A DNA stretch of 64,000 bases. Source: Blautia wexlerae DSM 19850. Lineage in GTDB: Bacteria > Bacillota > Clostridia > Lachnospirales > Lachnospiraceae. The position numbers and the translations under genes were made by a program. Shown piece after piece: positions 1 to 64,000 of this stretch. How positions within the stretch are numbered: position 1 is the stretch's first letter; each line of letters starts with the position of its first letter. The stretch spans positions 4,474,501 to 4,538,500 of the forward strand of contig NZ_CP102267.1 in assembly GCF_025148125.1 (NCBI RefSeq), written 5' to 3'. Below the pieces are notes generated by a model that did no database searches, was not told where the DNA came from, and saw only the letters and a list, made by a program, of their open reading frames with translations.

Positions 1-1
1 C

Positions 2-1369
2 CTGGATGAGCCGCTGGGACCAGGCCTGGGTGTGCAGGCACAACTTCCCATTCTTCTGGCGGAATATACTTTCCGGACAAAAGAAGATATCTCTGATTAT
101 CTGAAACTTCTGAGTACCGTCAGGCCATATTTTCAAAGTATTATAAAACTGGAAAAGCAGAAATCCCAGTCAGGGCTTTTCATGAGTGACACAACTCTGG
201 ACCGTATCCTGAAACAATGTCATTCTTTTGTCGCGAATCCTGATTCCAACTACATGGATGATATTTTCGCGCAGAAACTGAAAGCTTTCTCCAACCCTGC
301 ATTTAGCAGCGAAGATCAGAAAAAACTCTGTACATATCATCATAAACTGATCTTAACCGAAGTGATCCCTGCTTATCAGGAACTGGCAGACAGTCTGGAA
401 AGTCTTCGCGGTACAGGCAAAAGTAGCCGGGGCCTGGCATTTTTTGAGGGTGGGCGTGAATATTACCTCTACCTGCTGCAAAGCCAGACAGGAACCTATG
501 TACCTGTCGGACAAATTGAAAAAAGGCTGTCAGCTCAGCTTTTGTCCGACTATCGGGAGATATCTTCCCTGCTGAAACAGAATTCCTCCCTGATTGACAG
601 GCTGAATCAATGTTCCGGTGAACTTACGCTGACACCGACTCAGATGCTGGAGAAGCTTCCGGAATTGATGAAAAAAGATTTCCCAGAACTGAAAGATGCC
701 ACTTACGAACTCCGCACCGTTCATCCTTCCATGAAAAAATTTTTAAGTCCTGCTTTTTACCTCACACCGCCTGTGGATACCCGAACCCCCAACGTAATCT
801 ATATCAACGATTCCGGACGTACCTCTTCTCTGGAGCTTTTCGGCACACTGGCACATGAAGGATTTCCCGGTCACCTTTATCAGACAGTTTCTTTTGCCGA
901 AAACAATCCCTCTGACATCAGATATCTGGTCACCTCCTCCGGCTACGTGGAAGGCTGGGCAACCTACGTGGAATCATACGGCTATGAATATGCCGCCTCC
1001 CTTATGAATGATCCGGATTCTGCCAAAAATGCCGTCCGGCTTGCCTGGTTAAACAGGAGTATGAATCTGTGCATTTACTCCCTGATCGATATCGGCATTC
1101 ATTACAGGGGCTGGGATGCAGCCCGCACTGCTGTCTTTCTGAAAGCATTTGGCATCAACAATGCTTCCACTGCTGCCGAAATCTATCAGTATATTGTGGA
1201 AACTCCCGGTAACTATCTGAAATACTATTGGGGATATCTGAATTTCCTTGACTTGAAAACAGTCTGTCAGAAAAGACTTGGAGATGATTTCGACCTGAAA
1301 GAATTTCACCGCCGGATTCTGGACATCGGACCTGTACAGTTTCCGGTTCTGGAAAAATACATGAAATAA
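2..1369 (+). CDS. DUF885 family metallopeptidase-like protein, 5' end outside window
   Basis: The frame is open from base 2, so the gene begins upstream of the window; an internal GTG at 32 is not needed as a start. About 455 residues are visible. The zinc-peptidase-like motif HEGFPGH is encoded at 853-873, followed by a conserved EGWATYVE stretch, both hallmarks of DUF885 proteins. Members are bacterial, often exported lipoproteins, and are thought to be metallopeptidases, although substrates are mostly unknown. Because the N-terminus is missing I cannot see a signal peptide. The reading frame ends at TAA 1367-1369, but the same frame stays open for 44 more codons (separate entry). A bidirectional terminator follows at 1518-1573. 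The family call is firm; peptidase activity is inferred from the motif. Confidence 0.85.
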   Translation: MDEPLGPGLGVQAQLPILLAEYTFRTKEDISDYLKLLSTVRPYFQSIIKLEKQKSQSGLFMSDTTLDRILKQCHSFVANPDSNYMDDIFAQKLKAFSNPAFSSEDQKKLCTYHHKLILTEVIPAYQELADSLESLRGTGKSSRGLAFFEGGREYYLYLLQSQTGTYVPVGQIEKRLSAQLLSDYREISSLLKQNSSLIDRLNQCSGELTLTPTQMLEKLPELMKKDFPELKDATYELRTVHPSMKKFLSPAFYLTPPVDTRTPNVIYINDSGRTSSLELFGTLAHEGFPGHLYQTVSFAENNPSDIRYLVTSSGYVEGWATYVESYGYEYAASLMNDPDSAKNAVRLAWLNRSMNLCIYSLIDIGIHYRGWDAARTAVFLKAFGINNASTAAEIYQYIVETPGNYLKYYWGYLNFLDLKTVCQKRLGDDFDLKEFHRRILDIGPVQFPVLEKYMK

Positions 1370-1504
1370 ACGAATTACTGGAAAACTTTCATCGGCCAGA
1401 CTTCCGGAGAGTCTTATCAGTTTGAGTGGCATGGAGGAGATAATGTTACGGTTATCATTCAGCCATCTGAACGTCAGAGCGGAATCCGCGTCAGTATGGA
1501 TTAA
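1370..1504 (+). other. In-frame coding-like tail after the DUF885 stop
   Basis: Directly after the TAA at 1367-1369 the same frame stays open for 44 codons to a second TAA at 1502-1504. The translation looks protein-like, with an alternating hydrophobic/polar pattern (NYWKTFIGQT near the start, GIRVSMD at the end). There is no start codon with a ribosome binding site. It could be the end of a longer ancestral protein cut off by a stop mutation, or the remnant of another gene. I do not recognise the sequence. Confidence 0.35.
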
Positions 1505-1517
1505 CAGCCTGATATAA

Positions 1518-1573
1518 CAAAGAGCCGGACTGACTGCAATATTTTATAGAATTGCAGTCAGTCCGGCTCTTTA
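1518..1573. terminator. Bidirectional intrinsic terminator
   Basis: A 22-bp inverted repeat (arms 1519-1540 and 1551-1572, AAAGAGCCGGACTGACTGCA on the left) encloses a ~10-nt AT-rich loop and has A/T tracts on both sides. It sits between the convergent DUF885 gene and the HAD gene. The HAD stop codon at 1558-1560 lies inside the right arm. Confidence 0.85.
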
Positions 1574-2343
1574 AAATATAAAACCAAACATTTCTCAAGT
1601 AATGTTTCCGAAAACAGTCTTCCTGCCTCCATTTCCATCACTGTCTCTTTGAATCTGTCGCTACCATTACCGTAAATCTTTTTAAATCCGGCCGGAACTA
1701 ATCCCAGGTCGCTTTCTTCCACCATGGAAACATCGAATTCGCTGTCTCCGGCTGCTATGATATATGCAGGCTGCAACCTCTTTCGAAGTCTTCTCACGGC
1801 CATTCCCTTACTCAGATTTACAGGAACAACATATACCTTCTCTCCATTATGAAATACGTCCACCAGCTTCGTAGCCAGTTTTGCCTGCAGATCTTCAACC
1901 ACTTCCTCTGGCTTTTCACATTTTGTAAAAATAAAAAGCTCATCTAGAAATCTCAGCTCAAACTTTCGTCTGGAATCCCCGGCAAGAATCTGCTGCGCTT
2001 TTTCCATTTCCGGTCTGCTATTCCGGATTATTTGCAGCGACTCCAGATACCACTCTCTGTCACGCTTACCATTTACCAGCAGTACTCCTCCATTACAGAC
2101 AAGGGCATAGGGTACGATTCCTATATCCAGATCAATACGTTTATACTGTTCTTCCGTCCTTGTGGATGTTGGTATGATAGTCATCTTCTCACTTACTTTT
2201 TTCAACAGATCATGCGTTTTTTCAGAAATAAACGAGATTTCTCTTCCATTATATAACTCAACATTTAATTTATTTTCACCGATATTGCGCTTATACGAAT
2301 ATATTATGGTATTGTCCATGTCCGCGCATAAAATGCCATTCAT
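1558..2343 (-). CDS. HAD-superfamily phosphatase of the Ter stress locus
   Basis: A 261-residue HAD hydrolase. Motif I is DMDNT (residues 8-12), with two nucleophile/acid aspartates; a STRT motif stands in the motif II position, and AAGDSEFDVSM near residue 200 is motif IV. I chose the start at 2343 because GGAGGAAGCG lies just upstream on the minus strand; a longer frame reaching 2397 lacks a site. It is the last gene of the minus operon yceG-telA-terD-terD-terD-P-ATPase. HAD phosphatases are recurring members of the biosynthetic part of Ter gene neighbourhoods, where they are predicted to dephosphorylate a nucleotide- or sugar-phosphate-like intermediate. The substrate is unknown. An attenuator-like hairpin precedes it. 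Confidence 0.8.
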   Translation of the reverse strand: MNGILCADMDNTIIYSYKRNIGENKLNVELYNGREISFISEKTHDLLKKVSEKMTIIPTSTRTEEQYKRIDLDIGIVPYALVCNGGVLLVNGKRDREWYLESLQIIRNSRPEMEKAQQILAGDSRRKFELRFLDELFIFTKCEKPEEVVEDLQAKLATKLVDVFHNGEKVYVVPVNLSKGMAVRRLRKRLQPAYIIAAGDSEFDVSMVEESDLGLVPAGFKKIYGNGSDRFKETVMEMEAGRLFSETLLEKCLVLYFKEPD

Positions 2344-2353
2344 TCGCTTCCTC

Positions 2354-2400
2354 CAAAAATGGGACTGCCACACTGTTATTACCTGCGACAGCCCCATAAT
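2354..2400 (-). terminator. Hairpin with T tract between P-ATPase and HAD gene
   Basis: On the minus strand a stem of the type ATGGGxCTG...CAGTCCCAT is followed by TTTTT, immediately before the ribosome binding site of the HAD gene. It would act as a partial terminator, lowering HAD expression relative to the upstream ter genes, unless the HAD gene has its own promoter. Confidence 0.6.
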
Positions 2401-2420
2401 TATTATTTCATACGTATTGT

Positions 2421-5057
2421 TTACCTGCTCATGATTGCTTTTCTGATAAGATCTACCGGTATAATAAGTACTGCAAGTACCATGGATACCAGTAATGCCT
2501 TTGGCTCAAGCAGAGTTGTGTTAAATACTTTTCCGCCGATTTCAATGATAATGGTCTGAAGAACAAAGATTGCTCCCATTACCAGTACGAAGTTCTTATT
2601 CTCCCCGATATGCTCAAACAGATTAAACTTCTCAGATCTGGTATTCAGACTGTTAAAGATAATCGCATAAATGAAGAACGCAAACATAAATGTTTTCTCA
2701 TAAAGCTCCGGATCTGCACAGCCCGCAGGGATTACCCAACTGGTAATGCCGCCGATATTCTCAAGTATCAGGATAGAACCAAGGGTAATAAATATTGCAC
2801 TTACTCCGATCGCTGACTTGATGTACGGAGTCAGAATATTATCTGTTCTCTTTGCCGGCTGATCTTTCATATATCTGTCAAGAATAGGTTCTCCACCAAA
2901 CGCCATGGCAGCCAGTGTATCCATGATCAGGTTGATCCAAAGGATCTGGACAATGGAAAACGGCTCTGTCCATCCCAGGATCGGTGCAATGATATTCATT
3001 AACAGAGTACTGATATTTACAGTAAGCTGGAAAATGAGGAATTTTCCAACAGATTTCGCCATAGTCCTGCTGTTAAGCACACAGTCTTTAATGGAAGTCA
3101 AACTGTTATTAAGGATAACAACATCTCCTGCCTCCTGTGCAACTGCTGTACCATCTCCCATTGCAAAACCAATGTCTGCCTGTTTTAATGCGGGAGCATC
3201 GTTCACACCGTCACCGGTCATACCACAGACATTATCAATCTGCTGTGAAAGAGATACCAGTCTTTTCTTATCAAGCGGTTTCGCGCGGCTTACCACTCTC
3301 AGGTTCGGGAGAACTTTCTTCAGCTCTTCATCTGATAATTTCTCCATTTCTTCATGGGTAAGAACCACATCCTTCTTCTCATCTGCAAGAATACCTGCCT
3401 CTTTTGCAATGGCTACTGCAGTTTCCTCTGCATCACCGGTAACCATAACTACCTGGATTCCTGCATCATTGAGAATCTGAACAGTCTCAACCGCATCTGT
3501 TCTGACATTATCACGCAGACACAGAACTGCCATAAGAACAGTCTTTCCATCGCTGATTTTCGCTACAGAGAGAAGCTTCATGGTTCTCTTTGCCTGTGCA
3601 TGCATCTGTTCTTCTACTTTATCTTTATCTGCCTTTGTAAACTCTCTTTCTTCCCCGTCCGGAAGCATGTAATGTGTTACTTTATCAATGATATTCTCTG
3701 TAGCACCCTTCCAGTAAACAAGTCCGTTTTTCAGTTTTACAGTGGCACATTTCTTCTCGGAATCAAATCCGCTGATCTCTTCTACCTTCTCCGGATCATT
3801 GTCATAATCATTATAACCATGATCAATGGCATAAGAGAGCAGTGCTCTGTCCATGTTGTTACTTCCGATTGCCTTTCCCTCTGAGGAAATCTTTGCAAGG
3901 TTATTCAGAGTGATAGCTTCTATAAACTCCCTGCTCTGAATGGAATCCACAATCTCACCGTTACCTGTGATAAATTCTACCAGTGACAGGTTACCCTGTG
4001 TGATCGTTCCGGTTTTATCACTGAACAGCACGTTCATATAAGCAGAATCTGAAAATGCCGCCTTGTGGCTGACAAGGATATTCTTTTTATACATGGACTC
4101 TGTATTCATTGACTGAACCAGACTGTTCATCATCGGGAGTCCCTCCGGAACTGCCATGATCACGATAGAAGCCATAAGCATAACTGCTTCCGCTATTACA
4201 AGGAGAACGGAAACAACAGTGATTGCCTGATCTGCCCTGATCAGAGTCAGGACAACATGAAGGATACCTGCGATCGCTGCAGCTGACACACCCAGTTTAC
4301 CGATACCTGCTGCCACACCCTCCAGCTTCAGGCTGGAAGTATCTTTTCGCTCTTCTTCCTCGGAGGTATCTGTCAGAGCTTTGTTTATCTTTCCTAATTC
4401 AGAACTGTCTCCGATAACAGTTGCGATCATGTAACCTTCGCCTGAAGTCACAACAGAACCCATAAAGACTTTTCCATGTGAGGAGTAATCCGTAGATTCT
4501 GCCTCGTCCATATTGGTTACTGCTGCTTTGTTCTCATCTCTTGATTCACCGTTTAATGCCGCCTGAGATACTTTGATCTTACCTTCAAATAACAGACCAT
4601 CTGCCGGAACCTTATCTCCTGCCTGGATAAGGATCGTATCACCTTTAACGATTTCACTGGTAAGAATATTGACCAGCTTTCCGTCTCTTACAACTTTGGC
4701 ATAGGTCTTGCTGTATTCTTCCTGAAGCGCCTCACTTCTTGAAGTATTTCTGTACTCTGACAGGGTACTGAAACCGGTAGCAAGTGCGATTGCGATCACA
4801 ATACTGATGATCTCCACAACATCATTTCCGCCGGATAATGCAGGGACAAAGATTCCCAGCACAGCCAGGATAACTTTAAGAGCCAGAGCCGCACATAATA
4901 CCTTGATCCAGATGTCATCAAATGCGCCGATGAACATGGACCAGAGTGATTCAGTCTCTTTCTTCGCCAGCTCATTGGTGCCGTACTTCGCCTTGCTCTC
5001 GCTGACCTGCTGTCCGGACAGGCCCTGCATTCGCTCCTCTTTGTTTATTTCATTCAT
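2421..5057 (-). CDS. Calcium-type P-type ATPase (P2B-like cation pump)
   Basis: An 878-residue membrane pump predicted to export Ca2+ or a similar divalent cation. Visible motifs are the N-terminal cation-ATPase segment, the actuator loop LNGES, PEGLP in transmembrane segment 4 (about residues 304-308), the phosphorylation site DKTGT (Asp 347) and the hinge GDGVNDAPA, followed by a C-terminal block of hydrophobic segments. PEGLP rather than a CPC motif argues for Ca2+/PMCA-type and against heavy-metal pumps. The start at 5057 is preceded by AGGAGGTTGATT; an upstream in-frame ATG lacks such a site. Calcium pumps recur beside terD genes, and TerD proteins bind Ca2+, so a joint role in calcium-linked stress handling is likely but inferred. 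The specificity is unproven. Confidence 0.9.
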   Translation of the reverse strand: MNEINKEERMQGLSGQQVSESKAKYGTNELAKKETESLWSMFIGAFDDIWIKVLCAALALKVILAVLGIFVPALSGGNDVVEIISIVIAIALATGFSTLSEYRNTSRSEALQEEYSKTYAKVVRDGKLVNILTSEIVKGDTILIQAGDKVPADGLLFEGKIKVSQAALNGESRDENKAAVTNMDEAESTDYSSHGKVFMGSVVTSGEGYMIATVIGDSSELGKINKALTDTSEEEERKDTSSLKLEGVAAGIGKLGVSAAAIAGILHVVLTLIRADQAITVVSVLLVIAEAVMLMASIVIMAVPEGLPMMNSLVQSMNTESMYKKNILVSHKAAFSDSAYMNVLFSDKTGTITQGNLSLVEFITGNGEIVDSIQSREFIEAITLNNLAKISSEGKAIGSNNMDRALLSYAIDHGYNDYDNDPEKVEEISGFDSEKKCATVKLKNGLVYWKGATENIIDKVTHYMLPDGEEREFTKADKDKVEEQMHAQAKRTMKLLSVAKISDGKTVLMAVLCLRDNVRTDAVETVQILNDAGIQVVMVTGDAEETAVAIAKEAGILADEKKDVVLTHEEMEKLSDEELKKVLPNLRVVSRAKPLDKKRLVSLSQQIDNVCGMTGDGVNDAPALKQADIGFAMGDGTAVAQEAGDVVILNNSLTSIKDCVLNSRTMAKSVGKFLIFQLTVNISTLLMNIIAPILGWTEPFSIVQILWINLIMDTLAAMAFGGEPILDRYMKDQPAKRTDNILTPYIKSAIGVSAIFITLGSILILENIGGITSWVIPAGCADPELYEKTFMFAFFIYAIIFNSLNTRSEKFNLFEHIGENKNFVLVMGAIFVLQTIIIEIGGKVFNTTLLEPKALLVSMVLAVLIIPVDLIRKAIMSR

Positions 5058-5128
5058 AATAATCAACCTCCTCTTTCGGGTTTTGCAACTGTTCAATCAT
5101 GGACAGACAGTTACCGGATTTTATATAA

Positions 5129-5158
5129 AAAGAGGAACCATAACAGCTCCTCTTTTTA
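5129..5158 (-). terminator. Intrinsic terminator/attenuator between terD and P-ATPase
   Basis: AAAAGAGGA and TCCTCTTTTT arms flank a 10-nt loop directly after the third terD stop. The stem is followed by T residues on both strands. It would reduce read-through from the terD genes into the P-ATPase gene. Confidence 0.65.
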
Positions 5159-5161
5159 TTT

Positions 5162-5770
5162 TCACACAAATCTCTGGCAGAGTTCCCCAAGTCCGGGATC
5201 TGTTGTGCCATTTCCTACGGCGTTGAATTTCCATTCACCGTTATACCTGTATATTTCCCCAAAAATCATCGCAGTCATACCTGAATAATTCTCAGTTAAA
5301 TTATATTTACACATTTCTTTATTGTTTCTGGCATCAACCAGACGGATAAATGCATTCTGGATCATTCCAAAATGCTGTTTTCTCTTTACTGCCTGATAGA
5401 TATTGACAACAATGACAATCTTATCATATTCAGCCGGAACTCTTGACAGATCAATAACGATCTGCTCATCATCTCCCTCGCCTGCTCCTGTAAGATTGTC
5501 TCCCATATGATTGACTGTCCCGGATTTATGTTTCAGGTTGCCGAAATATACCAGGTCTGTTTTATCTGTAAATTTACCATTTTTCAACATGATTGCAGAA
5601 GCGTCGCAGTCGATTGCCTGATGTGATGAAGAACCAAATAATGCACCAAACAATCCACCACCGCCGGATGGCTTTGCCTCATCCCAGCCAAGTCCCACGA
5701 TCACCTTTGCTAATCCTGCATGCTCCTTTGACAGATTTACCTTCTGTCCTTTCTGTAAGCTTACTGACAT
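5162..5770 (-). CDS. TerD-domain protein, divergent third copy
   Basis: A 202-residue protein built of a single TerD domain. The start MSVSLQKGQKVNLS and the central [14 protein letters not shown] block match the family. TerD proteins are small beta-sandwich proteins that bind Ca2+ through acidic residues in these loops and take part in tellurite, phage and chemical-stress resistance. This copy differs from its two neighbours. It carries a glycine-rich insertion (SGGGGLFGALFG) after the first strands, and the DLDAAAF metal site becomes DCDASAI. It ends in GLGELCQRF where the others have QGGLAALC. Metal binding may therefore be altered. It lies 27 bp downstream of the second terD and is surely co-transcribed with it. 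Confidence 0.9.
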   Translation of the reverse strand: MSVSLQKGQKVNLSKEHAGLAKVIVGLGWDEAKPSGGGGLFGALFGSSSHQAIDCDASAIMLKNGKFTDKTDLVYFGNLKHKSGTVNHMGDNLTGAGEGDDEQIVIDLSRVPAEYDKIVIVVNIYQAVKRKQHFGMIQNAFIRLVDARNNKEMCKYNLTENYSGMTAMIFGEIYRYNGEWKFNAVGNGTTDPGLGELCQRFV

Positions 5771-5797
5771 TTTCGTCCCTCCTGTTGCCCTCCGGCA

Positions 5798-6379
5798 CTA
5801 TTCTACGTCTACACCATAACTGTTGCACAAAGCAGCCAGACCACCCTGATAACCGCTTCCAATGGCATTAAATTTCCATTCGTCACCATTCTTGTACAGT
5901 TCACCAAATACAACTGCTGTTTCAATAGAGAAATCTTCTCCAAGATCATATCTGAGGATTTCTTCTCCTGTCACTTCATTGAAGATTCTCACAAAGGCAT
6001 TAGAAACCTGTCCGAAATTCTGGCGTCTTGCCTCTGCATCATAGATGGTAACTGTAAATGCAATCTTTGTGATATTGGCAGGAATCTTTGACAGATCGAT
6101 CTTAATCTGCTCATCATCTCCGTCTCCGGCACCTGTAAGGTTGTCTCCCATATGCTGGACTGCTCCGGACGGATGTACAAGATTTCCATAGAATACAAAA
6201 TCGTTCGAATCAGAAACCCTTCCGGAATCTGTCAGACAGAACGCTGCTGCATCCAGATCGAAATCTCCGCCTGTGTCATAAGCATTGATATCCCATCCGA
6301 TACCTACAACTACATTCTTAAGTCCCGGGTTACCTTTTGTAAGACTGACCTTCTGTCCTTTTTTTAAACTAACTGGCAT
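5798..6379 (-). CDS. terD: TerD-domain protein, second copy
   Basis: A 193-residue single-domain TerD protein with both metal-site signatures: [11 protein letters not shown] near residue 40 and [14 protein letters not shown] near residue 75. The later blocks [16 protein letters not shown] and [13 protein letters not shown] are also canonical. I placed the start at 6379 (MPVSLKKGQ) because GGGAGGAAAAATAT lies in front; the frame extends to 6427 without a site. It is about 97 bp after the first terD and shares most of its sequence with it, so the pair probably arose by tandem duplication. Known family role: Ca2+-binding protein of the Ter stress complex at the membrane face; the exact ligand in this organism is unknown. 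Confidence 0.92.
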
Positions 6380-6476
6380 ATATTTTTCCTCCCATATTGT
6401 CTTATCCGCTTCGCTATACAGCTCCATACCTGATAACTGTTTAGTATTTTTACCAAACAGCCGACTGTCTCTTACA

Positions 6477-7058
6477 TTACGCTACTTCAATACCATAATG
6501 ACCGCAGAGCGCTGCAAGTCCACCTTGGAATCCGCTTCCGATGGCATTAAACTTCCACTCTCCGTTATGTCTGTAAAGTTCTCCTACAACTACTGCTGTT
6601 TCAATGGAGAAGTCCTCCCCAAGATCATAATGGATCAGTTCCACCTCATTGGATTCATCTACCAGACGGATGTAAGAGTTTGAAACCTGTCCGAAGTTCT
6701 GACGTCTTGCTTCTGCATCATAAATGGTAACTGTAAACGCAATTCTCTCAATATTTGCCGGAACCTTTGACAGATCGATCATGATCTGCTCATCATCACC
6801 TTCACCCTCACCGGTAAGGTTATCTCCCATGTGGATGACTGATTCACTGACATGCTTCAGATTGCCATAGAAAATGAATTCTTTCTCTGTAGGGCATTTT
6901 CCGTTGGCACCAAGCATAAATGCTGCTGCATCCAGGTCAAAATCCGAACCTGAATCAAAAGCGTTTACATCCCATCCAAGTCCTACCATGATCTTCTTAA
7001 GTCCCGGATTCTTCTTTGTTAAATCTACCTTCTGTCCTTTTGATAAATTAATAGGCAT
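6477..7058 (-). CDS. terD: TerD-domain protein, first copy
   Basis: A 193-residue TerD protein with the metal-site blocks [11 protein letters not shown] and [14 protein letters not shown], then [16 protein letters not shown] and [13 protein letters not shown]. Two ATG codons are possible. The one at 7067 sits directly on the GGAGG, so the start MPINLSKGQ at 7058, with eight bases of spacing, is preferred; it also aligns with the second copy. It follows telA by 29 bp. The three copies in series, two nearly alike and one divergent, are typical of Firmicutes ter loci such as yceCDE of Bacillus subtilis. Function is known at family level only. Confidence 0.92.
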
Positions 7059-7087
7059 ATCATTCATCCTCCCTTTTTTCTGTGTTT

Positions 7088-8242
7088 TTATTTTCTTACC
7101 GGTGGCACATTGTATTGTTTGTTAAAATCCTGTTTGATTGCCTCCAGACGAACCTGATCCTCCTGGCGTTTCTTTCTGGCATCTTCCTGGATCCTTCTTG
7201 TCTCTTCGATTCCATTTGTAATGGTTGCCCATGTCTTCTCAAGAGTCTCAATCTGAATGGAACTTCCGGATGCCATTTTAGCTGTCATCTTCGATACATC
7301 TACTGTATTCTGGGCATTCTTAAGAAGCATCTCATTTGTTTTCTTATCCAGTTCTGCAATAGATTCTGCCTGTATCTTCTGCCTTTTCAAAAGAATTGCC
7401 TGCGCAAGTGCCTGCTTAAATACAGGAAGCGTAACGATAAACGCAGAATTGATCTTTCTCACCAGATTGTAATTGCTGAACTCCATAGTCTTGATCATGG
7501 GAATGGACTGCATTGCCACATTCTCTGCTGTTCTCAGATCCTGTGTCCTCTGTTCCAGCATCATCAGTGCCTGATTCAGACTGGTAAGTTCAAACTGAAT
7601 AGACTGATCTCCCGTATTCTCCATATCCTGCTGTCTCTGGGCAATGTAGGCTTCAATCTCTTTACATGCCTGTTCTCCTGCAAGGATATATTTCACCAGT
7701 TCATGATAATAATCCACATTGGTCTTAAACATGGTATCCAGCTTTTTGTTGGACTGTTTGATTTCAGACTCATATCCTTTAAGCTGAACATAAATCTTAT
7801 CAACTTCTTCGCCCATTGTGTGATACTTGGCCAGTATCTTATCCAGCTGTTTTCTGAAATTTCCGAAAAGCTTTCCGAAAAGTCCCGGATTATCCTTAAT
7901 TTCATTAATGTCAAACTGATCCATGATCTTTGCCAGCGATTTAAGCATCTCGCTTGTCTCATTAAGCTGCGACATATTCATGCTGTTGAGGACCACATCA
8001 GATGCCTTGGAAATCTCCTCTGCTGCTTTCGCACCAAAAGATACAATGGTATCCATATTGTAAACTTCGATCGTGCTGACAATATCGTCCACTTCTTTTG
8101 AATTGACCAGCTCAGCATTCATCTGCTGCCTGTCAGCGACAATATCATATTTCTCCACAACTTCAATCTCATTTTTCTCCTGAAGACCATTACCGGCCTG
8201 AGCAGGATTTCCCATAGATGATTTACCGAAATCAAGTCCCAT
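7088..8242 (-). CDS. telA: TelA/YceH-family toxic-anion resistance protein
   Basis: A 384-residue, largely alpha-helical protein of the TelA family (PF05816). Members include KlaA/TelA of RK2 plasmids and B. subtilis YceH, linked to resistance to tellurite and other toxic anions and to some antimicrobials. The sequence shows long amphipathic coiled-coil helices (for example [20 protein letters not shown] near residue 170), no membrane segment and a C-terminus rich in charged residues ([17 protein letters not shown]). It is therefore probably a cytoplasmic scaffold. It follows the YceG-like gene by only 6 bp and precedes the first terD by 29 bp, so it is in the core operon. No catalytic motif is visible; its biochemical action is not known. 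Confidence 0.92.
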
Positions 8243-8248
8243 AATCTA

Positions 8249-10522
8249 CTAACCTCTCCTGAAAAGTTTTCTCCGCCATGAGGGGCGGGTACTGTTTGTC
8301 GAAATGTTATTCAGATCCGGAACCTGCATATCGTATTTATATTCCCCGATCTGGTGCTCTTCCATCAGTTTTTCTGCAAAGTAGTTCTCCACACTCTGAT
8401 AGCCTGTAGGGACAAAAAACAGAATGTCAAATCCTGCCAGGTTCAGGAATGTTACAAGAATCGAATCCTGAAGTGAAATCATCGTCTCCCCTGTATTAAT
8501 ATATATCAGTTTCGGATTCTTTTTTGTAAAATCAAATTTCTGGATCAGACGCAGAATCTCCTTCGGCAGATCCAGAATCTGCGCGATCACTGTATATTCT
8601 GTACCATTTTCCCCAATACCCTTTATCAGTTTCCGCTCGATCAGAAGCTGCAGCTTGTCAAGTATAAATTCCTGCATTTCCTCCCGAAGAAGATGATAAG
8701 GATATCTGGGATGATTCTTTATTTTATTCCGCAGAAGCTTTCCGTTTTTATAAAATTCTACGGCAAAGGCTTTCATTGGACCGGAGGCAGTTGGTTCAAT
8801 GCACGGAGCACTTTTCACAACAACGGTATCCTCTGTGATCAGTGCTGCTATGGATTCCCAGTACTGAGAAACACTTCCATCCTTCACTCCTGAGATTTTT
8901 GAAAAAATAACCGGAATATTTACCACACCGTTAACTGTGCTGAAATTAGGTCTGTATTTCAATTCCTGATCCCACAGTAGTTTTATCTCTTCATACATGG
9001 TCTGCAGATTGATAACATTCGCCTTCACATACTGCTGATTTCTGTATATCCCACTGTCCTGATACATCAGAGTATCAAGTTCTCTTTCCGCATGATAAGC
9101 GGCTGTTCCAATCTTTACCTGAGAACTCTCTTCCGGATATTCTGTGATCGCCAGACTCTCCGGATAGTTGACCTCATACAGAAGTTTATCTTCCAGACAG
9201 CACTTAATGTTCAGATCAGGACATAAGATCAGCACATCCAGTGGCAGCCGCCCAAGGAAACTCATAAACAGAGCTTCGTTTTCATTCCGGCAGCCCCCCA
9301 GATAAATAAAGCATCCAATCTCCGGTGATTTCCAGTTTATGAACAGCTTCGGCAGATATCTTCTCATCCAGCACAGCAGATACACTGCCCTGTTTGTCAG
9401 TCTGTTAAGATTTTCCCCTTCCTTCTGAGATTCAGCCAGCATAACATCCACAAATGTTTTATGCAGGATCCGCTGAAGCTCCGGATTGGCTCCATACTGT
9501 ATATTACACGCAAGTCCCAGGAGCATCTGATCTCCGGATGTGTAGTTTGACCTCTTTATCTCTGAAATTTCCTGCGGCGTTGGTCTTGGAATCTCTTTAC
9601 TTACGATCACCGTATTTCTCTTTGAATTTCTCAGTTCCTGCTGCAATCTGAACAGTTCATTTGCATAAGTAAGCTTATCTTCTGCCCCGTTTATCCTGCA
9701 GAAACAGTTATAAAAAAAACGGCTGTCATTTCCCCTTAACAGAATGCTCTCGCGGATATCATCCAGGCCGTTTCCCTTTATCCATGCATTTGTACAATTT
9801 GTAAGCGAAGGTCTGATTCCATACAGTCTCTCATTGTTAAGTTCATTCTGAATCTCATCTCTGACCTTTTTCACACAATATCCCTGCGGAAATGGCTGCA
9901 AACCTTCCATCTGCAAACTGTCTGAAAGAACGGAACCCGGATCTGTTTTCAGATATCCCTGATCCCCTGCATACTGAAGCAGTACTACATCACAGCCTGC
10001 ATTGGAAAGAATCGATATGAGCATTAACTCATAATTGCTTATCTGCCCTTCATATAATATTTTAGGGATATGGTTCTCTCCAAGCTGATTTACAATGCGT
10101 TCAAATTTATAATACAGCCAGCACATGAACTTGATATATGCGTTCCTGAGCATATTCTCGGTTTTCCCGGCTTTTCGCAGGGAATCCAGAGAGTCATAAA
10201 TGGAGGCTGCCACATTCTGTCTCTGAAACTCATTCATCCTTGGCAGCCATTTTCTCAGACTGACATGGATAAAATCCATACTCATCTGAAAATCCATTCC
10301 CATTATTTCATTATAATATGCAAGATTCCCCTCATCGGGATTAGGTATCTTCCCTTCGATAACCACTCCGGTTCTTCTTGCTGTATCATAATATTTCTTT
10401 ATAAATTCGCCGACTTCTTCAGAATATCCGTTGATACGGTAGAAATAAACACCTTTCTCCCGCCTGCTGTTCAGTTCGACAAAATAATCACTGAGGTTTT
10501 GAATTTTTTTGTGTTCCAACAT
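8249..10522 (-). CDS. yceG: YceG-like protein of the Ter biosynthetic module
   Basis: A 757-residue protein matching the YceG family (PF14266, described as a putative component of the Ter biosynthetic module). In B. subtilis the homologue lies between yceF and yceH (telA), the same order as here. I see no transmembrane segments. The protein appears to have repeated alpha/beta units (for example IPKILYEGQISNYELMLISI near residue 170 and PKLIYINTGETMISLQDSIL near residue 680), suggesting internal duplication of a nucleotide-recognising fold, but this is only a visual impression. GGTGAG precedes the ATG. It is the first gene of the minus operon and is read from the promoter at 10646-10674. The reaction is unknown. 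Confidence 0.85.
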   Translation of the reverse strand: MLEHKKIQNLSDYFVELNSRREKGVYFYRINGYSEEVGEFIKKYYDTARRTGVVIEGKIPNPDEGNLAYYNEIMGMDFQMSMDFIHVSLRKWLPRMNEFQRQNVAASIYDSLDSLRKAGKTENMLRNAYIKFMCWLYYKFERIVNQLGENHIPKILYEGQISNYELMLISILSNAGCDVVLLQYAGDQGYLKTDPGSVLSDSLQMEGLQPFPQGYCVKKVRDEIQNELNNERLYGIRPSLTNCTNAWIKGNGLDDIRESILLRGNDSRFFYNCFCRINGAEDKLTYANELFRLQQELRNSKRNTVIVSKEIPRPTPQEISEIKRSNYTSGDQMLLGLACNIQYGANPELQRILHKTFVDVMLAESQKEGENLNRLTNRAVYLLCWMRRYLPKLFINWKSPEIGCFIYLGGCRNENEALFMSFLGRLPLDVLILCPDLNIKCCLEDKLLYEVNYPESLAITEYPEESSQVKIGTAAYHAERELDTLMYQDSGIYRNQQYVKANVINLQTMYEEIKLLWDQELKYRPNFSTVNGVVNIPVIFSKISGVKDGSVSQYWESIAALITEDTVVVKSAPCIEPTASGPMKAFAVEFYKNGKLLRNKIKNHPRYPYHLLREEMQEFILDKLQLLIERKLIKGIGENGTEYTVIAQILDLPKEILRLIQKFDFTKKNPKLIYINTGETMISLQDSILVTFLNLAGFDILFFVPTGYQSVENYFAEKLMEEHQIGEYKYDMQVPDLNNISTNSTRPSWRRKLFRRG

Positions 10523-10645
10523 ATAAGTATCTCACCTTCAATATCTGCTTATCTTATTTCTGTTCATGATAAGTTCTACAGTAATTTCATAAAATAATGC
10601 GGAACCATAATTTTCTCCAAATTTTCGTATAAATTCTACCTCAAA

Positions 10646-10674
10646 ATTGTATCATATTGCTATTTATATTTCAA
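10646..10674 (-). promoter_or_regulatory. Promoter of the yceG-telA-terD operon
   Basis: On the minus strand TTGAAA (10669-10674) and TACAAT (10646-10651) are separated by exactly 17 bases, a good sigma-A promoter about 120 bp before yceG. The rest of 10523-10843 holds a repeat copy (10740-10796) and the leader of the divergent CitE-like gene. Confidence 0.7.
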
Positions 10675-10739
10675 GAAAATTCCCCTGTTCTTTCTATGGC
10701 TTATTCCCCTGAAATGTGCTATGATGTAGCTGCTGACTC

Positions 10740-10796
10740 GGTCCTTCACACTGTGATGGACCGGATTACCTGCAGTATTTTATTGAATTTCTATAA
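10740..10796. repeat. Copy of intergenic palindromic repeat family Y
   Basis: It contains the hairpin GGTCCTTCACA...TGTGATGGACC followed by TGCAGTATTTTATTGAATT and CTATA. The same order of blocks, with about 80% identity by eye, occurs at 17062-17120. It lies in the leader of the CitE-like gene. Confidence 0.65.
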
Positions 10797-10843
10797 GGTA
10801 CCCTATTTACGGGAATTTTTGTAGATATGTCAGAAGGAGTGTT

Positions 10844-11806
10844 ATGAAAAATAATGTTTTATATTACAGTGTAGGTCCATTACTCTATTGTCCTGCCAAC
10901 AGAATATCCATCACTGATTCTCTGATAAATGAAAGATTCGGGAACAGATTTTCTCTTGCTCTCTGTCTTGAAGATACCATAAACGACGATCATGTTGAAG
11001 AAGCCGAGCAGATACTGATTTCTTCTCTCAGCCAGATATTCATACAGCATGAACAAAAGCCATTCTATCTGCCCAAAATATTTATCCGGGTTCGGAATCC
11101 ACAGCAGATTCAGAGATTAACAAAAGCTCTTGGGCAATCCATTAAGATTGTTACCGGTTTCATCGTCCCTAAATTCAGCCCGGATAACGCACAAAGTTAT
11201 ATTGAGCAGATGATCCTCGTCAATGAACTTGTCGCAAAAAAGCTTTACATGATGCCTATTTACGAAAGTCCCTCCATTATAGATTTGCGAAACAGAATTG
11301 ATATTCTCTATTTGTTAAGGGATTCTTTAGCCAGAATTGAAGATCTTATATTGAATATACGTGTTGGCGGAAATGATCTGTGCCATATGTTTGGGTTTCG
11401 CAGACATGCCAATGAATCTATTCACAGCATCAGACCTGTTTCAGATATTTTCTCAGATATTATCACTGTATATGGTATGGATTATGTGATTTCCGGTCCT
11501 GTATGGGAATATTATGCCGGTGACAGCTGGAAAGAAGGAATGATTCAGGAAATCCGGGAGGACAGACTTTGCGGTTTCATCGGAAAAACCGTTATCCACC
11601 CTTCACAGATCCCTGTAGTAAACAGAGCTTATCAGGTTTCACGAAATGACTACCTTGACGCACGGGCGATTTTAAACTGGAATGCTGATTCTGCTTCCCT
11701 TGTTGCAGGAAGCAAAACCAGAGAAAGAATGAATGAATATAAAACCCATCTGAACTGGGCTAAGAAAACAGTTTATCTTTCAGAAGTTTTCGGAATAACA
11801 GAATAA
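10844..11806 (+). CDS. HpcH/HpaI (CitE-like) TIM-barrel C-C lyase of the Ter module
   Basis: A 320-residue protein resembling the 'C-C_Bond_Lyase of the TIM-barrel fold' family found in Ter neighbourhoods and related to the citrate-lyase beta subunit CitE. Supporting blocks are KIFIRVRNPQQI, LILNIRVGGNDLCHMFGFRR (metal/acid ligand region) and GFIGKTVIHPSQIPVVN near the C-terminus; the last is the classic CitE ending KTVIHPSQI. CitE-like enzymes cleave or form acyl-CoA or beta-hydroxy-acid C-C bonds using Mg2+. AAGGAGTG precedes the ATG. It is the only plus-strand gene in the locus, lying between the two minus units and ending 12 bp from the convergent StiP gene. The natural substrate is unknown; a role in making the Ter metabolite is predicted from context. 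Confidence 0.85.
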   Translation: MKNNVLYYSVGPLLYCPANRISITDSLINERFGNRFSLALCLEDTINDDHVEEAEQILISSLSQIFIQHEQKPFYLPKIFIRVRNPQQIQRLTKALGQSIKIVTGFIVPKFSPDNAQSYIEQMILVNELVAKKLYMMPIYESPSIIDLRNRIDILYLLRDSLARIEDLILNIRVGGNDLCHMFGFRRHANESIHSIRPVSDIFSDIITVYGMDYVISGPVWEYYAGDSWKEGMIQEIREDRLCGFIGKTVIHPSQIPVVNRAYQVSRNDYLDARAILNWNADSASLVAGSKTRERMNEYKTHLNWAKKTVYLSEVFGITE

Positions 11807-11818
11807 ATATTACCCTTC

Positions 11819-12871
11819 TCACGCATCCGCAAGCTTCTTAATGATTCCACAGCATTTATAATGTGTAAGTGAATAGTATTCTACAGGTGTATGTTTCTCT
11901 TCGGCAAGTCTGACAATATGCTCCAACTGAGGATTTCCCTTATATCGCTCATCGATCAGCACCTTCCAGGGAATTCTCCTCAGTAATACTCTTGTTGTCT
12001 CTCCGATCCCCGGTTTGATCAGATTAATATCGTCAATACCGAAATTCTTTCCTATATTTATTACCTCATCAATACCCTGACTTTCCACTCTTTTTTCCAG
12101 ATCAGGTGTATTCTCCATATTAAATTCCTTTTCAATGGTTTCAATAAAGTCATATGACAGATCAGAATCTGTCAGTTCTCCGTAATAGACTGCCCCATGG
12201 AAATCATCTCTGCCTATTATGTCATCTCTCAGAAAAGTACGGCTGATAAGGCCGGATACTGTACTGTTCAGGCAGGAACTTGGGATCAGGATATCTTCAT
12301 GTGTTCCGCAAAGCTCCGTAACATTTGCCGGATCTGCCACTACCGCTATGTCAGCAGAAACCCCTTCATATGCAGAGATATCTTTCTTCAATTCATTCAG
12401 GATCGCACCCTTGCCAATCCATCCGTCCACAAATAAAATCTGCTGCGGTCTATACTTTTCAAGCAGATACTTCATGGCATTATCGTCAATCCCTCTTCCT
12501 CTGATAATTGAAATGGAATAATGAGGCACATTTATACCATATTTGAATTTGATGTATCGCTTCACAAGGATACCAATTGGGATTCCCGCTCTGGCAAGAG
12601 ATACCAGGACAATTTTCTTTCCCTTATTCTCTATGATCTTATCTGCCAGCATTCCTACTGCATTGGCAACCGGCTTCGCATAATGTTTCAGCGCATTATG
12701 ATATACCTGCATATACTGATCTGTAGGAACATATTCAACAGGCAGCATCTCGCTGTAATGTTTTCCGGACTGAATCAGTTTCTCCCGCACTTTGGCAGGC
12801 TGAGGTTCTACCAGCCCGGTAATATCCTTCAATAATAAAATCACATCTTCTTCTGAATAGGAACTTCTCAA
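11819..12871 (-). CDS. StiP-type phosphoribosyltransferase-like protein
   Basis: A 350-residue protein of the family annotated 'cysteine protease StiP' or PRTase_1 (PF11202). The PRPP-type core is visible: VLVSLARAGIPIGIL near residue 110 (pyrophosphate loop), ILFVDGWIGKGAI near residue 165 (PRPP loop with acidic residue and GK), then DIAVVADPANVTELCGTHEDILIPSSCLNSTVSGL and a small C-terminal domain rich in YSLTHYKCC. The 'protease' label of this family is historical; the fold points to a phosphoribosyltransferase acting on an unidentified base. It is the last gene of marR-TRSP PRTase-StiP, with a one-base gap to its partner, indicating translational coupling. Two different PRTases side by side is a signature of Ter biosynthetic modules. 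Confidence 0.85.
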   Translation of the reverse strand: MRSSYSEEDVILLLKDITGLVEPQPAKVREKLIQSGKHYSEMLPVEYVPTDQYMQVYHNALKHYAKPVANAVGMLADKIIENKGKKIVLVSLARAGIPIGILVKRYIKFKYGINVPHYSISIIRGRGIDDNAMKYLLEKYRPQQILFVDGWIGKGAILNELKKDISAYEGVSADIAVVADPANVTELCGTHEDILIPSSCLNSTVSGLISRTFLRDDIIGRDDFHGAVYYGELTDSDLSYDFIETIEKEFNMENTPDLEKRVESQGIDEVINIGKNFGIDDINLIKPGIGETTRVLLRRIPWKVLIDERYKGNPQLEHIVRLAEEKHTPVEYYSLTHYKCCGIIKKLADA

Positions 12872-12872
12872 A

Positions 12873-13979
12873 TCAGCACCACCTTACAACTGTAATATCC
12901 TTGTTCTGCATCCGGACAGCATTTATCAGCGTTTCCTGACTCTCCTTTATTTCCGGGGAATCTGTGACAATCAATACCTTGTCATATTTTCCTATATCGT
13001 AAATAAACGTTCTCCTGTCCGGATCATATAAACTTTTCAGTTCATATCTGCTGTGAAGGGGATACTCTTTTTCCAGACTCACAGCAATGGGACTTCTTGT
13101 AGTCGAATGGCACCTTACTTCGGCTCCCTCTTTTTCCATCTTTCTTCCGATATAAAGTGCAGGGAACATAAACTCCTCAGTGCCGATCACCAGTATTCTT
13201 TTGCCAGATATATTATCAGCCATGTTTCCGGTTTTCTCCCGGATTTCTCTCCACAGATTCTCACATGCTTCTTCATATTTCCCGGAATCAATCAGTCTGC
13301 GGGCATCCATCCGGTCTTTAACATAAATCGTTGTATACTCTGCGGCCTTATCCGGACATTTATAATAAAATCCGTCTCCCTTAAATGTTTCTGCTCTGTC
13401 TCCGTAAGTACTGTGATCCGTTTTTACCAGATAATACAGAGAAATCCCCTGTCTCTTATAACGTTCCAGATTCTCCTCGCTCATTCCGTTTAACAGAGAT
13501 GCTACTGAATATTTAAATTTTCCGTCATATTCCCTGTCAAGAATACTGATGATATTCCGAATTGTTTTTCCGGTAGTTACTTCATCCTCGATAAATATGA
13601 TCCGATCCGTCTCCGCCACTGCTCTGTCAATATCATCTTTTACCAGCTTCTGCTCTGTGGCATGGCTGTGTTCCTCGGAAAAAAACAGATAATTCACGCC
13701 GGGAATAACTTCTCTGGTGGTCTGAATATAATCTGCCCCCACAGTAATCGCTGCCTGAGCACCTATGGCAGTTGCTGTCTCCGCAAAGCCCACCAGCAAA
13801 AGTTTTTCATCTTTGTATTTCTCCCTGAAAGTATCTGCCAGAGCAGCAAATAAATCCAGTGCCTTTGATGGCACTACCGGAATATGCTTTCCCTGAAGCG
13901 GATCCACTACCAGATAGTTTCTCTTCGTATTATTTTCCCTTTTTGCGATCTTTACTAAATCCTTCTCAGTATATTCCAT
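12873..13979 (-). CDS. Phosphoribosyltransferase with C-terminal TRSP domain
   Basis: A 368-residue two-domain protein. Residues about 35-190 form a PRTase: LLLVGFAETATAIGAQAA (pyrophosphate loop) and IIFIEDEVTTGKTI (acidic PRPP-binding loop). The rest is a TRSP domain (PF12500), which begins with ILVIGTEEFMFPALYIGRKME and holds the eponymous TRSPI motif in CHSTTRSPIAVS. The substrate is unknown; Ter-module PRTases are predicted to attach ribose phosphate to an uncharacterised base, with the HAD and CitE-like enzymes acting on the product. It starts 11 bp after marR and is followed by the StiP-type PRTase after one base. The domain call is firm, the pathway is inference. Confidence 0.88.
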   Translation of the reverse strand: MEYTEKDLVKIAKRENNTKRNYLVVDPLQGKHIPVVPSKALDLFAALADTFREKYKDEKLLLVGFAETATAIGAQAAITVGADYIQTTREVIPGVNYLFFSEEHSHATEQKLVKDDIDRAVAETDRIIFIEDEVTTGKTIRNIISILDREYDGKFKYSVASLLNGMSEENLERYKRQGISLYYLVKTDHSTYGDRAETFKGDGFYYKCPDKAAEYTTIYVKDRMDARRLIDSGKYEEACENLWREIREKTGNMADNISGKRILVIGTEEFMFPALYIGRKMEKEGAEVRCHSTTRSPIAVSLEKEYPLHSRYELKSLYDPDRRTFIYDIGKYDKVLIVTDSPEIKESQETLINAVRMQNKDITVVRWC

Positions 13980-13990
13980 TTTTACTCCTT

Positions 13991-14428
13991 CTACTGATAT
14001 GATCTGAAAAATGCCTGCAGCTTGGTCAGAGCTTTCGTCAATGCCTCTGTCTCCTCCACATTTAGGCCTTTAAGTACAGCCAGTATCATCTTCTCATGGA
14101 AATCTTTATGATGGTAATAAGCTTTCTTCCCCTGTTCTGTCAGGGAGATCAGCACAACCCTTCGGTCCTCCTGACTTCTCATACGCTGGATATATCCCTT
14201 CTTTACAAGATTATTCACAGCGATCGTCAATGTACCCACAGTCACATTCAGTTCTCTGGCTACTGTTGACATATTCTTCTGTTCCCGGATACCTACTGCA
14301 TTAATAATGTGCATATCATTGACGGAAATATTCTTATATTCTCCCGTAATCAATGCCCGTTCTTCCAGGTCCAGAATCTCATTAAATAAATTGACCAGTA
14401 CATCATTAATTGCCTCATAATGGTTCAT
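13991..14428 (-). CDS. MarR-family transcriptional regulator
   Basis: A 146-residue winged-helix repressor. The HTH is NMSTVARELNVTVGTLTIAVNNLVKKGYI (residues about 55-85) followed by the wing RMRSQEDRRVVLISLTEQGK. The start at 14428 has GGGAGGTAACCGG in front; the longer frame to 14482 lacks a site. It heads the operon containing the two Ter PRTases, so it could control their expression or its own. MarR proteins usually respond to small phenolic or lipophilic compounds. A sister type (FabT) regulates fatty-acid synthesis elsewhere in Firmicutes, but no fab genes are here. Ligand and operator are not evident. Confidence 0.88.
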   Translation of the reverse strand: MNHYEAINDVLVNLFNEILDLEERALITGEYKNISVNDMHIINAVGIREQKNMSTVARELNVTVGTLTIAVNNLVKKGYIQRMRSQEDRRVVLISLTEQGKKAYYHHKDFHEKMILAVLKGLNVEETEALTKALTKLQAFFRSYQ

Positions 14429-14511
14429 CCGGTTACCTCCCTCTTTTTGCTTAAGCAATTCCATATAGCATTGCTGTAGCATGTTTGTACATTATGGTTA
14501 TATTGCTACCT

Positions 14512-14540
14512 ATTATACACTAAAATACTTTGTCTCACAA
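14512..14540 (-). promoter_or_regulatory. Promoter of marR-PRTase-PRTase operon
   Basis: Minus strand TTGTGA (14535-14540), 17-base spacer, TATAAT (14512-14517), about 85 bp before the MarR start codon. The spacer region could host the repressor's operator; no clear long palindrome is seen. Confidence 0.65.
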
Positions 14541-14638
14541 AGCATTTCTGGCAGGTTTTCAAAGAATTTCTCTCTTAATTCTTTCTTTGAACCATGAAAT
14601 TTGTTATAATGAACAGATAGATTACAGTTCACACGCTC

Positions 14639-14694
14639 CTGTCTCATTTCCGTATGCAGTCTGCAATGAATTTGAGATACGGTACTGAGGACAG
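14639..14694. other. Hairpin in the capA leader
   Basis: CTGTCTCATTTCCGTAT and ATACGGTACTGAGGACAG can pair across a ~21-nt loop, between a TATAAT box (14605-14610) and capA. The stem has several mismatches. The surrounding 14541-14770 region holds no other recognisable feature. It may be an untranslated regulatory hairpin or a decayed repeat. Confidence 0.4.
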
Positions 14695-14770
14695 CAATAC
14701 AGGCTGCAGATTGCTGTAACTGTTCAGCATTCTCACTGTTAAGAACTATTTTAGTTAAAGGGAATTTTCT

Positions 14771-16225
14771 ATGAAAAAAAATAATATGCCACTTAATTTA
14801 CGGGAGAGAATCAACTCCCGGATCAGTCTTCTGTGTTCTGTTATTGTTCTGGTTCTGCTCGTTCTGGTGATGCATCAGATGGATTACACCCTGATCCGTA
14901 AACCGCAGAAAGAAGCAGCAGAAGCAGCGGCTCTCAAGGAACAGCAGGATAAGATCAAAGCTGAAACACCTGTCATCTCCACTGCAAGTGTAATTGCTGT
15001 TGGAGATAATCTTTATCACAGCAAGCTGTATGAATCCGGCGAAAATGACTCCGGCATATGGAATTATGACCATATCTACACTCATGTTCTGGACCAGATC
15101 CAGGCTGCAGACGTAGCCATGATCGACCAGGAAACGGTTTTTGCTCCAAGCCACGATGCTGTCAGCACTTATCCTTCTTTTGCCACTCCCCAGGAAGTGG
15201 GAGATGCCATTATCAAAGCAGGGTTTGATGTAGTGGAATCTGCCACAAATCACGCCGATGATTATGGATATGACTATCTGAAAAGTACTCTGGATTTCTG
15301 GAGCACCAATTATCCGGATATTCCTGTACTTGGCATTCACTCCACCCAGGAAGATGCAGACACTGTCAAAGTAAAAGAAGTGAATGGTATTAAGATTGCT
15401 TTTCTTGACTATACATACGGCACCAATAATTCCGGTGCAGGCGAAGGATATGAGTACATGATCGATATCTTTGATAAGGATAAGATCACCACAATGATCC
15501 AGAAAGCCAAAGAAATCAGCGACTGCATCATCTTTGTGGCTCACTGGGGAACAGAAGATGAAACCATGCCAAATGAATACGAGAAACAATGGGCCGCTTT
15601 TCTGATGCAGCAGGGTGTTGATGTGATCATTGGCGGTCATCCGCATGTGCTTCAGCCTTACGGACAGCTTTCTGATGACCAGGGACACAATACCACCATA
15701 TTCTACTCCCTCGGAAACTTCGTTTCCACCCAGCAGGAACTCCCGGAACTTCTGGAAGGAATGGCAAGTTTTACCATACAGAAATCAACTCTGAACGGCA
15801 AATCAACCATCCAGATCCTTTCTCCGGAAGTGAAACCTATGGTCATGCATTATAATCACGATAGCGGAGAATACGGACCATATATGCTGGATGATTATAC
15901 AGAAGAACTTGCTTCTTCCCACAGTGTAAGAAATGTGATCGGTGATGAGTTTACTCTCGATAACCTGAAAGCTAAATTTAAGGAAATCATGTCCATGAAT
16001 GTGAAGCCTTCCACAAATACAAACCTGCTGAACGTCAAGTTTGACTGGGAGGGCAACATGATCGACAAAACTACCGGAAATGTAGTGGAAGATACAGAAT
16101 CCATCCACTCCTGGGAATATCAGGCAGACACATCAGACGGAACCGAAGACTCTTCCGACAGTTCTGACAGCTCTTCGGATGAAAGTTCCGATGATTCTTC
16201 AAACGAATATGACAGCGGTTATTGA
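14771..16225 (+). CDS. capA: CapA-family metallophosphoesterase-like envelope protein
   Basis: A 484-residue protein with an N-terminal membrane anchor (LLCSVIVLVLLVLVMHQM, residues about 17-34) and an external CapA/PgsA domain (PF09587). Motifs in order are AVGDNLYHSKLY, AMIDQETVF, SATNHADDYG, FVAHWGTED and IGGHPHVLQP, which together supply the metal ligands of the calcineurin-like fold. Relatives take part in poly-gamma-glutamate capsule formation, but many Firmicutes copies stand alone as here, with no capB/capC, so a capsule role cannot be assumed. The C-terminus is a low-complexity Ser/Asp/Glu tail of about 30 residues. Its 3' end overlaps the convergent tatD by 7 bp. Confidence 0.88.
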   Translation: MKKNNMPLNLRERINSRISLLCSVIVLVLLVLVMHQMDYTLIRKPQKEAAEAAALKEQQDKIKAETPVISTASVIAVGDNLYHSKLYESGENDSGIWNYDHIYTHVLDQIQAADVAMIDQETVFAPSHDAVSTYPSFATPQEVGDAIIKAGFDVVESATNHADDYGYDYLKSTLDFWSTNYPDIPVLGIHSTQEDADTVKVKEVNGIKIAFLDYTYGTNNSGAGEGYEYMIDIFDKDKITTMIQKAKEISDCIIFVAHWGTEDETMPNEYEKQWAAFLMQQGVDVIIGGHPHVLQPYGQLSDDQGHNTTIFYSLGNFVSTQQELPELLEGMASFTIQKSTLNGKSTIQILSPEVKPMVMHYNHDSGEYGPYMLDDYTEELASSHSVRNVIGDEFTLDNLKAKFKEIMSMNVKPSTNTNLLNVKFDWEGNMIDKTTGNVVEDTESIHSWEYQADTSDGTEDSSDSSDSSSDESSDDSSNEYDSGY

Positions 16226-16998
16226 TGAATGCCCAGCAGTTTCTCTGCATTCTGTCTGGTCACATCAATGACCTCTTCTGCTGTAATTCCCTTCAGTTCT
16301 GCGATTGCCTGTGCTACATAAGGCAGATTTAATGACGAATTTCTCTTACCTCTGTTTGGCTCTGGAGACATATAGGGACAGTCTGTTTCCAGAACAAGCT
16401 GAGACAGGGGTGCATACTGAACCGTCTCTTTCAGTTTCTTTGCGTTCTTAAAAGTGACAACTCCGCCGATTCCCAGATACAGTCCCATTTTCAGATATTC
16501 TGCCGCAATCTCCCTGCTGTATGAAAAACAATGAATGATACCGCCATACATACCACCCTGCATATATTCTCTGACGATATTCAGAGTATCCTCGGCAGCT
16601 TCTCTGCTGTGGATCATAAACGGAAGCTTCTCTTCTCTGGCAATGTCAAGCTGAGCGCGAAACATTTTCTTCTGGATCTGATGTTCCTCTTCTTCCTTAT
16701 GCCAGTAATAGTCCAGCCCGATCTCACCGATTGCCACCATCTTGTCCATATGGGATAATCTGCGAATCTCATCCAGAGTCTCCTGTGTCATCTTATCTGC
16801 ATCATCCGGATGGATTCCCACTGCTCCATATACAAAAGGATATTTCTCCATCAGATCCACAGTATCCTGAAAACCGCCTACAGATGCACAGACATTCACA
16901 ATCTTCTCAATCCCTCCATCGTACATAGACATAAGAAGCGCTTCCCTGTCTGTGTCAAAGGCCTCGTCATCATAGTGCGCATGTGTATCAATAATCAT
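16219..16998 (-). CDS. tatD: TatD-family metal-dependent nuclease
   Basis: A 259-residue TIM-barrel amidohydrolase-fold nuclease, the usual family length (about 255-265). Metal ligands are visible in DTHAHYDDEAF at the start, GEIGLDYYW near residue 90, MIHSREA near residue 130, IHCFSYS near residue 160 and LETDCPYMSPEP near residue 205. TatD enzymes are Mg2+-dependent 3'-5' exonucleases acting in DNA repair and in apoptosis-like DNA degradation. I start it at MIIDTHAH (16998), with AGGAG ten bases upstream. TatD is often found directly behind metG; here the molybdopterin genes and a repeat lie between. Its 3' end overlaps capA. Confidence 0.92.
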   Translation of the reverse strand: MIIDTHAHYDDEAFDTDREALLMSMYDGGIEKIVNVCASVGGFQDTVDLMEKYPFVYGAVGIHPDDADKMTQETLDEIRRLSHMDKMVAIGEIGLDYYWHKEEEEHQIQKKMFRAQLDIAREEKLPFMIHSREAAEDTLNIVREYMQGGMYGGIIHCFSYSREIAAEYLKMGLYLGIGGVVTFKNAKKLKETVQYAPLSQLVLETDCPYMSPEPNRGKRNSSLNLPYVAQAIAELKGITAEEVIDVTRQNAEKLLGIHQ

Positions 16999-17023
16999 TT
17001 TTTCCAATCTCCTCATGTAATCT

Positions 17024-17120
17024 TATAGCAATCCCATAAAATAATGCAATCAAGACAGTTCAGCAGGACTTCACGCTATGATGGACTGGATTGTTTGCAG
17101 TAATTTATGGAATTGCTATA
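17024..17120. repeat. Palindromic repeat, family Y full copy
   Basis: A 97-bp element with terminal inverted repeats (TATAGCAATCCCATAAA at the left, TTTATGGAATTGCTATA at the right) and an inner hairpin CTTCACGCTATGATGG. It lies between tatD and the MOSC gene. A related copy is at 10740-10796 and one end alone is at 33765-33788. No open frame spans it, so it is a MITE- or REP-like intergenic element rather than a gene. Confidence 0.7.
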
Positions 17121-17138
17121 GTCCGATTAAAAAATCTG

Positions 17139-17567
17139 TTACAAAATTACCAGCTCATCCCCCGGGTGGATCACACCTCCGTGGAGAACCTTCGTAAAAA
17201 CTCCCTGTTTCGGCATAATGCACTCTCCCATTTTCTTAAAGATCGCACATCCGCTGTGGCATTCTTTTCCAATCTGTGTCAGCTCCAGGACTACATCATT
17301 GCACTGGAATTTCGTGCCGATCGGAAGTGTGGCAAAGTCGATTCCCTGAACCACCAGGTTCTCTCCGAATGCCCCGTCTTCCACCTCTGCACCTCTGGCG
17401 CGAAAATCTTCAATCTTGTCAGAAGAGAGCAGACTTACCTGACGGTGCCATTTTCCGGCATGGGCATCACCCTCGATTCCCCAGTCCTCAATTACTTTAA
17501 TCTCCGGAACACTTGTCTTCTGTATTCCTTTTCTTTCACTTGTACAAACCGCAATTACTTTTCCCAT
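17139..17567 (-). CDS. MOSC-domain protein
   Basis: A 142-residue single MOSC domain (molybdenum cofactor sulfurase C-terminal type). Typical blocks are the start GKVIAVCTSERKG, IEGDAHAG near residue 32, RQVSLL, the GAFGENLVVQGID block (FGENL is the family signature) and GKECHSGCAIF with conserved cysteines. Standalone MOSC proteins bind the molybdenum cofactor or transfer sulfur to it. It is the last of three minus-strand Moco genes (moaC, mogA, MOSC); the 166-bp gap upstream contains no clear gene. Its neighbours strongly support a Moco-related role. The exact partner enzyme is not in this window. Confidence 0.88.
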   Translation of the reverse strand: MGKVIAVCTSERKGIQKTSVPEIKVIEDWGIEGDAHAGKWHRQVSLLSSDKIEDFRARGAEVEDGAFGENLVVQGIDFATLPIGTKFQCNDVVLELTQIGKECHSGCAIFKKMGECIMPKQGVFTKVLHGGVIHPGDELVIL

Positions 17568-17733
17568 AAGATTATCCCTTTCACCTTCCTGTTTTAGTTT
17601 CAGATACTGTTTTCGTACCTGCTCTTCCGTTTATTGCTGTCAGCTTATCTTCTCTGCTTTGGCTCACCGATTTCTCTTTTCGTCAGTACATTCTGACGCT
17701 GCTCTGCTTTCTTATCCCTGTTATCGCCATCAG

Positions 17734-18222
17734 TTATCTTGCGCAGTTCCTTGCTTCCCCTGTCATGATCTCAATGCCATGTTCAAGCGCATCAATAATA
17801 TACTCCAGGCTCTCTTTTACAGCTTTCGGACTTCCCGGCAGGTTAATGATCAGTGTTTTTTTGCGGATACCTGCCGTAGAACGGCTGAGCATGGCGCGTT
17901 TCGTGATGGTCATGCTGTACGCACGCATTGCCTCCGGAATCCCCGGTACACGTCTGTCAATAATATCCTCCGTTGCCTCCGGTGTAATATCTCTGGGTGA
18001 AAAACCGGTTCCGCCTGTTGTCAGGATCAGTTCCGCTGTGCCGCTGTCTGCGATTTCCGCCATTCTCTCTGACAGCATCTTTCTGTCATCCGGCAGAACA
18101 TCTTCAGCCACAACCTCATATCCATTCTTCTCAACAATCTCTCGGATCGCCGGTCCGCTTAAATCCTCACGTTCTCCGCGATATCCCGTATCACTGGATG
18201 TAATGATCGCTACTCTTTTCAT
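17734..18222 (-). CDS. mogA: MogA/MoaB-type molybdopterin adenylyltransferase
   Basis: A 162-residue protein of the MogA/MoaB/Cnx1G fold, close to the typical length. Motifs are TSSDTGYRGEREDLSGPAI at the N-terminus, LTTGGTGFSPRDITPEAT (residues about 66-83, the MPT-binding signature GGTGxxPRDxTPEA) and LPGSPKAVKE near residue 128. It adenylylates molybdopterin with ATP before molybdate insertion. It is 129 bp downstream of moaC on the same strand. The MoaB and MogA groups cannot be separated by eye; in Clostridia either name is used. Confidence 0.92.
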   Translation of the reverse strand: MKRVAIITSSDTGYRGEREDLSGPAIREIVEKNGYEVVAEDVLPDDRKMLSERMAEIADSGTAELILTTGGTGFSPRDITPEATEDIIDRRVPGIPEAMRAYSMTITKRAMLSRSTAGIRKKTLIINLPGSPKAVKESLEYIIDALEHGIEIMTGEARNCAR

Positions 18223-18351
18223 TTTATAAAAACCTCCCTGTCGGGCAGATAAAAAATTTTTTCGTCATCTGCCATTCTGTATTTCCATTATACACATTTC
18301 TTTTATTTTACCCAACAAATATTTTGCAAATCGCAAAGCAATTCGTGGATA

Positions 18352-18828
18352 TCAAAAATGGAAATCTCCACTCTTACCACCCGTCTTTTCAACCAGATGA
18401 ATATTGGACATTACCATATGCTTGTCAATTGCCTTACACATATCGTAGATCGTCAGAAGTGTCACCTGAACCCCTGTCAGCGCCTCCATTTCCACACCGG
18501 TCTTGCCCTCTGTTTTCACTGTACAGAAAGCGCGGATAATTCCGTTTATCTCATCCAGTTCATAGTCTACGGAACATTTCTGGATCGGAAGCGGATGGCA
18601 CATGGGAATCAACTCAGAAGTCCTTTTCACTCCCATAATCCCCGCTACACGTGCTACTCCAAGCACATCTCCCTTTTTCACGGAACCCTCTTTCACAGCC
18701 TCCATGATTGCTTCTCCTACATGAATCTCACCTGTGGCAACTGCTGTTCTGTAAGTGATATTTTTCCCGGAAACGTCTACCATAACTGCGTTTCCGTTCT
18801 CATCAAAATGATTAAAACCCTGTGACAT
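18352..18828 (-). CDS. moaC: Cyclic pyranopterin monophosphate synthase MoaC
   Basis: A 158-residue MoaC, the expected length. Diagnostic blocks are [14 protein letters not shown] at the start, [31 protein letters not shown] (residues about 48-78) and [11 protein letters not shown] near residue 120, then DMCKAIDK. MoaC converts the MoaA product into cyclic pyranopterin monophosphate, the first committed step of Moco synthesis. The start at 18828 is preceded by GGGGGATTTTGATC; the longer frame running to 18957 merely crosses the riboswitch. No moaA lies in the window. Its leader carries a strong promoter, a yybP-ykoY-like aptamer and an intrinsic terminator ending about 28 bases before the start codon. 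Confidence 0.95.
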
Positions 18829-18856
18829 GATCAAAATCCCCCTGTTTAAGTTTTTA

Positions 18857-18904
18857 CAAAAAGCGAGGCTCTTATTGTACGGGAACATACAATAAAAGCC
18901 TCGC
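18857..18904 (-). terminator. Expression-platform terminator of the moaC leader
   Basis: A perfect-looking 17-bp stem (GCGAGGCTTTTATTGTA with TACAATAAGAGCCTCGC, one G-U or mismatch) and a short loop are followed by TTTTT, on the minus strand. The 5' arm overlaps the 3' strand of the aptamer's P1 helix, so terminator and aptamer exclude each other. Confidence 0.85.
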
Positions 18905-18990
18905 CTGTTCATCACGATACGGTTGGAGTCTTTACCCACCGAAATTGACGACACCATGAATACTCATGAGTCAGTCACTCCCCTTTATCT
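18892..18990 (-). ncRNA. yybP-ykoY-like (Mn2+) riboswitch aptamer upstream of moaC
   Basis: The minus-strand leader has the conserved order of the yybP-ykoY class: AAAGGGGAGT at the 5' end, GTCGTCAATTTCGG in the middle, and AGGCGAGGCTTT closing P1 at the 3' end. These match the class's AAAGGGGAGUAGC, GUCGUCAAUUCG and GCAAGACCUUU blocks as I recall them. The class senses Mn2+ and normally turns genes on by preventing termination. Here P1 formation would disrupt the terminator at 18857-18904, consistent with an ON switch. Known targets are Mn exporters, TerC proteins and P-type ATPases; a moaC target is unusual. Identification is by eye. Confidence 0.7.
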
Positions 18991-18997
18991 AAATATT

Positions 18998-19026
18998 AAT
19001 ATAGCTTTTGAGAGTGTATTTGTCAA
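18998..19026 (-). promoter_or_regulatory. Promoter of the riboswitch-moaC transcript
   Basis: Consensus TTGACA (19021-19026), 17 bases, then TATATT (18998-19003) on the minus strand. It would start transcription just before the aptamer. Confidence 0.85.
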
Positions 19027-19090
19027 GATAATATTCGTAAGTTTTCACACATTTTCGCTACCATTCGCTTTGTTCTCAGTAATACAAAGA

Positions 19091-21049
19091 TCAGCAGATT
19101 TCTGCACCTGCAGGCATTTCCTTTTCCGGTACCATCAGGGAAAGGTTTCCGTCTGCATCTTCTGCGCAGAGGATCATTCCTTCACTGAGTACACCGGCAA
19201 GTTTGGCTGGTTTCAGGTTTGTGACTACCATAACCCTCTTACCTACCATTTCTTCTGCACTGTAGTGTGCTTTGATTCCGGATACGATCTGGCGCACCTG
19301 GCTGCCGATCTGTACCTGTGAGCAGAGCAGTTTCTTTGATTTCTTTACTTCTTCACATTTGATGATCTTACCAACCTGGAACTGAAGCTTGCCGAAATCT
19401 TCAAATGTGATCTCCGGTTTTGCTTCGATATCAATTACGTCTTCTTTTTCTTCTTTTGCAGGTTCTTCTGCTTTCGGCGGATGAAGCTCTGCCACCTTTG
19501 CAAGTACTTCTTTCAGGTCAAGACGGGCGAAAAGGATCTCCGGTTTTTCAGTTACTTTATTTCCTGACGGATAGAGGCCAAAGGTCTTAAGGTCTTCCAG
19601 TTCTCTGTCCTGTGCATTTAACTGGGCAAGGATTCTCTCTGTTGTTTCCGGCATAAAGGATTTCAGCAGAACCGCACCAATGCAGATTCCCTCAACCAGA
19701 TTGTAGAGAACTGTTGCAAGACGGTCTTTTTTCTCTTCATCCTTAGCAAGAGCCCATGGCATTGTTTCGTCGATGTATTTGTTGCAGCGTTTGAAGATTG
19801 TGAATACTTCTGTCATTGCATCTGCCACGCGGAGTTTATCCATTTTTTCGTTTACTTTGGCAGGTACGGAGAGAATGAAGTTCTTCAGATCATCATCTAC
19901 AGGTTCTGTAACGCCTTTGTTTTCTACCACACCGCCAAAATATTTGTTTGACATGGAAATGGTACGGTTTACAAGGTTTCCAAGGGTGTTAGCGAGTTCA
20001 GAATTGAGACGCTCTACCATCAGTTCCCATGTGATCACACCATCATTCTCGAATGGCATTTCATGAAGTACGAAGTAGCGGACTGCATCTACACCGAAGA
20101 AGTCTACCAGTTCATCTGCATAGATTACATTTCCTTTGGATTTACTCATCTTACCATCACCCTGAAGAAGCCATGGATGTCCGAATACCTGTTTCGGAAG
20201 TGGCAGATCCAGTGACATCAGGAAAATCGGCCAGTAAATTGTATGGAAACGGATGATGTCTTTACCGATCAGATGCAGGTCTGCAGGCCAGAGCTTGTTG
20301 AACTGGTCTGTGCTTTCGCCATCGCAGTCGTAGCCGATTCCTGTAATATAGTTTGTAAGGGCATCAAGCCATACATATACTACGTGTTTCGGATCAAAGT
20401 CTACCGGGATTCCCCATTTGAAGGAAGTTCTGGATACACAGAGATCCTGAAGTCCCGGGAGAAGGAAGTTGTTCATCATCTCATTTTTACGGGATTCCGG
20501 CTGGATGAAGTCCGGATGTGTATTGATGTAGTCGATAAGTTTGTCGGCATATTTGCTCATTTTGAAGAAATATGCTTCTTCTTTTGCAGGTACACATGGG
20601 CGTCCGCAGTCCGGACATTTGCCGTCTACAAGCTGGGATTCTGTAAAGAAAGATTCGCATGGTGTACAATACATTCCTTCATAGTGTCCTTTGTAGATGT
20701 CGCCTTTTGCGTACATTTTTTTGAAGATTTTTTTGACCTGTTTTTCGTGGTCTTCATCTGTGGTACGGATGAATTTGTCGTAGGATGTGTTCATCAGATC
20801 CCAGATTCTTTTGATCTCACCGGATACGTTGTCTACGAATTCTTTTGGAGTGATTCCGGCTTCTTCGGCTTTTAATTCGATTTTCTGACCATGTTCGTCG
20901 GTTCCTGTCTGAAAGAATACGTCATAGCCCTGCTGACGTTTGTAGCGGGCGATGGCATCGGCAAGGACGACTTCGTAGGTGTTGCCGATATGGGGTTTGC
21001 CGGATGTGTAGGCGATGGCGGTGGTGATGTAGTATTTCTGTTTTTCCAT
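19091..21049 (-). CDS. metG: Methionyl-tRNA synthetase
   Basis: A 652-residue class I synthetase that charges tRNA-Met. Motifs in order: TTAIAYTSGKPHIGN (HIGH motif as HIGN), a zinc-binding knuckle CTPCESFF...CPDCGRPC near residues 125-150, the catalytic KMSKSKGN at about residue 297, an anticodon-binding helical domain, and a C-terminal tRNA-binding OB fold (FGKLQFQVGKIIKCEEVKKSKKL). The start at 21049 follows AAAGGAGACAACAAACCC; the frame runs on through the leader to 21226 without a site. Expression is under a T-box leader (21451-21775). A long palindromic repeat (21085-21275) sits between the T-box terminator and the gene. Confidence 0.97.
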   Translation of the reverse strand: MEKQKYYITTAIAYTSGKPHIGNTYEVVLADAIARYKRQQGYDVFFQTGTDEHGQKIELKAEEAGITPKEFVDNVSGEIKRIWDLMNTSYDKFIRTTDEDHEKQVKKIFKKMYAKGDIYKGHYEGMYCTPCESFFTESQLVDGKCPDCGRPCVPAKEEAYFFKMSKYADKLIDYINTHPDFIQPESRKNEMMNNFLLPGLQDLCVSRTSFKWGIPVDFDPKHVVYVWLDALTNYITGIGYDCDGESTDQFNKLWPADLHLIGKDIIRFHTIYWPIFLMSLDLPLPKQVFGHPWLLQGDGKMSKSKGNVIYADELVDFFGVDAVRYFVLHEMPFENDGVITWELMVERLNSELANTLGNLVNRTISMSNKYFGGVVENKGVTEPVDDDLKNFILSVPAKVNEKMDKLRVADAMTEVFTIFKRCNKYIDETMPWALAKDEEKKDRLATVLYNLVEGICIGAVLLKSFMPETTERILAQLNAQDRELEDLKTFGLYPSGNKVTEKPEILFARLDLKEVLAKVAELHPPKAEEPAKEEKEDVIDIEAKPEITFEDFGKLQFQVGKIIKCEEVKKSKKLLCSQVQIGSQVRQIVSGIKAHYSAEEMVGKRVMVVTNLKPAKLAGVLSEGMILCAEDADGNLSLMVPEKEMPAGAEIC

Positions 21050-21084
21050 GGGTTTGTTGTCTCCTTTTTTGAATGTGGACGCCC

Positions 21085-21275
21085 GGGAAATTATTTCTCT
21101 TTCTATGCGGTTTCGGGATCTAGTAACTCTAAGTGTCTGAAAATCTGCTAAAAGCATTCTCAAAAATCTCAAACTCGCTTCGCTCAGACAGTGAGATTTT
21201 TGTTCATAACGCAGATTTCCAGGCACTAAGATTTACACGATCCCTGCAAATGCATAGAAAGAGAAATAATTTCCC
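21085..21275. repeat. ~190-bp palindromic element (family P) in the metG leader
   Basis: Outer arms GGGAAATTATTTCTCTTTCT and its complement at 21253-21275, middle arms around AAATCTGC/GCAGATTT, and inner arms AAAAATCTCA/TGAGATTTTT form one long imperfect hairpin around a ~20-nt loop. The loop on the minus strand reads CTGTCTGAGCGAAGCGAGTT and is identical in the copy at 37079-37277. Confidence 0.85.
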
Positions 21276-21450
21276 AGGCTGATTTTTGAAATGGTAACAA
21301 CTGCTCCTTATTTATGGAAGAAAAACATAAATTCTTCATGGTAGGAAGGAACTGGTGTTGGGGGAAATAATTCCTCTCCGTCGCAGTGCGATCCTGCCCG
21401 GAGGGCTTTTTTATATTATAGGAACATTACAGAGTAATTTCCTATAATAT

Positions 21451-21775
21451 AAAAAACGTCTCCTCAGACTATCTGAGAAGACGAGTATTACCCGTGTTAC
21501 CACTTCTGTTCGTTTCCGGGCTCGCGCGGGGAAACCTTGGGAGGTACATTATGATACCTCTACGCTGTAACAGGCGTGCCTGTCGCTGCCTAAAGCTGTT
21601 GGCTCTCAGCAGTGCCTCTCGGAAGCCATCTTCAACCTGCTCCTTGCATATCCCTCTCAGCCTTTGGATCTGTGATATGTGATCCATTGGGATTTCTCTG
21701 TAATACGGTCTGCGGATTTACTCTCTTCTTCAATGAGTTTGTGTTATTTCGTAACAGCACTCCGCTCTGTGATCG
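21451..21775 (-). ncRNA. T-box leader of metG
   Basis: On the minus strand the T-box core AGAAGTGGTAACACGGG (21491-21507) precedes an intrinsic terminator (GTCTTCTCAGA...TCTGAGGAGAC with T6, 21451-21483). The UGGU in the core fits the A-CCA end of tRNA-Met. A purine-rich Stem I region lies upstream. A Met codon ATG at 21627-21629 within GAAGATGGC could be the specifier, but this needs folding. Uncharged tRNA-Met would stabilise the antiterminator and switch metG on. The T-run also takes part in an inverted repeat 21407-21456. Confidence 0.85.
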
Positions 21776-21822
21776 TGGAACGCTGTTAGCTATAGGAAAT
21801 AGTTATTTCCTGTTATAGGGAA

Positions 21823-21850
21823 AATATAGCACATTTTGGTGGGTTTGTAA
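21823..21850 (-). promoter_or_regulatory. Promoter of the T-box-metG transcript
   Basis: TTACAA (21845-21850) and TATATT (21823-21828) with a 16-base spacer on the minus strand, just upstream of the T-box Stem I region. Confidence 0.55.
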
Positions 21851-21866
21851 ACCCACATCGTTACTG

Positions 21867-21969
21867 GTTACTGTTCACTCCGTTCACAGTAACGTAGCCA
21901 AAATTCATTCCAGATTGCCTGCGGCAATGGAATTTTGGCTTGTATGTCTCTGGATTTTGGCATATTCAG
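21867..21969. repeat. Dispersed repeat family X, copy 1
   Basis: It starts with the palindrome GTTACTGTTCAC...CACAGTAAC, then CAAAATTCATTCCAGATTGC, GGCAATGGAATTTTGGCTTG, TATGTCTC and ATTTTGGCATATTCA. The same blocks in reverse order occur at 49260-49402 and 51674-51791. It lies just downstream of the anSME gene stop. Confidence 0.8.
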
Positions 21970-22004
21970 TTTCCATCACCCATGGACTGGCAGGCAACAG
22001 TTTC

Positions 22005-23123
22005 TCAGCTTTTGGACAGGCTTTTCCCGATTTCCATGATCTGCTCATAGCACTGCCCGAAAAACATCCTGTATCCTTCACAGAAATAGTTTTTATAAAG
22101 TCCGGTATCAGGCTGAAAATCCCGATTGCGCTGGCAGCCTCCCCGGCAGAGTCGGAAATACTTACAGAGGCGGCACTCTTCATCCAATTTCCAGGATTGC
22201 TCGATGAACTGAATCTCGCTCCTTCTCTGGTTAATGTCGTCCAGGCGGTCAGTGTTAAAATTCCCCAGACGGTACTCATCCATCATATAAAAATCGCATG
22301 GATACACACTTCCGTCTGCCTCTACCACATTCTGGATTCCACAGACTCCTCTCTGTTCACAGGATTCCGCCATGTAACCTGCCGCAAGACCGACATAATT
22401 TTCAAACTGCCGGATAAAAGGCTGCTTTCCACGCCTCAAATCCTTGTACCACAGCCGGAATAAATCTGTCAGAAACTGTCCATATACCTCTGGTGAAAGG
22501 GAATACGGGGTTTTCCCATGTTCCTCCCCAAAGGGATCCAGACAGGCAATATATTGTTGATAATACCATCCTCGCCTTTGATAAGTGCCATATATTTCCC
22601 GAATATTCTCCGCGATTTTTGGCGTGACAACGGTTAGGATATTATAATCCACCCCATACTCATCCATCAGCATTGCCGTCTGATTGACACGGGCAAAGGT
22701 GCCGCTCCCGGAATGTGTGTGCCGCATAGAGTTATGGATTTCTTCCGTTCCGTCCACCGACAGGCCAATCAGGAAATGATTGTCTTTGAAAAACTGGCAC
22801 CATTCTTCTGTAATTGCATAACCATTGGTCTGAAGCGCATTCTGTACCTGTACATGATTCCTGTTGTACTGGTTCTGAAATTCAATTGCTTTTTTGAAGA
22901 AACCAACTCCGCGCAGGGTTGGCTCACCGCCCTGATAAATGTAGCTTATCATGCCCTCTGCCCGCAGCATCGTTTTCCGTATTATGTTTTTCAGCGTTTG
23001 CTCACTCATGTACCCGAAAGATTCTTGTGTACGTTTCTGTGCTTCATCACAGTAGAAACAATAGTTGCAGGACATGTTGCACATGCTGGAAGATGGTTTC
23101 ATTAAAACACTTATTGCTGGCAT
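22005..23123 (-). CDS. Anaerobic sulfatase-maturating radical SAM enzyme
   Basis: A 372-residue anSME, the same length and start pattern as the characterised clostridial enzyme. The radical SAM cluster motif is CNMSCNYC (Cys 15, 19 and 22), followed by YQGGEPTLRG, LQTNGYAI and SVDGTEEIHNSMR. The C-terminal SPASM region has CGIQNVVEADGSVYPCDFY and CRLCKYFRLCRGGC for two more Fe-S clusters. The enzyme converts an active-site Cys or Ser of a sulfatase to formylglycine without oxygen. The likely client is the Cys-type sulfatase at 26962-28449, whose motif is CGPAR. The gene stands alone on the minus strand with no close partner; promoter not identified. Confidence 0.93.
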   Translation of the reverse strand: MPAISVLMKPSSSMCNMSCNYCFYCDEAQKRTQESFGYMSEQTLKNIIRKTMLRAEGMISYIYQGGEPTLRGVGFFKKAIEFQNQYNRNHVQVQNALQTNGYAITEEWCQFFKDNHFLIGLSVDGTEEIHNSMRHTHSGSGTFARVNQTAMLMDEYGVDYNILTVVTPKIAENIREIYGTYQRRGWYYQQYIACLDPFGEEHGKTPYSLSPEVYGQFLTDLFRLWYKDLRRGKQPFIRQFENYVGLAAGYMAESCEQRGVCGIQNVVEADGSVYPCDFYMMDEYRLGNFNTDRLDDINQRRSEIQFIEQSWKLDEECRLCKYFRLCRGGCQRNRDFQPDTGLYKNYFCEGYRMFFGQCYEQIMEIGKSLSKS

Positions 23124-23289
23124 TTTACCTCTCCTTTATCTATAATTACTCTGTTTGTTTACCCCCGGTGGATAAAAGGCAACACACCACCGAAGGTATC
23201 TATGATCGTTCTTTCCTTGTATCTATGATTGTTCCGTATGTAAAATCATAGCACATTTTCTTTTTTCAGTTCCAGTACAGTTTTCCTCT

Positions 23290-23445
23290 TCACTGTGTCC
23301 TCGGCATTCGTATCTCTATGACAGTGTCCTGAAGGATATTGTACATGGTAAAAACCAGCGTGATGCCTGATTTTTCTCAATTCATTGTCCCCTCCAGCTT
23401 GTTCACAAGCAACTTATCATCCATGATTACCATACGAATGTCCAT
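23290..23445 (-). pseudogene. Possible degenerate small gene with in-frame TGA
   Basis: After a good ribosome binding site (GGAGGGTGATAACC) a frame starts at 23445 (MDIRMVIMDDKLL...), meets TGA at 23377-23379 after 22 codons, and continues in frame for 28 protein-like codons to TGA 23290-23292. It may be an inactivated short gene. The remaining stretch of the gap 23124-23719 shows nothing I can name. Confidence 0.3.
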
Positions 23446-23719
23446 GGTTATCACCCTCCTGCAGTTTCGGCTATCGCTTTTATTCTTTGTCTTATTTTAT
23501 AGAATCATGTCAGTTTTCACTGAGTGTATTCATCCCGAAACCAAAATCGCGGTATTTTCATATACTGTAACATACGCAAAATTATCTGTCTATTCAAAAC
23601 CCGACTTATCATTATCAATTATACGTCATGCCATACATTTACATCGTTTATATATAACAGTTTTACAACAAAGGATGCTGCGCCCTTCTCGGTATCCCCG
23701 GTAAGATTATGCAGCACAA

Positions 23720-24616
23720 TCATACTTCCGCAGATTCATAATCTTTTCCATATTTTCGGCATAAGTCAATAAAGGACTTCATTTGTTCTGTAAAATATTT
23801 CCGCTTATAATAAATCACATTCAGATTTCTTTTTAGCGGTTTTTTGAATGGTAACAGACATACATGATTCTCTTCCATATCTTTTTTTACTAAAAGGTAA
23901 GGAAGTACGGCAACGCCAAGACCGACAGACACCGCTTTTACAATAGCCTGTGTACTTGTGCTCTCCCAGACAGGATGAACTGTTATATTTTTCAGTTCAA
24001 AACCGGCATCCAGGATTTCCCGTCCCGCACTTCCTTTTTCCCGCATGAGAAAAGGATACGCTGACACTTCTTCCAAAGTAACCCATTTTTTATCAGCCAA
24101 TGGATGCGTAACAGGAACAATCGCACATAAATGGTCTGTCATAAATGGAATTGCCATGATATCAGCGTATTCGGGCTGGTTTTCAATCAAAGCAATGTCA
24201 ATCTTATTCTCTAAAACAAGTTGTTCAATAGCAGCAGACTGTTTGATAATAACAGTAATTTTTAGCATTGGATAAATTTCCTGATATTGTTTAAGCATTA
24301 GCGGGAGAATATGAGTGCCAATCGTAATGCTTGCACCGATACGGAGTGTTCCGCAATGATCCCAATCTTTAATTTTCTGTTCCATTTCATCAAACAACTC
24401 TATAATATGCAGTGCATATCTGTAAAGTTCATTCCCCGCTCCGGTCGGACTGATGTGCCGCCCAATCCGCTCAAAGAAACGGGTCCCATAATATTCCTCC
24501 ATCTCTTTTATGGCAAGGCTGACGGACGGCTGAGCGAGATGCAGAACATCAGCAGCCTTTGTAATACTGTTGTGTTCATATACAGAGACGAATATTTTCA
24601 TATATCTGAGCGTCAT
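23720..24616 (-). CDS. LysR-family transcriptional regulator
   Basis: A 298-residue LysR regulator, normal length. The N-terminal winged HTH is MKIFVSVYEHNSITKAADVLHLAQPSVSLAIKEMEEYYG. The C-terminal substrate-binding domain contains CGTLRIGASITIGTHILP and VGLGVAVLPYLLVKK. It is divergent from the chromate-transporter pair, whose first start codon lies 110 bp away, the usual LysR layout. It is therefore expected to control those transporter genes and itself in response to a small ligand. The ligand is unknown. Confidence 0.92.
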   Translation of the reverse strand: MTLRYMKIFVSVYEHNSITKAADVLHLAQPSVSLAIKEMEEYYGTRFFERIGRHISPTGAGNELYRYALHIIELFDEMEQKIKDWDHCGTLRIGASITIGTHILPLMLKQYQEIYPMLKITVIIKQSAAIEQLVLENKIDIALIENQPEYADIMAIPFMTDHLCAIVPVTHPLADKKWVTLEEVSAYPFLMREKGSAGREILDAGFELKNITVHPVWESTSTQAIVKAVSVGLGVAVLPYLLVKKDMEENHVCLLPFKKPLKRNLNVIYYKRKYFTEQMKSFIDLCRKYGKDYESAEV

Positions 24617-24725
24617 AATATCCCTTCTTCCAATCCATAATAAAACAGTTATCTATTTCATAGAATAATAATATTTTACATATGTGTCAAGAGCGGATAT
24701 ACTGGTATGCGAAGGAGGAAAAATC

Positions 24726-25292
24726 ATGGAAAATAAAAAGAACGTATTATGGAAGCTATTCATATCAACTTTATATTTAAGTGCCTTTACATTTGGCGGC
24801 GGATATGTGATTGTTACATTGATGAAAAAAAAATTTGTGGATGATTATCACTGGATTGAAGAGAATGAGATGTTGGATTTGGTTGCAATCGCGCAGTCAT
24901 CGCCGGGACCAATCGCAGTAAATGGCGCAATTGTAGTTGGGTATAAGCTTGCCGGAATGCCTGGAGTACTGGTGGCAATCATTGGAACAATTATTCCACC
25001 GTTTTTGATTATATCTGTGATTTCGGTTTGTTACAATGCTTTCCGCAGCAATTATTTTGTGAGCCAGATGTTGGAAGGTATGCAGGCTGGCGTTGGCGCG
25101 GTTATCGCATCTGTGACTTATGAAATGGGAGCCGATATCGTTCAGGATAAGAATGGCATATCCACAGTGATCATGGTTGGTGCATTTATTGCCTCCTGTA
25201 TCTTTGAAGTAAATGTAGTCTATGTTGTTATCGTTTGCGGACTAATCGGAGTAATCCGGACATGTATTGCAAAGAGGAGGAAAAATAAATGA
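24726..25292 (+). CDS. Chromate transporter half protein (CHR domain, N-type)
   Basis: A 188-residue single CHR-domain membrane protein with about six hydrophobic segments. Conserved blocks are FTFGGGYVIVTLMKKKF near residue 18 and SSPGPIAVNGAIVVGYKLAG near residue 58. Short-chain CHR proteins act as pairs and are thought to export chromate or a related oxyanion. The start at 24726 follows GAAGGAGGAAAAATC. Its stop overlaps the start of the second half (ATGA, 25289-25292), so the two are translationally coupled. Actual chromate export by gut anaerobes is doubtful; the natural substrate is unknown. Confidence 0.9.
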   Translation: MENKKNVLWKLFISTLYLSAFTFGGGYVIVTLMKKKFVDDYHWIEENEMLDLVAIAQSSPGPIAVNGAIVVGYKLAGMPGVLVAIIGTIIPPFLIISVISVCYNAFRSNYFVSQMLEGMQAGVGAVIASVTYEMGADIVQDKNGISTVIMVGAFIASCIFEVNVVYVVIVCGLIGVIRTCIAKRRKNK

Positions 25293-25852
25293 TTTATCTG
25301 CAATTGTTTTTGAGTTTTTTACAGATTGGTTTATTCAGTTTTGGCGGTGGATATGCGGCAATGCCCTTGATTCAGGGGCAGGTGGTTACAGCACATGGTT
25401 GGCTCAGCATGTCTGAATTTACAGATCTTATCACCATTTCCCAGATGACACCAGGTCCGATTGCAGTCAATTCAGCAACTTTCGTTGGAATTAAGATTGC
25501 CGGGATTCCGGGAGCTTTGATTGCGACTCTTGGATGCATTTTGCCATCTTGCATCATTGTTACGGTGATTGCAAAGTTATATCTGAAATATAGAGAGATG
25601 GATATGCTACAGGGAGTCCTGAATTCTCTGAGGCCTGCTGTTGTTGCGATGATTGCATCTGCCGGAATTTCCATTTTGATTACAGCATTTTGGGGAAGTT
25701 CCGCATCAATTGCATTGGCAGGAACGAAATGGAGCCTTGTAGTGATATTTGCCATCTGTGTCGTATTACTTCAGAAAGTGAAAATGAACCCTATCTGGGT
25801 TATGGTGGCGGCAGGAGTTATGAAAGTGGCAGTATCATTCCTTGGAGGATGA
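25289..25852 (+). CDS. Chromate transporter half protein (CHR domain, second)
   Basis: A 187-residue partner of the preceding gene. The CHR signatures are repeated: FSFGGGYAAMPLIQGQVV near residue 15 and MTPGPIAVNSATFVGIKIAG near residue 52, followed by several hydrophobic segments. The two halves together equal a full-length ChrA and probably form a dimer with antiparallel topology, as known for paired short CHR proteins. The overlap with the upstream gene implies coupled, stoichiometric synthesis. It is likely regulated by the divergent LysR gene. Confidence 0.9.
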   Translation: MIYLQLFLSFLQIGLFSFGGGYAAMPLIQGQVVTAHGWLSMSEFTDLITISQMTPGPIAVNSATFVGIKIAGIPGALIATLGCILPSCIIVTVIAKLYLKYREMDMLQGVLNSLRPAVVAMIASAGISILITAFWGSSASIALAGTKWSLVVIFAICVVLLQKVKMNPIWVMVAAGVMKVAVSFLGG

Positions 25853-25911
25853 TACCCCACAGCCGACAGCGGGCATCACGGTTTCCTGTCCGCTAAGGGG
25901 AAATAAATCCA

Positions 25912-26781
25912 TTATTTATCAGGCCACCACTTTGGAGTATTAGATGTAAGCAGAGACTGCTGGAATTCTTTAGGAGGAATTCCGGCAGTCTTTTTGAATA
26001 CCCGGCTAAAATAAAGCGGATCGGAGAAACCCACCATGGATGCAATATCTGACAGTTTCATCGCATTTGTTGCAATTAGCTCCTTTGCTTTTTCTACCCG
26101 AAGTTCATTTAGATAACGCATCGGTGCAACCCCAATACGTTTCTTGAATATGTGGGAAAAATACCCGACACTTAACTTGCAATATTCTGCCATTGATGCA
26201 ACATTCCAGTTATCTTTATACCGTTGATTAAGCTGCATGATCAGCCGGTCAATAGAGAAGTCATTTCCTAACGGAGAGAGAATCTGTTGATGGTAACGCG
26301 CGATGACGGCAAGTATTTGCAAAAAATTACATAGAACAACATCCTCAAAAAATGGTTTTTTCAATTGTAGCTCAATAATCGTTTCCTGAAAAAGAGTCTT
26401 TAACATAGTATGCTCCCCGATATAACAGTTATGTAGATTGTACTTCTCTATTATATTTTTACAGTTATTCCCGGTGAAATGAATCCAATAGATTTCAGGG
26501 TGCTCATTTGCATAATAGGAATAGATCTGAGGCTCTTTCGGACGGAAAAGAAGGATATTTCCGGCGCCTAATACTTTTCGTTCATTATTCAGCCAATAGT
26601 GACCGGCACCTTTGTAGACATAAATAAGCTGATAATCAACGCGGCCGGCAAAACGGTTCTGAGAATAATCTTTTGTTTTAAAAACCTGCATGCCGCAGCA
26701 GTTGACGGATAATGAAACAGAGTCATCAGCAAACCCGGTTACACGTCTTTCATTTCTTAAGTGCCCGGATACATTAATCAT
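25912..26781 (-). CDS. AraC-family regulator of the sulfatase operon
   Basis: A 289-residue regulator. The N-terminal half is a cupin-like sensing domain (YIYKGAGHYWLNNERKVLGAGNILLFRP). The C-terminal 100 residues carry two HTH motifs: WNVASMAEYCKLSVGYFSHIFKKRIG and MKLSDIASMVGFSDPLYFSRVFKKTAG, followed by PPKEFQQ. It is divergent from the sulfatase-transporter operon, starting 180 bp from the sulfatase. Such regulators usually sense the sugar carried by the neighbouring transporter, so here it is likely to sense a sulfated sugar or its breakdown product (inference). Confidence 0.92.
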   Translation of the reverse strand: MINVSGHLRNERRVTGFADDSVSLSVNCCGMQVFKTKDYSQNRFAGRVDYQLIYVYKGAGHYWLNNERKVLGAGNILLFRPKEPQIYSYYANEHPEIYWIHFTGNNCKNIIEKYNLHNCYIGEHTMLKTLFQETIIELQLKKPFFEDVVLCNFLQILAVIARYHQQILSPLGNDFSIDRLIMQLNQRYKDNWNVASMAEYCKLSVGYFSHIFKKRIGVAPMRYLNELRVEKAKELIATNAMKLSDIASMVGFSDPLYFSRVFKKTAGIPPKEFQQSLLTSNTPKWWPDK

Positions 26782-26961
26782 AAAAACACCCTCTTCCCTT
26801 TAGCCAGACTTTTTCTTTTTAAGGTAAATATAACACGAAAAAGCAGAACTGTCCATGCAAAACACATAAAAAGGTATGGAATAAAGATTTAAAACCACTA
26901 TACTAAAATGAAGAGATGAGCAGAATAAACCATAGTGCATAAGATTGAAGGAGGATGTAAC

Positions 26962-28449
26962 ATGAGAAAACAATTGATATTTCTGATGACAGATACGACC
27001 AGAAAAGACATGGTCGGATGCTACGGCAATCCAAAGATGAAAACCCCGAATCTGGACCGTCTGGCTGAAGAAGGAATCCGTTATGAGAATGCGTATACCT
27101 GCCAGCCGGTCTGTGGACCGGCAAGAAGTGCAATCTTCACTGGTACATTTCCGCACACGAATGGCATGGTAACAAACAGCATTGCAATGGGGGACAATGT
27201 AAAGACGGTAGGACAAAGACTGAGTGATAACGGCATTGCATGCGGTTATATAGGGAAATGGCATCTGGATGGCTCAGATTACTTTGGAAACGGACGCTGC
27301 CCGGATGGCTGGGATTCAGATTACTGGTATGATATGAAAACTTACCTGAATGAACTAAGTGATGAAGATAAGGTGAAATCCAGAGATCCAAAGGAGGCTT
27401 ACAAAGAAAGTTTTTCGGAAGAATTTACCTATGCACACCGCTGCTCGGATCGTGCAATTAAATATCTGGAAGAACATAAGGATGAAGATTTCTTCTTAAG
27501 TGTATCTTATGATGAACCTCACGGTCCGTCTCTTTGTCCGGCACCATTTAATCATATGTATGATGGGTTCAGGTTCGACAGTTGTCCGAATTTTCAGGAT
27601 GACCTTTCTAAGAAACCATTCATGCAGAGACTGTGGTCTGGAAAGAACTTACATGCAGCGGAGGACGAAATCAATAAGCCATCCGATGGATTATCCTTAT
27701 TCCTTGGATGTAATTCCTTTGCAGATTATGAAATCGGAAGAGTATTGGATAAAATCAAAGAAGTCGCACCGGATGCGATGGTTATCTTCACATCTGACCA
27801 TGGAGATATGCTCGGAGCGCACAGATTATTTTCCAAAAATGCAGCCGCGTACAGGGAAGTGGCAAATATCCCTCTGATTATCAAAGGCGGCGCAAAGGGC
27901 TGCGTGGAAGATGCGATGGCATCCCACATTGATATTGCACCGACAATCATGGATTACTTTGGACTTCCGATTCCGAAATTACTGGAAGGAAAGAGTATGC
28001 TGCCGCAGATCTATGAGCCATCAAAGGAAATCAACGATGTGGTATACACAGAATTTACCAGATATGAGCTTGACCACGATGGATTCGGCGGTCTGCAGAT
28101 TATGAGGGCAGTCATGTCCAAACGGTATAAACTGGTTATTCATCTGTTAGACAGTGATGAATTCTATGATTTGGAAAAAGACCCGTATGAGATGAACAAC
28201 CTGATTGATGATGAAACTTATACAGAAATCAGAAATGAAATGCATGACAGGCTGATTGAACATATGAATAGTACCAGAGATTTGTACAGAGGTTATCAGT
28301 GGCGCATGCGTCCATGGAGAAAAGATTTCATACCAAACTGGGAAAACGAAGGCTATACAAGACAGAGAGAGAATGAAGAGTATGAACCAAGACAGTTAGA
28401 TTATGATACGGGACTTCCAATGGAATCATCCGTCAGGAAAAAATGTTAG
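26962..28449 (+). CDS. Type I (formylglycine) sulfatase
   Basis: A 495-residue sulfatase of the alkaline-phosphatase fold. The formylglycine site is CGPAR (Cys 51, consensus C-x-P-x-R), inside CQPVCGPARSAIFTGTFP. Metal ligands appear in LMTDTTRKDMVGCYG at the N-terminus and VIFTSDHGDMLGAH near residue 275; the usual KWHL is present as GKWHLDG near residue 100. The Cys-type site needs anSME maturation, and an anSME lies 4 kb away at 22005. No signal peptide is seen, so it is probably cytoplasmic and acts on an imported sulfated saccharide; the next gene is a sugar symporter. The start at 26962 follows GGAGGATGTAAC. The substrate cannot be read from sequence. Confidence 0.92.
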   Translation: MRKQLIFLMTDTTRKDMVGCYGNPKMKTPNLDRLAEEGIRYENAYTCQPVCGPARSAIFTGTFPHTNGMVTNSIAMGDNVKTVGQRLSDNGIACGYIGKWHLDGSDYFGNGRCPDGWDSDYWYDMKTYLNELSDEDKVKSRDPKEAYKESFSEEFTYAHRCSDRAIKYLEEHKDEDFFLSVSYDEPHGPSLCPAPFNHMYDGFRFDSCPNFQDDLSKKPFMQRLWSGKNLHAAEDEINKPSDGLSLFLGCNSFADYEIGRVLDKIKEVAPDAMVIFTSDHGDMLGAHRLFSKNAAAYREVANIPLIIKGGAKGCVEDAMASHIDIAPTIMDYFGLPIPKLLEGKSMLPQIYEPSKEINDVVYTEFTRYELDHDGFGGLQIMRAVMSKRYKLVIHLLDSDEFYDLEKDPYEMNNLIDDETYTEIRNEMHDRLIEHMNSTRDLYRGYQWRMRPWRKDFIPNWENEGYTRQRENEEYEPRQLDYDTGLPMESSVRKKC

Positions 28450-28469
28450 AGGGATAAGGAGAGAATACG

Positions 28470-29840
28470 ATGGAAGAAAAGAAATATTTAAAATGGTATA
28501 ATAAAGTAGGCTATGGCTCTGGAGATATTGCCGGTAATGTGGTATTCGCATTCCTGTCATCATTCATTATGATTTATCTGACCAATACGGTAGGGCTGAA
28601 TGCAGGTGTCATCGGCTCACTGATTGCTGTATCAAAAGTATTGGATGGTATTTCAGATGTTATCTTTGGTTCAATGATTGATAAGACACATACTAAAATG
28701 GGTAAGGCAAGACCCTGGATGCTCGGTGCATATTTTGGATGTGCGATCACACTGATTGCGGCATTTTCTGTACCGACAACCATTGGAAGAACATCCCAGT
28801 ATATTTGGTTCTTTATCACATATTTACTGTTAAATGCAGGGTTTTATACAGCAAACAATATTGCTTACTCTACACTGACCGCTCTAATCACAAAGAATGG
28901 AAAAGAACGTGTACAGATGGGATCTATCCGTTTCATGTTTGCATTTGGAACAAGCTTTATCATTCAGACAATTACAGTAGATCTTGTTCAAAAACTGGGG
29001 GGCGGAGCTGCCGGATGGAGAACCATCGCAATCATTTACGCTATAATCGGACTGATTTCCAATACGATTACAGTATTTTCTGTAAAGGAACTTCCGGAGG
29101 AAGAACTCAGAGATGGAAACACAGAAAAAGCTGAAGAAAAATACAGCTTAATCGGATCTATTAAAATGCTGATTCATAATAAATATTATCTGGTAATCCT
29201 TGTAGTAGATATCCTTCGCCAGACTTATTCTGCAATCATTAACATGGGAATTTTTTATATGACTTATGTACTTGGAAAAGCAGAACTTTTGGGAACCTTC
29301 TCAGGTGCAATCAACCTGGCGCTGATTGTAGGACTTGCATTCCTTCCGTCTTTGGTTGCGAAATTCAAAGGGTATTATAAACTGAACTTCTCAGGATATT
29401 TAGTAGCCGCTGCAGGACGTGGAATCGTCATTGTTGCAGGTTATATGGGCAATGTACCGTTGATGTTAGCTGGTACTGCAATCGGTGCAATTGGTATGGC
29501 TCCATGGCAGGGCAACTTAAATGCGTTAGTTGCAGAATGTTCCGAGCATACATTCCTTCAGTATGGAAAGCGAATCGACGGAACTATGTTCTCATGTACA
29601 TCCATGGGACTGAAAATCGGCAGCGGACTTGGAACAGCAATTGTAGGCTGGCTGCTTGACTTCGGTGGATTCAACGGAAAACTGGCAGTTCAGTCACAGT
29701 CTTGCATCAATATGCTTCACTTTATGTACCTGTGGCTCCCAATGCTGATTAATATTCTCGTCGCTCTTCTTTTGACACAACTGAATGTAGAGAAGACAAA
29801 TGAAAAATTAAGGGCACAGAAAGCAATTAAAACAAAATAA
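28470..29840 (+). CDS. GPH-family (MelB-like) sugar:cation symporter
   Basis: A 456-residue membrane protein with about 12 hydrophobic segments, in the glycoside-pentoside-hexuronide family (MFS_2). The family signature near the N-terminus, GSGDIAGNVVFAFLSSFIMIYLTN, and the loop DVIFGSMIDKTHTKMGKARPWML are clear. GPH carriers move sugars with Na+ or H+. It begins 20 bp after the sulfatase with AAGGAGAG in front, forming one operon. Together they suggest uptake and intracellular desulfation of a sulfated sugar. No glycoside hydrolase is present, so the substrate may already be a mono- or disaccharide. Confidence 0.92.
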   Translation: MEEKKYLKWYNKVGYGSGDIAGNVVFAFLSSFIMIYLTNTVGLNAGVIGSLIAVSKVLDGISDVIFGSMIDKTHTKMGKARPWMLGAYFGCAITLIAAFSVPTTIGRTSQYIWFFITYLLLNAGFYTANNIAYSTLTALITKNGKERVQMGSIRFMFAFGTSFIIQTITVDLVQKLGGGAAGWRTIAIIYAIIGLISNTITVFSVKELPEEELRDGNTEKAEEKYSLIGSIKMLIHNKYYLVILVVDILRQTYSAIINMGIFYMTYVLGKAELLGTFSGAINLALIVGLAFLPSLVAKFKGYYKLNFSGYLVAAAGRGIVIVAGYMGNVPLMLAGTAIGAIGMAPWQGNLNALVAECSEHTFLQYGKRIDGTMFSCTSMGLKIGSGLGTAIVGWLLDFGGFNGKLAVQSQSCINMLHFMYLWLPMLINILVALLLTQLNVEKTNEKLRAQKAIKTK

Positions 29841-29867
29841 ATCGAGTAGGAGGCTACCATTAGTTGA

Positions 29868-29934
29868 TTAGTCGACATCTCGTCGAGTAAGTAAAAGGAC
29901 TCTCACCTCAAACTTCTCACGGAACTTATCCCGA
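29868..29934 (-). other. Possible group II intron 3' end remnant
   Basis: Read on the minus strand, GTTCCGTGAGAAGTTTGAGG followed by TGAGAGTCC and a TCGACGAGATGTCGAC hairpin resembles the region after domain V in group II introns. No complete domain V is present and no intron ORF follows on this strand. It abuts the left end of the recombinase element. Recognised from memory only. Confidence 0.35.
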
Positions 29935-29942
29935 AATATTAA

Positions 29943-30146
29943 TCGAAGATGCTCTTTTATAGGGAGATGCATGGTATGAGGCGTGGGCTTGGGACTGGGA
30001 TGGCTGCAAATGGGGTTCCAGTTGATACCGTTGCCCAGGTTTTGGGGCATAAAGGGACGAAAGCTACAAAACAGTATATATCCACAGATTTGCAAAGCTT
30101 GCGCTGTTGTACTCTTGATTTCGACTCACTGGGAGGTGGCGTATGA
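29943..30146 (+). pseudogene. Tyrosine recombinase 1, C-terminal fragment
   Basis: Only about 65 codons remain, beginning shortly after the element's left end. The visible part is the catalytic C-terminus: RRGLGTGMAANGVPVDTVAQ, VLGHKGTKATKQYIS with the tyrosine nucleophile, and a final LDFDSLGGGV. The N-terminal core-binding domain and first catalytic arginine are gone. The stop overlaps the ATG of recombinase 2 (ATGA at 30143-30146), the normal coupling in such trios. Non-functional. Confidence 0.8.
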
Positions 30147-30584
30147 TCAATCTCCCTGAAGTTATACAGGAAATGTTGTCCTATAAAGAAAGTCTTGGAT
30201 TCTCGAGAAAAACTTATGAGAACTACCTGAGTGATTTTAATAAGTATTTTTCCAATTACTCGCAGGACCATGCCATATATTTTTACAGATGATGAATTGC
30301 GTAGAGTGTTTGCCGAGAGCGATAAGGAACCGTACTGTAAAACAAACCCATGCCGCCATCTGATTATTCCTGTTATCTACAGGTTAATTTATTTCTGTGG
30401 TCTCCGACCGAATGAGGGTAGGGAACTGAAACGTTCTGATTTCTGCTATGAGGACAAAACCCTATATATCCGAAAAAACAAGTCTCACAGGGAGCGGCTG
30501 ATTCCCGTGTCTGCTGGTGTGGCTGATATGTGCCAGCAATATCTGGGAAAAGCTGGACGCCCTGATACCGGAGGTGGAAGATGA
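30143..30584 (+). pseudogene. Tyrosine recombinase 2, internally deleted
   Basis: It begins MINLPEVIQEMLSYKESLGF and matches a phage-integrase-like N-terminal domain until about 30258. The frame then changes, and the sequence resumes with MPYIFTDDELRRVF and the catalytic block LIYFCGLRPNEGRELKRSDF. Near 30548 another one-base shift changes LEKLDALIPEVEDE to GKAGRPDTGGGR. The part with the HxxR and tyrosine residues is missing before the start of recombinase 3. At least one deletion and two frameshifts. Confidence 0.8.
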
Positions 30585-31622
30585 AGAATGACTCTCTTTT
30601 ATTTTACCGCATCGTTAGGGATTTTCTGACTATCTATCTTCCAAAACAGCGCGGTGCAAGCCAGAATACAGCTAAGTCTTACAGGGATACCCTGAACCTT
30701 TCATTGATTATATCAGTGCATCGCAGGGCACGCCATTAGCAGATATAAGCTTTAAATGTATTTCAAGGGAACCTGTAGAGAGTTTTCTTATGTGGCAGGA
30801 AACAGACCGCGGTTACAGTGTAAACAGCAGAAACCAGCGGATGTGTGCAGTTAAATCATTTCTCAGATATGCCGCAGAAAAGGATAAGATTCTCATGCCG
30901 CTTTTTCTGGATGTGAAAGTCATTCCTAAAAAGAAAGATACTCGTGTGCGGGAAATAGAATTTTTCAGCGAGTCAGCCTTGAAAGCTATCCTGGAGCAGC
31001 CTGACCGGAATAAGAAAAACGGGCAGAGAGACCTTTTCTTTATGATACTTATGTATGATACCGGTGCAAGGGCACAGGAGATACTTGACTTACGGCTTTG
31101 CAATATCCGTATGGATGGAAAAAATCCTTATGTTGTTATAACAGGCAAGGGTGCTAAAACAAGAAATGTTCCAATCATGGAAAAAACGTGTAAACACCTG
31201 AAATCCTACCTTCATAGATTCCATATAGAAGATAATCCAGAAGAATATCTTTTTTATATAGAACGTAAAGGAATACGGTCACAAATGTCAATTGACAACG
31301 TAGAGAAATTTGTTGCACGTTATGGAAAAAAAGCACAGGAGACTTCAACAGATGTGCCAGAGCATCTATATCCCCATATGTGGAGACATTCACGTGCGAT
31401 GCATTTGTATAGGAATGGTATGCCACTCCCATTGGTGACCGAATGGCTTGGACATGCAAAAATGGATACGGCAAGGTGTTTTATACAAATGCTGATACAA
31501 CGATGAAAAAAGAGGCTATCGAAAAGGCAACATCAGACTTTGATCCTCTCTTCTCCAATGAATATGATATTGACTGGGAAGATGATGAAGATCTTCTGAA
31601 AAAACTTTATGGCTTAAAGTAG
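30581..31622 (+). pseudogene. Tyrosine recombinase 3, frameshifted
   Basis: It starts MKNDSLLFYRIVRDFLTIYL. A frameshift near 30700 leaves an ORF from 30790. This holds nearly the whole recombinase: MCAVKSFLRYAAEKDK, the catalytic arginine in YDTGARAQEILDL, HMWRHSRAMHLYRNG (HxxR) and VTEWLGHAKMDTAR. A second shift near 31480 moves the tyrosine segment (FYTNADTTMKKEAIEKA) and the acidic tail DWEDDEDLLKKLYGLK into another frame, ending at TAG 31620-31622. With two frameshifts it is inactive. Confidence 0.82.
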
Positions 31623-31740
31623 TTATTATCCCGACTTTTTACTTTAGTATCTTTTAAAATACGGCATTTCAGATGTTTTATCGGAATAAATAGAAAGTCG
31701 GGATAAGTTCTGAGAGGGACTTAGGGGGAAGTTCCCTAGG

Positions 31741-31887
31741 TCTACTTACTTCATCGTCACAGGCGAAAGCAGAGAGCTTTTGGAAGCAGGTGTCCTCCCG
31801 ATTATCCGGGAATTTTTATCAGAGAGAGGGTTTGAACTGTCAGAAGAAAAGACAGTGATTCCCCATATCGAAGATGGTTTTGATTGA
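31741..31887 (+). pseudogene. Group II intron reverse transcriptase fragment
   Basis: A short stretch encodes YFIVTGESRELLE, LPIIREFLSERGFELSEEKT and IPHIEDGFD, the segment immediately after the YADD active site of group II intron maturases (usually YADDFIVTG). The upstream part of the gene is absent. The bases just before it (31711-31740) form a hairpin, GACTTAGGG...CCCTAGGTC, resembling domain VI at an intron 3' end, which would fit an intron inserted into another intron's YADD codon region. Broken by TGA 31885-31887. Confidence 0.7.
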
Positions 31888-32021
31888 CCGCTGAGGAACA
31901 CACAGCCTTTACGCAGTATCTGCATCTGGTGCGTCAGAGGGATGATATGGAGCGACAGCAGATTTACTTCCGTGGTCATACAGATGCGGTGGCATATCTC
32001 AGAAAAATCAAGGCGATTTGA
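31884..32021 (+). pseudogene. Fragment of a small mobile-element gene
   Basis: In a frame overlapping the end of the RT fragment, 45 codons read LTAEEHTAFTQYLHLVRQRD...AVAYLRKIKAI before TGA 32019-32021. The pattern resembles small accessory proteins of Lachnospiraceae conjugative elements that I recall but cannot name. No own start codon with a site is visible, so it is probably the tail of a lost gene. Confidence 0.4.
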
Positions 32022-32104
32022 CAGTGGCGACTTAGAATAACTTTGTGCGCTTCTTAGAGGCTCTGTAAAATAGCTGGATTATAAACAGATTTCCATGAAC
32101 GACC

Positions 32105-32132
32105 TTGACTTCCTGGTAAATGAATGTATAAT
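32105..32132 (+). promoter_or_regulatory. Promoter of the ATPase_2 gene
   Basis: TTGACT (32105-32110), 16-base spacer, TATAAT (32127-32132). Immediately downstream lie two copies of TTTATCATAA, which may be an operator. Confidence 0.6.
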
Positions 32133-32166
32133 ATAAACAAGTTTATCATAAACTAATTTATCATAA
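32127..32166 (+). repeat. Direct repeat, upstream copy
   Basis: About 40 bp (core TATAAACAAGTTTATCATAA then TAATTTATCA) repeated with roughly 85% identity by eye at 33671-33710. The two copies flank the ATPase_2/DUF234 gene. Confidence 0.7.
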
Positions 32167-32178
32167 GGAGGATTAGAT

Positions 32179-33594
32179 ATGAAATTCATAGGTCGGAAAA
32201 TGGAGCTGGAAAAGTTGAATGCAGAATACGAGCGCGATGGCGGCTTCGTTGTTATTTACGGTCGACGTCGAGTAGGAAAGACAACATTGATCAAAGAGTT
32301 CTTGAAAAAGAAAACAGCCTTCTACTTCCTTGCAACAGAAGAATTGGAATCTCAAAGCATGAAACGTTTAGCGGGCGTTGTTGCTCGTATGACGAAAAAC
32401 AGCCTTTTACAGAAAGCTGTATTTACAGATTGGCTTGATTTGTTTCAGGTTATTGCTGATTATGAGCCTGACAAGAAAAAAGTGCTGGTCATTGACGAGT
32501 TTCCGTATCTTGTGAAGACTAACCCAGCGTTCCCATCTATTTTGCAGAATGCATGGGATGAGATTCTGAAGGACAGCAATGTGATGCTGATTTTGTCTGG
32601 ATCTCTCATTGGTATGATGCAGAAACATGCGCTGTCGTATGATAGTCCTTTATATGGACGTAGAACAGCGCAGATGCGATTGGCTCCATTGCCATTTACA
32701 GATGTTTATGATGCGCTTGCACTGCCTTTTGATAAAGCAGTAGAACAATACGCTGTGACAGGTGGGGTTCCAAAGTATCTTGAGTTTTTTGAAGATGGGC
32801 GTGATTTGGTCGATCAATTAAAGGATGTTGTTTTATCGAAAAGTGGCTTTTTGTATGAGGAACCATTTTTCTTGCTGAAAAGTGAATCCATGACCGCAGT
32901 GAACTATTTTTCTATTATAAAAGCGATAGCAGACGGAAACCACAAGTTAGGCAAAATTGCTGGTGCACTAGGGCAGGAAACGCAGGCATTAACACCGTAT
33001 TTATCGACACTTGCGGATTTGGGGTTCATTGAAAAGAGAACTCCGGTAACAAAGAAAAATCCGGAAAAATCCAGAAAAGGCTTGTATTTTATCGCAGACA
33101 ATTTCATACGTTTCTGGTTTCGGTATGTTTACCCCTATAAAGGTGAGTTGGAACTGGACAATATGCAAATTGTTTTGGATGAGATTCGAAAAGACTTTAT
33201 TGAAAAATTCGTGGCATTTGCATATGAGGACATCTGTAAGGATATATTTGCAAGTGTATGCAAACAAGGAGAAATTCCGTTTGTTCCGTCCCGTATCGGT
33301 TCTTATTGGTTGAATGATTATGACGGTGATACAGAGATTGATGTAATGGCAATAGACAATCAAAACAAGAGGATATTTGCCGGAGAGTGTAAGTATCATG
33401 TCAAACCAGTGGATGCTCCCGTATATTTCTCACTGAAAGAGAAAGTTGATGGTGCAGCTGAAATTCGTAAAGCATATCCTGGGTATGATGTTATCTTCGG
33501 CCTGTTCAGCAAAAGCGGTTTTACGCAGCGTATGCTTGATATTGCAAAAGAAAACGCCAGTATCGTCCTGATTAATGAGGAGCATTTGGTGTAA
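32179..33594 (+). CDS. ATP-binding protein with ATPase_2 and DUF234 domains
   Basis: A 471-residue STAND-like/archaeal-type ATPase. Walker A is YGRRRVGKTTLI near residue 27-38, Walker B VLVIDEFPYL near residue 103, and the sensor-like LILSGSLIGMM near residue 138. A winged helix follows (KIAGALGQETQALTPYLSTLADLGFIEKRTPV). The C-terminal DUF234 nuclease-like part has the PD-(D/E)xK-type signature DTEIDVMAIDNQNKRIFAGECKYH, typical of this family. Function is unknown; such genes are common, often stand-alone and horizontally spread, and have been suggested as selfish or defence elements. Here it sits beside mobile debris and between 40-bp direct repeats. AAGGAGGATTAGAT precedes the ATG. Confidence 0.88.
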   Translation: MKFIGRKMELEKLNAEYERDGGFVVIYGRRRVGKTTLIKEFLKKKTAFYFLATEELESQSMKRLAGVVARMTKNSLLQKAVFTDWLDLFQVIADYEPDKKKVLVIDEFPYLVKTNPAFPSILQNAWDEILKDSNVMLILSGSLIGMMQKHALSYDSPLYGRRTAQMRLAPLPFTDVYDALALPFDKAVEQYAVTGGVPKYLEFFEDGRDLVDQLKDVVLSKSGFLYEEPFFLLKSESMTAVNYFSIIKAIADGNHKLGKIAGALGQETQALTPYLSTLADLGFIEKRTPVTKKNPEKSRKGLYFIADNFIRFWFRYVYPYKGELELDNMQIVLDEIRKDFIEKFVAFAYEDICKDIFASVCKQGEIPFVPSRIGSYWLNDYDGDTEIDVMAIDNQNKRIFAGECKYHVKPVDAPVYFSLKEKVDGAAEIRKAYPGYDVIFGLFSKSGFTQRMLDIAKENASIVLINEEHLV

Positions 33595-33670
33595 TTATTT
33601 GCTCCAGGAAAAGCGTACATCGTTAAGCGTTTCTACTGCTGTTTTAACGTTATCTCTTCATGATACGAAA

Positions 33671-33710
33671 ATAGTATAAACAAACTTATCATAAATAAAT
33701 TTATCACATA
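33671..33710 (+). repeat. Direct repeat, downstream copy
   Basis: Second copy of the 40-bp sequence at 32127-32166 (core TATAAACAAACTTATCATAA then TAAATTTATCA), followed directly by the terminator at 33708-33749. Confidence 0.7.
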
Positions 33711-33749
33711 GCCGATTGATTTTCTTCGGAGAATCAGTCGGCTATTTCT
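33708..33749 (+). terminator. Intrinsic terminator downstream of the ATPase_2 gene
   Basis: ATAGCCGATTGATT pairs with GAATCAGTCGGCTAT around a TTCTTCGGA loop and is followed by TTTCT. Confidence 0.75.
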
Positions 33750-33764
33750 ATATCAGGAGCCCAA

Positions 33765-33788
33765 ACTATAACAATTCCATAAAATAAT
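33765..33788. repeat. Partial end of repeat family Y
   Basis: ACTATAACAATTCCATAAAA equals one terminal segment of the family Y element at 17024-17120 with one change. The rest of the element is absent. Confidence 0.5.
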
Positions 33789-33799
33789 ATTTTTATATC

Positions 33800-33857
33800 T
33801 TGACAATTTCCATCCACTATTGTATAGTGTCAATATCAGTAATGATTATTGTTATTA
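33800..33857 (+). promoter_or_regulatory. perR promoter with PerR-box-like operator
   Basis: TTGACA (33800-33805), 17 bases, TATAGT (33823-33828), then the palindrome-like TAATGATTATTGTTATTA at 33840-33857. This overlaps the expected transcription start and matches the PerR box pattern (TTATAATnATTATAA-like). The same 18-bp site with three changes precedes rubrerythrin, implying autoregulation. Confidence 0.75.
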
Positions 33858-33932
33858 AATAAATCATAACTGCAACTGTACTGAACAGTTATTATAAATC
33901 ATTTGCGAGTAAACAGTGAAGGGAGGAATACC

Positions 33933-34346
33933 ATGGCGACACTGAAATACAGCCGTCAGCGGGAATCGATTAAAGAGTTTCTAAGAACCAGAAAAGATCA
34001 TCCTACTGCCGATGTGGTATATGAGAATATGAAACTCATCTATCCGAATATCAGCCTCGGTACGGTATATCGCAACTTATCTCTGCTGGCTGATCTGGGA
34101 GAGATCAAGAAACTTTCCTCTTTCGCCGGAGCGGATCACTTTGATGGGCGAACCGAGAGACACTGTCACTTCATGTGTACCAGATGTGAACGAATCATTG
34201 ATCTGGAAAGCGAAGGGATCCATCACATTATGGAGCTTGCAGGTGAAAACTTCGGAGGAAAGATTACTGATTACAGTGCCAGATTCTTCGGTCTGTGTGA
34301 GGACTGCCTGAAAGAGGCAGAAGGCAACTCCGATAATTCAAAGTAG
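33933..34346 (+). CDS. perR: Fur-family peroxide regulator PerR
   Basis: A 137-residue Fur-family repressor. The N-terminal winged helix includes HPTADVVYENMKLIYPNISLGTVYRNLSLLADLGEI. The dimer domain has the regulatory metal ligands HFDGRTERHCHFMC and two structural CxxC zinc pairs, CTRC and CEDC. The D in HFDG is the residue that distinguishes PerR from Fur in known members. The start at 33933 follows GGGAGGAATACC. The next gene is rubrerythrin, a classic PerR target, and matching operators lie upstream of both. It senses H2O2 by metal-catalysed histidine oxidation in characterised relatives. Assignment to PerR rather than Fur is by context and motif. Confidence 0.9.
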   Translation: MATLKYSRQRESIKEFLRTRKDHPTADVVYENMKLIYPNISLGTVYRNLSLLADLGEIKKLSSFAGADHFDGRTERHCHFMCTRCERIIDLESEGIHHIMELAGENFGGKITDYSARFFGLCEDCLKEAEGNSDNSK

Positions 34347-34423
34347 TTTTTACTTACATCATTGTTGTCCAAATTGGGAATAACAACTAATGATAAAAAG
34401 TTGCAAAAAAGCTAAAATTAAAC

Positions 34424-34487
34424 TTGACTTTTTCAATCAAGTATGGTAATCTAAAATCATAGAAAACAGTAATAATTACTATTATTA
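34424..34487 (+). promoter_or_regulatory. Rubrerythrin promoter with PerR-box-like operator
   Basis: TTGACT (34424-34429), 17 bases, TAATCT (34447-34452), then TAATAATTACTATTATTA at 34470-34487 just past the predicted start of transcription. It is nearly the same site as in front of perR. Confidence 0.75.
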
Positions 34488-34605
34488 AAAATTACTTTTT
34501 CTACCGCACACGCGGAAAGCAATAAGAACTAAACGATGCTAAGATAATCAATTTATTTTCTGGCATCCCTAATAAATTCATTAAAAAGAAAAGGAGATTT
34601 TAATT

Positions 34606-35151
34606 ATGACAAAATGGGTATGTAGTGTATGTGGTTATGTTTATGAAGGTGAGAAAGCTCCGGAAGCCTGTCCTGTATGTAAGGCACCGGCTGATAAATT
34701 CGTAAAGCAGGATAGTGAATTGTCATGGGCTGCTGAACACGTTGTAGGTGTTGCTCAGGGATCCAGCGAAGACATCATGGCTGATTTAAGAGCAAACTTC
34801 CAGGGTGAGTGCTCTGAAGTTGGTATGTATCTTGCAATGGCAAGAGTTGCTCACAGAGAAGGATATCCGGAAATCGGTTTATACTACGAAAAAGCAGCTT
34901 ATGAAGAGGCAGAACATGCTGCTAAATTCGCTGAATTATTAGGTGAAGTTGTAACAGACAGCACAAAGAAAAACCTTCAGATGCGCGTAGAAGCCGAGAA
35001 CGGTGCTACAGCTGGTAAAACAGACCTTGCTAAACGTGCAAAAGCTGCTAACCTTGACGCTATCCATGATACAGTTCATGAAATGGCAAGAGACGAAGCA
35101 AGACATGGAAAAGCATTCGCTGGTCTTCTTAAGAGATACTTCGGAGAATAA
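34606..35151 (+). CDS. Reverse rubrerythrin
   Basis: A 181-residue rubrerythrin with the rubredoxin part first: [10 protein letters not shown]...[11 protein letters not shown] (residues about 6-38), followed by the di-iron four-helix bundle with [26 protein letters not shown] and [13 protein letters not shown] supplying Glu/His ligands. Reverse rubrerythrins reduce H2O2 and O2 in obligate anaerobes using NADH via rubredoxin. AAAAGGAGATTTTAATT precedes the ATG. Strong codon bias (GCT, GAA) suggests high expression. Controlled by the PerR-type site upstream. Confidence 0.95.
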
Positions 35152-35184
35152 TTCTATCGGAAAATCGCATAAAATAAACCTTTT

Positions 35185-35215
35185 AAAGGGAGAACCATTA
35201 AGGTTCTCCCTTTTT
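35185..35215 (+). terminator. Rubrerythrin terminator
   Basis: AAAGGGAGAACC and GGTTCTCCCTTTTT arms with a four-base loop, 35 bp after the stop. Confidence 0.85.
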
Positions 35216-35243
35216 ATCCGTTCGTATTTTCATCATTGGAAGC

Positions 35244-35597
35244 TTAACTGGATTTCGCCTGAAGTCTGGCAACCTGATCTGTCAGAGCATTCATCTTAAC
35301 CTCATTAATCATAATCCTGTTCATCCAGGTAGCCGACACATCCATCTTATTGATAAGATTCAGATGATTCTCTGCAAGGATAGAAATATTCCTATCCGTT
35401 ATGTTCTCCAAATGCAGTCTGATATCTGCAAAGTTATTTCTGGTCTCTTCTTCAAAACACTTCTGACGCTCTTCCATTCGGTCCATCTGGCTTTCGAATT
35501 TATCCATTCGACTTTCGAATTTATCCATTCGCGTCCCAAATCCTCTGACCTCTGTCAAAACAGCTTCCAGTATTTGTCTGTCTGTCACCACTTTCAC
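35244..35597 (-). CDS. Small coiled-coil protein of unknown function
   Basis: A 117-residue hydrophilic protein with no membrane segment. Residues about 20-50 contain the short tandem repeats TRMDKFESRMDKFESQMDRM, a heptad-like coiled coil. A further helical region follows (NFADIRLHLENITDRNISIL). GAGGTGAAAGTGGTG lies at the start, so translation could begin at 35597 (ATG) with the second half of that purine-rich stretch as site. Similar small coiled-coil proteins are common in Lachnospiraceae and have no known function. The repeat motif is the only notable feature. It could be a spurious frame, but codon pattern and length argue against that. Confidence 0.6.
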   Translation of the reverse strand: MKVVTDRQILEAVLTEVRGFGTRMDKFESRMDKFESQMDRMEERQKCFEEETRNNFADIRLHLENITDRNISILAENHLNLINKMDVSATWMNRIMINEVKMNALTDQVARLQAKSS

Positions 35598-35702
35598 CTC
35601 CTCTGTAGCCCGTATCGTTCTTTTGTATGTGATTGATTATATCACATACATAAAAATATGTCTATAAAAATCTATAAACATTAGAGTGTATTTGGAAAAT
35701 GC

Positions 35703-35893
35703 GTTACTGTTCACTCCATTCACAGTAACACGCTTCGCGATGCACAGAATTTATGCTGATCGCATAAATTCGCGCGGTATGTCTCGGGTTTTCTGTGACC
35801 TTTGCTCACAAAAAACACCTCGCGGGATATTACCAGTGAACAGTAACGAAAATGCTCCCCACAAGATGTGCGTCACAATTTGTGGGAGATTTT
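35703..35893. repeat. Repeat families X (variant) and Z side by side
   Basis: 35703-35847 starts with GTTACTGTTCACTCCATTCA and ends with CAGTGAACAGTAAC, enclosing GGTATGTCTCGGGTTTTC and CACCTCGCGGGATATT, blocks also seen in family X at 49260. Directly behind (35852-35893) is CACAAGATGTGCGTCACAAT, the family Z core also found at 39808-39969 and 62373-62440. The Z piece reaches the stop codon of the carboxypeptidase gene. Confidence 0.75.
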
Positions 35894-36887
35894 ATTTGTT
35901 ATTATCATTCATCTTCTCCTCAATCGCCGCACCAACCCTGTTATAAACAGTCACAGCATCCTGAATATGCGGAATCGTATTTCCTTCTGCTCCTGAAGCA
36001 CCTGCGGAAACAAAGATATATTCCCTGCCCTCAATCTCCGCAAAACTCACCAGACAGTGTCCTGCCTCACTGGTATAGCCGGTCTTGCCACCGAGGATTT
36101 TTCCACCTGTGACTGTCGGATCAGACAGATTTTTAAACATTGTACTGTAGTAGGTAATTCCATCCGGGTGGATATTTGTAACTCCGGTAGAATGTCTGGA
36201 GGTCTCCACAATCTCACGAAACGTATCATTCTTAATGCAATACTTCATCAACACCGCAATATCCTTAACCGTACTGTAATGATCCGGATTATGCAGTCCT
36301 GTAGAATCACAGAAATGAGTATTCTCCATTCCAAGCTTCCTTGCTTTCTTATTCATCAGCTCCGCAAAATCCGCCTCTGAACCACTGATCGTATCTGCCA
36401 GCGCAATACAGCACTCTGCCCCCGAAGGCAACATCGCACCATAGAGAAGATCAATCACCCGGACCTCTTCCCCCGGCTGAAAACCTGCCTGCGTAGCATC
36501 CTGCTCATACAATCCGGAGAACATCTCATCCGTCAGAGTAATCTTCTCATCCAGATCATCAAAATTCTCAATCCCCAATATCACAGTCATAATCTTCGTC
36601 ATAGAAGCCGGATAAATCTGAGCCTCCCCGTTAATCTCACCCAGAATCTTACCTCCCCTGGCCTGCATCAGGATCGCATTCGGACTGTTGATACCACTGA
36701 TATCCACTTCCTTCAGAACCGGCTGCTCAAACTGCTCAAACCACTCCTTCACGCCCTTATTCCATCCGATCATGATAACCAGCGCACAGATAATGATCAC
36801 CTCAACAAACACACAAGCCACAATCCTGCCCCGATATCTCCATGCATAACTTCTTCCACCGCTCTTTTTCCGTCTCCTGCCAGCCAC
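35892..36887 (-). CDS. D-alanyl-D-alanine carboxypeptidase (S11 family)
   Basis: A 331-residue penicillin-binding protein that trims peptidoglycan stem peptides. A basic N-terminus precedes one membrane anchor (IVACVFVEVIIICALVIMIGW, residues about 22-42). The active-site tetrad SMTK is at residues 95-98 (Ser 95 nucleophile) and KTG at 268-270. The second motif, normally SxN, reads SGA (155-157) in LPSGAECCIALA, an unusual replacement. The C-terminal beta domain of DacA is missing, as in short clostridial forms. The last codons overlap a family Z repeat. Alternative: a sporulation-type DacF, which cannot be separated without genome context. Confidence 0.92.
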   Translation of the reverse strand: MAGRRRKKSGGRSYAWRYRGRIVACVFVEVIIICALVIMIGWNKGVKEWFEQFEQPVLKEVDISGINSPNAILMQARGGKILGEINGEAQIYPASMTKIMTVILGIENFDDLDEKITLTDEMFSGLYEQDATQAGFQPGEEVRVIDLLYGAMLPSGAECCIALADTISGSEADFAELMNKKARKLGMENTHFCDSTGLHNPDHYSTVKDIAVLMKYCIKNDTFREIVETSRHSTGVTNIHPDGITYYSTMFKNLSDPTVTGGKILGGKTGYTSEAGHCLVSFAEIEGREYIFVSAGASGAEGNTIPHIQDAVTVYNRVGAAIEEKMNDNNK

Positions 36888-37078
36888 AATAACGCCTCCT
36901 GTCTGCCTCTATAACATTACTCAGAAAAAATATATCTAACAAATCTCTAATTCATCCCCCTACTATAACACACCCTTACACAATCCTGTAATCTTCCATT
37001 CCTGCACACCCATACATTGCATCTTTCTCCCTATATCCAATACCTTTCCGTTTTCCCCGCCCGCGAAACCATTGTACA

Positions 37079-37277
37079 GCGCAGGAAAATATTTGTTTTC
37101 TGATACATCTACAGGAGGTGTAGCAATACTTAGCTTCCGGGAATTTGCGTTATGCCGGAAAAATTCACTGTCTGAGCGAAGCGAGTTTGAATTTTTCCGG
37201 CATGGTTTTAGCAAATTTCCGGAAGCTTAGTATTCCTGCCTCCGCAGCCGTATCAGAAAACAAATATTTTCCTGCGC
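37079..37277. repeat. ~199-bp palindromic element (family P), second copy
   Basis: Outer arms GCGCAGGAAAATATTTGTTT and complement, middle arms AATACTTAGCTTCCGG and CCGGAAGCTTAGTATT, inner arms ATGCCGGAAAAATTCA and TGAATTTTTCCGGCAT, around the loop CTGTCTGAGCGAAGCGAGTT. Same design, loop and orientation-independent shape as at 21085-21275. It lies between the rplA terminator and the carboxypeptidase gene; the rest of 36888-37078 shows nothing. Confidence 0.85.
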
Positions 37278-37306
37278 GTCCCCATACCCGCCACCTAAAG
37301 AAGCGC

Positions 37307-37338
37307 AAAAAGACCCCCGGAGAATCCCCGGGAGTCTT
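37307..37338 (-). terminator. rplA operon terminator
   Basis: Minus strand GACTCCCGGGG...CCGGGGGTC followed by TTTTT, 17 bases after the rplA stop. It means the operon ends with rplA here. Confidence 0.85.
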
Positions 37339-37354
37339 AAATTGCTAAAATCTA

Positions 37355-38047
37355 TTATGCTAATTTCATCGGGTTGATCTTCACACCAGGTCCCATTGTC
37401 GGAGCAATAACAACGCTCTTTAAATACTGACCTTTCAGTGTGCTTGGTCTAGCCTTAACGATAGCATCGATCAGCGTCTGGAAGTTGTCGCTTAACTGTT
37501 CCTCTGTAAAGGATGCTTTACCAACCGGAACATGAATGATGTTGGTTTTATCAAGACGGTACTCAATCTTACCTGCTTTGATATCGTGAACTGCTTTAGT
37601 AACGTCCATTGTTACTGTACCAGCTTTCGGGTTTGGCATTAAACCTTTCGGTCCAAGTACACGACCAAGACGACCTACAACACCCATCATATCTGGAGTT
37701 GCAACAACAACGTCAAAGTCTAACCATCCTTCGTTCTGGATCTTCGGAATAAGATCCTCAGCTCCTACGAATTCAGCACCTGCTGCTTTTGCTTCTTCAG
37801 CTTTAGCATCTTTAGCGAATACTAAAACACGAACTTTTTTACCAGTACCATGTGGCAGAACTACTGCACCACGGATCTGCTGGTCTGCATGACGTCCATC
37901 GCAGCCTGTACGGATATGAACTTCGATAGTTTCGTCAAATTTAGCAACTGCAGCTTTTTTAACTAAGCTGATAGCTTCTGCGGTATCATATAATGTAGCG
38001 CGGTCTACTGCTTTAGCAGCTTCCACGTATTTCTTTCCTCGTTTCAT
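37355..38047 (-). CDS. rplA: 50S ribosomal protein L1
   Basis: A 230-residue L1, the usual length. Blocks: [16 protein letters not shown] at the start, [16 protein letters not shown] near residue 68, and [21 protein letters not shown] (residues about 125-145), the rRNA-binding signature. The start at 38047 follows GGAGGTTATAGAA. It binds the L1 stalk of 23S rRNA and often represses its own operon; no clear mimic site was identified. It follows rplK by 61 bp, and a terminator follows. rplJ-rplL, commonly next, are not here. Confidence 0.97.
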
Positions 38048-38108
38048 TTCTATAACCTCCTGTGGTATTTGCGGGGAACGCCCTCCCACTTACTATTTAA
38101 TATTAAAA

Positions 38109-38534
38109 TTAATCAACTACTTCGATTCCCATACTTCTTGCAGTACCAGCGATCATGCTCATAGCTGCTTCAAGGGATGCTGCATTTAAGTCTTTCATCT
38201 TAAGTTCAGCGATTTCCTGAACCTGAGCTTTAGTAACCTTAGCAACTTTTGTCTTGTTCGGTACGCCGGAACCGGATTTGATCTTAGCAGCTTTCTTAAG
38301 AAGAACTGCAGCCGGCGGAGTTTTGGTTATGAAGCTGAAACTTCTGTCTGCATAAACAGTGATAACTACAGGAATGATTAAGTCTCCCTGATCTGCTGTT
38401 CTTGCATTGAACTCTTTTGTGAACTGAACGATATTTACACCGTGCTGTCCAAGAGCTGGACCTACAGGTGGTGCTGGAGTTGCTTTACCAGCCGGAATCT
38501 GTAATTTGATATATCCTGTTACTTTCTTTGCCAT
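38109..38534 (-). CDS. rplK: 50S ribosomal protein L11
   Basis: A 141-residue L11. It begins [20 protein letters not shown], then [20 protein letters not shown], and ends [14 protein letters not shown]. It forms part of the GTPase-associated centre and the thiopeptide-binding site with 23S rRNA. AGGAGGTGCCGAAAA precedes the ATG. It lies 70 bp after nusG in the conserved order secE-nusG-rplK-rplA. Confidence 0.98.
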
Positions 38535-38604
38535 TTTTCGGCACCTCCTATGTGGTATTGGCGGGGGTTTATGGTCCCTCCCACGATATTGTTACCTTTG
38601 CTTG

Positions 38605-39120
38605 TTACATCTGTTTGATTTCTGCGAAACTAATTTCTACCGGCGTTTCGCGGCCGAAAAGTTCAACATTGATCGTTGCTGTCTGTTTCTGCACATTAAG
38701 GGCAGTGATAACACCAACGGTATCTTTCCAGGCACCGCCTGTGACAACAACTGTATCACCCTCTGCGAAATCGACCTGAATTTCCTCTTTCTTGATACCA
38801 AGAGGAAGCATCTCTTCCTCGGTCAACGGTACCGGCTTGGACCCTGGTCCAACGAAGCCTGTCACACCTCTGGTGTTACGGACAACATACCATGTATCGT
38901 CATTCATAACCATGTTGAGAAGTACATAGCCAGGAAACATTTTCTTCTGAACCTGTTTCAGAGCCCCGTTTTTCAGCTCAGCCACTTCCTGCAGCGGAAC
39001 ACGAACTTCAAGGATCTGGTCTTCCAGGTGTCTGTTTTCGATGGTTTTTTCAATATCGACTTTTACTTTGTTCTCATACCCGGAATAAGTATGAACAACA
39101 TACCATTTCGCTTCTGACAT
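38605..39120 (-). CDS. nusG: Transcription elongation/antitermination factor NusG
   Basis: A 171-residue NusG. N-terminal RNA polymerase-binding domain: KWYVVHTYSGYENKVKVDIE, then MFPGYVLLNMVMNDDTWYVVRNTRGVTGFVG. C-terminal KOW domain: FAEGDTVVVTGGAWKDTVGVITAL. NusG modulates pausing and termination and couples transcription with translation. It follows secE by 15 bp in the standard cluster. Length and motifs are complete. Confidence 0.97.
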   Translation of the reverse strand: MSEAKWYVVHTYSGYENKVKVDIEKTIENRHLEDQILEVRVPLQEVAELKNGALKQVQKKMFPGYVLLNMVMNDDTWYVVRNTRGVTGFVGPGSKPVPLTEEEMLPLGIKKEEIQVDFAEGDTVVVTGGAWKDTVGVITALNVQKQTATINVELFGRETPVEISFAEIKQM

Positions 39121-39135
39121 ACAATCACCTTATCC

Positions 39136-39345
39136 TTATTTCATTAAAAGATTAATGCCTTCGAGAATAAATGAATCCATGACGCTGATCAGTACGCAAA
39201 GCACGATCGACACGCAAACTACCACGATAGTCTGCTTAATCAGTTCATTGCGGTCTGTCCAGACAATCTTCCTGAATTCTGACTGAAGTCCCTGAAACCA
39301 ACTCTTCTTCTGGCTCTTGCCAGCAGATTTTTCATTTCCTTGCAT
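39136..39345 (-). CDS. secE: Preprotein translocase subunit SecE
   Basis: A 69-residue single-membrane-span SecE. The amphipathic helix SWFQGLQSEFRKIVWTDRNEL precedes the membrane segment (TIVVVCVSIVLCVLISVMDSFI). It clamps SecY in the membrane. Position between rpmG and nusG is conserved across bacteria, which makes this short gene secure. Confidence 0.94.
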   Translation of the reverse strand: MQGNEKSAGKSQKKSWFQGLQSEFRKIVWTDRNELIKQTIVVVCVSIVLCVLISVMDSFILEGINLLMK

Positions 39346-39397
39346 AGCCTGACCTCACAATTCTCTGTGAGTAACTGTTTCGTCCAGTTACCTTGGA

Positions 39398-39547
39398 TTA
39401 CTTTGTTTCCTTATGCAGAGTGTGTTTGCGGCAGAACTTACAATATTTCTGAGTTTCCATTCTCTCAGGATGGTTCTTTTTCTCCTTAGTCATATTGTAG
39501 TTACGCTGCTTGCACTCGGTACATGCTAATGTAATCTTAACGCGCAC
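39398..39547 (-). CDS. rpmG: 50S ribosomal protein L33 (zinc-ribbon form)
   Basis: A 49-residue L33 with two CxxC pairs, CTEC near residue 9 and CKFC near residue 36, the zinc-binding form. I set the start at a GTG (39547, reading [12 protein letters not shown]) because GGAGGTGGAAGTT precedes it and the protein then has the family length; the open frame goes on to 39625 with sequence that does not match L33. It is the first gene of rpmG-secE-nusG-rplK-rplA. Confidence 0.93.
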
Positions 39548-39658
39548 AACTTCCACCTCCAGTGTTTTCATTTGCATGGTCATTTTCCTCATGCCGGACG
39601 ATGTATCCGTCATCTTTTCGGGCATAAAAAAAAGACCTAACTTCCATGTCGCTTGTCA

Positions 39659-39688
39659 AGTTTATCACACATGGCATGCCTAAGTCAA
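39659..39688 (-). promoter_or_regulatory. Probable promoter of the rpmG-secE-nusG-rplK-rplA operon
   Basis: TTGACT (39683-39688) and TAAACT (39659-39664) with an 18-base spacer on the minus strand, about 110 bp before rpmG. Confidence 0.5.
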
Positions 39689-39807
39689 GTCTTTTCTTAT
39701 TATTTATGCCTATATTTCATCGCATATTTTTTACAGGAAACGCAGCTATCCGACGCCGTATGGTATTTCTTCTGAAAATACCCATATCCTTTTCTTCAAT
39801 CTGCCAT

Positions 39808-39969
39808 AGAGTGTGTCTGAAAAATCATTCCCGCAATCTACACGCCCCACTTTGCGGGATATTTCACCCGAATTCAGTTGCCGTAGCCCGCTACGGCGCC
39901 CTCATCCGGGCAAAATATCCCACAAATTGTGACGCACATCTTGCAGAAAGCCTTTTTCAGACACGCTCT
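39808..39969. repeat. MITE-like repeat family Z, full copy
   Basis: A 162-bp element bounded by 17-bp terminal inverted repeats with one mismatch (AGAGTGTGTCTGAAAAA and TTTTTCAGACACGCTCT). Inside are an inverted CCGTAGCCCGCTACGG hairpin and CCCACAAATTGTGACGCACA. Partial copies lie at 35852-35893 and 62373-62440. No coding potential is evident; it fills the gap between the SDR gene and the L33 promoter. Confidence 0.75.
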
Positions 39970-40005
39970 AGCTCTCCAGAAATATTTTTCTTCTGTTGAA
40001 CTTTA

Positions 40006-40743
40006 TCAGAAGTAATCATATCCTCCATGGATATCTACAATACTTCCATTCATGTAGTTATTGGTAAGTATACTGTACGCCATATCTGCCACGTCTTTGA
40101 TCTCACCGAATCTGTGCAGTGCGATCTTGCGGTTGATGCGTTCGTAGCTTTCCGGTGTGCGGTTCTCATGCCAGGGCGTCTGGATGAAACCGGGGGCAAT
40201 GGCATTGACTGTGATGCCTTTTGGCTCAAATTCCTTTACCAGCGATTTGGTAAGGAAGTGGATGGCAGCCTTGGTCACGCCGTATACCAAAGAGGAGGAG
40301 TATGCCTGCTGCCCTGCATAGGAACCCATGAAGAGTACTCTTCCGCCCTCTGTCATAACAGGCATAAATTCTTTGACCATAAATACAGGTACAGACAGGT
40401 TGGTATTTACGATCTTATTCCATTCCTCGAAAGTGTAATCCTGAAATTTATCGTAAGTGCTGATTCCCGCATTGCTGATCAGCCAGTCTACGTGTCCTGC
40501 TTTCTCTTTTACTTCTCCGACGAAATTCATCATATCGTCATAGGAAGACATGTCCGCTTTCAGAATAATAAGCTTCTCCTGGTCTTCCGGTTTCAGGCTG
40601 TCCCAGAATTCATTGGCTTTATATGCATTGTGAGCGTAAGTGGCAAAGATCAGATCATCTTCTGCTGAGTTTGCTAGTATCTTCTCCACAATACCGCGTC
40701 CGATTCCGGAGGTGCCGCCTGTGATCACTGTTACCTTGCTCAT
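40006..40743 (-). CDS. Short-chain dehydrogenase/reductase
   Basis: A 245-residue SDR. The nucleotide-binding motif TGGTSGIGRG lies at residues about 8-17, NAG (LISNAGIST) near residue 93, the catalytic Ser in MGSYAGQ near residue 143 and YGVTK near residue 160, then APGFIQTPWH. The start at 40743 follows AAAGAGGGAATATAAA. It is the last gene of the surface-polymer cluster, 149 bp after the ThDP enzyme. With that enzyme it may form or reduce a sugar or polyol precursor for the cytidylyltransferase/LicD pathway (inference). The substrate is unknown; NADPH versus NADH cannot be read. Confidence 0.88.
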   Translation of the reverse strand: MSKVTVITGGTSGIGRGIVEKILANSAEDDLIFATYAHNAYKANEFWDSLKPEDQEKLIILKADMSSYDDMMNFVGEVKEKAGHVDWLISNAGISTYDKFQDYTFEEWNKIVNTNLSVPVFMVKEFMPVMTEGGRVLFMGSYAGQQAYSSSLVYGVTKAAIHFLTKSLVKEFEPKGITVNAIAPGFIQTPWHENRTPESYERINRKIALHRFGEIKDVADMAYSILTNNYMNGSIVDIHGGYDYF

Positions 40744-40892
40744 TTTATATTCCCTCTTTTTATTCATCTATAATACAGACAGATCTGTTCTCTGTCATGC
40801 GGGAGTCTCCCCACTTCCATAAAACGGACTGCCTGCAAAAAAATTCCTTCTATAATTATATATTCCACATTACCGAAATATATTCTTCACTC

Positions 40893-42635
40893 CTACAATT
40901 CCATCAGTCTGTCATAAACTTCCTTCGGTGCATATGGCTGCTGATTATGGATCGGTTCACCCAGACAGGTCTTGGGATATGCAAAAGTTCCATGCTCCAG
41001 CATAACTTCCAGAAGTTTCGGACCTTCCCCTTCCAGAAATTCCGGTGCTTCTTCTCTGACTGCATCGCAGAGCATTCTCAGTGCGGGAATGCCGTAAGCC
41101 TTTGCCACCTCTGCGAAATTACAGGAAGCAAAACCGCAGCCGTCTGTGGTTCCTGCGAACAGACAGTCAAAATAATCTCTCTGCAGGTGACGGATCATGC
41201 CAAGTGCTTCATTATTCATAACCATGATCTTAACAGGAAGATTCTCTCTCTTCACCCACTCCAGTTCCTGGATATTCATTTGGAGTGCACCGTCTCCGCA
41301 GATGCAGGCGGTCGGTTTTCCGGTTGCATAATACGCTCCGATAGCTGCCGGAAGCCCGTAGCCCATAGCTCCATGTCCGCCGGAGAAGAGAAGTTTCTGT
41401 CCTTCATGATTCTTGAATGACTGGTAACTCCACACCATATGCTGTCCTACATCCACTGCGATCGCGGAGGTATCCTCCAGCATATCACTGAGGTCTGCGA
41501 TCATACGGTTCGGATATCTTTCCGGCGTGGCATCATCAACTGCCTGAAGATTTTCCTTAATCTCTGTGCAGACATTCAGCCAGTCACTGATCCCCTCTGT
41601 ATCCGGAGCTGCTGCTTTTGCAAGACAATCGATTACTGCACCTGTCTCTGCCTGCAGCTTCACTTCATTGATACCATTCTCATGGATATCTCTCTGAAGA
41701 TTGTATGGATCAATATCTATACGTATGATCTTTGCACCTCTGGCAAATTCATGTACTTTGGTTCCGATCTGCCTGGTACACAGAGAAATGCCAAAGCAGA
41801 GAAGCAGATCGCTTTTTGCATTGGCGATCATATTTGCATAACGGTGTCCATAGGCACCGCCGATGCACCCGAAATTCAGCGGATGGTCGTATCCCAGAAC
41901 TGATTTCGCCAGAACGCTGGTGATGATCGGAATCTGTCTCTTCTGTGCAAAGCGGATCAGTTTCTGCTGGCTGAAGCTGCTGTCCACGCCATGGCCCAGC
42001 ATGATCACCGGACGTTTTGCCTGTTCCAGTGCTTCCAGAATCGTATCTGCCGCCTGCTGTGCTGCAGCTGCATCTGTATGTTTGTCCTCAAAAGTCATGT
42101 CATAGACCGGATTCTCCACTTCACTTCTCTGGATATTCATGGGAAGATCGATGAGCACCGGTCCTCTGCGTCCTGTGGTTGCAATATGGTATGCTTTATT
42201 TAATTCCTCCACAATGTCCTCAGGGTTTCGTATCTGAACAGCATATTTGGTAATCGGTTTCGCCATTGCCACAATATCTGTCTCCTGGAATCCCTGCTGA
42301 CGCAGCCCCTTAATCCCTGAATACTCATAAGTGTTCAGCTGTCCTGTGAGAAAGATCACAGGCAGGGAATCATAATAGGCATCTGCCACACCACTCAGAA
42401 GGTTGATGGCTCCCGGTCCGCTGGTAGCATAGGCGCAGGCACATTCTTCCTTCGCCTGTGCGTATCCGCAGGCTGCGAAAGCTGCCCCCTGTTCATTGTA
42501 ACCGGAATGATTCTCTGTCTCCGGATTTCTCTCAATGGAGTCTACCAGATGTGCGATCATGGTTCCCTGATAGCCGAAGAAATGGCGGATTCCTTTTTTC
42601 TGCAAAAACGTAACAATATAATCTGAAAGTTTCAT
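40893..42635 (-). CDS. Thiamine diphosphate-dependent enzyme, acetolactate-synthase-like
   Basis: A 580-residue ThDP enzyme with the three classic domains. The catalytic Glu lies in YNEQGAAFAACGYAQA near residue 46; a middle domain follows (VIMLGHGVD); the ThDP motif is GDGALQMNIQELEWV...NN near residues 432-460. It resembles IlvB but no ilvN regulatory subunit or ilv genes are nearby. Instead it sits in a LicD/cytidylyltransferase cluster together with an SDR, so it more likely makes a specialised acyloin, aldehyde or sugar precursor for a surface polymer. AlsS-type acetolactate production is the alternative. It follows the LicD-like gene by 11 bp, arguing for the same operon. Confidence 0.85.
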   Translation of the reverse strand: MKLSDYIVTFLQKKGIRHFFGYQGTMIAHLVDSIERNPETENHSGYNEQGAAFAACGYAQAKEECACAYATSGPGAINLLSGVADAYYDSLPVIFLTGQLNTYEYSGIKGLRQQGFQETDIVAMAKPITKYAVQIRNPEDIVEELNKAYHIATTGRRGPVLIDLPMNIQRSEVENPVYDMTFEDKHTDAAAAQQAADTILEALEQAKRPVIMLGHGVDSSFSQQKLIRFAQKRQIPIITSVLAKSVLGYDHPLNFGCIGGAYGHRYANMIANAKSDLLLCFGISLCTRQIGTKVHEFARGAKIIRIDIDPYNLQRDIHENGINEVKLQAETGAVIDCLAKAAAPDTEGISDWLNVCTEIKENLQAVDDATPERYPNRMIADLSDMLEDTSAIAVDVGQHMVWSYQSFKNHEGQKLLFSGGHGAMGYGLPAAIGAYYATGKPTACICGDGALQMNIQELEWVKRENLPVKIMVMNNEALGMIRHLQRDYFDCLFAGTTDGCGFASCNFAEVAKAYGIPALRMLCDAVREEAPEFLEGEGPKLLEVMLEHGTFAYPKTCLGEPIHNQQPYAPKEVYDRLMEL

Positions 42636-42646
42636 GTTCCCTCCCG

Positions 42647-43807
42647 TCAGATCAGCGTGCCGATCTTACTTCTCTGTACTGTCTTTCCTGTTTTCTCCAG
42701 TACGTCTACATAAATGTCAAAAATCTCTTCGTCCTCTGCAAAGAGTTCATTCTTCTGCAGACTCTTCTGCATCATCTTGAAATAGGGACGAAATACCCTC
42801 TCAAGTGTCATATAATCTTCATTCTTATACAAGTTCTTAATGTAGTCTTTCTGCTTCTCATAGGAAACACTCAGATTCATGCGCTCCCCACAGAACTCTA
42901 CATAATCCCAGCATTCATTGAAGTAGTCTTTGTGCCGCCTGCTTCTGGCAAGTTTGCGGGCATTTTTCATTCGCTCTTTACAGTATTTCTCAAAGTTTCC
43001 GGATTCTTTCCAGAACTGTGTGTAGCTTACCCTCGCACTGACTGCCAGCGCAATGGGTGTCACATAGCGGGGTTCCTTTGCATCTTTATAATTCTTTCCA
43101 TAACTTATGGTGAGATACTCTGCGGTTTTTGCCGGAACCTGGAGTTCTGCACCTTCCAGGGTGACACGTTTACTCTCTGCAAAAATTTCTGCTGGGAAAA
43201 CTGTGGTCTGTTTTCTTCTTTTGAGGATATATTTATTTGCTCCGGGCTGCTGGCAGGATCTGACAAGCCTGTCATACAAATGTGCCGCCTGTCCCTGGCG
43301 CCCGGTTATCATGCACTGCAGCCGCATGATCGTACGGTTCACCCTGCTCCTGAAATTTCTATCTGCATAGTTGATATGACAGAGCTCTGTCCATGCAATC
43401 TCATCTCTGGATAATCTGCGTTCTGCTTTTACAGAAGCTGCCGGCGTTCTGAGCGGAAAAATACTGACTCCGATTCCCGGGAATGCGTAGTCTCTGGTGT
43501 TGTCCAGATTCAGGCACAGAGTATCTGTATTGGTGTATCTCAGATGAAATCCTGAGAACCATTTGTGGCTCTTCATGGATTCCAGTGCTCTCTTTTCCCT
43601 TGGATCTTCATCCACAGCCAGACGGAACCGTTCCATATCCGCTGTTTTCATCAGCACAACTCCAAACATGGGATTCTGTGGGAAGGGATGCCCTTCCACT
43701 GCGCAGAGTGTCAGTCGTGGAGAGAGGTAATATTCTATTTTATTCCGGCGGCATATTTCATCGATTTCCTGTAATAATGATAAAATCACCTTTTGTTTTT
43801 TGTTCAA
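42647..43807 (-). CDS. Degenerate LicD-family protein
   Basis: A 386-residue protein. I start it at TTG 43807, with GGAG seven bases upstream and 19 bases after the previous stop. The frame is open to 43915, but that would overlap the LicD-TPR gene and the extra residues match nothing. The N-terminus (KKQKVILSLLQEIDEICRRN) aligns well with that of its upstream neighbour (EKQKYLLKLFREVDEICREH). The catalytic LicD motif of the neighbour, GGSLIGALRH plus WDDDVD, is here SPRLTLCAVEG and FPQNPMFGVV, so the acidic metal ligands are gone. It probably lost transferase activity and may be a binding partner of the active copy. Confidence 0.75.
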   Translation of the reverse strand: MNKKQKVILSLLQEIDEICRRNKIEYYLSPRLTLCAVEGHPFPQNPMFGVVLMKTADMERFRLAVDEDPREKRALESMKSHKWFSGFHLRYTNTDTLCLNLDNTRDYAFPGIGVSIFPLRTPAASVKAERRLSRDEIAWTELCHINYADRNFRSRVNRTIMRLQCMITGRQGQAAHLYDRLVRSCQQPGANKYILKRRKQTTVFPAEIFAESKRVTLEGAELQVPAKTAEYLTISYGKNYKDAKEPRYVTPIALAVSARVSYTQFWKESGNFEKYCKERMKNARKLARSRRHKDYFNECWDYVEFCGERMNLSVSYEKQKDYIKNLYKNEDYMTLERVFRPYFKMMQKSLQKNELFAEDEEIFDIYVDVLEKTGKTVQRSKIGTLI

Positions 43808-43826
43808 CTTTTTACTCCGTTTCTGT

Positions 43827-46145
43827 TCATCCTCTGCTTCCGACAGGATCGGAAACAGTATGGACAATCTTCTTAATGTCATCGATACTGCCGTATTTAC
43901 CCAGCCAGTTGTCAAGCACGATCATAATATCCGCTTTCCTTCCGAAGCTCTTCGCCTGTCTGCTTCCGTCGTTCAGATCATTGATAAAAATACGGTACAA
44001 CTCTGTTCTTAAATAAGAAGACATCTCATGCTCCAGTGCTTTCTTATAATTGGAAAAGGCCTCTTTTGTCTGTCCCTGTTTCATCCGGACATCGCCCACC
44101 AGTTTGTAGACACAGGCTTTCTCTTCCTTGCGGAACTGACGGTTTCGCACCTGTTCTGCCAGCCACTCCAGTTCGCTTTCTTCCCCTGTGCAGATAATCT
44201 GAGTTCGCAGGTTTGCCAGCTCTTTGGGATAACCCAGACGTCTCCATGCTCTTGTGAGGGCTTTTCTGTACATCTGGTATTCTTCTGATGTTTTCTCCCT
44301 GCTGCCTGCTTCTGTTTTAACAGATGTGCGCATCGGTGTCTCGATAACAGCCCGGATCTCTGCGATCTCTTTCTCTATCTCGCTCTGGGTATGCGCACAG
44401 GCTGTCTTTGCCAGATATAATGCGCCCCGGATATCATCATCCTCAGGGATCAGGCAGCTCCACAGTTCCATCAGTGACAGCGCTTCCCTCCTGTTGCGGT
44501 TCGCCAGAAGTTCTTCACAGTTTTTCAGGACCTCGGATTTGTATCCCTGGAAGAATCTGTCCATCTCCATCCATACAATTCCATTGGTGGTCTTTTCCTT
44601 TACCTGCAGATAGAGCTCTGCTGCTTTCTGCACTTCACCGTCCATCCAGAAGATGTCTGCCTTATATTTCAGGAAATATCCGTCCTCAGGGAACAGCTTG
44701 AGTGCTTTGTCCAGAAAACGCTCTGCTTCAATCCGATTCTCCCCTGCATTCTCCATCAGAAAGCGGCACTTGAATTTCATAAAGCCCGGATGTCCCGGAT
44801 ATTTCTTCAGAAGCTCATTGACGATCTGTTCTGCCTCCTTCATCCGATGGAATTCATAATGATCCGCAGCTTTTCGGAAAAGCTCAATGTCTTCTTTCAG
44901 TACCTCCATCTCAGGACTCAGATGGTCAAGCTGCTGACGGACCTGCATCATCCGATATGCCTTTGACACACGTTCTGTATAAAACAGAGTCAGCATTGCC
45001 GCATAGAATACATCGTCAGGTATCTCCACAAGTGTCGGATGATAAAAAGCATAAATATTGGTATAGTCTTCTCTTCCGATAAAGTCAGCACTGAGCTGGT
45101 TCTTATAATAGGAACCAAACAGTGCACTCAGCTTACGGAAAGCCCTGTTCTCTACCAACTCACTGATTTTCAGTCCGGATTCATCGATGGCTCCCTGCAG
45201 ATCCAGTGCAACAGCCCGGGCTTTCATGGTAAGACCCTCCTGACGGACTTTATGACTCTTCTTCGCAATGCGCATATTATAAAATTTGCGGAAGATGCAA
45301 TCCCAGCGCAGCCTGCCCTTATTGATCTTCGGCATATACTCCTCACGCAGCTCCTGATAGGGAAGGTCATCTACACATACTGCCACATGGCCTTCTCTCT
45401 TGTCATGCGGAGGCATATAAGCCCACTCATCACCGTAATGCCAGATCAGATAATCGCTGCATTTGTTGGGGATCATCGCCTTCTGTCCCTCAAAATCTCC
45501 ATCCTTGACAGGGAACATCATATCTTTGTCAAAAAGAAACGGGCAGCCGCCCCAGCGCATGGCATAACGGTCACATTCCTCTTCTTTATAAGAGAACATA
45601 ATCTTCTCAAGCTTTGCCAGTGTTCTTTTTTTACCAAGAAAAATATAAGAAAGAAGATACTTCAGATACATGGATGCAGGTATCTCCCAGCGGTCACTGT
45701 AACCTACGGAAATATTGATAAGATCTGAGTAGATCATCATATGTGTTCTATATTTCTCGTATTCTTTGTCATCAGCCGGAACAGGATCCAGTGTAAGAAT
45801 GTCTATGATTTCTCCGCCGCAGTCCTTCCCGATGATCTGGCTCTTATGGATGGCACAGGTATTGGTGGATGCGTAGCGCGGAAATGAATTTGTATAGTTT
45901 CTGTCCACCTCCGAACACTGTATCTCTCTGTCAGGCGGGAGTTCTGTTTTGCATATCTCTATGAATTTCTCCCAGTCCGGACGTGGCATATAAAGGTCTA
46001 CATCATCATCCCAGGGAACAAATCCCTCATGTCTGAGAGCTCCGATCAGGGAGCCTCCTGCCAGCACGTATCTGAGGTTATGTTCTCTGCAGATTTCATC
46101 AACCTCCCTGAAAAGCTTCAGGAGGTATTTCTGTTTCTCCGTCAT
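43827..46145 (-). CDS. LicD-family phosphotransferase fused to TPR-like repeats
   Basis: A 772-residue two-part protein. Residues 1 to about 310 form a LicD domain with GGSLIGALRHEGFVPWDDDVD near residues 30-50, the nucleotidyltransferase-fold metal site. LicD proteins transfer phosphocholine, or related CDP-activated alcohols, to sugars on cell-surface polymers. The remaining ~450 residues are helical and TPR-like (FHRMKEAEQIVNELLKKYPG, LFPEDGYFLKYKADIFWMDG, KACVYKLVGDVRMKQGQTKE). The start overlaps the upstream cytidylyltransferase stop (ATGA, 46142-46145), so the two are translationally coupled. Coupling with a CDP-alcohol-forming enzyme supports a CDP-linked donor. The transferred group is unknown. 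Confidence 0.87.
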   Translation of the reverse strand: MTEKQKYLLKLFREVDEICREHNLRYVLAGGSLIGALRHEGFVPWDDDVDLYMPRPDWEKFIEICKTELPPDREIQCSEVDRNYTNSFPRYASTNTCAIHKSQIIGKDCGGEIIDILTLDPVPADDKEYEKYRTHMMIYSDLINISVGYSDRWEIPASMYLKYLLSYIFLGKKRTLAKLEKIMFSYKEEECDRYAMRWGGCPFLFDKDMMFPVKDGDFEGQKAMIPNKCSDYLIWHYGDEWAYMPPHDKREGHVAVCVDDLPYQELREEYMPKINKGRLRWDCIFRKFYNMRIAKKSHKVRQEGLTMKARAVALDLQGAIDESGLKISELVENRAFRKLSALFGSYYKNQLSADFIGREDYTNIYAFYHPTLVEIPDDVFYAAMLTLFYTERVSKAYRMMQVRQQLDHLSPEMEVLKEDIELFRKAADHYEFHRMKEAEQIVNELLKKYPGHPGFMKFKCRFLMENAGENRIEAERFLDKALKLFPEDGYFLKYKADIFWMDGEVQKAAELYLQVKEKTTNGIVWMEMDRFFQGYKSEVLKNCEELLANRNRREALSLMELWSCLIPEDDDIRGALYLAKTACAHTQSEIEKEIAEIRAVIETPMRTSVKTEAGSREKTSEEYQMYRKALTRAWRRLGYPKELANLRTQIICTGEESELEWLAEQVRNRQFRKEEKACVYKLVGDVRMKQGQTKEAFSNYKKALEHEMSSYLRTELYRIFINDLNDGSRQAKSFGRKADIMIVLDNWLGKYGSIDDIKKIVHTVSDPVGSRG

Positions 46146-47449
46146 GAATTGTCCTTTCTGTTGATTGTTTCCAAAATTTCTATTATCTTTACCGACTCAT
46201 CATAGAAAAGCCGGGTACATTCTGTCCGTTTGTCTCTGATCATGATCATCAGTTCCTGCAGCAGATAGCGGAAACCATTTCCCTCGAAGTTAAAGCTGTA
46301 CCTTTTCAGAAATTCTTTTCCTGAAATATTGGCTTCAAAGTATCCGGTGTTCCACCAGTCATTAGGGATAGTTACCCTGCCGTTGCTTCCGATGATCACA
46401 AGTTCATTCTCAATGTCAACCGTTGTTCCGATTTCAATAGTCGCCAGTGCACCGGCGTATTTCATGGAAATCATATCATATACAAAACGGCCTTCCTGAT
46501 TGCGGACCGCATTGGTGTTGATATCCTGGCAGTTTTTCCCCAGCAGTTTCAGTACTGCGCAGATGGCTGTGCAGACCGTCTCATTAAAAGTCCTGCCGCC
46601 CTCGAAATCATCCTGGGAGATCGCACATTTGACACTTACCAGATCTCCCACCAGATTACTGTGTACCAGCCATACCAGCTGATTAAACGCCCGCAGGTAG
46701 ACCAGTGTGGTCCGTTCAATGAGAACCACATTGTTCTCCCTTGCCACCTGAAACAGGTGGCGCAGTTTCTCTGAGGAAAGCGTCATGGGCGAATCACTGA
46801 TCACATATTTTCCTTTTTTCAGCGCTCGTTCGATATATTCCGCTCTCCGGTTCAGCGAAGTCTTGATATAAACAATATCTACATCTGCCAGAAATTCATC
46901 ATAGCTGTTCCAACAGGAACCTAACTCATATTTATCACAGAATCTCTGTGCAGTCTCGTGATCCTCACTGAATACACGCTCCACATGAACCCCGCTGACA
47001 TATTTGGATTCTTCCACAAAATCATTATCCCTGATGTCATCTGTCACGATTCCCATATTAAAGATAACACCTTCACTGCGAAGCTTTGTACTGGAAATAT
47101 TCTTGGTCCTTTCCAGATAAACTACATCACAGTAGTTCTTAAGATAATCAAATTTCCCCCGCCAGTCAGATCCTACCACCAGGACATCAATATCATACTT
47201 AATGATGTCATTGACCTTCTGTCCCTGATATTCCTCAATGATGATCTCATCTGCCAGCCCGGTCCTTCGCACATTCTCAATTCTCTTAATGAGGCTGTCC
47301 CGCACATTGAGTTTGCCCCGCTCAATGTCAAAGCTCTCACTTGTGACACCTACAATCAGATAATCACCAAGTGCTTTTGCTCTTTTGATAATATTATAGT
47401 GGCCTTTATGAAAAAGATCAAAAGTGCCATATGTGATTACTCTCTTCAT
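46142..47449 (-). CDS. Cytidylyltransferase fused to a Gfo/Idh/MocA-like domain
   Basis: A 435-residue fusion. Residues 1 to about 130 are a TagD/GCT-type cytidylyltransferase: GTFDLFHKGHYNIIKRAK with HxGH, VGSDWRGKFDYLK, and RTKNISSTKLR (family RTxGISTT). This makes CDP-glycerol or a similar CDP-alcohol from CTP. From about residue 135 a Gfo/Idh/MocA-like oxidoreductase follows (YDEFLADVDIVYIKTSLNRRAEYIERALKKG region), but the usual glycine-rich Rossmann start is not evident and the catalytic EKP reads SDSP, so it may be non-catalytic. ATGA overlap with the LicD gene. It starts its own transcript behind the terminator at 47631. The alcohol substrate is not known. Confidence 0.85.
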   Translation of the reverse strand: MKRVITYGTFDLFHKGHYNIIKRAKALGDYLIVGVTSESFDIERGKLNVRDSLIKRIENVRRTGLADEIIIEEYQGQKVNDIIKYDIDVLVVGSDWRGKFDYLKNYCDVVYLERTKNISSTKLRSEGVIFNMGIVTDDIRDNDFVEESKYVSGVHVERVFSEDHETAQRFCDKYELGSCWNSYDEFLADVDIVYIKTSLNRRAEYIERALKKGKYVISDSPMTLSSEKLRHLFQVARENNVVLIERTTLVYLRAFNQLVWLVHSNLVGDLVSVKCAISQDDFEGGRTFNETVCTAICAVLKLLGKNCQDINTNAVRNQEGRFVYDMISMKYAGALATIEIGTTVDIENELVIIGSNGRVTIPNDWWNTGYFEANISGKEFLKRYSFNFEGNGFRYLLQELMIMIRDKRTECTRLFYDESVKIIEILETINRKDNS

Positions 47450-47513
47450 TCTTTCGTCATAACTCCCCTGAAAAAAATATTCTTATTTTGCCGAACAGTT
47501 TTCCTGCTCCATA

Positions 47514-47541
47514 CGTTACTGTTCACTCCGTTCACAGTAAC
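47514..47541. repeat. Short copy of the family X end palindrome
   Basis: GTTACTGTTCACTCC and the complementary GTTCACAGTAAC with no internal body. It is the same palindrome that bounds the longer family X copies at 21867 and 49376. Confidence 0.7.
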
Positions 47542-47562
47542 CTCCATACGATAGATACTTTG

Positions 47563-47591
47563 ATTATATCATACTTCCCAACTTCCGTCAC
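47563..47591 (-). promoter_or_regulatory. Probable promoter of the cytidylyltransferase-LicD operon
   Basis: Minus strand GTGACG (47586-47591), 17 bases, TATAAT (47563-47568). A short family X palindrome (47514-47541) lies in the leader between promoter and gene. Confidence 0.5.
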
Positions 47592-47630
47592 CTGTCCGTT
47601 ACAAAAATGTTAAATTCGCGTTAACTTTAC

Positions 47631-47677
47631 AAAAAGAAGAGTTTTGAAATACTGTTTTTGTATCTCAAAACTCTTCC
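47631..47677 (-). terminator. Terminator after the acyltransferase gene
   Basis: AAGAGTTTTGA...TCAAAACTCTTC stem with T-rich tails on both sides, 8 bp after the acyltransferase stop. It separates the acyltransferase-GT2-sugar transferase unit from the cytidylyltransferase unit. Confidence 0.8.
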
Positions 47678-47684
47678 TTTGTGT

Positions 47685-49043
47685 TTATGGTTCTTTATTG
47701 TCGTCCATCGTTCTGGTAGTAGCTTCCAGTTCCTGGATCAGGTCTTCCAGCGAAAGCTCCTCTTCCCCTTTGATCAGTTCATCAGGGATATCATCCAGAT
47801 TATCTTCTTCAATCTCCAGCTCCATGCCGGCCACATTGCTGAAGCCTTCATGCCTGTCAGAAGAAGTATGTTCCGGTGTGTCCTCGTCCATATTTACTTT
47901 CTCCATATGTCCGTCCTGCTCACTCTCTGAATCAAGCGTTGCCGCAAGCTCTGCGATAGCTTTCTTTCTTCTGAGAAGTTCATATTCATCATATTCGCTG
48001 TCATACTCTTCTTCCAGACCTTCATCTCTGACTGTCTTATCCTTCTTGATCAGGATAAATGCGATCAGATTCAGAACACCCGTATAGAGAAGATCCACAG
48101 GCAGACTTCCCAGTACAAGTACAAATACCAGTGATACTCCCAGAAGCACCCATACATTGTTCATTACAGGAAGCATCAGGATATATAAACCATTCATAAT
48201 GATCATGATCGGATAATGGAAGAAATAAATTCCCATTGTATGTCGTCCCACATAGGTGAGCGGCAGTTTGATGTCCGGCACTAACGCAAGCATCGTATAG
48301 ACAACTACGAAAGATACCAGATACATCAGCAGTCTGAGGATCACTCCCTGAGGATCCGTCAGACCGCAGAGCTGATATCCATGATTACCTCGGAAAATAG
48401 CGATTCCCATTTCATTTGGGATCATATAATTCGGTATCGCCCACAAAAGGACTCCGGAGATTGCCACCAGGATCCATTTTCCCTTAAATTTACGGATCGC
48501 TGTGATATATTCCCTCTTCCAGAGATACCCCGCAACAAAGAACGGGAAAAACACCACGATTCTTGAGGATGACAGGAATGTGGTAAATTCCGGTCTGGTT
48601 CCTGCCCATAATGCAAAAAGAATACTGAGCGGAACAATAAATCTGATCTTACCCAGGGCCTCAATGGTAAGGCGGTAAATAAACAGTGCCAGTATATACC
48701 ACATGACACTTCCGGTAGGACGCAGTATCTCATAATCTACAGATCTGCCCAGCCATATCTGTGAATACCAGGTTAAGGTATATCCCAGAACATAAGGTAT
48801 CAGCAGGTTCTTAAAATTCTTCAGCACATTCTGAGGTTTCTTTGACAGATATCCTGAAATAAAAACAAATGCAGGCATGTGAAAAATCGTGATCGCATAC
48901 CACACATATCTCACTACAGTGTCTACCTTTACAAGGTTAAATGCAATAATATGGTTAAATACTACCAGAAAGATAAGCAAAACTTTAATGTTATCGATCA
49001 GGCAGGAGTACGGCACCGCCGCTCTCTCTTTTTTTATTTTCAT
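47685..49043 (-). CDS. Membrane acyltransferase (acyltransferase 3 family) with acidic tail
   Basis: A 452-residue membrane protein. Residues 1 to about 340 contain about ten hydrophobic segments of the acyltransferase 3/OafA family (start KVLLIFLVVFNHIIAFNL with the conserved His; FHMPAFVFISGYL). These enzymes transfer acetyl or other acyl groups to sugars or polymers on the cell exterior. The last ~110 residues are a very acidic, hydrophilic tail (EEYDSEYDEYELLRR, LEIEEDNLDDIPDELIKGEEE), which is not part of the family and probably disordered or a protein-interaction region. Next to a GT2 and a sugar transferase, so it likely decorates the polymer made here. Confidence 0.87.
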   Translation of the reverse strand: MKIKKERAAVPYSCLIDNIKVLLIFLVVFNHIIAFNLVKVDTVVRYVWYAITIFHMPAFVFISGYLSKKPQNVLKNFKNLLIPYVLGYTLTWYSQIWLGRSVDYEILRPTGSVMWYILALFIYRLTIEALGKIRFIVPLSILFALWAGTRPEFTTFLSSSRIVVFFPFFVAGYLWKREYITAIRKFKGKWILVAISGVLLWAIPNYMIPNEMGIAIFRGNHGYQLCGLTDPQGVILRLLMYLVSFVVVYTMLALVPDIKLPLTYVGRHTMGIYFFHYPIMIIMNGLYILMLPVMNNVWVLLGVSLVFVLVLGSLPVDLLYTGVLNLIAFILIKKDKTVRDEGLEEEYDSEYDEYELLRRKKAIAELAATLDSESEQDGHMEKVNMDEDTPEHTSSDRHEGFSNVAGMELEIEEDNLDDIPDELIKGEEELSLEDLIQELEATTRTMDDNKEP

Positions 49044-49259
49044 GTTTAAGTACTATCCTCTAATCATATTTCTGACTTCTGCTGTGTGAACATACAACCC
49101 CATTCTGCCAGATTCTTCAGATGACCGGCAGACAAAAAAACGCACAGCAATGTAACGGGCAATTAACCGCAAAGTCATATTTACTGCAACAAGCATAACA
49201 TATTTTTACGATTTATGGAATAGAAACTTAACATTTCGGTCAATGGAAATATTTTGTTA

Positions 49260-49402
49260 GTTACTGTTCACATACCACTATCCCGCGAGGTGTTTTGGCA
49301 TGAATATGCCAAAATCCCGAGACATACAAGCCAAAATTCCATTGCCGCAGGCAATCTGGAATGAATTTTGGCTACGTTACTGTGAACGAAGTGAACAGTA
49401 GC
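49260..49402. repeat. Dispersed repeat family X, copy 2
   Basis: It starts TTACTGTTCACAT, continues with CCGCGAGGTGTTTTGGCATG, ATATGCCAAAATCCCGAGAC, ATACAAGCCAAAATTCC, GGCAATCTGGAATGAATTTTG and ends with the palindrome GTTACTGTGAAC...GTGAACAGTAGC. The end piece supplies the last codons and stop of the GT2 gene. The inner part (TTTTGGCATGAATATGCCAAAA) is itself a hairpin. Confidence 0.85.
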
Positions 49403-50141
49403 AATATTTCCATATTCCATGTACAGCATAAGAACAGAAAAAAATACAGCTTCTGATCCTGCCGTAACCGGCGTATCTGTAGACATTGTAAGTCATGGCT
49501 GCTGATTTCAGTTTGTTTCTGGATTTGCCGCCTTCGCTGAGACGATATTTCAGATAGGGTTTGTTGATTCCGGCAGCACAGCCATATTTTCTCAGGATTT
49601 TCAGCCAGGTGATATAATCCTCATGGCTGTCGTCATGCTCCATGGGAAATTCACGCGCCACATCCCTTCTGAGTATTACCGAAGAACAGTTGATGCTGTT
49701 ATGTTTCAGAAGTTCTCTGTAGGTGATCTTCTCTTTTACAGGGATTGTCCGTCCTGTACTGCTTCCGTCCGCTTTCATCAGTTCCCGCCCTGTAGAACAC
49801 AGCACGTATCCTGTCTCTTCCAGACGTTTCAGCTGCTCTTTCAGCTTGCCTGACTCCCACCAGTCATCTGCATCCAGAAAAGCAATGTAGGTTCCCTGTG
49901 CCAGCCCGACTCCTCTGTTTCTGGAGCCTGCAGCTCCCATATTCTGTTCATTCTTAATATACCGAAAGTCCTCTCTGCCCTCATAGGCAGACAGGACTTC
50001 CTCTGTATGGTCTGTAGAACCGTCATCGATCACCAGAAGTTCCAGCGAAACTCCCTGTTCATAGACGGATTCCACAGCCTTTCTAATATATTTTTCTCCG
50101 TTGTAAACCGGCATGATCACAGATACCAGCGGTTTATTCAT
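49377..50141 (-). CDS. Family 2 glycosyltransferase
   Basis: A 254-residue GT-A glycosyltransferase. The nucleotide-sugar part is SVIMPVYNGEKYIRKAVESV, LLVIDDGSTDHT, NRGVGLAQGTYIAFLDADDWW with the metal DxD as DAD. It probably adds a sugar in assembly of the surface polymer. I prefer the start at 50141 (MNKPLVS), seven bases after GGAGG; an ATG two codons earlier sits on the site itself. It follows the sugar transferase gene with 2 bp between. The C-terminal residues YCYCSLRSQ and the stop codon come from a family X repeat, so the protein end was changed by the insertion. Confidence 0.87.
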   Translation of the reverse strand: MNKPLVSVIMPVYNGEKYIRKAVESVYEQGVSLELLVIDDGSTDHTEEVLSAYEGREDFRYIKNEQNMGAAGSRNRGVGLAQGTYIAFLDADDWWESGKLKEQLKRLEETGYVLCSTGRELMKADGSSTGRTIPVKEKITYRELLKHNSINCSSVILRRDVAREFPMEHDDSHEDYITWLKILRKYGCAAGINKPYLKYRLSEGGKSRNKLKSAAMTYNVYRYAGYGRIRSCIFFCSYAVHGIWKYCYCSLRSQ

Positions 50142-50143
50142 TG

Positions 50144-51544
50144 TCATTCCTCCGTTTTATTCTCTGACACTCCGGCGTTTTTCCCGGAATCCTTCAACGC
50201 ATTTACCTGTCTGTCATCTACTCCCTCAGATACTTCTTTCTGGAAAAAGATTTTAACTGTCATAAAGATCAGCTTGATATCCAGCAGGAAGGAATAATTC
50301 TCAATATAAAACAGATCCAGCTTTAATTTGTCATAAGGAGTTGTATTATACTTACCGTAGACCTGCGCATATCCGGTAAGACCTGCTTTAACCTTCAGAC
50401 GATAATAGAATTCCGGAAGCTCTTTCTCATACTCAAGCATGATACTTTCACGTTCCGGGCGCGGACCTACCAAAGACATATCTCCCTTAAATACATTGAA
50501 AAGCTGAGGAAGCTCGTCCAGATGAAGATTTCTCAGCACATGACCTACCGGTGTGATACGGGAATCATGCTTGGATGCCAGTCTTGCACCGTTTTTCTCC
50601 GAATCTACGCACATACTGCGGAATTTACAGATCTTAAAGGGCTTTCCACCCAATGTCAGACGGTCCTGAAAATAAAACACCGGACCTCTGTCGTATGCTT
50701 TTACCGCAATCGCTATGATCAGCATGATCGGTGAAGTGATTATAATGCCGATCCCTGAAATCAGAATATCCATAACTCTCTTTGCAGCACGCTGGTCTAC
50801 TGCCAGTCCCATATTTCTGGATACCAGAAGCGGTGTGTCAAAAAGATGGATGCGTTCACTTCCCATAAGAATGATGTCCGAAATCTTCGGACTCACATAG
50901 CATCGGACAGAATGTGCAAAACAGTATTTCAGATAACGGTTTCTCTCTGTTGAATGCAGATCCCAGATGATCACGCCGTCATAATCCTGCATCATCTGAT
51001 GGATTTTTTCTTCTCCCACACTGATGTGTACCTTGCCGCTGATGTCATATTTGTCCTTTCGGGAATTCATCTTATGGATCAGGTCGTCCCCCGGATCCCG
51101 GTCACCGTAAATGACCAGAAGCCGGCGTGCGCGGTAAAGTCCGGAATAGATATACCTTGAACCAAATATCCAGATAATGATCAGCACCAGCTGTATTCCT
51201 GTCATCTCGATCATAGGCCATACGCTCAGGAACCACCTGTTGATCAGGGTGATCTCCAGATATTCCACCACATTGGTACACAAAAGTGCCAGTGTCAGCG
51301 AATAAAATACATCAATCCTCTTAAGATATCCAACCTTAAGTCCTCCGTACAATTTGGCAAACAGGGCAAACATCAGACCGTAGATTGCGATCAGTACCCA
51401 GTTACCTTTGCGCCAGAAAGGCTCGTCGATCTGTCCTCTGTAAACGGAATACCACACCCATGCAAAGACCGCCGCCTGTGCCAGAACCACCAGACTCGCC
51501 AGACAAAATACGATAAATCGTTTATAATCTTCTCTTTTACTCAC
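50144..51544 (-). CDS. Undecaprenyl-phosphate sugar phosphotransferase (polyprenyl glycosylphosphotransferase)
   Basis: A 466-residue initiating sugar transferase. Four to five N-terminal membrane segments (residues about 10-135) and a CoA-binding-like central region are followed by the bacterial sugar transferase domain (PF02397) from about residue 265: KRVMDILISGIGIIITSPIM, FYFQDRLTLGGKPFKICKFRSM, LDELPQLFNVFKGDMSLVGPRPE. It moves a sugar-1-phosphate to undecaprenyl phosphate, the first membrane step of polymer assembly. It heads a unit with GT2 and acyltransferase. The sugar is not specified by sequence. Confidence 0.9.
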   Translation of the reverse strand: MSKREDYKRFIVFCLASLVVLAQAAVFAWVWYSVYRGQIDEPFWRKGNWVLIAIYGLMFALFAKLYGGLKVGYLKRIDVFYSLTLALLCTNVVEYLEITLINRWFLSVWPMIEMTGIQLVLIIIWIFGSRYIYSGLYRARRLLVIYGDRDPGDDLIHKMNSRKDKYDISGKVHISVGEEKIHQMMQDYDGVIIWDLHSTERNRYLKYCFAHSVRCYVSPKISDIILMGSERIHLFDTPLLVSRNMGLAVDQRAAKRVMDILISGIGIIITSPIMLIIAIAVKAYDRGPVFYFQDRLTLGGKPFKICKFRSMCVDSEKNGARLASKHDSRITPVGHVLRNLHLDELPQLFNVFKGDMSLVGPRPERESIMLEYEKELPEFYYRLKVKAGLTGYAQVYGKYNTTPYDKLKLDLFYIENYSFLLDIKLIFMTVKIFFQKEVSEGVDDRQVNALKDSGKNAGVSENKTEE

Positions 51545-51563
51545 GTGATAACCTCTGTTTCTC

Positions 51564-51590
51564 TGTAACTGTTCAGTATTTTCACAGTTA
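51564..51590. repeat. Short family X-like palindrome
   Basis: GTAACTGTTCAGTATTTTCA then CAGTTAC: the family X end palindrome with a changed loop, upstream of the sugar transferase gene. Confidence 0.5.
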
Positions 51591-51673
51591 CGCGTTTCTT
51601 CTATAAATTCCTACCTATTATAGCGTAAGAACTATTATACGTCCACCCGTTTCACTTAAATTTGTGAACAAAT

Positions 51674-51791
51674 GTTACTGTTCACACAGCATTATTCCGC
51701 GAGGTGTTTTGGCATGAATATGCCAAAATCCCGAGACATACAGGCCAAAATTCCATTGTCGCAGGCAATCTGGAATGAATTTTGGTACGTT
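51674..51791. repeat. Dispersed repeat family X, copy 3
   Basis: GTTACTGTTCACACAG, then CCGCGAGGTGTTTTGGCATG, CCAAAATCCCGAGACATACA, GGCCAAAATTCCATTG, GCAGGCAATCTGGAATGAAT, TTTTGGTACGTTATA. Over 100 bp it is almost identical to copy 2 but it lacks the final palindrome. It lies between the divergent sugar transferase and glgC genes. Confidence 0.85.
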
Positions 51792-51923
51792 ATAAGCATA
51801 ATTTACAAATATCTTTAATCCCCTGTCATGCGATTCGTCTCGATATTTGTATATAATGTATAATTTTTCGTCGATTTTACTTAGTTTGTAGCAAAGTTTT
51901 TACATATTTTTTTCAGAAACCTA

Positions 51924-51952
51924 TGGAAAAATGTCAGGAAAAAATGTATAAT
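51924..51952 (+). promoter_or_regulatory. Probable glgC promoter
   Basis: TGGAAA (51924-51929), 17 bases, TATAAT (51947-51952), 34 bp before the glgC start codon. Confidence 0.5.
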
Positions 51953-51986
51953 ATTACCTAACAAATGAAAGCGAGGGTTCACTATT

Positions 51987-53126
51987 ATGAAACAAAATAG
52001 TATGTTGGCCATGATCCTGGCCGGCGGTCGTGGCAGCCGTCTGCATGATCTTACCAATAAAGTGGCAAAGCCGGCCGTTTCATACGGCGGTAAATATCGT
52101 ATCGTAGACTTTCCTTTAAGCAACTGTGCCAACAGTGGCGTTGATGTTGTAGGTGTACTTACACAGTATGAATCTATCCAGCTGAACAGTTATGTGGCAG
52201 CCGGCGGACGCTGGGGTCTTGATGCTAAAAACAGCGGTGTTTACGTTCTTCCTCCACGTGAGAAAGCAGATGAGAATCTGAATGTATATCGCGGAACTGC
52301 AGATGCAATCTCCCAGAATATTGATTTCATTGATAAATTTGATCCTGAATACGTTCTTGTTCTTTCCGGTGACCATATTTATAAAATGAACTATGACAAG
52401 ATGCTTGCAGCCCACAAAGAAGCAAAGGCAGATGCAACCATCGCAGTTATCGGAGTTCCGATGAAAGAGGCAAGCCGTTTTGGTATCATGAATACTGACG
52501 AATCCGGACGTATCGTAGAATTCGAAGAGAAACCTGAGCATCCGAAGAGCAACCTTGCATCCATGGGTATCTATATCTTCACCTGGAAACTCCTCCGCAA
52601 GATGCTGATGGCTGATATCAAGAATCCAGATTCCAGCCATGACTTCGGTAAGGATATCATCCCTACTATGCTTAACGATAACAGAACTCTTTATGCATAT
52701 AAATTTGAAGGATACTGGAAAGATGTTGGTACCATCGACTCTCTCTGGGAAGCAAACATGGATCTGTTAAGTTCCAAGAATGAACTGGATCTGGGTGATC
52801 CGTCATGGAAGATTTATACAGAAGATGTTACCGCACTTCCACAGTACATCAGCGCAGAAGCAGATGTTAAAGATGCATATATCACACAGGGCTGTGTTGT
52901 TCAGGGCGAAGTTAAGCATTCCGTTCTCTTTACAGGTGTTAAGATTGGTGCAGGTGCCATAATTATCGACAGTGTACTGATGCCGGGTGTTGTTGTAGAA
53001 GAGGGTGCCGTTGTTCAGCGTGCACTTGTAGCTGACGGTGTCCGCATCGGTAAAGGTGCAGTTGTCGGTGCCGCAGACAGTGAGCACATTGAGCTTGTAG
53101 CGAAACGCGTAAAGGGGGCAGAATAA
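51987..53126 (+). CDS. glgC: Glucose-1-phosphate adenylyltransferase
   Basis: A 379-residue ADP-glucose pyrophosphorylase. N-terminal nucleotidyltransferase: [24 protein letters not shown] (pyrophosphorylase signature), [29 protein letters not shown] and [11 protein letters not shown]. The C-terminal half is a left-handed beta-helix (hexapeptide repeats, [25 protein letters not shown]). It makes ADP-glucose from glucose-1-phosphate and ATP, the first committed step of glycogen synthesis. The start follows AAGCGAGGG. glgD starts one base after its stop, so the two subunits are made together. Length is normal for Firmicutes GlgC. Confidence 0.97.
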
Positions 53127-53127
53127 T

Positions 53128-54243
53128 ATGTATAAGGCATTTGGAATCGTAAGCTCTTCCGGGAGAAATATTTATGTAGATGGTATGCAGGATTATCGCC
53201 CAATCGGTGCGTTTTCTTTCCTTGGCAGATACAGAGTCATTGACTTCCCTATCTCCAATATGACCAACAGCAACATTGAACGTATTCAGGTCTATATCAA
53301 TAATAAACCCCGTTCTGTTGTAGAACATCTTGGAACAGGACGTCATTACAATATCAACTCCAAGAGCGGCAAACTTCAGCTTCTCTTCTCAGAGCACAAT
53401 AATGACAATGATATCTATAACACCGATATCTCCTGCTATCTGGACAACATGGAGTCCCTCAGCAGAATGAATCATCCGTATGTTGTCATTGCCCCGAGCT
53501 ATATGGTTTATTCAATTGATTTTGACCAGTTTTTACATACACACATTGAGTCCGGTGCAGATGTTACTCTCCTTTATCACGCTGTTGATAATGCAAAAGA
53601 GGCTTATCTTACCTGTAATGTTCTGGGACTGAACCGCCAGAAAGGTGTGGAATCCATCGAACCGAATCATGGTAATAAGAAGAATCAGTATGTTTATATG
53701 GATACCTGTGTTATGAAAACAGAGCTTTTCATCAGCCTGATCAAAGAAGCCAAGAATCTTTCTTCCATGTATACACTGGCAGACATCCTGAATGATAAAT
53801 GCGAAACTCTGGACATCCGCGGCGTTGCACACAAGGGATTCTTTGCAAGCATTACAGACTTCCCAAGTTACTATGCTGCAAACATGGCTCTCCTTAATTA
53901 CAAGTCAGCTCAGGAACTTTTCCATGATAACTGGCCAATCTATACACGTACCAATGATTCCTGCCCGACTCAGTATTTCAATACTGCAGATGTGAAGAAT
54001 TCCGTAATCTCCAACGGTTGCCAGATTGAAGGTACTGTTGAGAATTCCGTAATCGGTCGTGGATGCGTCATTAAAAAAGGTGCTGTTGTAAGAAACAGTG
54101 TTGTTCTCGCTGAAGTCACGGTAGGCGAGGGTGTTCACGTAGAGAATGAAGTAGTTGACAAATGGGCAAACCTCATTCATAAAAAAGAAATCGTTTCCCC
54201 GGCTGAACAGCCTGGTTATATCAGAAGAAATGATACTCTGTAA
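53128..54243 (+). CDS. glgD: Glycogen biosynthesis protein GlgD (regulatory subunit)
   Basis: A 371-residue GlgC-like protein lacking the full catalytic glycine-rich and Lys signatures: it begins MYKAFGIVSSSGRNIYVDGM where GlgC has the GGRGSRL loop. It keeps FLGRYRVIDFPISNMTNSNI and the C-terminal beta-helix (NCQIEGTVENSVIGRGCVIKK region). In clostridia and bacilli GlgD pairs with GlgC and raises its activity. One base separates the genes. A terminator follows at 54268. Subunit role is from characterised relatives. Confidence 0.95.
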   Translation: MYKAFGIVSSSGRNIYVDGMQDYRPIGAFSFLGRYRVIDFPISNMTNSNIERIQVYINNKPRSVVEHLGTGRHYNINSKSGKLQLLFSEHNNDNDIYNTDISCYLDNMESLSRMNHPYVVIAPSYMVYSIDFDQFLHTHIESGADVTLLYHAVDNAKEAYLTCNVLGLNRQKGVESIEPNHGNKKNQYVYMDTCVMKTELFISLIKEAKNLSSMYTLADILNDKCETLDIRGVAHKGFFASITDFPSYYAANMALLNYKSAQELFHDNWPIYTRTNDSCPTQYFNTADVKNSVISNGCQIEGTVENSVIGRGCVIKKGAVVRNSVVLAEVTVGEGVHVENEVVDKWANLIHKKEIVSPAEQPGYIRRNDTL

Positions 54244-54267
54244 TTAATGATTAATTAGATTAAATGC

Positions 54268-54306
54268 AAAGCTCCCCGAAAGTAGTCACTTCCGGGGGGC
54301 TTTGTT
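54268..54306 (+). terminator. glgCD terminator
   Basis: AAGCTCCCCG...CGGGGGGCTTTG hairpin, 25 bp after the glgD stop, followed by TTTG. Confidence 0.8.
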
Positions 54307-54510
54307 TGTGTTTACTTAAACTTCACAAACTCTTCACATTTTCCTCTTGCATTTTATTTCTAGCGTGTTATAATACAGCTGTAACAAAGATAAAGAACAA
54401 ACAACTGAATACTCAAAAATACTTAACACCACCTGGAGCATTTCGGATGCTCATAAATTAAAGATAGTGTCAAGCGTGTCACCTCAGCTGTAAAATGGAG
54501 GAAAAGTCAA

Positions 54511-55107
54511 ATGAATACTTTAAAAGCTGAAAAAAGAACAATGGACACAAAGGCCAAAAGATTAAGAAGAGAAGGCTACGTTACAGGTAACGTATTTGGC
54601 AGAGAGATGGAAGGTTCTCTTCCTGTTAAAATCGAGAAATCTGCTGTCGAGAAACTTCTCAAGACAAGTAACAAAGGAAGCCAGATTATGCTGGATGTAG
54701 ATGGTCAGTCATATGACGTACTGATCAAAGAAATCCAGTTCAATCCGTTAAAAGGACAGGTGGATGAAATAGATTTCCAGGCACTGGTAAGCAACGAGAA
54801 AGTACATTCCGTAGCAGAGATCGTACTTGTAAACCACGACAAACTGGAAGCCGGTGTATTACAGCAGCATCTGGAAGAAATCTCCTTCAGAGCTCTCCCA
54901 TCAGCACTGGTAGACAAAATTATGGTAGATGTCGGTGACATGAAAGTCGGCGACGTAATCAAAGTCAAAGACCTCGCCATCGCCCAGGACAAAGATGTAG
55001 ACTTAAAGACAGACCTTGAAGCTGCAGTTGTATCCGTAGCCGCCGTTCACGTAGACCCGGCTCTGGAAGCTGAAGAAGAGGCTGCTGCCGAAGAAGAAGC
55101 TAAATAA
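54511..55107 (+). CDS. rplY: 50S ribosomal protein L25 (CTC form)
   Basis: A 198-residue general-stress type L25. The start MNTLKAEKRTMDTKAKRLRR and EGYVTGNVFGREMEGSLPVKIEKS form the 5S rRNA-binding domain; from about residue 100 a TL5-like C-terminal domain with EEISFRALPSALVDKI, ending in a Glu/Ala-rich tail. Two-domain L25 is called CTC in Bacillus, where it is a stress protein. ATGGAGGAAAAGTCAA precedes the ATG. It stands alone between two terminators. Confidence 0.93.
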   Translation: MNTLKAEKRTMDTKAKRLRREGYVTGNVFGREMEGSLPVKIEKSAVEKLLKTSNKGSQIMLDVDGQSYDVLIKEIQFNPLKGQVDEIDFQALVSNEKVHSVAEIVLVNHDKLEAGVLQQHLEEISFRALPSALVDKIMVDVGDMKVGDVIKVKDLAIAQDKDVDLKTDLEAAVVSVAAVHVDPALEAEEEAAAEEEAK

Positions 55108-55129
55108 CATAATATCTCTTTTAACATTT

Positions 55130-55164
55130 ATTCAGGTACGCTTAAGCGTACCTGAATTTTTTTT
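55130..55164 (+). terminator. L25 terminator
   Basis: ATTCAGGTACGCTTAAGCGTACCTGAAT with T8, 23 bp after the stop. The mobile element begins soon afterwards. Confidence 0.9.
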
Positions 55165-55476
55165 GCCAGAATATAATATTCCAAACAGACGTTTACAACT
55201 CGAATTTGTCACCTGCACATAACAGAATAATCACTAAAATAACAAGAATGCGATGCGCAGTTATTCGATTATTTATTAGAAAATATAATTGCATTAAAAT
55301 TTAAGAGAAAATTATATATGTCTTTTTGACTATCTTTTTATATCTTCTTAAATGTCCGCAAAGCCTTATTTTATCGGCTCTACGGGCATTTTGCTTTTGT
55401 GGTAAACCTCACATATCTAGGTCTATCTTCTTATATTTTCGCTATCAAGCGTGGTTAAAATCGTGGTAAATACTTC

Positions 55477-56670
55477 TTATGCGATTAGACGCTGAACCTC
55501 TGATTTTGCAGTATCTATGGACGCATGAGCATACCAGTTCATTGTAATACTGATATTTGAATGCCCCATGATATACTGTAAATCTTTCGGGTTCATATTC
55601 TTGCTTGCCAGCCTTGTACAGAACGTATGGCGTAGTGTATGCGGTGTGATATGTGGCAATGGGTTGTCCTTATGGTTCTTATTGTATTTTTTTACCATAC
55701 GGACAAAAAGCATAGTGTAATCAATGGCAACTTTGGGCTTGCCTTTGTGATTGACAAATAAGAAGTTGCCCCGTCCGTCTATCACAAATGGTTCTGCCTT
55801 TGGGCGTTTCTTCATAACCCGTTGAAATGCCTGTATCGTTTCTCTGCTTAATGGTACTTGCCTTGTTCCGCTTTTTGTCTTAGGCGTTTCAATGTAATAG
55901 CCCTGTTCCTTGCTTTTTAATAACTGGTGGTCGATAATCACAACTTCATTTTGGAAATCAATATCGGCTACTGTCAGTCCGCACAGTTCCGAGATACGAA
56001 GTCCTGTCTTTAACAGTATCAGCACATCATCATAATACTTGTGATACACATTGTCCGTCTTGATGAATGAGAGTAGGGCTTGTTCCTGTTCCTCTGTCAA
56101 TGCGACTTTCTCTTTGGTATCATTTTCTAGGACTTCACTCAACTTGAAATCAAAAGGGTTTTTCCTTACGCAGTCGTCTTGTATGGCGATATAGAACGAC
56201 GCTTTTAACGAGCGTTTATGGTTGTTAATGGTGTTATAGGAAAAGCCTTTATCTTTCATGCGTAATGCCCATTCTTTAGCGTCAGAGGGTTTTATCGTAT
56301 CAATGCTCCTAGCACCTAACTTGTCCTCTTTCAATAACCGCATGAGCTGTTCCCGTTGTTTCTGTGTGCTTTTCTTCACGTTTGCCCTCTGTACGTTCTG
56401 TTTGGCATAAAGTTGGCAAAGCGTCATTTTCTTGCCTGTGCTGTCGATACCGTCCTCAATATCCCGTCTTATCTGCTGTTCCAGTTCACGAAGTGAGGAT
56501 TTTTCCCGTTTTCCCTTTGGTGTCGGGTCTGTGGGTGTCAATCTCCAAGCATACACATATTTTGTGTTTCCAAATGCGTCTACATATTTATATAAGTATT
56601 TTCCGTCTGTTCGTTGGCTCTCTCCAGTATGCAGGATACGACCTTTGCTATCCCGTCTTTTTTCTTTCAT
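55477..56670 (-). CDS. int: Tn916-family tyrosine integrase
   Basis: A 397-residue integrase close to Tn916 Int (start MKEKRRDSKGRILHTGESQR, then KYLYKYVDAFGNTKYVYAW, the arm-binding domain). Core-binding domain follows with AKQNVQRANVKKSTQKQ. Catalytic residues: Arg in LLKTGLRISELCGL, HxLR in TPHTLRHTFCTR and Tyr in NISITMNWYAHAS. Apparently intact, unlike the neighbouring genes. It would integrate and excise elements between A/T-rich sites with the help of Xis, but xis here is frameshifted. GTGGTAAA repeats downstream may be its arm-type binding sites. Confidence 0.95.
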   Translation of the reverse strand: MKEKRRDSKGRILHTGESQRTDGKYLYKYVDAFGNTKYVYAWRLTPTDPTPKGKREKSSLRELEQQIRRDIEDGIDSTGKKMTLCQLYAKQNVQRANVKKSTQKQREQLMRLLKEDKLGARSIDTIKPSDAKEWALRMKDKGFSYNTINNHKRSLKASFYIAIQDDCVRKNPFDFKLSEVLENDTKEKVALTEEQEQALLSFIKTDNVYHKYYDDVLILLKTGLRISELCGLTVADIDFQNEVVIIDHQLLKSKEQGYYIETPKTKSGTRQVPLSRETIQAFQRVMKKRPKAEPFVIDGRGNFLFVNHKGKPKVAIDYTMLFVRMVKKYNKNHKDNPLPHITPHTLRHTFCTRLASKNMNPKDLQYIMGHSNISITMNWYAHASIDTAKSEVQRLIA

Positions 56671-56748
56671 GGTGTCTGCTCCTTTCCTTGTTGGAAAGAG
56701 CCTTGATATGACTTGTGTTCATCATAACACATACAAGGCTCATTTGCA

Positions 56749-56953
56749 TTAGATTGCGTCCAATTTATCAATAACCTGTTCAAACTGTCGGCGTTTAATC
56801 TGTATGCGGTTGCCATTCATAATGAGCCACCCCGACGTCCTTGTTTTCCTCTGCCAAGCGTCTTAACTTGTTTTCTCCGATACGGAAATACTTTGACGCT
56901 TCTTCAATGGTAAGGGTGTATTTTTCCCATACAGGAATATCGTTGTTATTCAT
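56749..56953 (-). pseudogene. xis: Excisionase (Tn916 Xis-like), frameshifted
   Basis: The start [20 protein letters not shown], then [18 protein letters not shown], closely matches Tn916 Xis. After ENKDVG the frame is lost; the normal end [20 protein letters not shown] is present one base out of phase and reaches TAA at 56749-56751. Total length is 205 bases, exactly one more than the 204 needed for the 67-residue family protein. So a single inserted base near 56832-56838 inactivates it. The ATG overlaps the stop of the rep gene. Excision would be lost unless supplied from elsewhere. Confidence 0.85.
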
Positions 56954-58053
56954 CAGATGCCCCCTTTCCCATGTTTCGTGTCATACTGGATATAGGGGAT
57001 AAGGTCGGTGCGGTCTATCCTCTGTAAGTGGGCGGTTAATTTACTGGAAAGGGAAGTGCTGTATCTTGCCTTATCGAGCATAGTTCCCACTTTTTCCAGT
57101 CCGCCTAATGCGTCATGTTCTTCTAAGAAGTAAAAACTTTTGACAGCGGAAATCACGCCACCCTCTGTAAGCCATTGCTGTGTTTCCTCAAGGGAATTAT
57201 GTAGTTTCGGCACTTGCAGTTTCAAGACTTCCACAGCCCCTAAAAAGCGTTCCCAAAACCGACACGTTTTCCATCTGCTCTTATTGCTTTCATTTCTGTT
57301 TGGCACGACAAAGCGTAGGTTGTTTGCCAATAGCCCGAAAGCCAGTTCCCCAAGTTCAAGTGGTCTGTCTTTGAATGTCATGGCAAAAACATGAGCCTTA
57401 TCATCACGCAGTTGCATTTCTGTCCGTTTCCAACTGCCGACTTCATCAAGCGTCTTATCATGTTTTGAACAGACTTCCTTATCCTTATCATAAAAGCGGT
57501 AGGACAATCCCGATTTTCCAAAGACCGATATAAACGGTTTTTGCGGTATCGAAATCGTCAAACTTGCTTTCGTCGAAGTGGTAGCCCTCACTATTCGAGA
57601 TAAATTCCTCTTTTTCGCATTTTTTCTTTATCTGCTCTATGGTAAAGAATGGCTTTTCGTTCTTATCATCAATGGCAATATCAAGTCTTGTGAAATGGAA
57701 GTTATCCCGTCCGTATCTTCGCTCACAACGTCGGAACATATCTCCAAAGGTATAATTCCTACTGTCGAGAATACGGAAAATATCATCACAACCTCTGCCA
57801 GTCATAACAAGATAACAGCCTAGCCCCTGTGGGTTGTCCTCTGTCTTTCTTGCGTCCCCCGATACATAAATATCTCCAATCTGCCGACGTGCTTGATAAG
57901 TCTTGAATTTTATCGTTGCTTGGATACACATTGAAAATATCAGTCGGTAAATCTAAAATGTGCATGATTACATCTTCAGCGGTTGCGGTATCAAATACAA
58001 TGCTGATGTAATCAATCTTAACGGATAAATTTTTGTGTGTAGTTATAGTGCAT
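56953..58053 (-). pseudogene. Rep_trans/MobT-like replication or relaxase gene, frameshifted
   Basis: Homologous to the replication initiation factor/MobT relaxase family (Tn916 Orf20 type). The frame starts at ATG 58053 after AAGGAG but is broken early. A second frame gives KIDYISIVFDTATAEDVI. From 57931 a third frame gives KFKTYQARRQIGDIYVSGDA, NFHFTRLDIAIDDKN and FDDFDTAKTVYIG. Near 57525 one extra base shifts to GKSGLSYRFYDKDKEVCSKH and the rest to [13 protein letters not shown]. At least two one-base frameshifts are clear, and the N-terminus is uncertain. With a closed gene it would nick an origin for mobilisation or replication. Confidence 0.82.
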
Positions 58054-58173
58054 TGCTCCTTTCGTATGCCCCGTTTTTTGCGGGGTAAAAATTGTGTTTT
58101 TTCCTTTATTTATCACAGTTTCTAGGTACTATGACATGTATACGCAGGGCGGTGTTACATATACGCCCTTTAC

Positions 58174-58257
58174 GAACGCCTAAAGGCGTTCCCTTTCTTC
58201 CTGTGTCTGCCCCGTTCTTAACGCTCACGAGCCTTGTAAGGCTCGTGGCTAAACGGA
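58174..58257. other. Paired hairpins in the element's non-coding centre
   Basis: GAACGCC/GGCGTTC (58174-58191) and a longer nested stem CCGTT...CACGAGCC/GGCTCGTG...AACGG (58212-58257). They lie in the 58054-58511 gap between rep and the XRE regulator, the place where a rolling-circle origin or oriT would be expected. No gene is seen in the gap. Confidence 0.5.
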
Positions 58258-58511
58258 ACAGCCCCAGTCAGAAACCTTATTTTCGGTCTGATAGTCCATG
58301 CTTATTCATGCTATCAAAGTGAAAATATATATTTTATATGCTTACTCAAGCGTGTGATTGACCCTAGCGTGCTTAATCACTCTGTCTAATACGATAATAA
58401 CTCCATTAGAATTACTTGTCAAGAAGTTTTTGTTGACTTTTAGATATAGATTAAGTATGATATGCTTATAAATACCAAGAAAAGCAACGAAAGGAGCGGT
58501 TATACTAAGTT

Positions 58512-59183
58512 ATGGAGCATTATGAAAAGAAAATCAGTTTCTTAGGAGAAAACATACAGACCATAAGAAAACACAGAGGAATGAAACAACAGGAACTTGC
58601 GGACAAAATCGGTATCAATATGCAGAGCCTTTCCAAGATTGAACGTGGCGTGAATTATCCTACCTTTGATACGTTAGAGAAGATAATGGACGTCTTGGGT
58701 GTAACGCCCAATGAATTATTGTCGGGAGAATGGAAGTATATTGACCACACCGAGCCCTATATCATGGATATTATCAAACGGGAACAAGACTTCAATGTTT
58801 CCTTAGATTACCTGTCTGAAAATGAATTTTTCGATGATGAAAAAGAATGCACATTTTACAAGGCATATAAACTCATACAGTATATCCATAACTACATTAC
58901 CAATGAGGTTACGGAGTTGGAAGAACTTATGGAAATCAAGCAGTTGATACAGCGTCAAAAACTGGAACGCATGATAAAAGTGCATAAGGAAATGCGAGGG
59001 TTAGACCGATACAGAGAACAGCCCAAAGAGTATAAATACCATGACCCTTATGATGATTGGATATTTCGTCAGCTTGCGGATATAGACAACAGAAACAACA
59101 TTCCCGACACTTCTCCACAAGTAGACTTCAATGAAGCAGACTATGAAGATTATCTAAAGGCGAAATGGAACAGAGGTCTTTAA
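58512..59183 (+). CDS. XRE-family transcriptional regulator of the element
   Basis: A 223-residue regulator. The N-terminal HTH_3 is IQTIRKHRGMKQQELADKIGINMQSLSKIERGVNYPTFDTLEKIMDVLGVTP. The rest is acidic and helical with no recognised domain (NEVTELEELMEIKQLIQRQK region, then FRQLADIDNRNNIPDTSPQ). AAAGGAGCGG lies about 12 bases before the ATG, a long spacing. It is transcribed away from the rep genes, as repressors in Tn916-like elements often are. Ligand and operators are unknown. Confidence 0.88.
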   Translation: MEHYEKKISFLGENIQTIRKHRGMKQQELADKIGINMQSLSKIERGVNYPTFDTLEKIMDVLGVTPNELLSGEWKYIDHTEPYIMDIIKREQDFNVSLDYLSENEFFDDEKECTFYKAYKLIQYIHNYITNEVTELEELMEIKQLIQRQKLERMIKVHKEMRGLDRYREQPKEYKYHDPYDDWIFRQLADIDNRNNIPDTSPQVDFNEADYEDYLKAKWNRGL

Positions 59184-59353
59184 TTTCCTCTTGCATGGAA
59201 GATACAGCAAACAAAAAGCCCAGTAAAGAGTGCAAAGCACCACCAATGGTGGCAAGGCTCTTGACAGGGCTTTTTCTTTTCTGTTGTGGGGTAATCAAGA
59301 GGAAGAAAGAAAAAGTGTGCATTTTTGTTCCATAAATGCTAAGGGTATGCTGA

Positions 59354-59415
59354 TTTTTATTGTGGCGGATATATGGAACTGTTATAATATGGATATGAAG
59401 AAAGCGACAAATTTG
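59354..59415 (+). promoter_or_regulatory. Cassette promoter module, copy 1
   Basis: TTGTGG (59360-59365), 17 bases, TATAAT (59383-59388), followed by ATGGATATGAAGAAA. The same block with a few changes lies at 60116-60180. Rest of the 59184-59493 gap: an inverted ACTGGGCTTTTTG-like hairpin area and no gene. Confidence 0.65.
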
Positions 59416-59493
59416 AAAGTGTTAATAATTTTCAAACAGCCTCATTGCATGGAAATAAGAAACAGACTATCCTTAAAGTAGGAGGTGGCACAA

Positions 59494-59972
59494 ATGGCAA
59501 ATGAAGATAAAAAAGATTTTAATGCTATGTTGCATGATAGTAAGGATATGCCAAAATTTCAAATTATCATAGACCAGAAAAGTATTGAGAAATATGGTGG
59601 AAACAAAATGTATTTTGCTCCCCGATTGACTATGACAAAGTAATGAAAAAAGTTCCGTATGGTAAAGTGATTACGGTTGGAAAAATACGAGAACACTTTG
59701 CAAAATTGAGTGGTGCAGATTTTACAGAGCCGATTACAGCGGGTATATTTGTTTCTATTGTAGCGTGGGCGAGTTATCAGCGTTCCGAAGATGAAACACC
59801 CTATTGGAGAACATTAAAAGCAAACGGAGAATTAAATGCTAAATATCCAAATGGTATTGAAGCACAGAAAGAAAAATTAGAAGCAGAGGGACATACCATT
59901 ATTCAAAAGGGGCGTAAAAATATACGATACTATGTAAAGGACTATGAAAATTCTCTTTTTGATTTGAAATAG
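59494..59972 (+). pseudogene. MGMT/alkyltransferase-like protein gene, frameshifted
   Basis: The first part (MANEDKKDFNAMLHDSKDMP, then FQIIIDQKSIEKYGGNKMYFAP) starts after AGGAGGTGGCACAA. After CCCC at 59620-59623 one base appears to be missing. The right continuation IDYDKVMKKVPYGKVITVGKIREH is in another frame, open to 59972 (an ATG at 59643 could start it). Joined, it is a ~159-residue MGMT-family protein, with the HTH VPYGKVITVGKI and GIFVSIVAWASYQR. I do not see the PCHR alkyl acceptor. Either an inactive gene or a one-base sequencing error in the C run. A DNA-repair or DNA-binding role is inferred. Confidence 0.75.
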
Positions 59973-59985
59973 GCAAATTCTATTT

Positions 59986-60042
59986 CACAATTTCATATCT
60001 CTATACACAAAGCAGTTAGTCTTAGGATTGACTGCTTTTTTC
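59986..60042 (+). terminator. Cassette terminator module, copy 1
   Basis: CACAATTTCATATCTCTATA then ACACAAAGCAGTTAGTCTTA and ACTGCTTTTTT; an AAAGCAGT...ACTGCTTTTT terminator. Nearly identical to 60841-60895. Confidence 0.75.
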
Positions 60043-60115
60043 ATACCTAAATTTCAGATTGGAGTGATGAAATGGTGTTTGTTAGAGCTGTTCACTAAGA
60101 TTATCGGTGCATAAA

Positions 60116-60180
60116 ATTTTATTGTGGTGCAGATATGAAAATGATATAATGTGGATATGAAGAAACGGACAAACTAGAAT
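60116..60180 (+). promoter_or_regulatory. Cassette promoter module, copy 2
   Basis: TTGTGG (60122-60127), 17 bases, TATAAT (60145-60150), then GTGGATATGAAGAAA, aligning with 59354-59415. It drives the DHFR gene 100 bp downstream. Confidence 0.65.
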
Positions 60181-60280
60181 TTGTCGAGTCAAGTTAGTTC
60201 GAGATAATTTTGAGTTTGTTAAGATGTGGTGCACTTGATGGAATCACAGGTACGACATCATATTATGGAGGATGAAATAG

Positions 60281-60775
60281 ATGATAGGTTTGATTGTTGC
60301 GAGGTCAAAGAATAATGTTATAGGCAAGAATGGTAATATACCATGGAAAATAAAGGGAGAACAAAAGCAATTTAGAGAGTTAACAACGGGTAATGTGGTT
60401 ATTATGGGGCGAAAGTCTTATGAAGAAATCGGTCATCCGTTGCCTAATAGAATGAATATTGTTGTTTCCACCACAACAGAGTATCAAGGAGATAATTTAG
60501 TTTCAGTTAAATCATTAGAAGATGCATTATTATTGGCTAAAGGACGAGATGTATACATATCTGGTGGATATGGACTATTTAAGGAAGCTTTGCAAATAGT
60601 AGATAAAATGTATATCACAGAAGTAGATTTAAATATTGAAGATGGAGATACATTCTTTCCAGAATTTGATATCAATGATTTTGAAGTTTTGATAGGGGAA
60701 ACACTTGGTGAGGAAGTGAAATATACGAGAACATTTTATGTAAGGAAAAATGAATTGAGTAGATTTTGGATTTAG
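60281..60775 (+). CDS. dfrF: Trimethoprim-type dihydrofolate reductase (DfrF-like)
   Basis: A 164-residue dihydrofolate reductase. It begins MIGLIVARSKNNVIGKNGNIPW (Met20-loop), then VVIMGRKSYEEIG, YISGGYGLFKEAL and VKYTRTFY, all family blocks. I recognise it as very close to DfrF, a mobile, trimethoprim-insensitive enzyme first described in Enterococcus and now known from gut Firmicutes; identity cannot be measured here. GGAGGATGAAATAG precedes the ATG. It lies inside a promoter-terminator module duplicated from the preceding gene, in a mobile element, so it was acquired. No chromosomal thyA or folA context. Resistance is predicted, not shown. Confidence 0.9.
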   Translation: MIGLIVARSKNNVIGKNGNIPWKIKGEQKQFRELTTGNVVIMGRKSYEEIGHPLPNRMNIVVSTTTEYQGDNLVSVKSLEDALLLAKGRDVYISGGYGLFKEALQIVDKMYITEVDLNIEDGDTFFPEFDINDFEVLIGETLGEEVKYTRTFYVRKNELSRFWI

Positions 60776-60840
60776 GGTGTTTTCATAAATATATTGCTTT
60801 TTATGCATATATAAATTGTTGTAAGACAAATCCCAGTTTG

Positions 60841-60895
60841 ACAATTTCATATCCATACACACAAAGCAGTTAGTCTTAGGATTGACTGCTTTTTA
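60841..60895 (+). terminator. Cassette terminator module, copy 2
   Basis: ACAATTTCATATCCATACAC then ACAAAGCAGTTAGTCTTAGG and ATTGACTGCTTTTT, matching 59986-60042 over about 50 bases. Confidence 0.75.
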
Positions 60896-60966
60896 AAAAG
60901 ACACCATTTAGGTGTAATGATGTCTTTTGGGTGTTATTTTATAGGTCATATCAAGGCTCATTCAAT

Positions 60967-60988
60967 CGTGGTAAATTCGTGGTAAAAT
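60967..60988 (+). repeat. Tandem GTGGTAAA repeats near element right end
   Basis: CGTGGTAAATTCGTGGTAAA, also present as GCGTGGTTAAAATCGTGGTA at 55450-55469 near the left end. Similar tandem DR2-type sites bind the N-terminal domain of Tn916 integrase. Confidence 0.55.
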
Positions 60989-61140
60989 GAGTTTTTTCTA
61001 TACTTCAAAATACTTGAAAGTATAGTGTTTATGCGGATAATCGAAAATTAGATATAAAATTTATATATAAATTTTAATGCAATTATTGATATTTATTTGC
61101 ATTATGAATATAATAAAAGAAAAAAGCAGGAGGTGTTCTT

Positions 61141-61464
61141 ATGGCAATTGCAACAAATATTTTACAATGTCTGGTTCCAATTTCACAATTCAACAAAGGC
61201 CAGGCTTCAAAAATATTTGACCGTTTACGTTCCGAAAAAGAATTAATCGTACTAAAGAATAATCAACCATCAGCAATCATCCTGTCTCCCGAAGAATACA
61301 CCAGACTCACAGAGATAGAAGAAGATTATTTCTTATTGCTGGAAGCCAACAAACGACTCGAAGAAAACGGTTCAAAACCGACAGTTCCATTATCCTCTGT
61401 TTTAGATGAACTTGGAATAACCGAAAAAGAATTAGAAGAAACGGAGGATGTTGCTATCGAATGA
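61141..61464 (+). CDS. Type II antitoxin, Phd/YefM-like
   Basis: A 107-residue protein with a Phd/YefM-type N-terminal DNA-binding part: LVPISQFNKGQASKIFDRLRSEKELIVLKNNQPSAIILSPEEYTRL. The C-terminal half is acidic (LGITEKELEETEDVAIE) and probably disordered until it wraps the toxin. GGAGGTGTTCTT precedes the ATG. Its stop overlaps the start of the toxin gene (ATGA, 61461-61464), the standard arrangement. It lies just outside the inferred right end of the mobile element. It should repress its own promoter with the toxin. Confidence 0.87.
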   Translation: MAIATNILQCLVPISQFNKGQASKIFDRLRSEKELIVLKNNQPSAIILSPEEYTRLTEIEEDYFLLLEANKRLEENGSKPTVPLSSVLDELGITEKELEETEDVAIE

Positions 61465-61790
61465 CATGGAATATAGAATTTCTCGAAGAAGCTAAAAAGG
61501 ATCTGAAAAAACTGGATCATTCCGTACAGCTCCAAGTTGTAAAAGGAATTGAAAAAGTCAGAAAAAATCCTCTTCCCACAGATAAAGGAGGATATGGAAA
61601 ACCTCTCGGAAATAAAAACGGAATCAATCTTACAAATCTTTTAAAAATAAAATTCCGGGATTTAGGTATCCGAGTAGTTTACAAATTGGAATATGTAGAT
61701 GACATTATGAAAATAATCGTCATCTCAGCACGAACAGATGAAGCAGTATACAAAGAAGCTGCTAAAAGACGAGAGAAAAATAAATTCTGA
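61461..61790 (+). CDS. RelE/ParE-superfamily toxin
   Basis: A 109-residue toxin: WNIEFLEEAKKDLKKLDHSVQLQV at the start, GNKNGINLTNLLKIKFRDLGIRVVYKLEY in the middle and ISARTDEAVYKEAAKR at the end, the RelE-type beta-sheet core with basic residues. It is probably an mRNA endonuclease acting at the ribosome, or a gyrase poison of ParE type; the subtype cannot be told by eye. Coupled to the antitoxin by an ATGA overlap. A terminator follows at 61812. Confidence 0.88.
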   Translation: MTWNIEFLEEAKKDLKKLDHSVQLQVVKGIEKVRKNPLPTDKGGYGKPLGNKNGINLTNLLKIKFRDLGIRVVYKLEYVDDIMKIIVISARTDEAVYKEAAKRREKNKF

Positions 61791-61811
61791 TTTCATAAGA
61801 ATAGTACATCC

Positions 61812-61858
61812 AAAAGCATTGTAACAATATCTCATCCGCATTGTTACAATGCTTTTTT
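61812..61858 (+). terminator. Terminator of the toxin-antitoxin operon
   Basis: AAAAGCATTGTAACAAT and ATTGTTACAATGCTTTTTT arms with a ~11-base loop. Confidence 0.85.
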
Positions 61859-61945
61859 AGGTTTTACTAACCTCTATAAATAATTGACCATTCCAGTCAT
61901 CTACGTTATCATAATAGTATCACACCTTTTAAGGAGGAAATTCCA

Positions 61946-62356
61946 ATGAAAAAATTCATGGAAGAATTCAAAGCATTTGCCCTGCGTGGCAATGTCATGG
62001 ACATGGCAGTCGGTGTTATTATCGGAGGTGCTTTTTCCGGAATCGTAACCTCTCTGACCGACAACTTCATCAATCCGATTCTTAACGTACTCACAGGTGG
62101 AGCTACATACACACTTCAGGATGTATCCGGATTCGCATCCTCATTCATCGCATCCGTAGTAAACTTCATCATTATGGCCTTCATCCTCTTCTGCCTGCTC
62201 AAAGCCGTAAACAAAGTCACCTCCCTCGGTGCAAAAAAAGAAGAACCTGCCGCTCCGACAACTAAGAAATGTCCATTCTGTATGAGTGAAATTGACATCA
62301 AAGCAACACGCTGTCCACACTGTACTTCACAGTTACCGGAAGAGAATGCGGAATAA
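61946..62356 (+). CDS. mscL: Large-conductance mechanosensitive channel with C-terminal zinc ribbon
   Basis: A 136-residue MscL. FKAFALRGNVMDMAVGVIIGGAFSGIVTSL (residues about 7-36) is the signature of the N-terminal helix and first membrane segment; the second segment is FIASVVNFIIMAFILFCLL near residue 70. It opens under membrane tension to release solutes in osmotic downshock. Unlike the standard protein it ends in a zinc ribbon, CPFCMSEIDIKATRCPHC, instead of the usual charged C-terminal helix. AAGGAGGAAATTCC precedes the ATG. The zinc ribbon may bind a partner or sense metal (inference). Confidence 0.95.
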   Translation: MKKFMEEFKAFALRGNVMDMAVGVIIGGAFSGIVTSLTDNFINPILNVLTGGATYTLQDVSGFASSFIASVVNFIIMAFILFCLLKAVNKVTSLGAKKEEPAAPTTKKCPFCMSEIDIKATRCPHCTSQLPEENAE

Positions 62357-62372
62357 TCCGTAACCGTCCAGT

Positions 62373-62440
62373 ATGTTCGAAAAATGCTTTACACAAGATG
62401 TGCGTCACAATTTGTTGGAATGATTTTTCAAACACGAACG
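62373..62440. repeat. Repeat family Z, copy 3
   Basis: TGTTCGAAAAATGCTTTACA, CAAGATGTGCGTCACAATTT and GATTTTTCAAACACGAAC form a short version of the 39808-39969 element with degenerate inverted ends. Confidence 0.65.
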
Positions 62441-62522
62441 ACCTTTTGACCCTGACGTTTTTCGCCAATGTGCCAGTCCTTTTTACTGTATTATATTTTG
62501 CATACACACTATTCTGCTGTCT

Positions 62523-64000
62523 CTATTCCTTTTCTCGCTCCTGCTCCAGCAGCCTGAATGACAATTCCAGATAAAAAATTTCCTCCGGATCATCCAGCTC
62601 AGACTGCAGGATTTCCTTAATCCTGTCCAGCCTGTAAAGAAACGTACTGCGGTGGATAAACAATTCCCTTGCCGCCTGAGTTGCACTGAGATGCTGCTCC
62701 AGATACACTCTCAATGTCTCCATATACTGAGTCTGATTCTCCTCATCATGCTTCTTCAATTCCAGCAGCCCTTCATGACAGATCATTGTTCCCGGCAGTC
62801 TTCTTGTTGCCTGTTCCAGAATATAAGTCAATGCCACCTGACCGAAATAATGAATCCACAGATAAGGCTTCTTACGGCTTCCTACATCCAGAGCCGTCTT
62901 CGCCTGCACATACTGCCGTCTCAGACTCATATGTCCTGTCATCACCCTGCTGTATCCGGCTTTCAGATAAGTATCCCTGATAAAATAAACCAGTTTTCCG
63001 GCTACTTCCTCCTGACTTTTTCCAAGTCTGGTAAGGTCAAAAAACGCCACAATTTCATCCTGATAAAGAAAACTCACAGAATCCTCAAATTTCTTCTTAA
63101 TATATCGGCAGATTGCCTTTGTGGAAAGATTCTGCTGATTCAGATAGGTAATCTGCAGGATCAGGCACATATATTCATGATTTCCACTCCATCCCAGTTC
63201 ACTCAGTTCTCTACTCACCTGCATATAATCCGCAGTTCTGTCCGACAAAATCCTGACAAAAATCTGCTCCATATCCCTGTCCGGATCCTCTTCCTCCGCT
63301 TCATGCGCAAGCAAATACTCCAGTTTCTCCACCAGAATATCCAGTACACAGATAACTCTCAGTGTAATCTCTGATCTGCACTCAGTCAAAACCAGCCTGT
63401 GAGTTGCTTTCCCATCCACAAACAGATTTCTGTTCATCGAACGACATCCACTGATGTAAGCCGGAAACATCACATATTCATGCGTATCTGCCATATCTCG
63501 ATAAGTCTCATTCTGCAGAAGCGCATTTACATATTCCATATTCAACCCGTCATCTGTATACAGCCGCGCCCTCGGCGGCAGATACTCGCTTCCCGCTTCC
63601 GCCACGAAGGTAAAATCCAGTCCTGTTACAGTCATCGGATTCTGCAGAAATTCCGATGTCACCTGCAAAAGCCTGTCCATTCCGGCGTGTTCTAACATCA
63701 AATTATGGAGCTTCCGTTCCCATTCATCAGCCGCATCAAAAATCTCCTGCACATCATTCATAAATTCTGCTATTTCTTCCAGACTATCAAGTGCAATATG
63801 AATATACGGAATCTGCTGAAGCTCTTCTGATGCAGCATCAATTTCCTCTCTCCCACAAAATACCCAGAGTATATTTTCAGCAGTCAGAACTGCCGATTCC
63901 CACTCTTTGTCATATCTCTGTACCACATAAACATGCCCATGTCGAAATGTTTCTTTTTTTTCATAACACAAAAAGGGGCGCAGATATCCGTCTGAACCGG
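62523..64000 (-). CDS. PucR-family transcriptional regulator, 5' end outside window
   Basis: The frame is open from the window end at 64000, so the N-terminus is missing; a TTG at 63971 is a poor start since coding-like sequence continues upstream. About 490 residues are visible. The C-terminus is a PucR-type HTH (HTH_30): METLRVYLEQHLSATQAARELFIHRSTFLYRLDRIKEIL. The middle is a GGDEF-like sensor region without GGDEF residues (VAFFDLTRLGKSQEEV). Regulators of this type control purine catabolism, diacid or sugar metabolism in Firmicutes. No target genes are in view. The family is firm, the ligand unknown. Confidence 0.87.
   Translation of the reverse strand, partial: GSDGYLRPFLCYEKKETFRHGHVYVVQRYDKEWESAVLTAENILWVFCGREEIDAASEELQQIPYIHIALDSLEEIAEFMNDVQEIFDAADEWERKLHNLMLEHAGMDRLLQVTSEFLQNPMTVTGLDFTFVAEAGSEYLPPRARLYTDDGLNMEYVNALLQNETYRDMADTHEYVMFPAYISGCRSMNRNLFVDGKATHRLVLTECRSEITLRVICVLDILVEKLEYLLAHEAEEEDPDRDMEQIFVRILSDRTADYMQVSRELSELGWSGNHEYMCLILQITYLNQQNLSTKAICRYIKKKFEDSVSFLYQDEIVAFFDLTRLGKSQEEVAGKLVYFIRDTYLKAGYSRVMTGHMSLRRQYVQAKTALDVGSRKKPYLWIHYFGQVALTYILEQATRRLPGTMICHEGLLELKKHDEENQTQYMETLRVYLEQHLSATQAARELFIHRSTFLYRLDRIKEILQSELDDPEEIFYLELSFRLLEQEREKE

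Follow-up and report, generated by a model that had tools for sequence, protein, structure and literature searches.

The stretch of DNA analyzed here, 64,000 nucleotides long and called the window below, carries on its minus strand metG, a leader region, moaC, a mogA/moaB-type molybdopterin gene and a gene for a MOSC-like protein, in that order from upstream to downstream (Table 1). The best family match of metG begins at residue 61 of the listed open reading frame (ORF), and the true metG start is probably near 21049. Merely 129 nt (18223-18351) lie between moaC and mogA, the place at which another locus (L137) has an ORF of ~1 kb that we take to resemble moaA. Elsewhere in the window, at 2421-14482, there is a stress-resistance (ter-like) cluster including a P-type ATPase, TelA, YceG, a C-C bond lyase, StiP/PELOTA, PRTase/TRSP and a MarR-type regulator; three ORFs of this cluster are presumably TerD-like.

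Table 1. Features of the moaC leader and its neighbors (window coordinates), and other Mn2+-type leaders of the same genome (last three lines, genome coordinates)
Feature	Position	Strand	Remarks
Promoter TTGACA-17-TATATT	18998..19026	-	11/12 consensus matches
Block AAAGGGGAGTGAC	18986-18974	-	read directly
Block GTCGTCA	18952-18946	-	read directly
Block GAGGCTTTTATT	18902-18891	-	read directly
P1 (switch helix) 5' strand GATAAAGG	18982..18989	-	can pair with 18891-18898; 8/8 standard pairs
L1 loop GGAGTG	18976..18981	-	last base G, change 14 A>G
P1.2 5' strand ACTG	18972..18975	-	partner 18903-18906; 2/4 pairs broken
P2 hairpin region	18960..18971	-	2/4 canonical pairs lost
P3 5' strand TCATGGTGTCG	18949..18959	-	partner 18912-18921; 10/10 standard pairs
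L3 loop TCAATTTC	18941..18948	-	TCA at 18948-18946; adenosine 18946 aligned to L. lactis A41
P4 hairpin	18922..18940	-	1/5 canonical pairs broken (G x A)
AGAC>AGGC change	18899	-	common to window and G023
Intrinsic terminator	18862..18905	-	20 counted pairs, then T run
moaC (cyclic pyranopterin monophosphate synthase)	18352..18828	-	start 18828; TIGR00581 191.6 bits, cut-off 141.5
mogA/moaB-type molybdopterin gene	17734..18222	-	molyb_syn domain 120.7 bits, cut-off 85.35
MOSC-like protein	17139..17567	-	aligns to MOSC part of PRK14499, below PRK14499 cut-off
metG, upstream neighbor	19091..21226	-	ORF as listed
Leader L115	near 2,965,618		before P-type ATPase; R1 57.3 bits
Leader L116	near 4,083,920		before Na/Ca exchanger; R1 39.6 bits
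Leader L117	near 1,001,995		before hflK-like gene; R1 22.6 bits

A first-pass annotation had described a promoter, three sequence blocks and, overlapping P1, a terminator directly before moaC, and direct reading of the minus strand bore this out. Between promoter and terminator, the blocks follow one another as GGGGAGTGAC, GTCGTCA and GAGGCTTTTATT. The P1 3' strand sits within the 5' arm of the intrinsic terminator, with which P1 competes, and the terminator ends ~30 nt upstream of the moaC start. The blocks had also been called conserved. They are indeed present, but the class motif GGGAGUA is here GGGAGUG, and the GAGGC found here is of the AGAC type in the other genus members examined. A promoter scan of 18700-19200 listed the leader promoter as the only minus-strand promoter-like site; it occupies the same position as the promoters of the ATPase-linked leaders considered below, and comparable promoters lie upstream of related leaders. 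Positions 18855-18990 fold with an energy of -53.2 kcal/mol, whereas shuffled sequences average -32.2 (sd 3.32, z -6.33), and the terminator hairpin by itself (-30.7 kcal/mol) makes up much of this excess. The architecture of the leader exceeds chance.

No Rfam match reached its gathering score anywhere in the window. The first-pass annotation had assigned the leader to the yybP-ykoY (Mn2+) class and had named the lack of an RF00080 hit as grounds against that assignment; on 18780-19080, RF00080 gave no match at E ≤ 10, let alone its gathering score of 45 bits, and RF01055 (the Moco motif) likewise gave no match at E ≤ 10. The best RF01055 match in the genome scored 13.3 bits, away from the locus and under the cut-off of 36, and neither model returned anything above cut-off in the window's own genome. 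Eight Rfam matches that did appear on 18780-19080 at E ≤ 10 (micro-RNA, IRES, snoRNA, RNA-OUT and sok-like) were rejected, all being far under their cut-offs. The silence of Rfam at the window is weak evidence because RF00080 is insensitive in this bacterial class. None of 243 genomes of the class has a match that reaches its cut-off, and 40 of them have matches at E ≤ 1, many showing clear riboswitch class motifs. Even the leader of the window genome that scores best with the R1 model described next (L115) obtained only 18.6 bits from RF00080, and an intact leader of the genus (L122), tested alone, was not reported.

A clade-specific covariance model, R1, was trained on 22 clostridial aptamers taken from 22 of 30 loci found via RF00080, among 45 matches listed, and it contains no leader of the window's genus. 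The 23-pair structure of its alignment is 93.0% paired versus 70.2% in shuffles, and 20 pairs are changed on both sides versus 15.7 in shuffles. R1 recovers mntP (53.7 bits) and alx (25.4 bits) of Escherichia coli, which are termed Mn-sensing riboswitches in a passage of one report (PMC9603457). Across 41 loci of the genus, R1 scores ranged from 18.9 to 59.9 bits, and the window leader (18.9 bits, E 0.02-0.06) and its twin in B. wexlerae (genome G058) were lowest. The leader of G023, which together with the window genome (G000) and G058 makes up the clade referred to below, scored 22.4 bits. Scores of 37.4-45.9 bits were obtained for 12 of 13 ATPase-linked leaders of the genus; the thirteenth, L016, is without its 5' half and was unmatched. 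Taken by itself, a low R1 score says little about decay, since eight hflK-type leaders whose motifs are intact obtain just 22.5-27.5 bits. With R2, a model built from 11 leaders of the genus, the window leader scored 57 bits (E 5e-13). Through these genus relatives and the clade-specific model, the yybP-ykoY assignment proved right by ancestry, though not by RF00080.

In a DNA search of 145 genomes, including the window's own, matches with E < 0.001 were confined to the same genus. BLASTN of the window leader against leaders of the genus gave E-values of 9.9e-26 for G023, 8.5e-20 for G016 and 1.8e-14 for G013, and no significant second copy was found by DNA similarity in the window's own genome. 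Identity to ten metG-linked ATPase leaders is 70-79%. The ATPase-linked leaders of the genus are followed by a P-type cation ATPase and in most cases preceded by metG. The full order metG, leader, P-type ATPase, moaC occurs in G013, G055, G034 and G059, the segment from leader through ATPase to moaC also in B. schinkii (G052) and at L147, and the order ATPase-moaC also in G028. The ATPase of these relatives has full cation-ATPase Pfam domains, and its best NCBIfam models are of Ca2+ type, under their cut-offs. In other species (e.g. L136, L141 and L144-L146), moaC comes after metG, and neither an ATPase match nor a leader by pattern was found; in G056, leader and moaC are divergently oriented.

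No ATPase lies between leader and moaC in the window or in Blautia wexlerae MSK.20.46 (L135), and in these 2 of 64 genomes of the genus a leader directly adjoins moaC (47 of the 64 have a moaC match). Searches for an ortholog of the ATPase found none in G000, G058 or G023 (83% complete); in G000, a paralog with 67% identity lies elsewhere, behind its own leader (L115). G023 has kept the leader, which is followed by a surface-protein-like ORF. Its moaC is on another contig, where likeness of the upstream region to the window is limited to the last ~25 bases before the start. The leader adjoins moaC, then, because the ATPase standing between them in relatives is absent, and deletion or rearrangement may have produced this adjacency. 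We also ran R1 on 99 moaC loci, comprising 29 of 30 from one set (≤1.5 kb upstream each) and 70 of 80 from another. It matched directly before moaC only at the B. wexlerae locus itself, and the sole other match was the leader before the ATPase at L147. Loss in the window of a TTGACG-N-TATACT promoter belonging to moaC itself was considered but is not supported: such a promoter precedes moaC at 9 of 28 loci outside the window and G058, including four of the six with the ATPase directly upstream of moaC, but it is missing at the other two and in the four closest relatives (L217-L220).

Both near-constant motifs of the aptamer have changed in the window. Of 42 distinct sequences from genus members that do not belong to the clade, 41 keep the final A of L1 (GGGAGUA), the lone exception, L016, having lost that part, and all 42 keep AGAC. 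These sequences came from 72 loci examined among 114 matches listed, and the A1 set, which had been cut by a pattern containing GGGAGTA, was left out of the L1 count. The window has G in place of the L1 adenosine and AGGC in place of AGAC, and G023 has GGGAGUA only; the change to AGGC removes a mismatch found in the terminators of several relatives. Fifteen ATPase-linked leaders agree with one another at 56 columns; nine of these are changed in the window and eight in G023, three being common to both. When each of the 15 was left out in turn, 11 showed no changed column, and the exceptions were JAUNPJ (L147) with one, G016 with two, G037 with six and G043 with seven. In the canonical fold, the window keeps all pairs of P1 (8/8) and P3 (10/10), two of four in each of P1.2 and P2 and four of five in P4, and G023 keeps P2 and P4 and loses two of four pairs in P1.2. 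According to passages of two reports (PMC6754395, PMC9190785), N7 of A41 in the Lactococcus lactis riboswitch contacts Mn2+. By our alignment, adenosine 18946 would be its equivalent, and this adenosine, L3, P3 and P1 are preserved in the window leader.

Folding predictions point in the same direction as the lost pairs. For the aptamer region of the window, the canonical fold has an energy of -3.2 kcal/mol versus a minimum of -26.3. As far as energy prediction goes, all 13 ATPase-linked leaders adopt a four-way fold at minimum energy (G043 with P1.2 shifted), and the leaders of the window and G023 do not. A P1-closed aptamer is predicted to be more stable than the terminator in all 13 of these leaders, by 1.0-9.0 kcal/mol, and less stable than the terminator in the window, by 4.4, and in G023, by 3.3 kcal/mol; five terminators containing no run of five T were cut at a fixed length. 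Such energies disregard tertiary and metal contacts and are a rough guide only, because the intact leader of G015 has a mean canonical P3 pair probability of just 0.09 (G016, 0.69; window, 0.00).

In all 45 pairs of intact leaders, the two leaders are more alike than the two metG genes; the same is true of just 6 of the 30 pairs in which a clade member is compared with an intact leader. Between G000 and G023, the leader is 0.82 identical versus 0.91 for metG, and between G000 and G058 the values are 1.00 and 0.99. Within the clade, the leader is under relaxed constraint and diverges faster than metG. The window genome and G058 are identical over the 262 nt from the metG stop to the moaC start, inside an identical run of 612 nt (P ~0.0008 if differences were uniform) that spans 3' metG and 5' moaC. 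We rejected this identity as proof of function, since a run that includes coding sequence does not single out the leader and recombination explains it equally. The two moaC genes differ at nine nucleotides and no amino acids, so moaC is still selected and must receive some transcription. The simplest source would be the leader promoter, read through an imperfect terminator, and read-through from metG is also possible. At the metG-ATPase junction of G042 (L016, contig C21), the leader has lost its promoter, the P1 5' strand and L1 and has kept the P3 3' strand, the P1 3' strand and the terminator; G042 has the ATPase yet a truncated leader, so a leader can also be lost with the ATPase in place.

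We interpret the window leader as a decayed Mn2+ (yybP-ykoY) riboswitch that serves as a relic promoter-attenuator of moaC, a reading to which we assign a probability of about 0.7. The leader descends from an Mn2+ riboswitch with a transcription-antitermination platform, which in relatives lies between metG and the P-type cation ATPase. The window genome, B. wexlerae and G023 form a line without the ATPase, and deletion or rearrangement would have brought moaC directly behind the riboswitch terminator in the first two. With promoter and terminator surviving and the aptamer decaying, the leader has most likely become a promoter combined with a largely ligand-independent attenuator, the outcome being low, leaky transcription of moaC-mogA-MOSC. 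We infer this order of events, the loss of the Mn2+ response and the leaky expression from the homology, gene order, losses of sequence and pairing, and faster divergence described above. Several points count against decay, namely the kept L3 adenosine, L3, P3 and P1, the identity of G000 and G058, and the six and seven columns at which G037 and G043 also differ.

It is unlikely that the former Mn2+ riboswitch, its ATPase gone, was reshaped into a functional controller of Moco synthesis, whether still responsive to Mn2+ or to a new signal. That the leader still works as an Mn2+ ON-riboswitch, raising moaC transcription at high Mn2+, we also consider unlikely. Such a switch could make use of the preserved GUCGUCA loop with its Mn2+-contacting adenosine, P3 and P1, and of a P1/terminator overlap as in the class; the R1 score is not far under those of the motif-intact hflK-type leaders, and the leader is 100% identical in two genomes. 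The near-constant L1 and AGAC positions have nevertheless changed, P1.2, P2 and P4 are damaged, the balance between aptamer and terminator is reversed, and the leader of the sister G023 changes too, with divergence relaxed. The first-pass annotation had proposed that the riboswitch directly controls moaC, which would add a member to the Mn2+ regulon, and this part of it is not supported: near-constant residues are changed, pairs are lost, and the missing ATPase explains the adjacency. A new circuit from manganese to molybdenum is accordingly unlikely.

Less probable still is that the old aptamer became another kind of sensor or attenuator for moaC (of another metal, molybdate or the molybdenum cofactor, for example) with P1, P3 and the terminator kept. 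The continued selection on moaC, the lack of another minus-strand promoter listed nearby, a leader whose rapid change was followed by identity between two genomes, and an alternative fold in which the aptamer region is stable (-26.3 kcal/mol) would all suit this idea. Against it, RF01055 was not found at the locus, G023 has three of the same changes without moaC behind its leader, and the new form occurs here in only two copies, which are identical and so show no covariation. Chance likeness of an ordinary promoter-terminator unrelated to riboswitches, to which the missing Rfam match in the window and an R1 E-value of only 0.02-0.06 might lend themselves, is already contradicted by synteny and homology (BLASTN matches to genus leaders down to E 9.9e-26, the same place after metG and the R2 score) and has next to no probability.

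The window genome has three other Mn2+-type leaders (L115-L117; Table 1), which keep GGGAGUA and AGAC and are better preserved. Further leaders of the genus (L099, L102-L110, L113, L117, L124, L127, L129, L133 and L134) are predicted to be of Mn2+ type, and the genes that follow them are hflK-like, flotillin, Na+-decarboxylase beta (OAD-beta) or members of a 141-aa family. One representative of each next-gene type was searched in Pfam (L117, L104 and L124; L105 had no match), and the others were grouped by eye. In the open-licence literature, where absence is weak evidence, we found no paper on yybP-ykoY with hflK and nothing on riboswitch decay as a set phrase. At L126 (G005, contig C33), a leader of the same sequence as the ATPase-linked L125 leader is followed by a different ORF, with no DKTGT motif within the locus; this is possibly another orphaned riboswitch or an insertion.

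The significance of the case, as a clear instance of riboswitch decay with the target gene missing, would be modest. A single genus shows the riboswitch intact together with its ATPase, apparently decaying copies orphaned from the ATPase, and a copy whose promoter and terminator front another gene. The case also cautions that motif blocks and adjacency are insufficient for calling a new regulon member. The Rfam Mn2+ model, at cut-off, finds no leader in the 243 genomes of the class, and the clade-specific model finds leaders before hflK-like, OAD-beta, flotillin and Na/Ca exchanger genes. If reshaping rather than decay were true, a riboswitch would have passed from one gene to another and been caught mid-process.

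For a molybdopterin gene, the expected RNA control is the Moco riboswitch (RF01055), to which the window locus has no match at E ≤ 10. The Mn2+ riboswitch (RF00080) is another comparison, and one covariance model spans its clostridial members, mntP, alx, the leaders of the genus and, weakly, the window. The window shares with this class the P1 that overlaps the terminator, the GUCGUCA L3 with its key adenosine, and P3. It departs from the class in having no RF00080 match, in GGGAGUG in place of GGGAGUA and AGGC in place of AGAC, in its damaged P1.2, P2 and P4, in a predicted minimum-energy fold other than the four-way junction P1-P1.2-P2-P3-P4, and in its next gene, moaC, which is neither a transporter nor an Mn2+ homeostasis gene. 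The metG-linked ATPase leaders (e.g. L121, L122 and L132) have the same place after metG as the window leader and the same promoter and terminator layout; unlike it, they precede a P-type ATPase and have a four-way minimum-energy fold. The metG-linked leaders of the genus in turn differ from most clostridial aptamers in a bulged base in P3 (a 3' strand with CGU, not of the CGGC type) and in an L3 of 8 nt, not 7 nt, and may form a structural subtype of the Mn2+ riboswitch.
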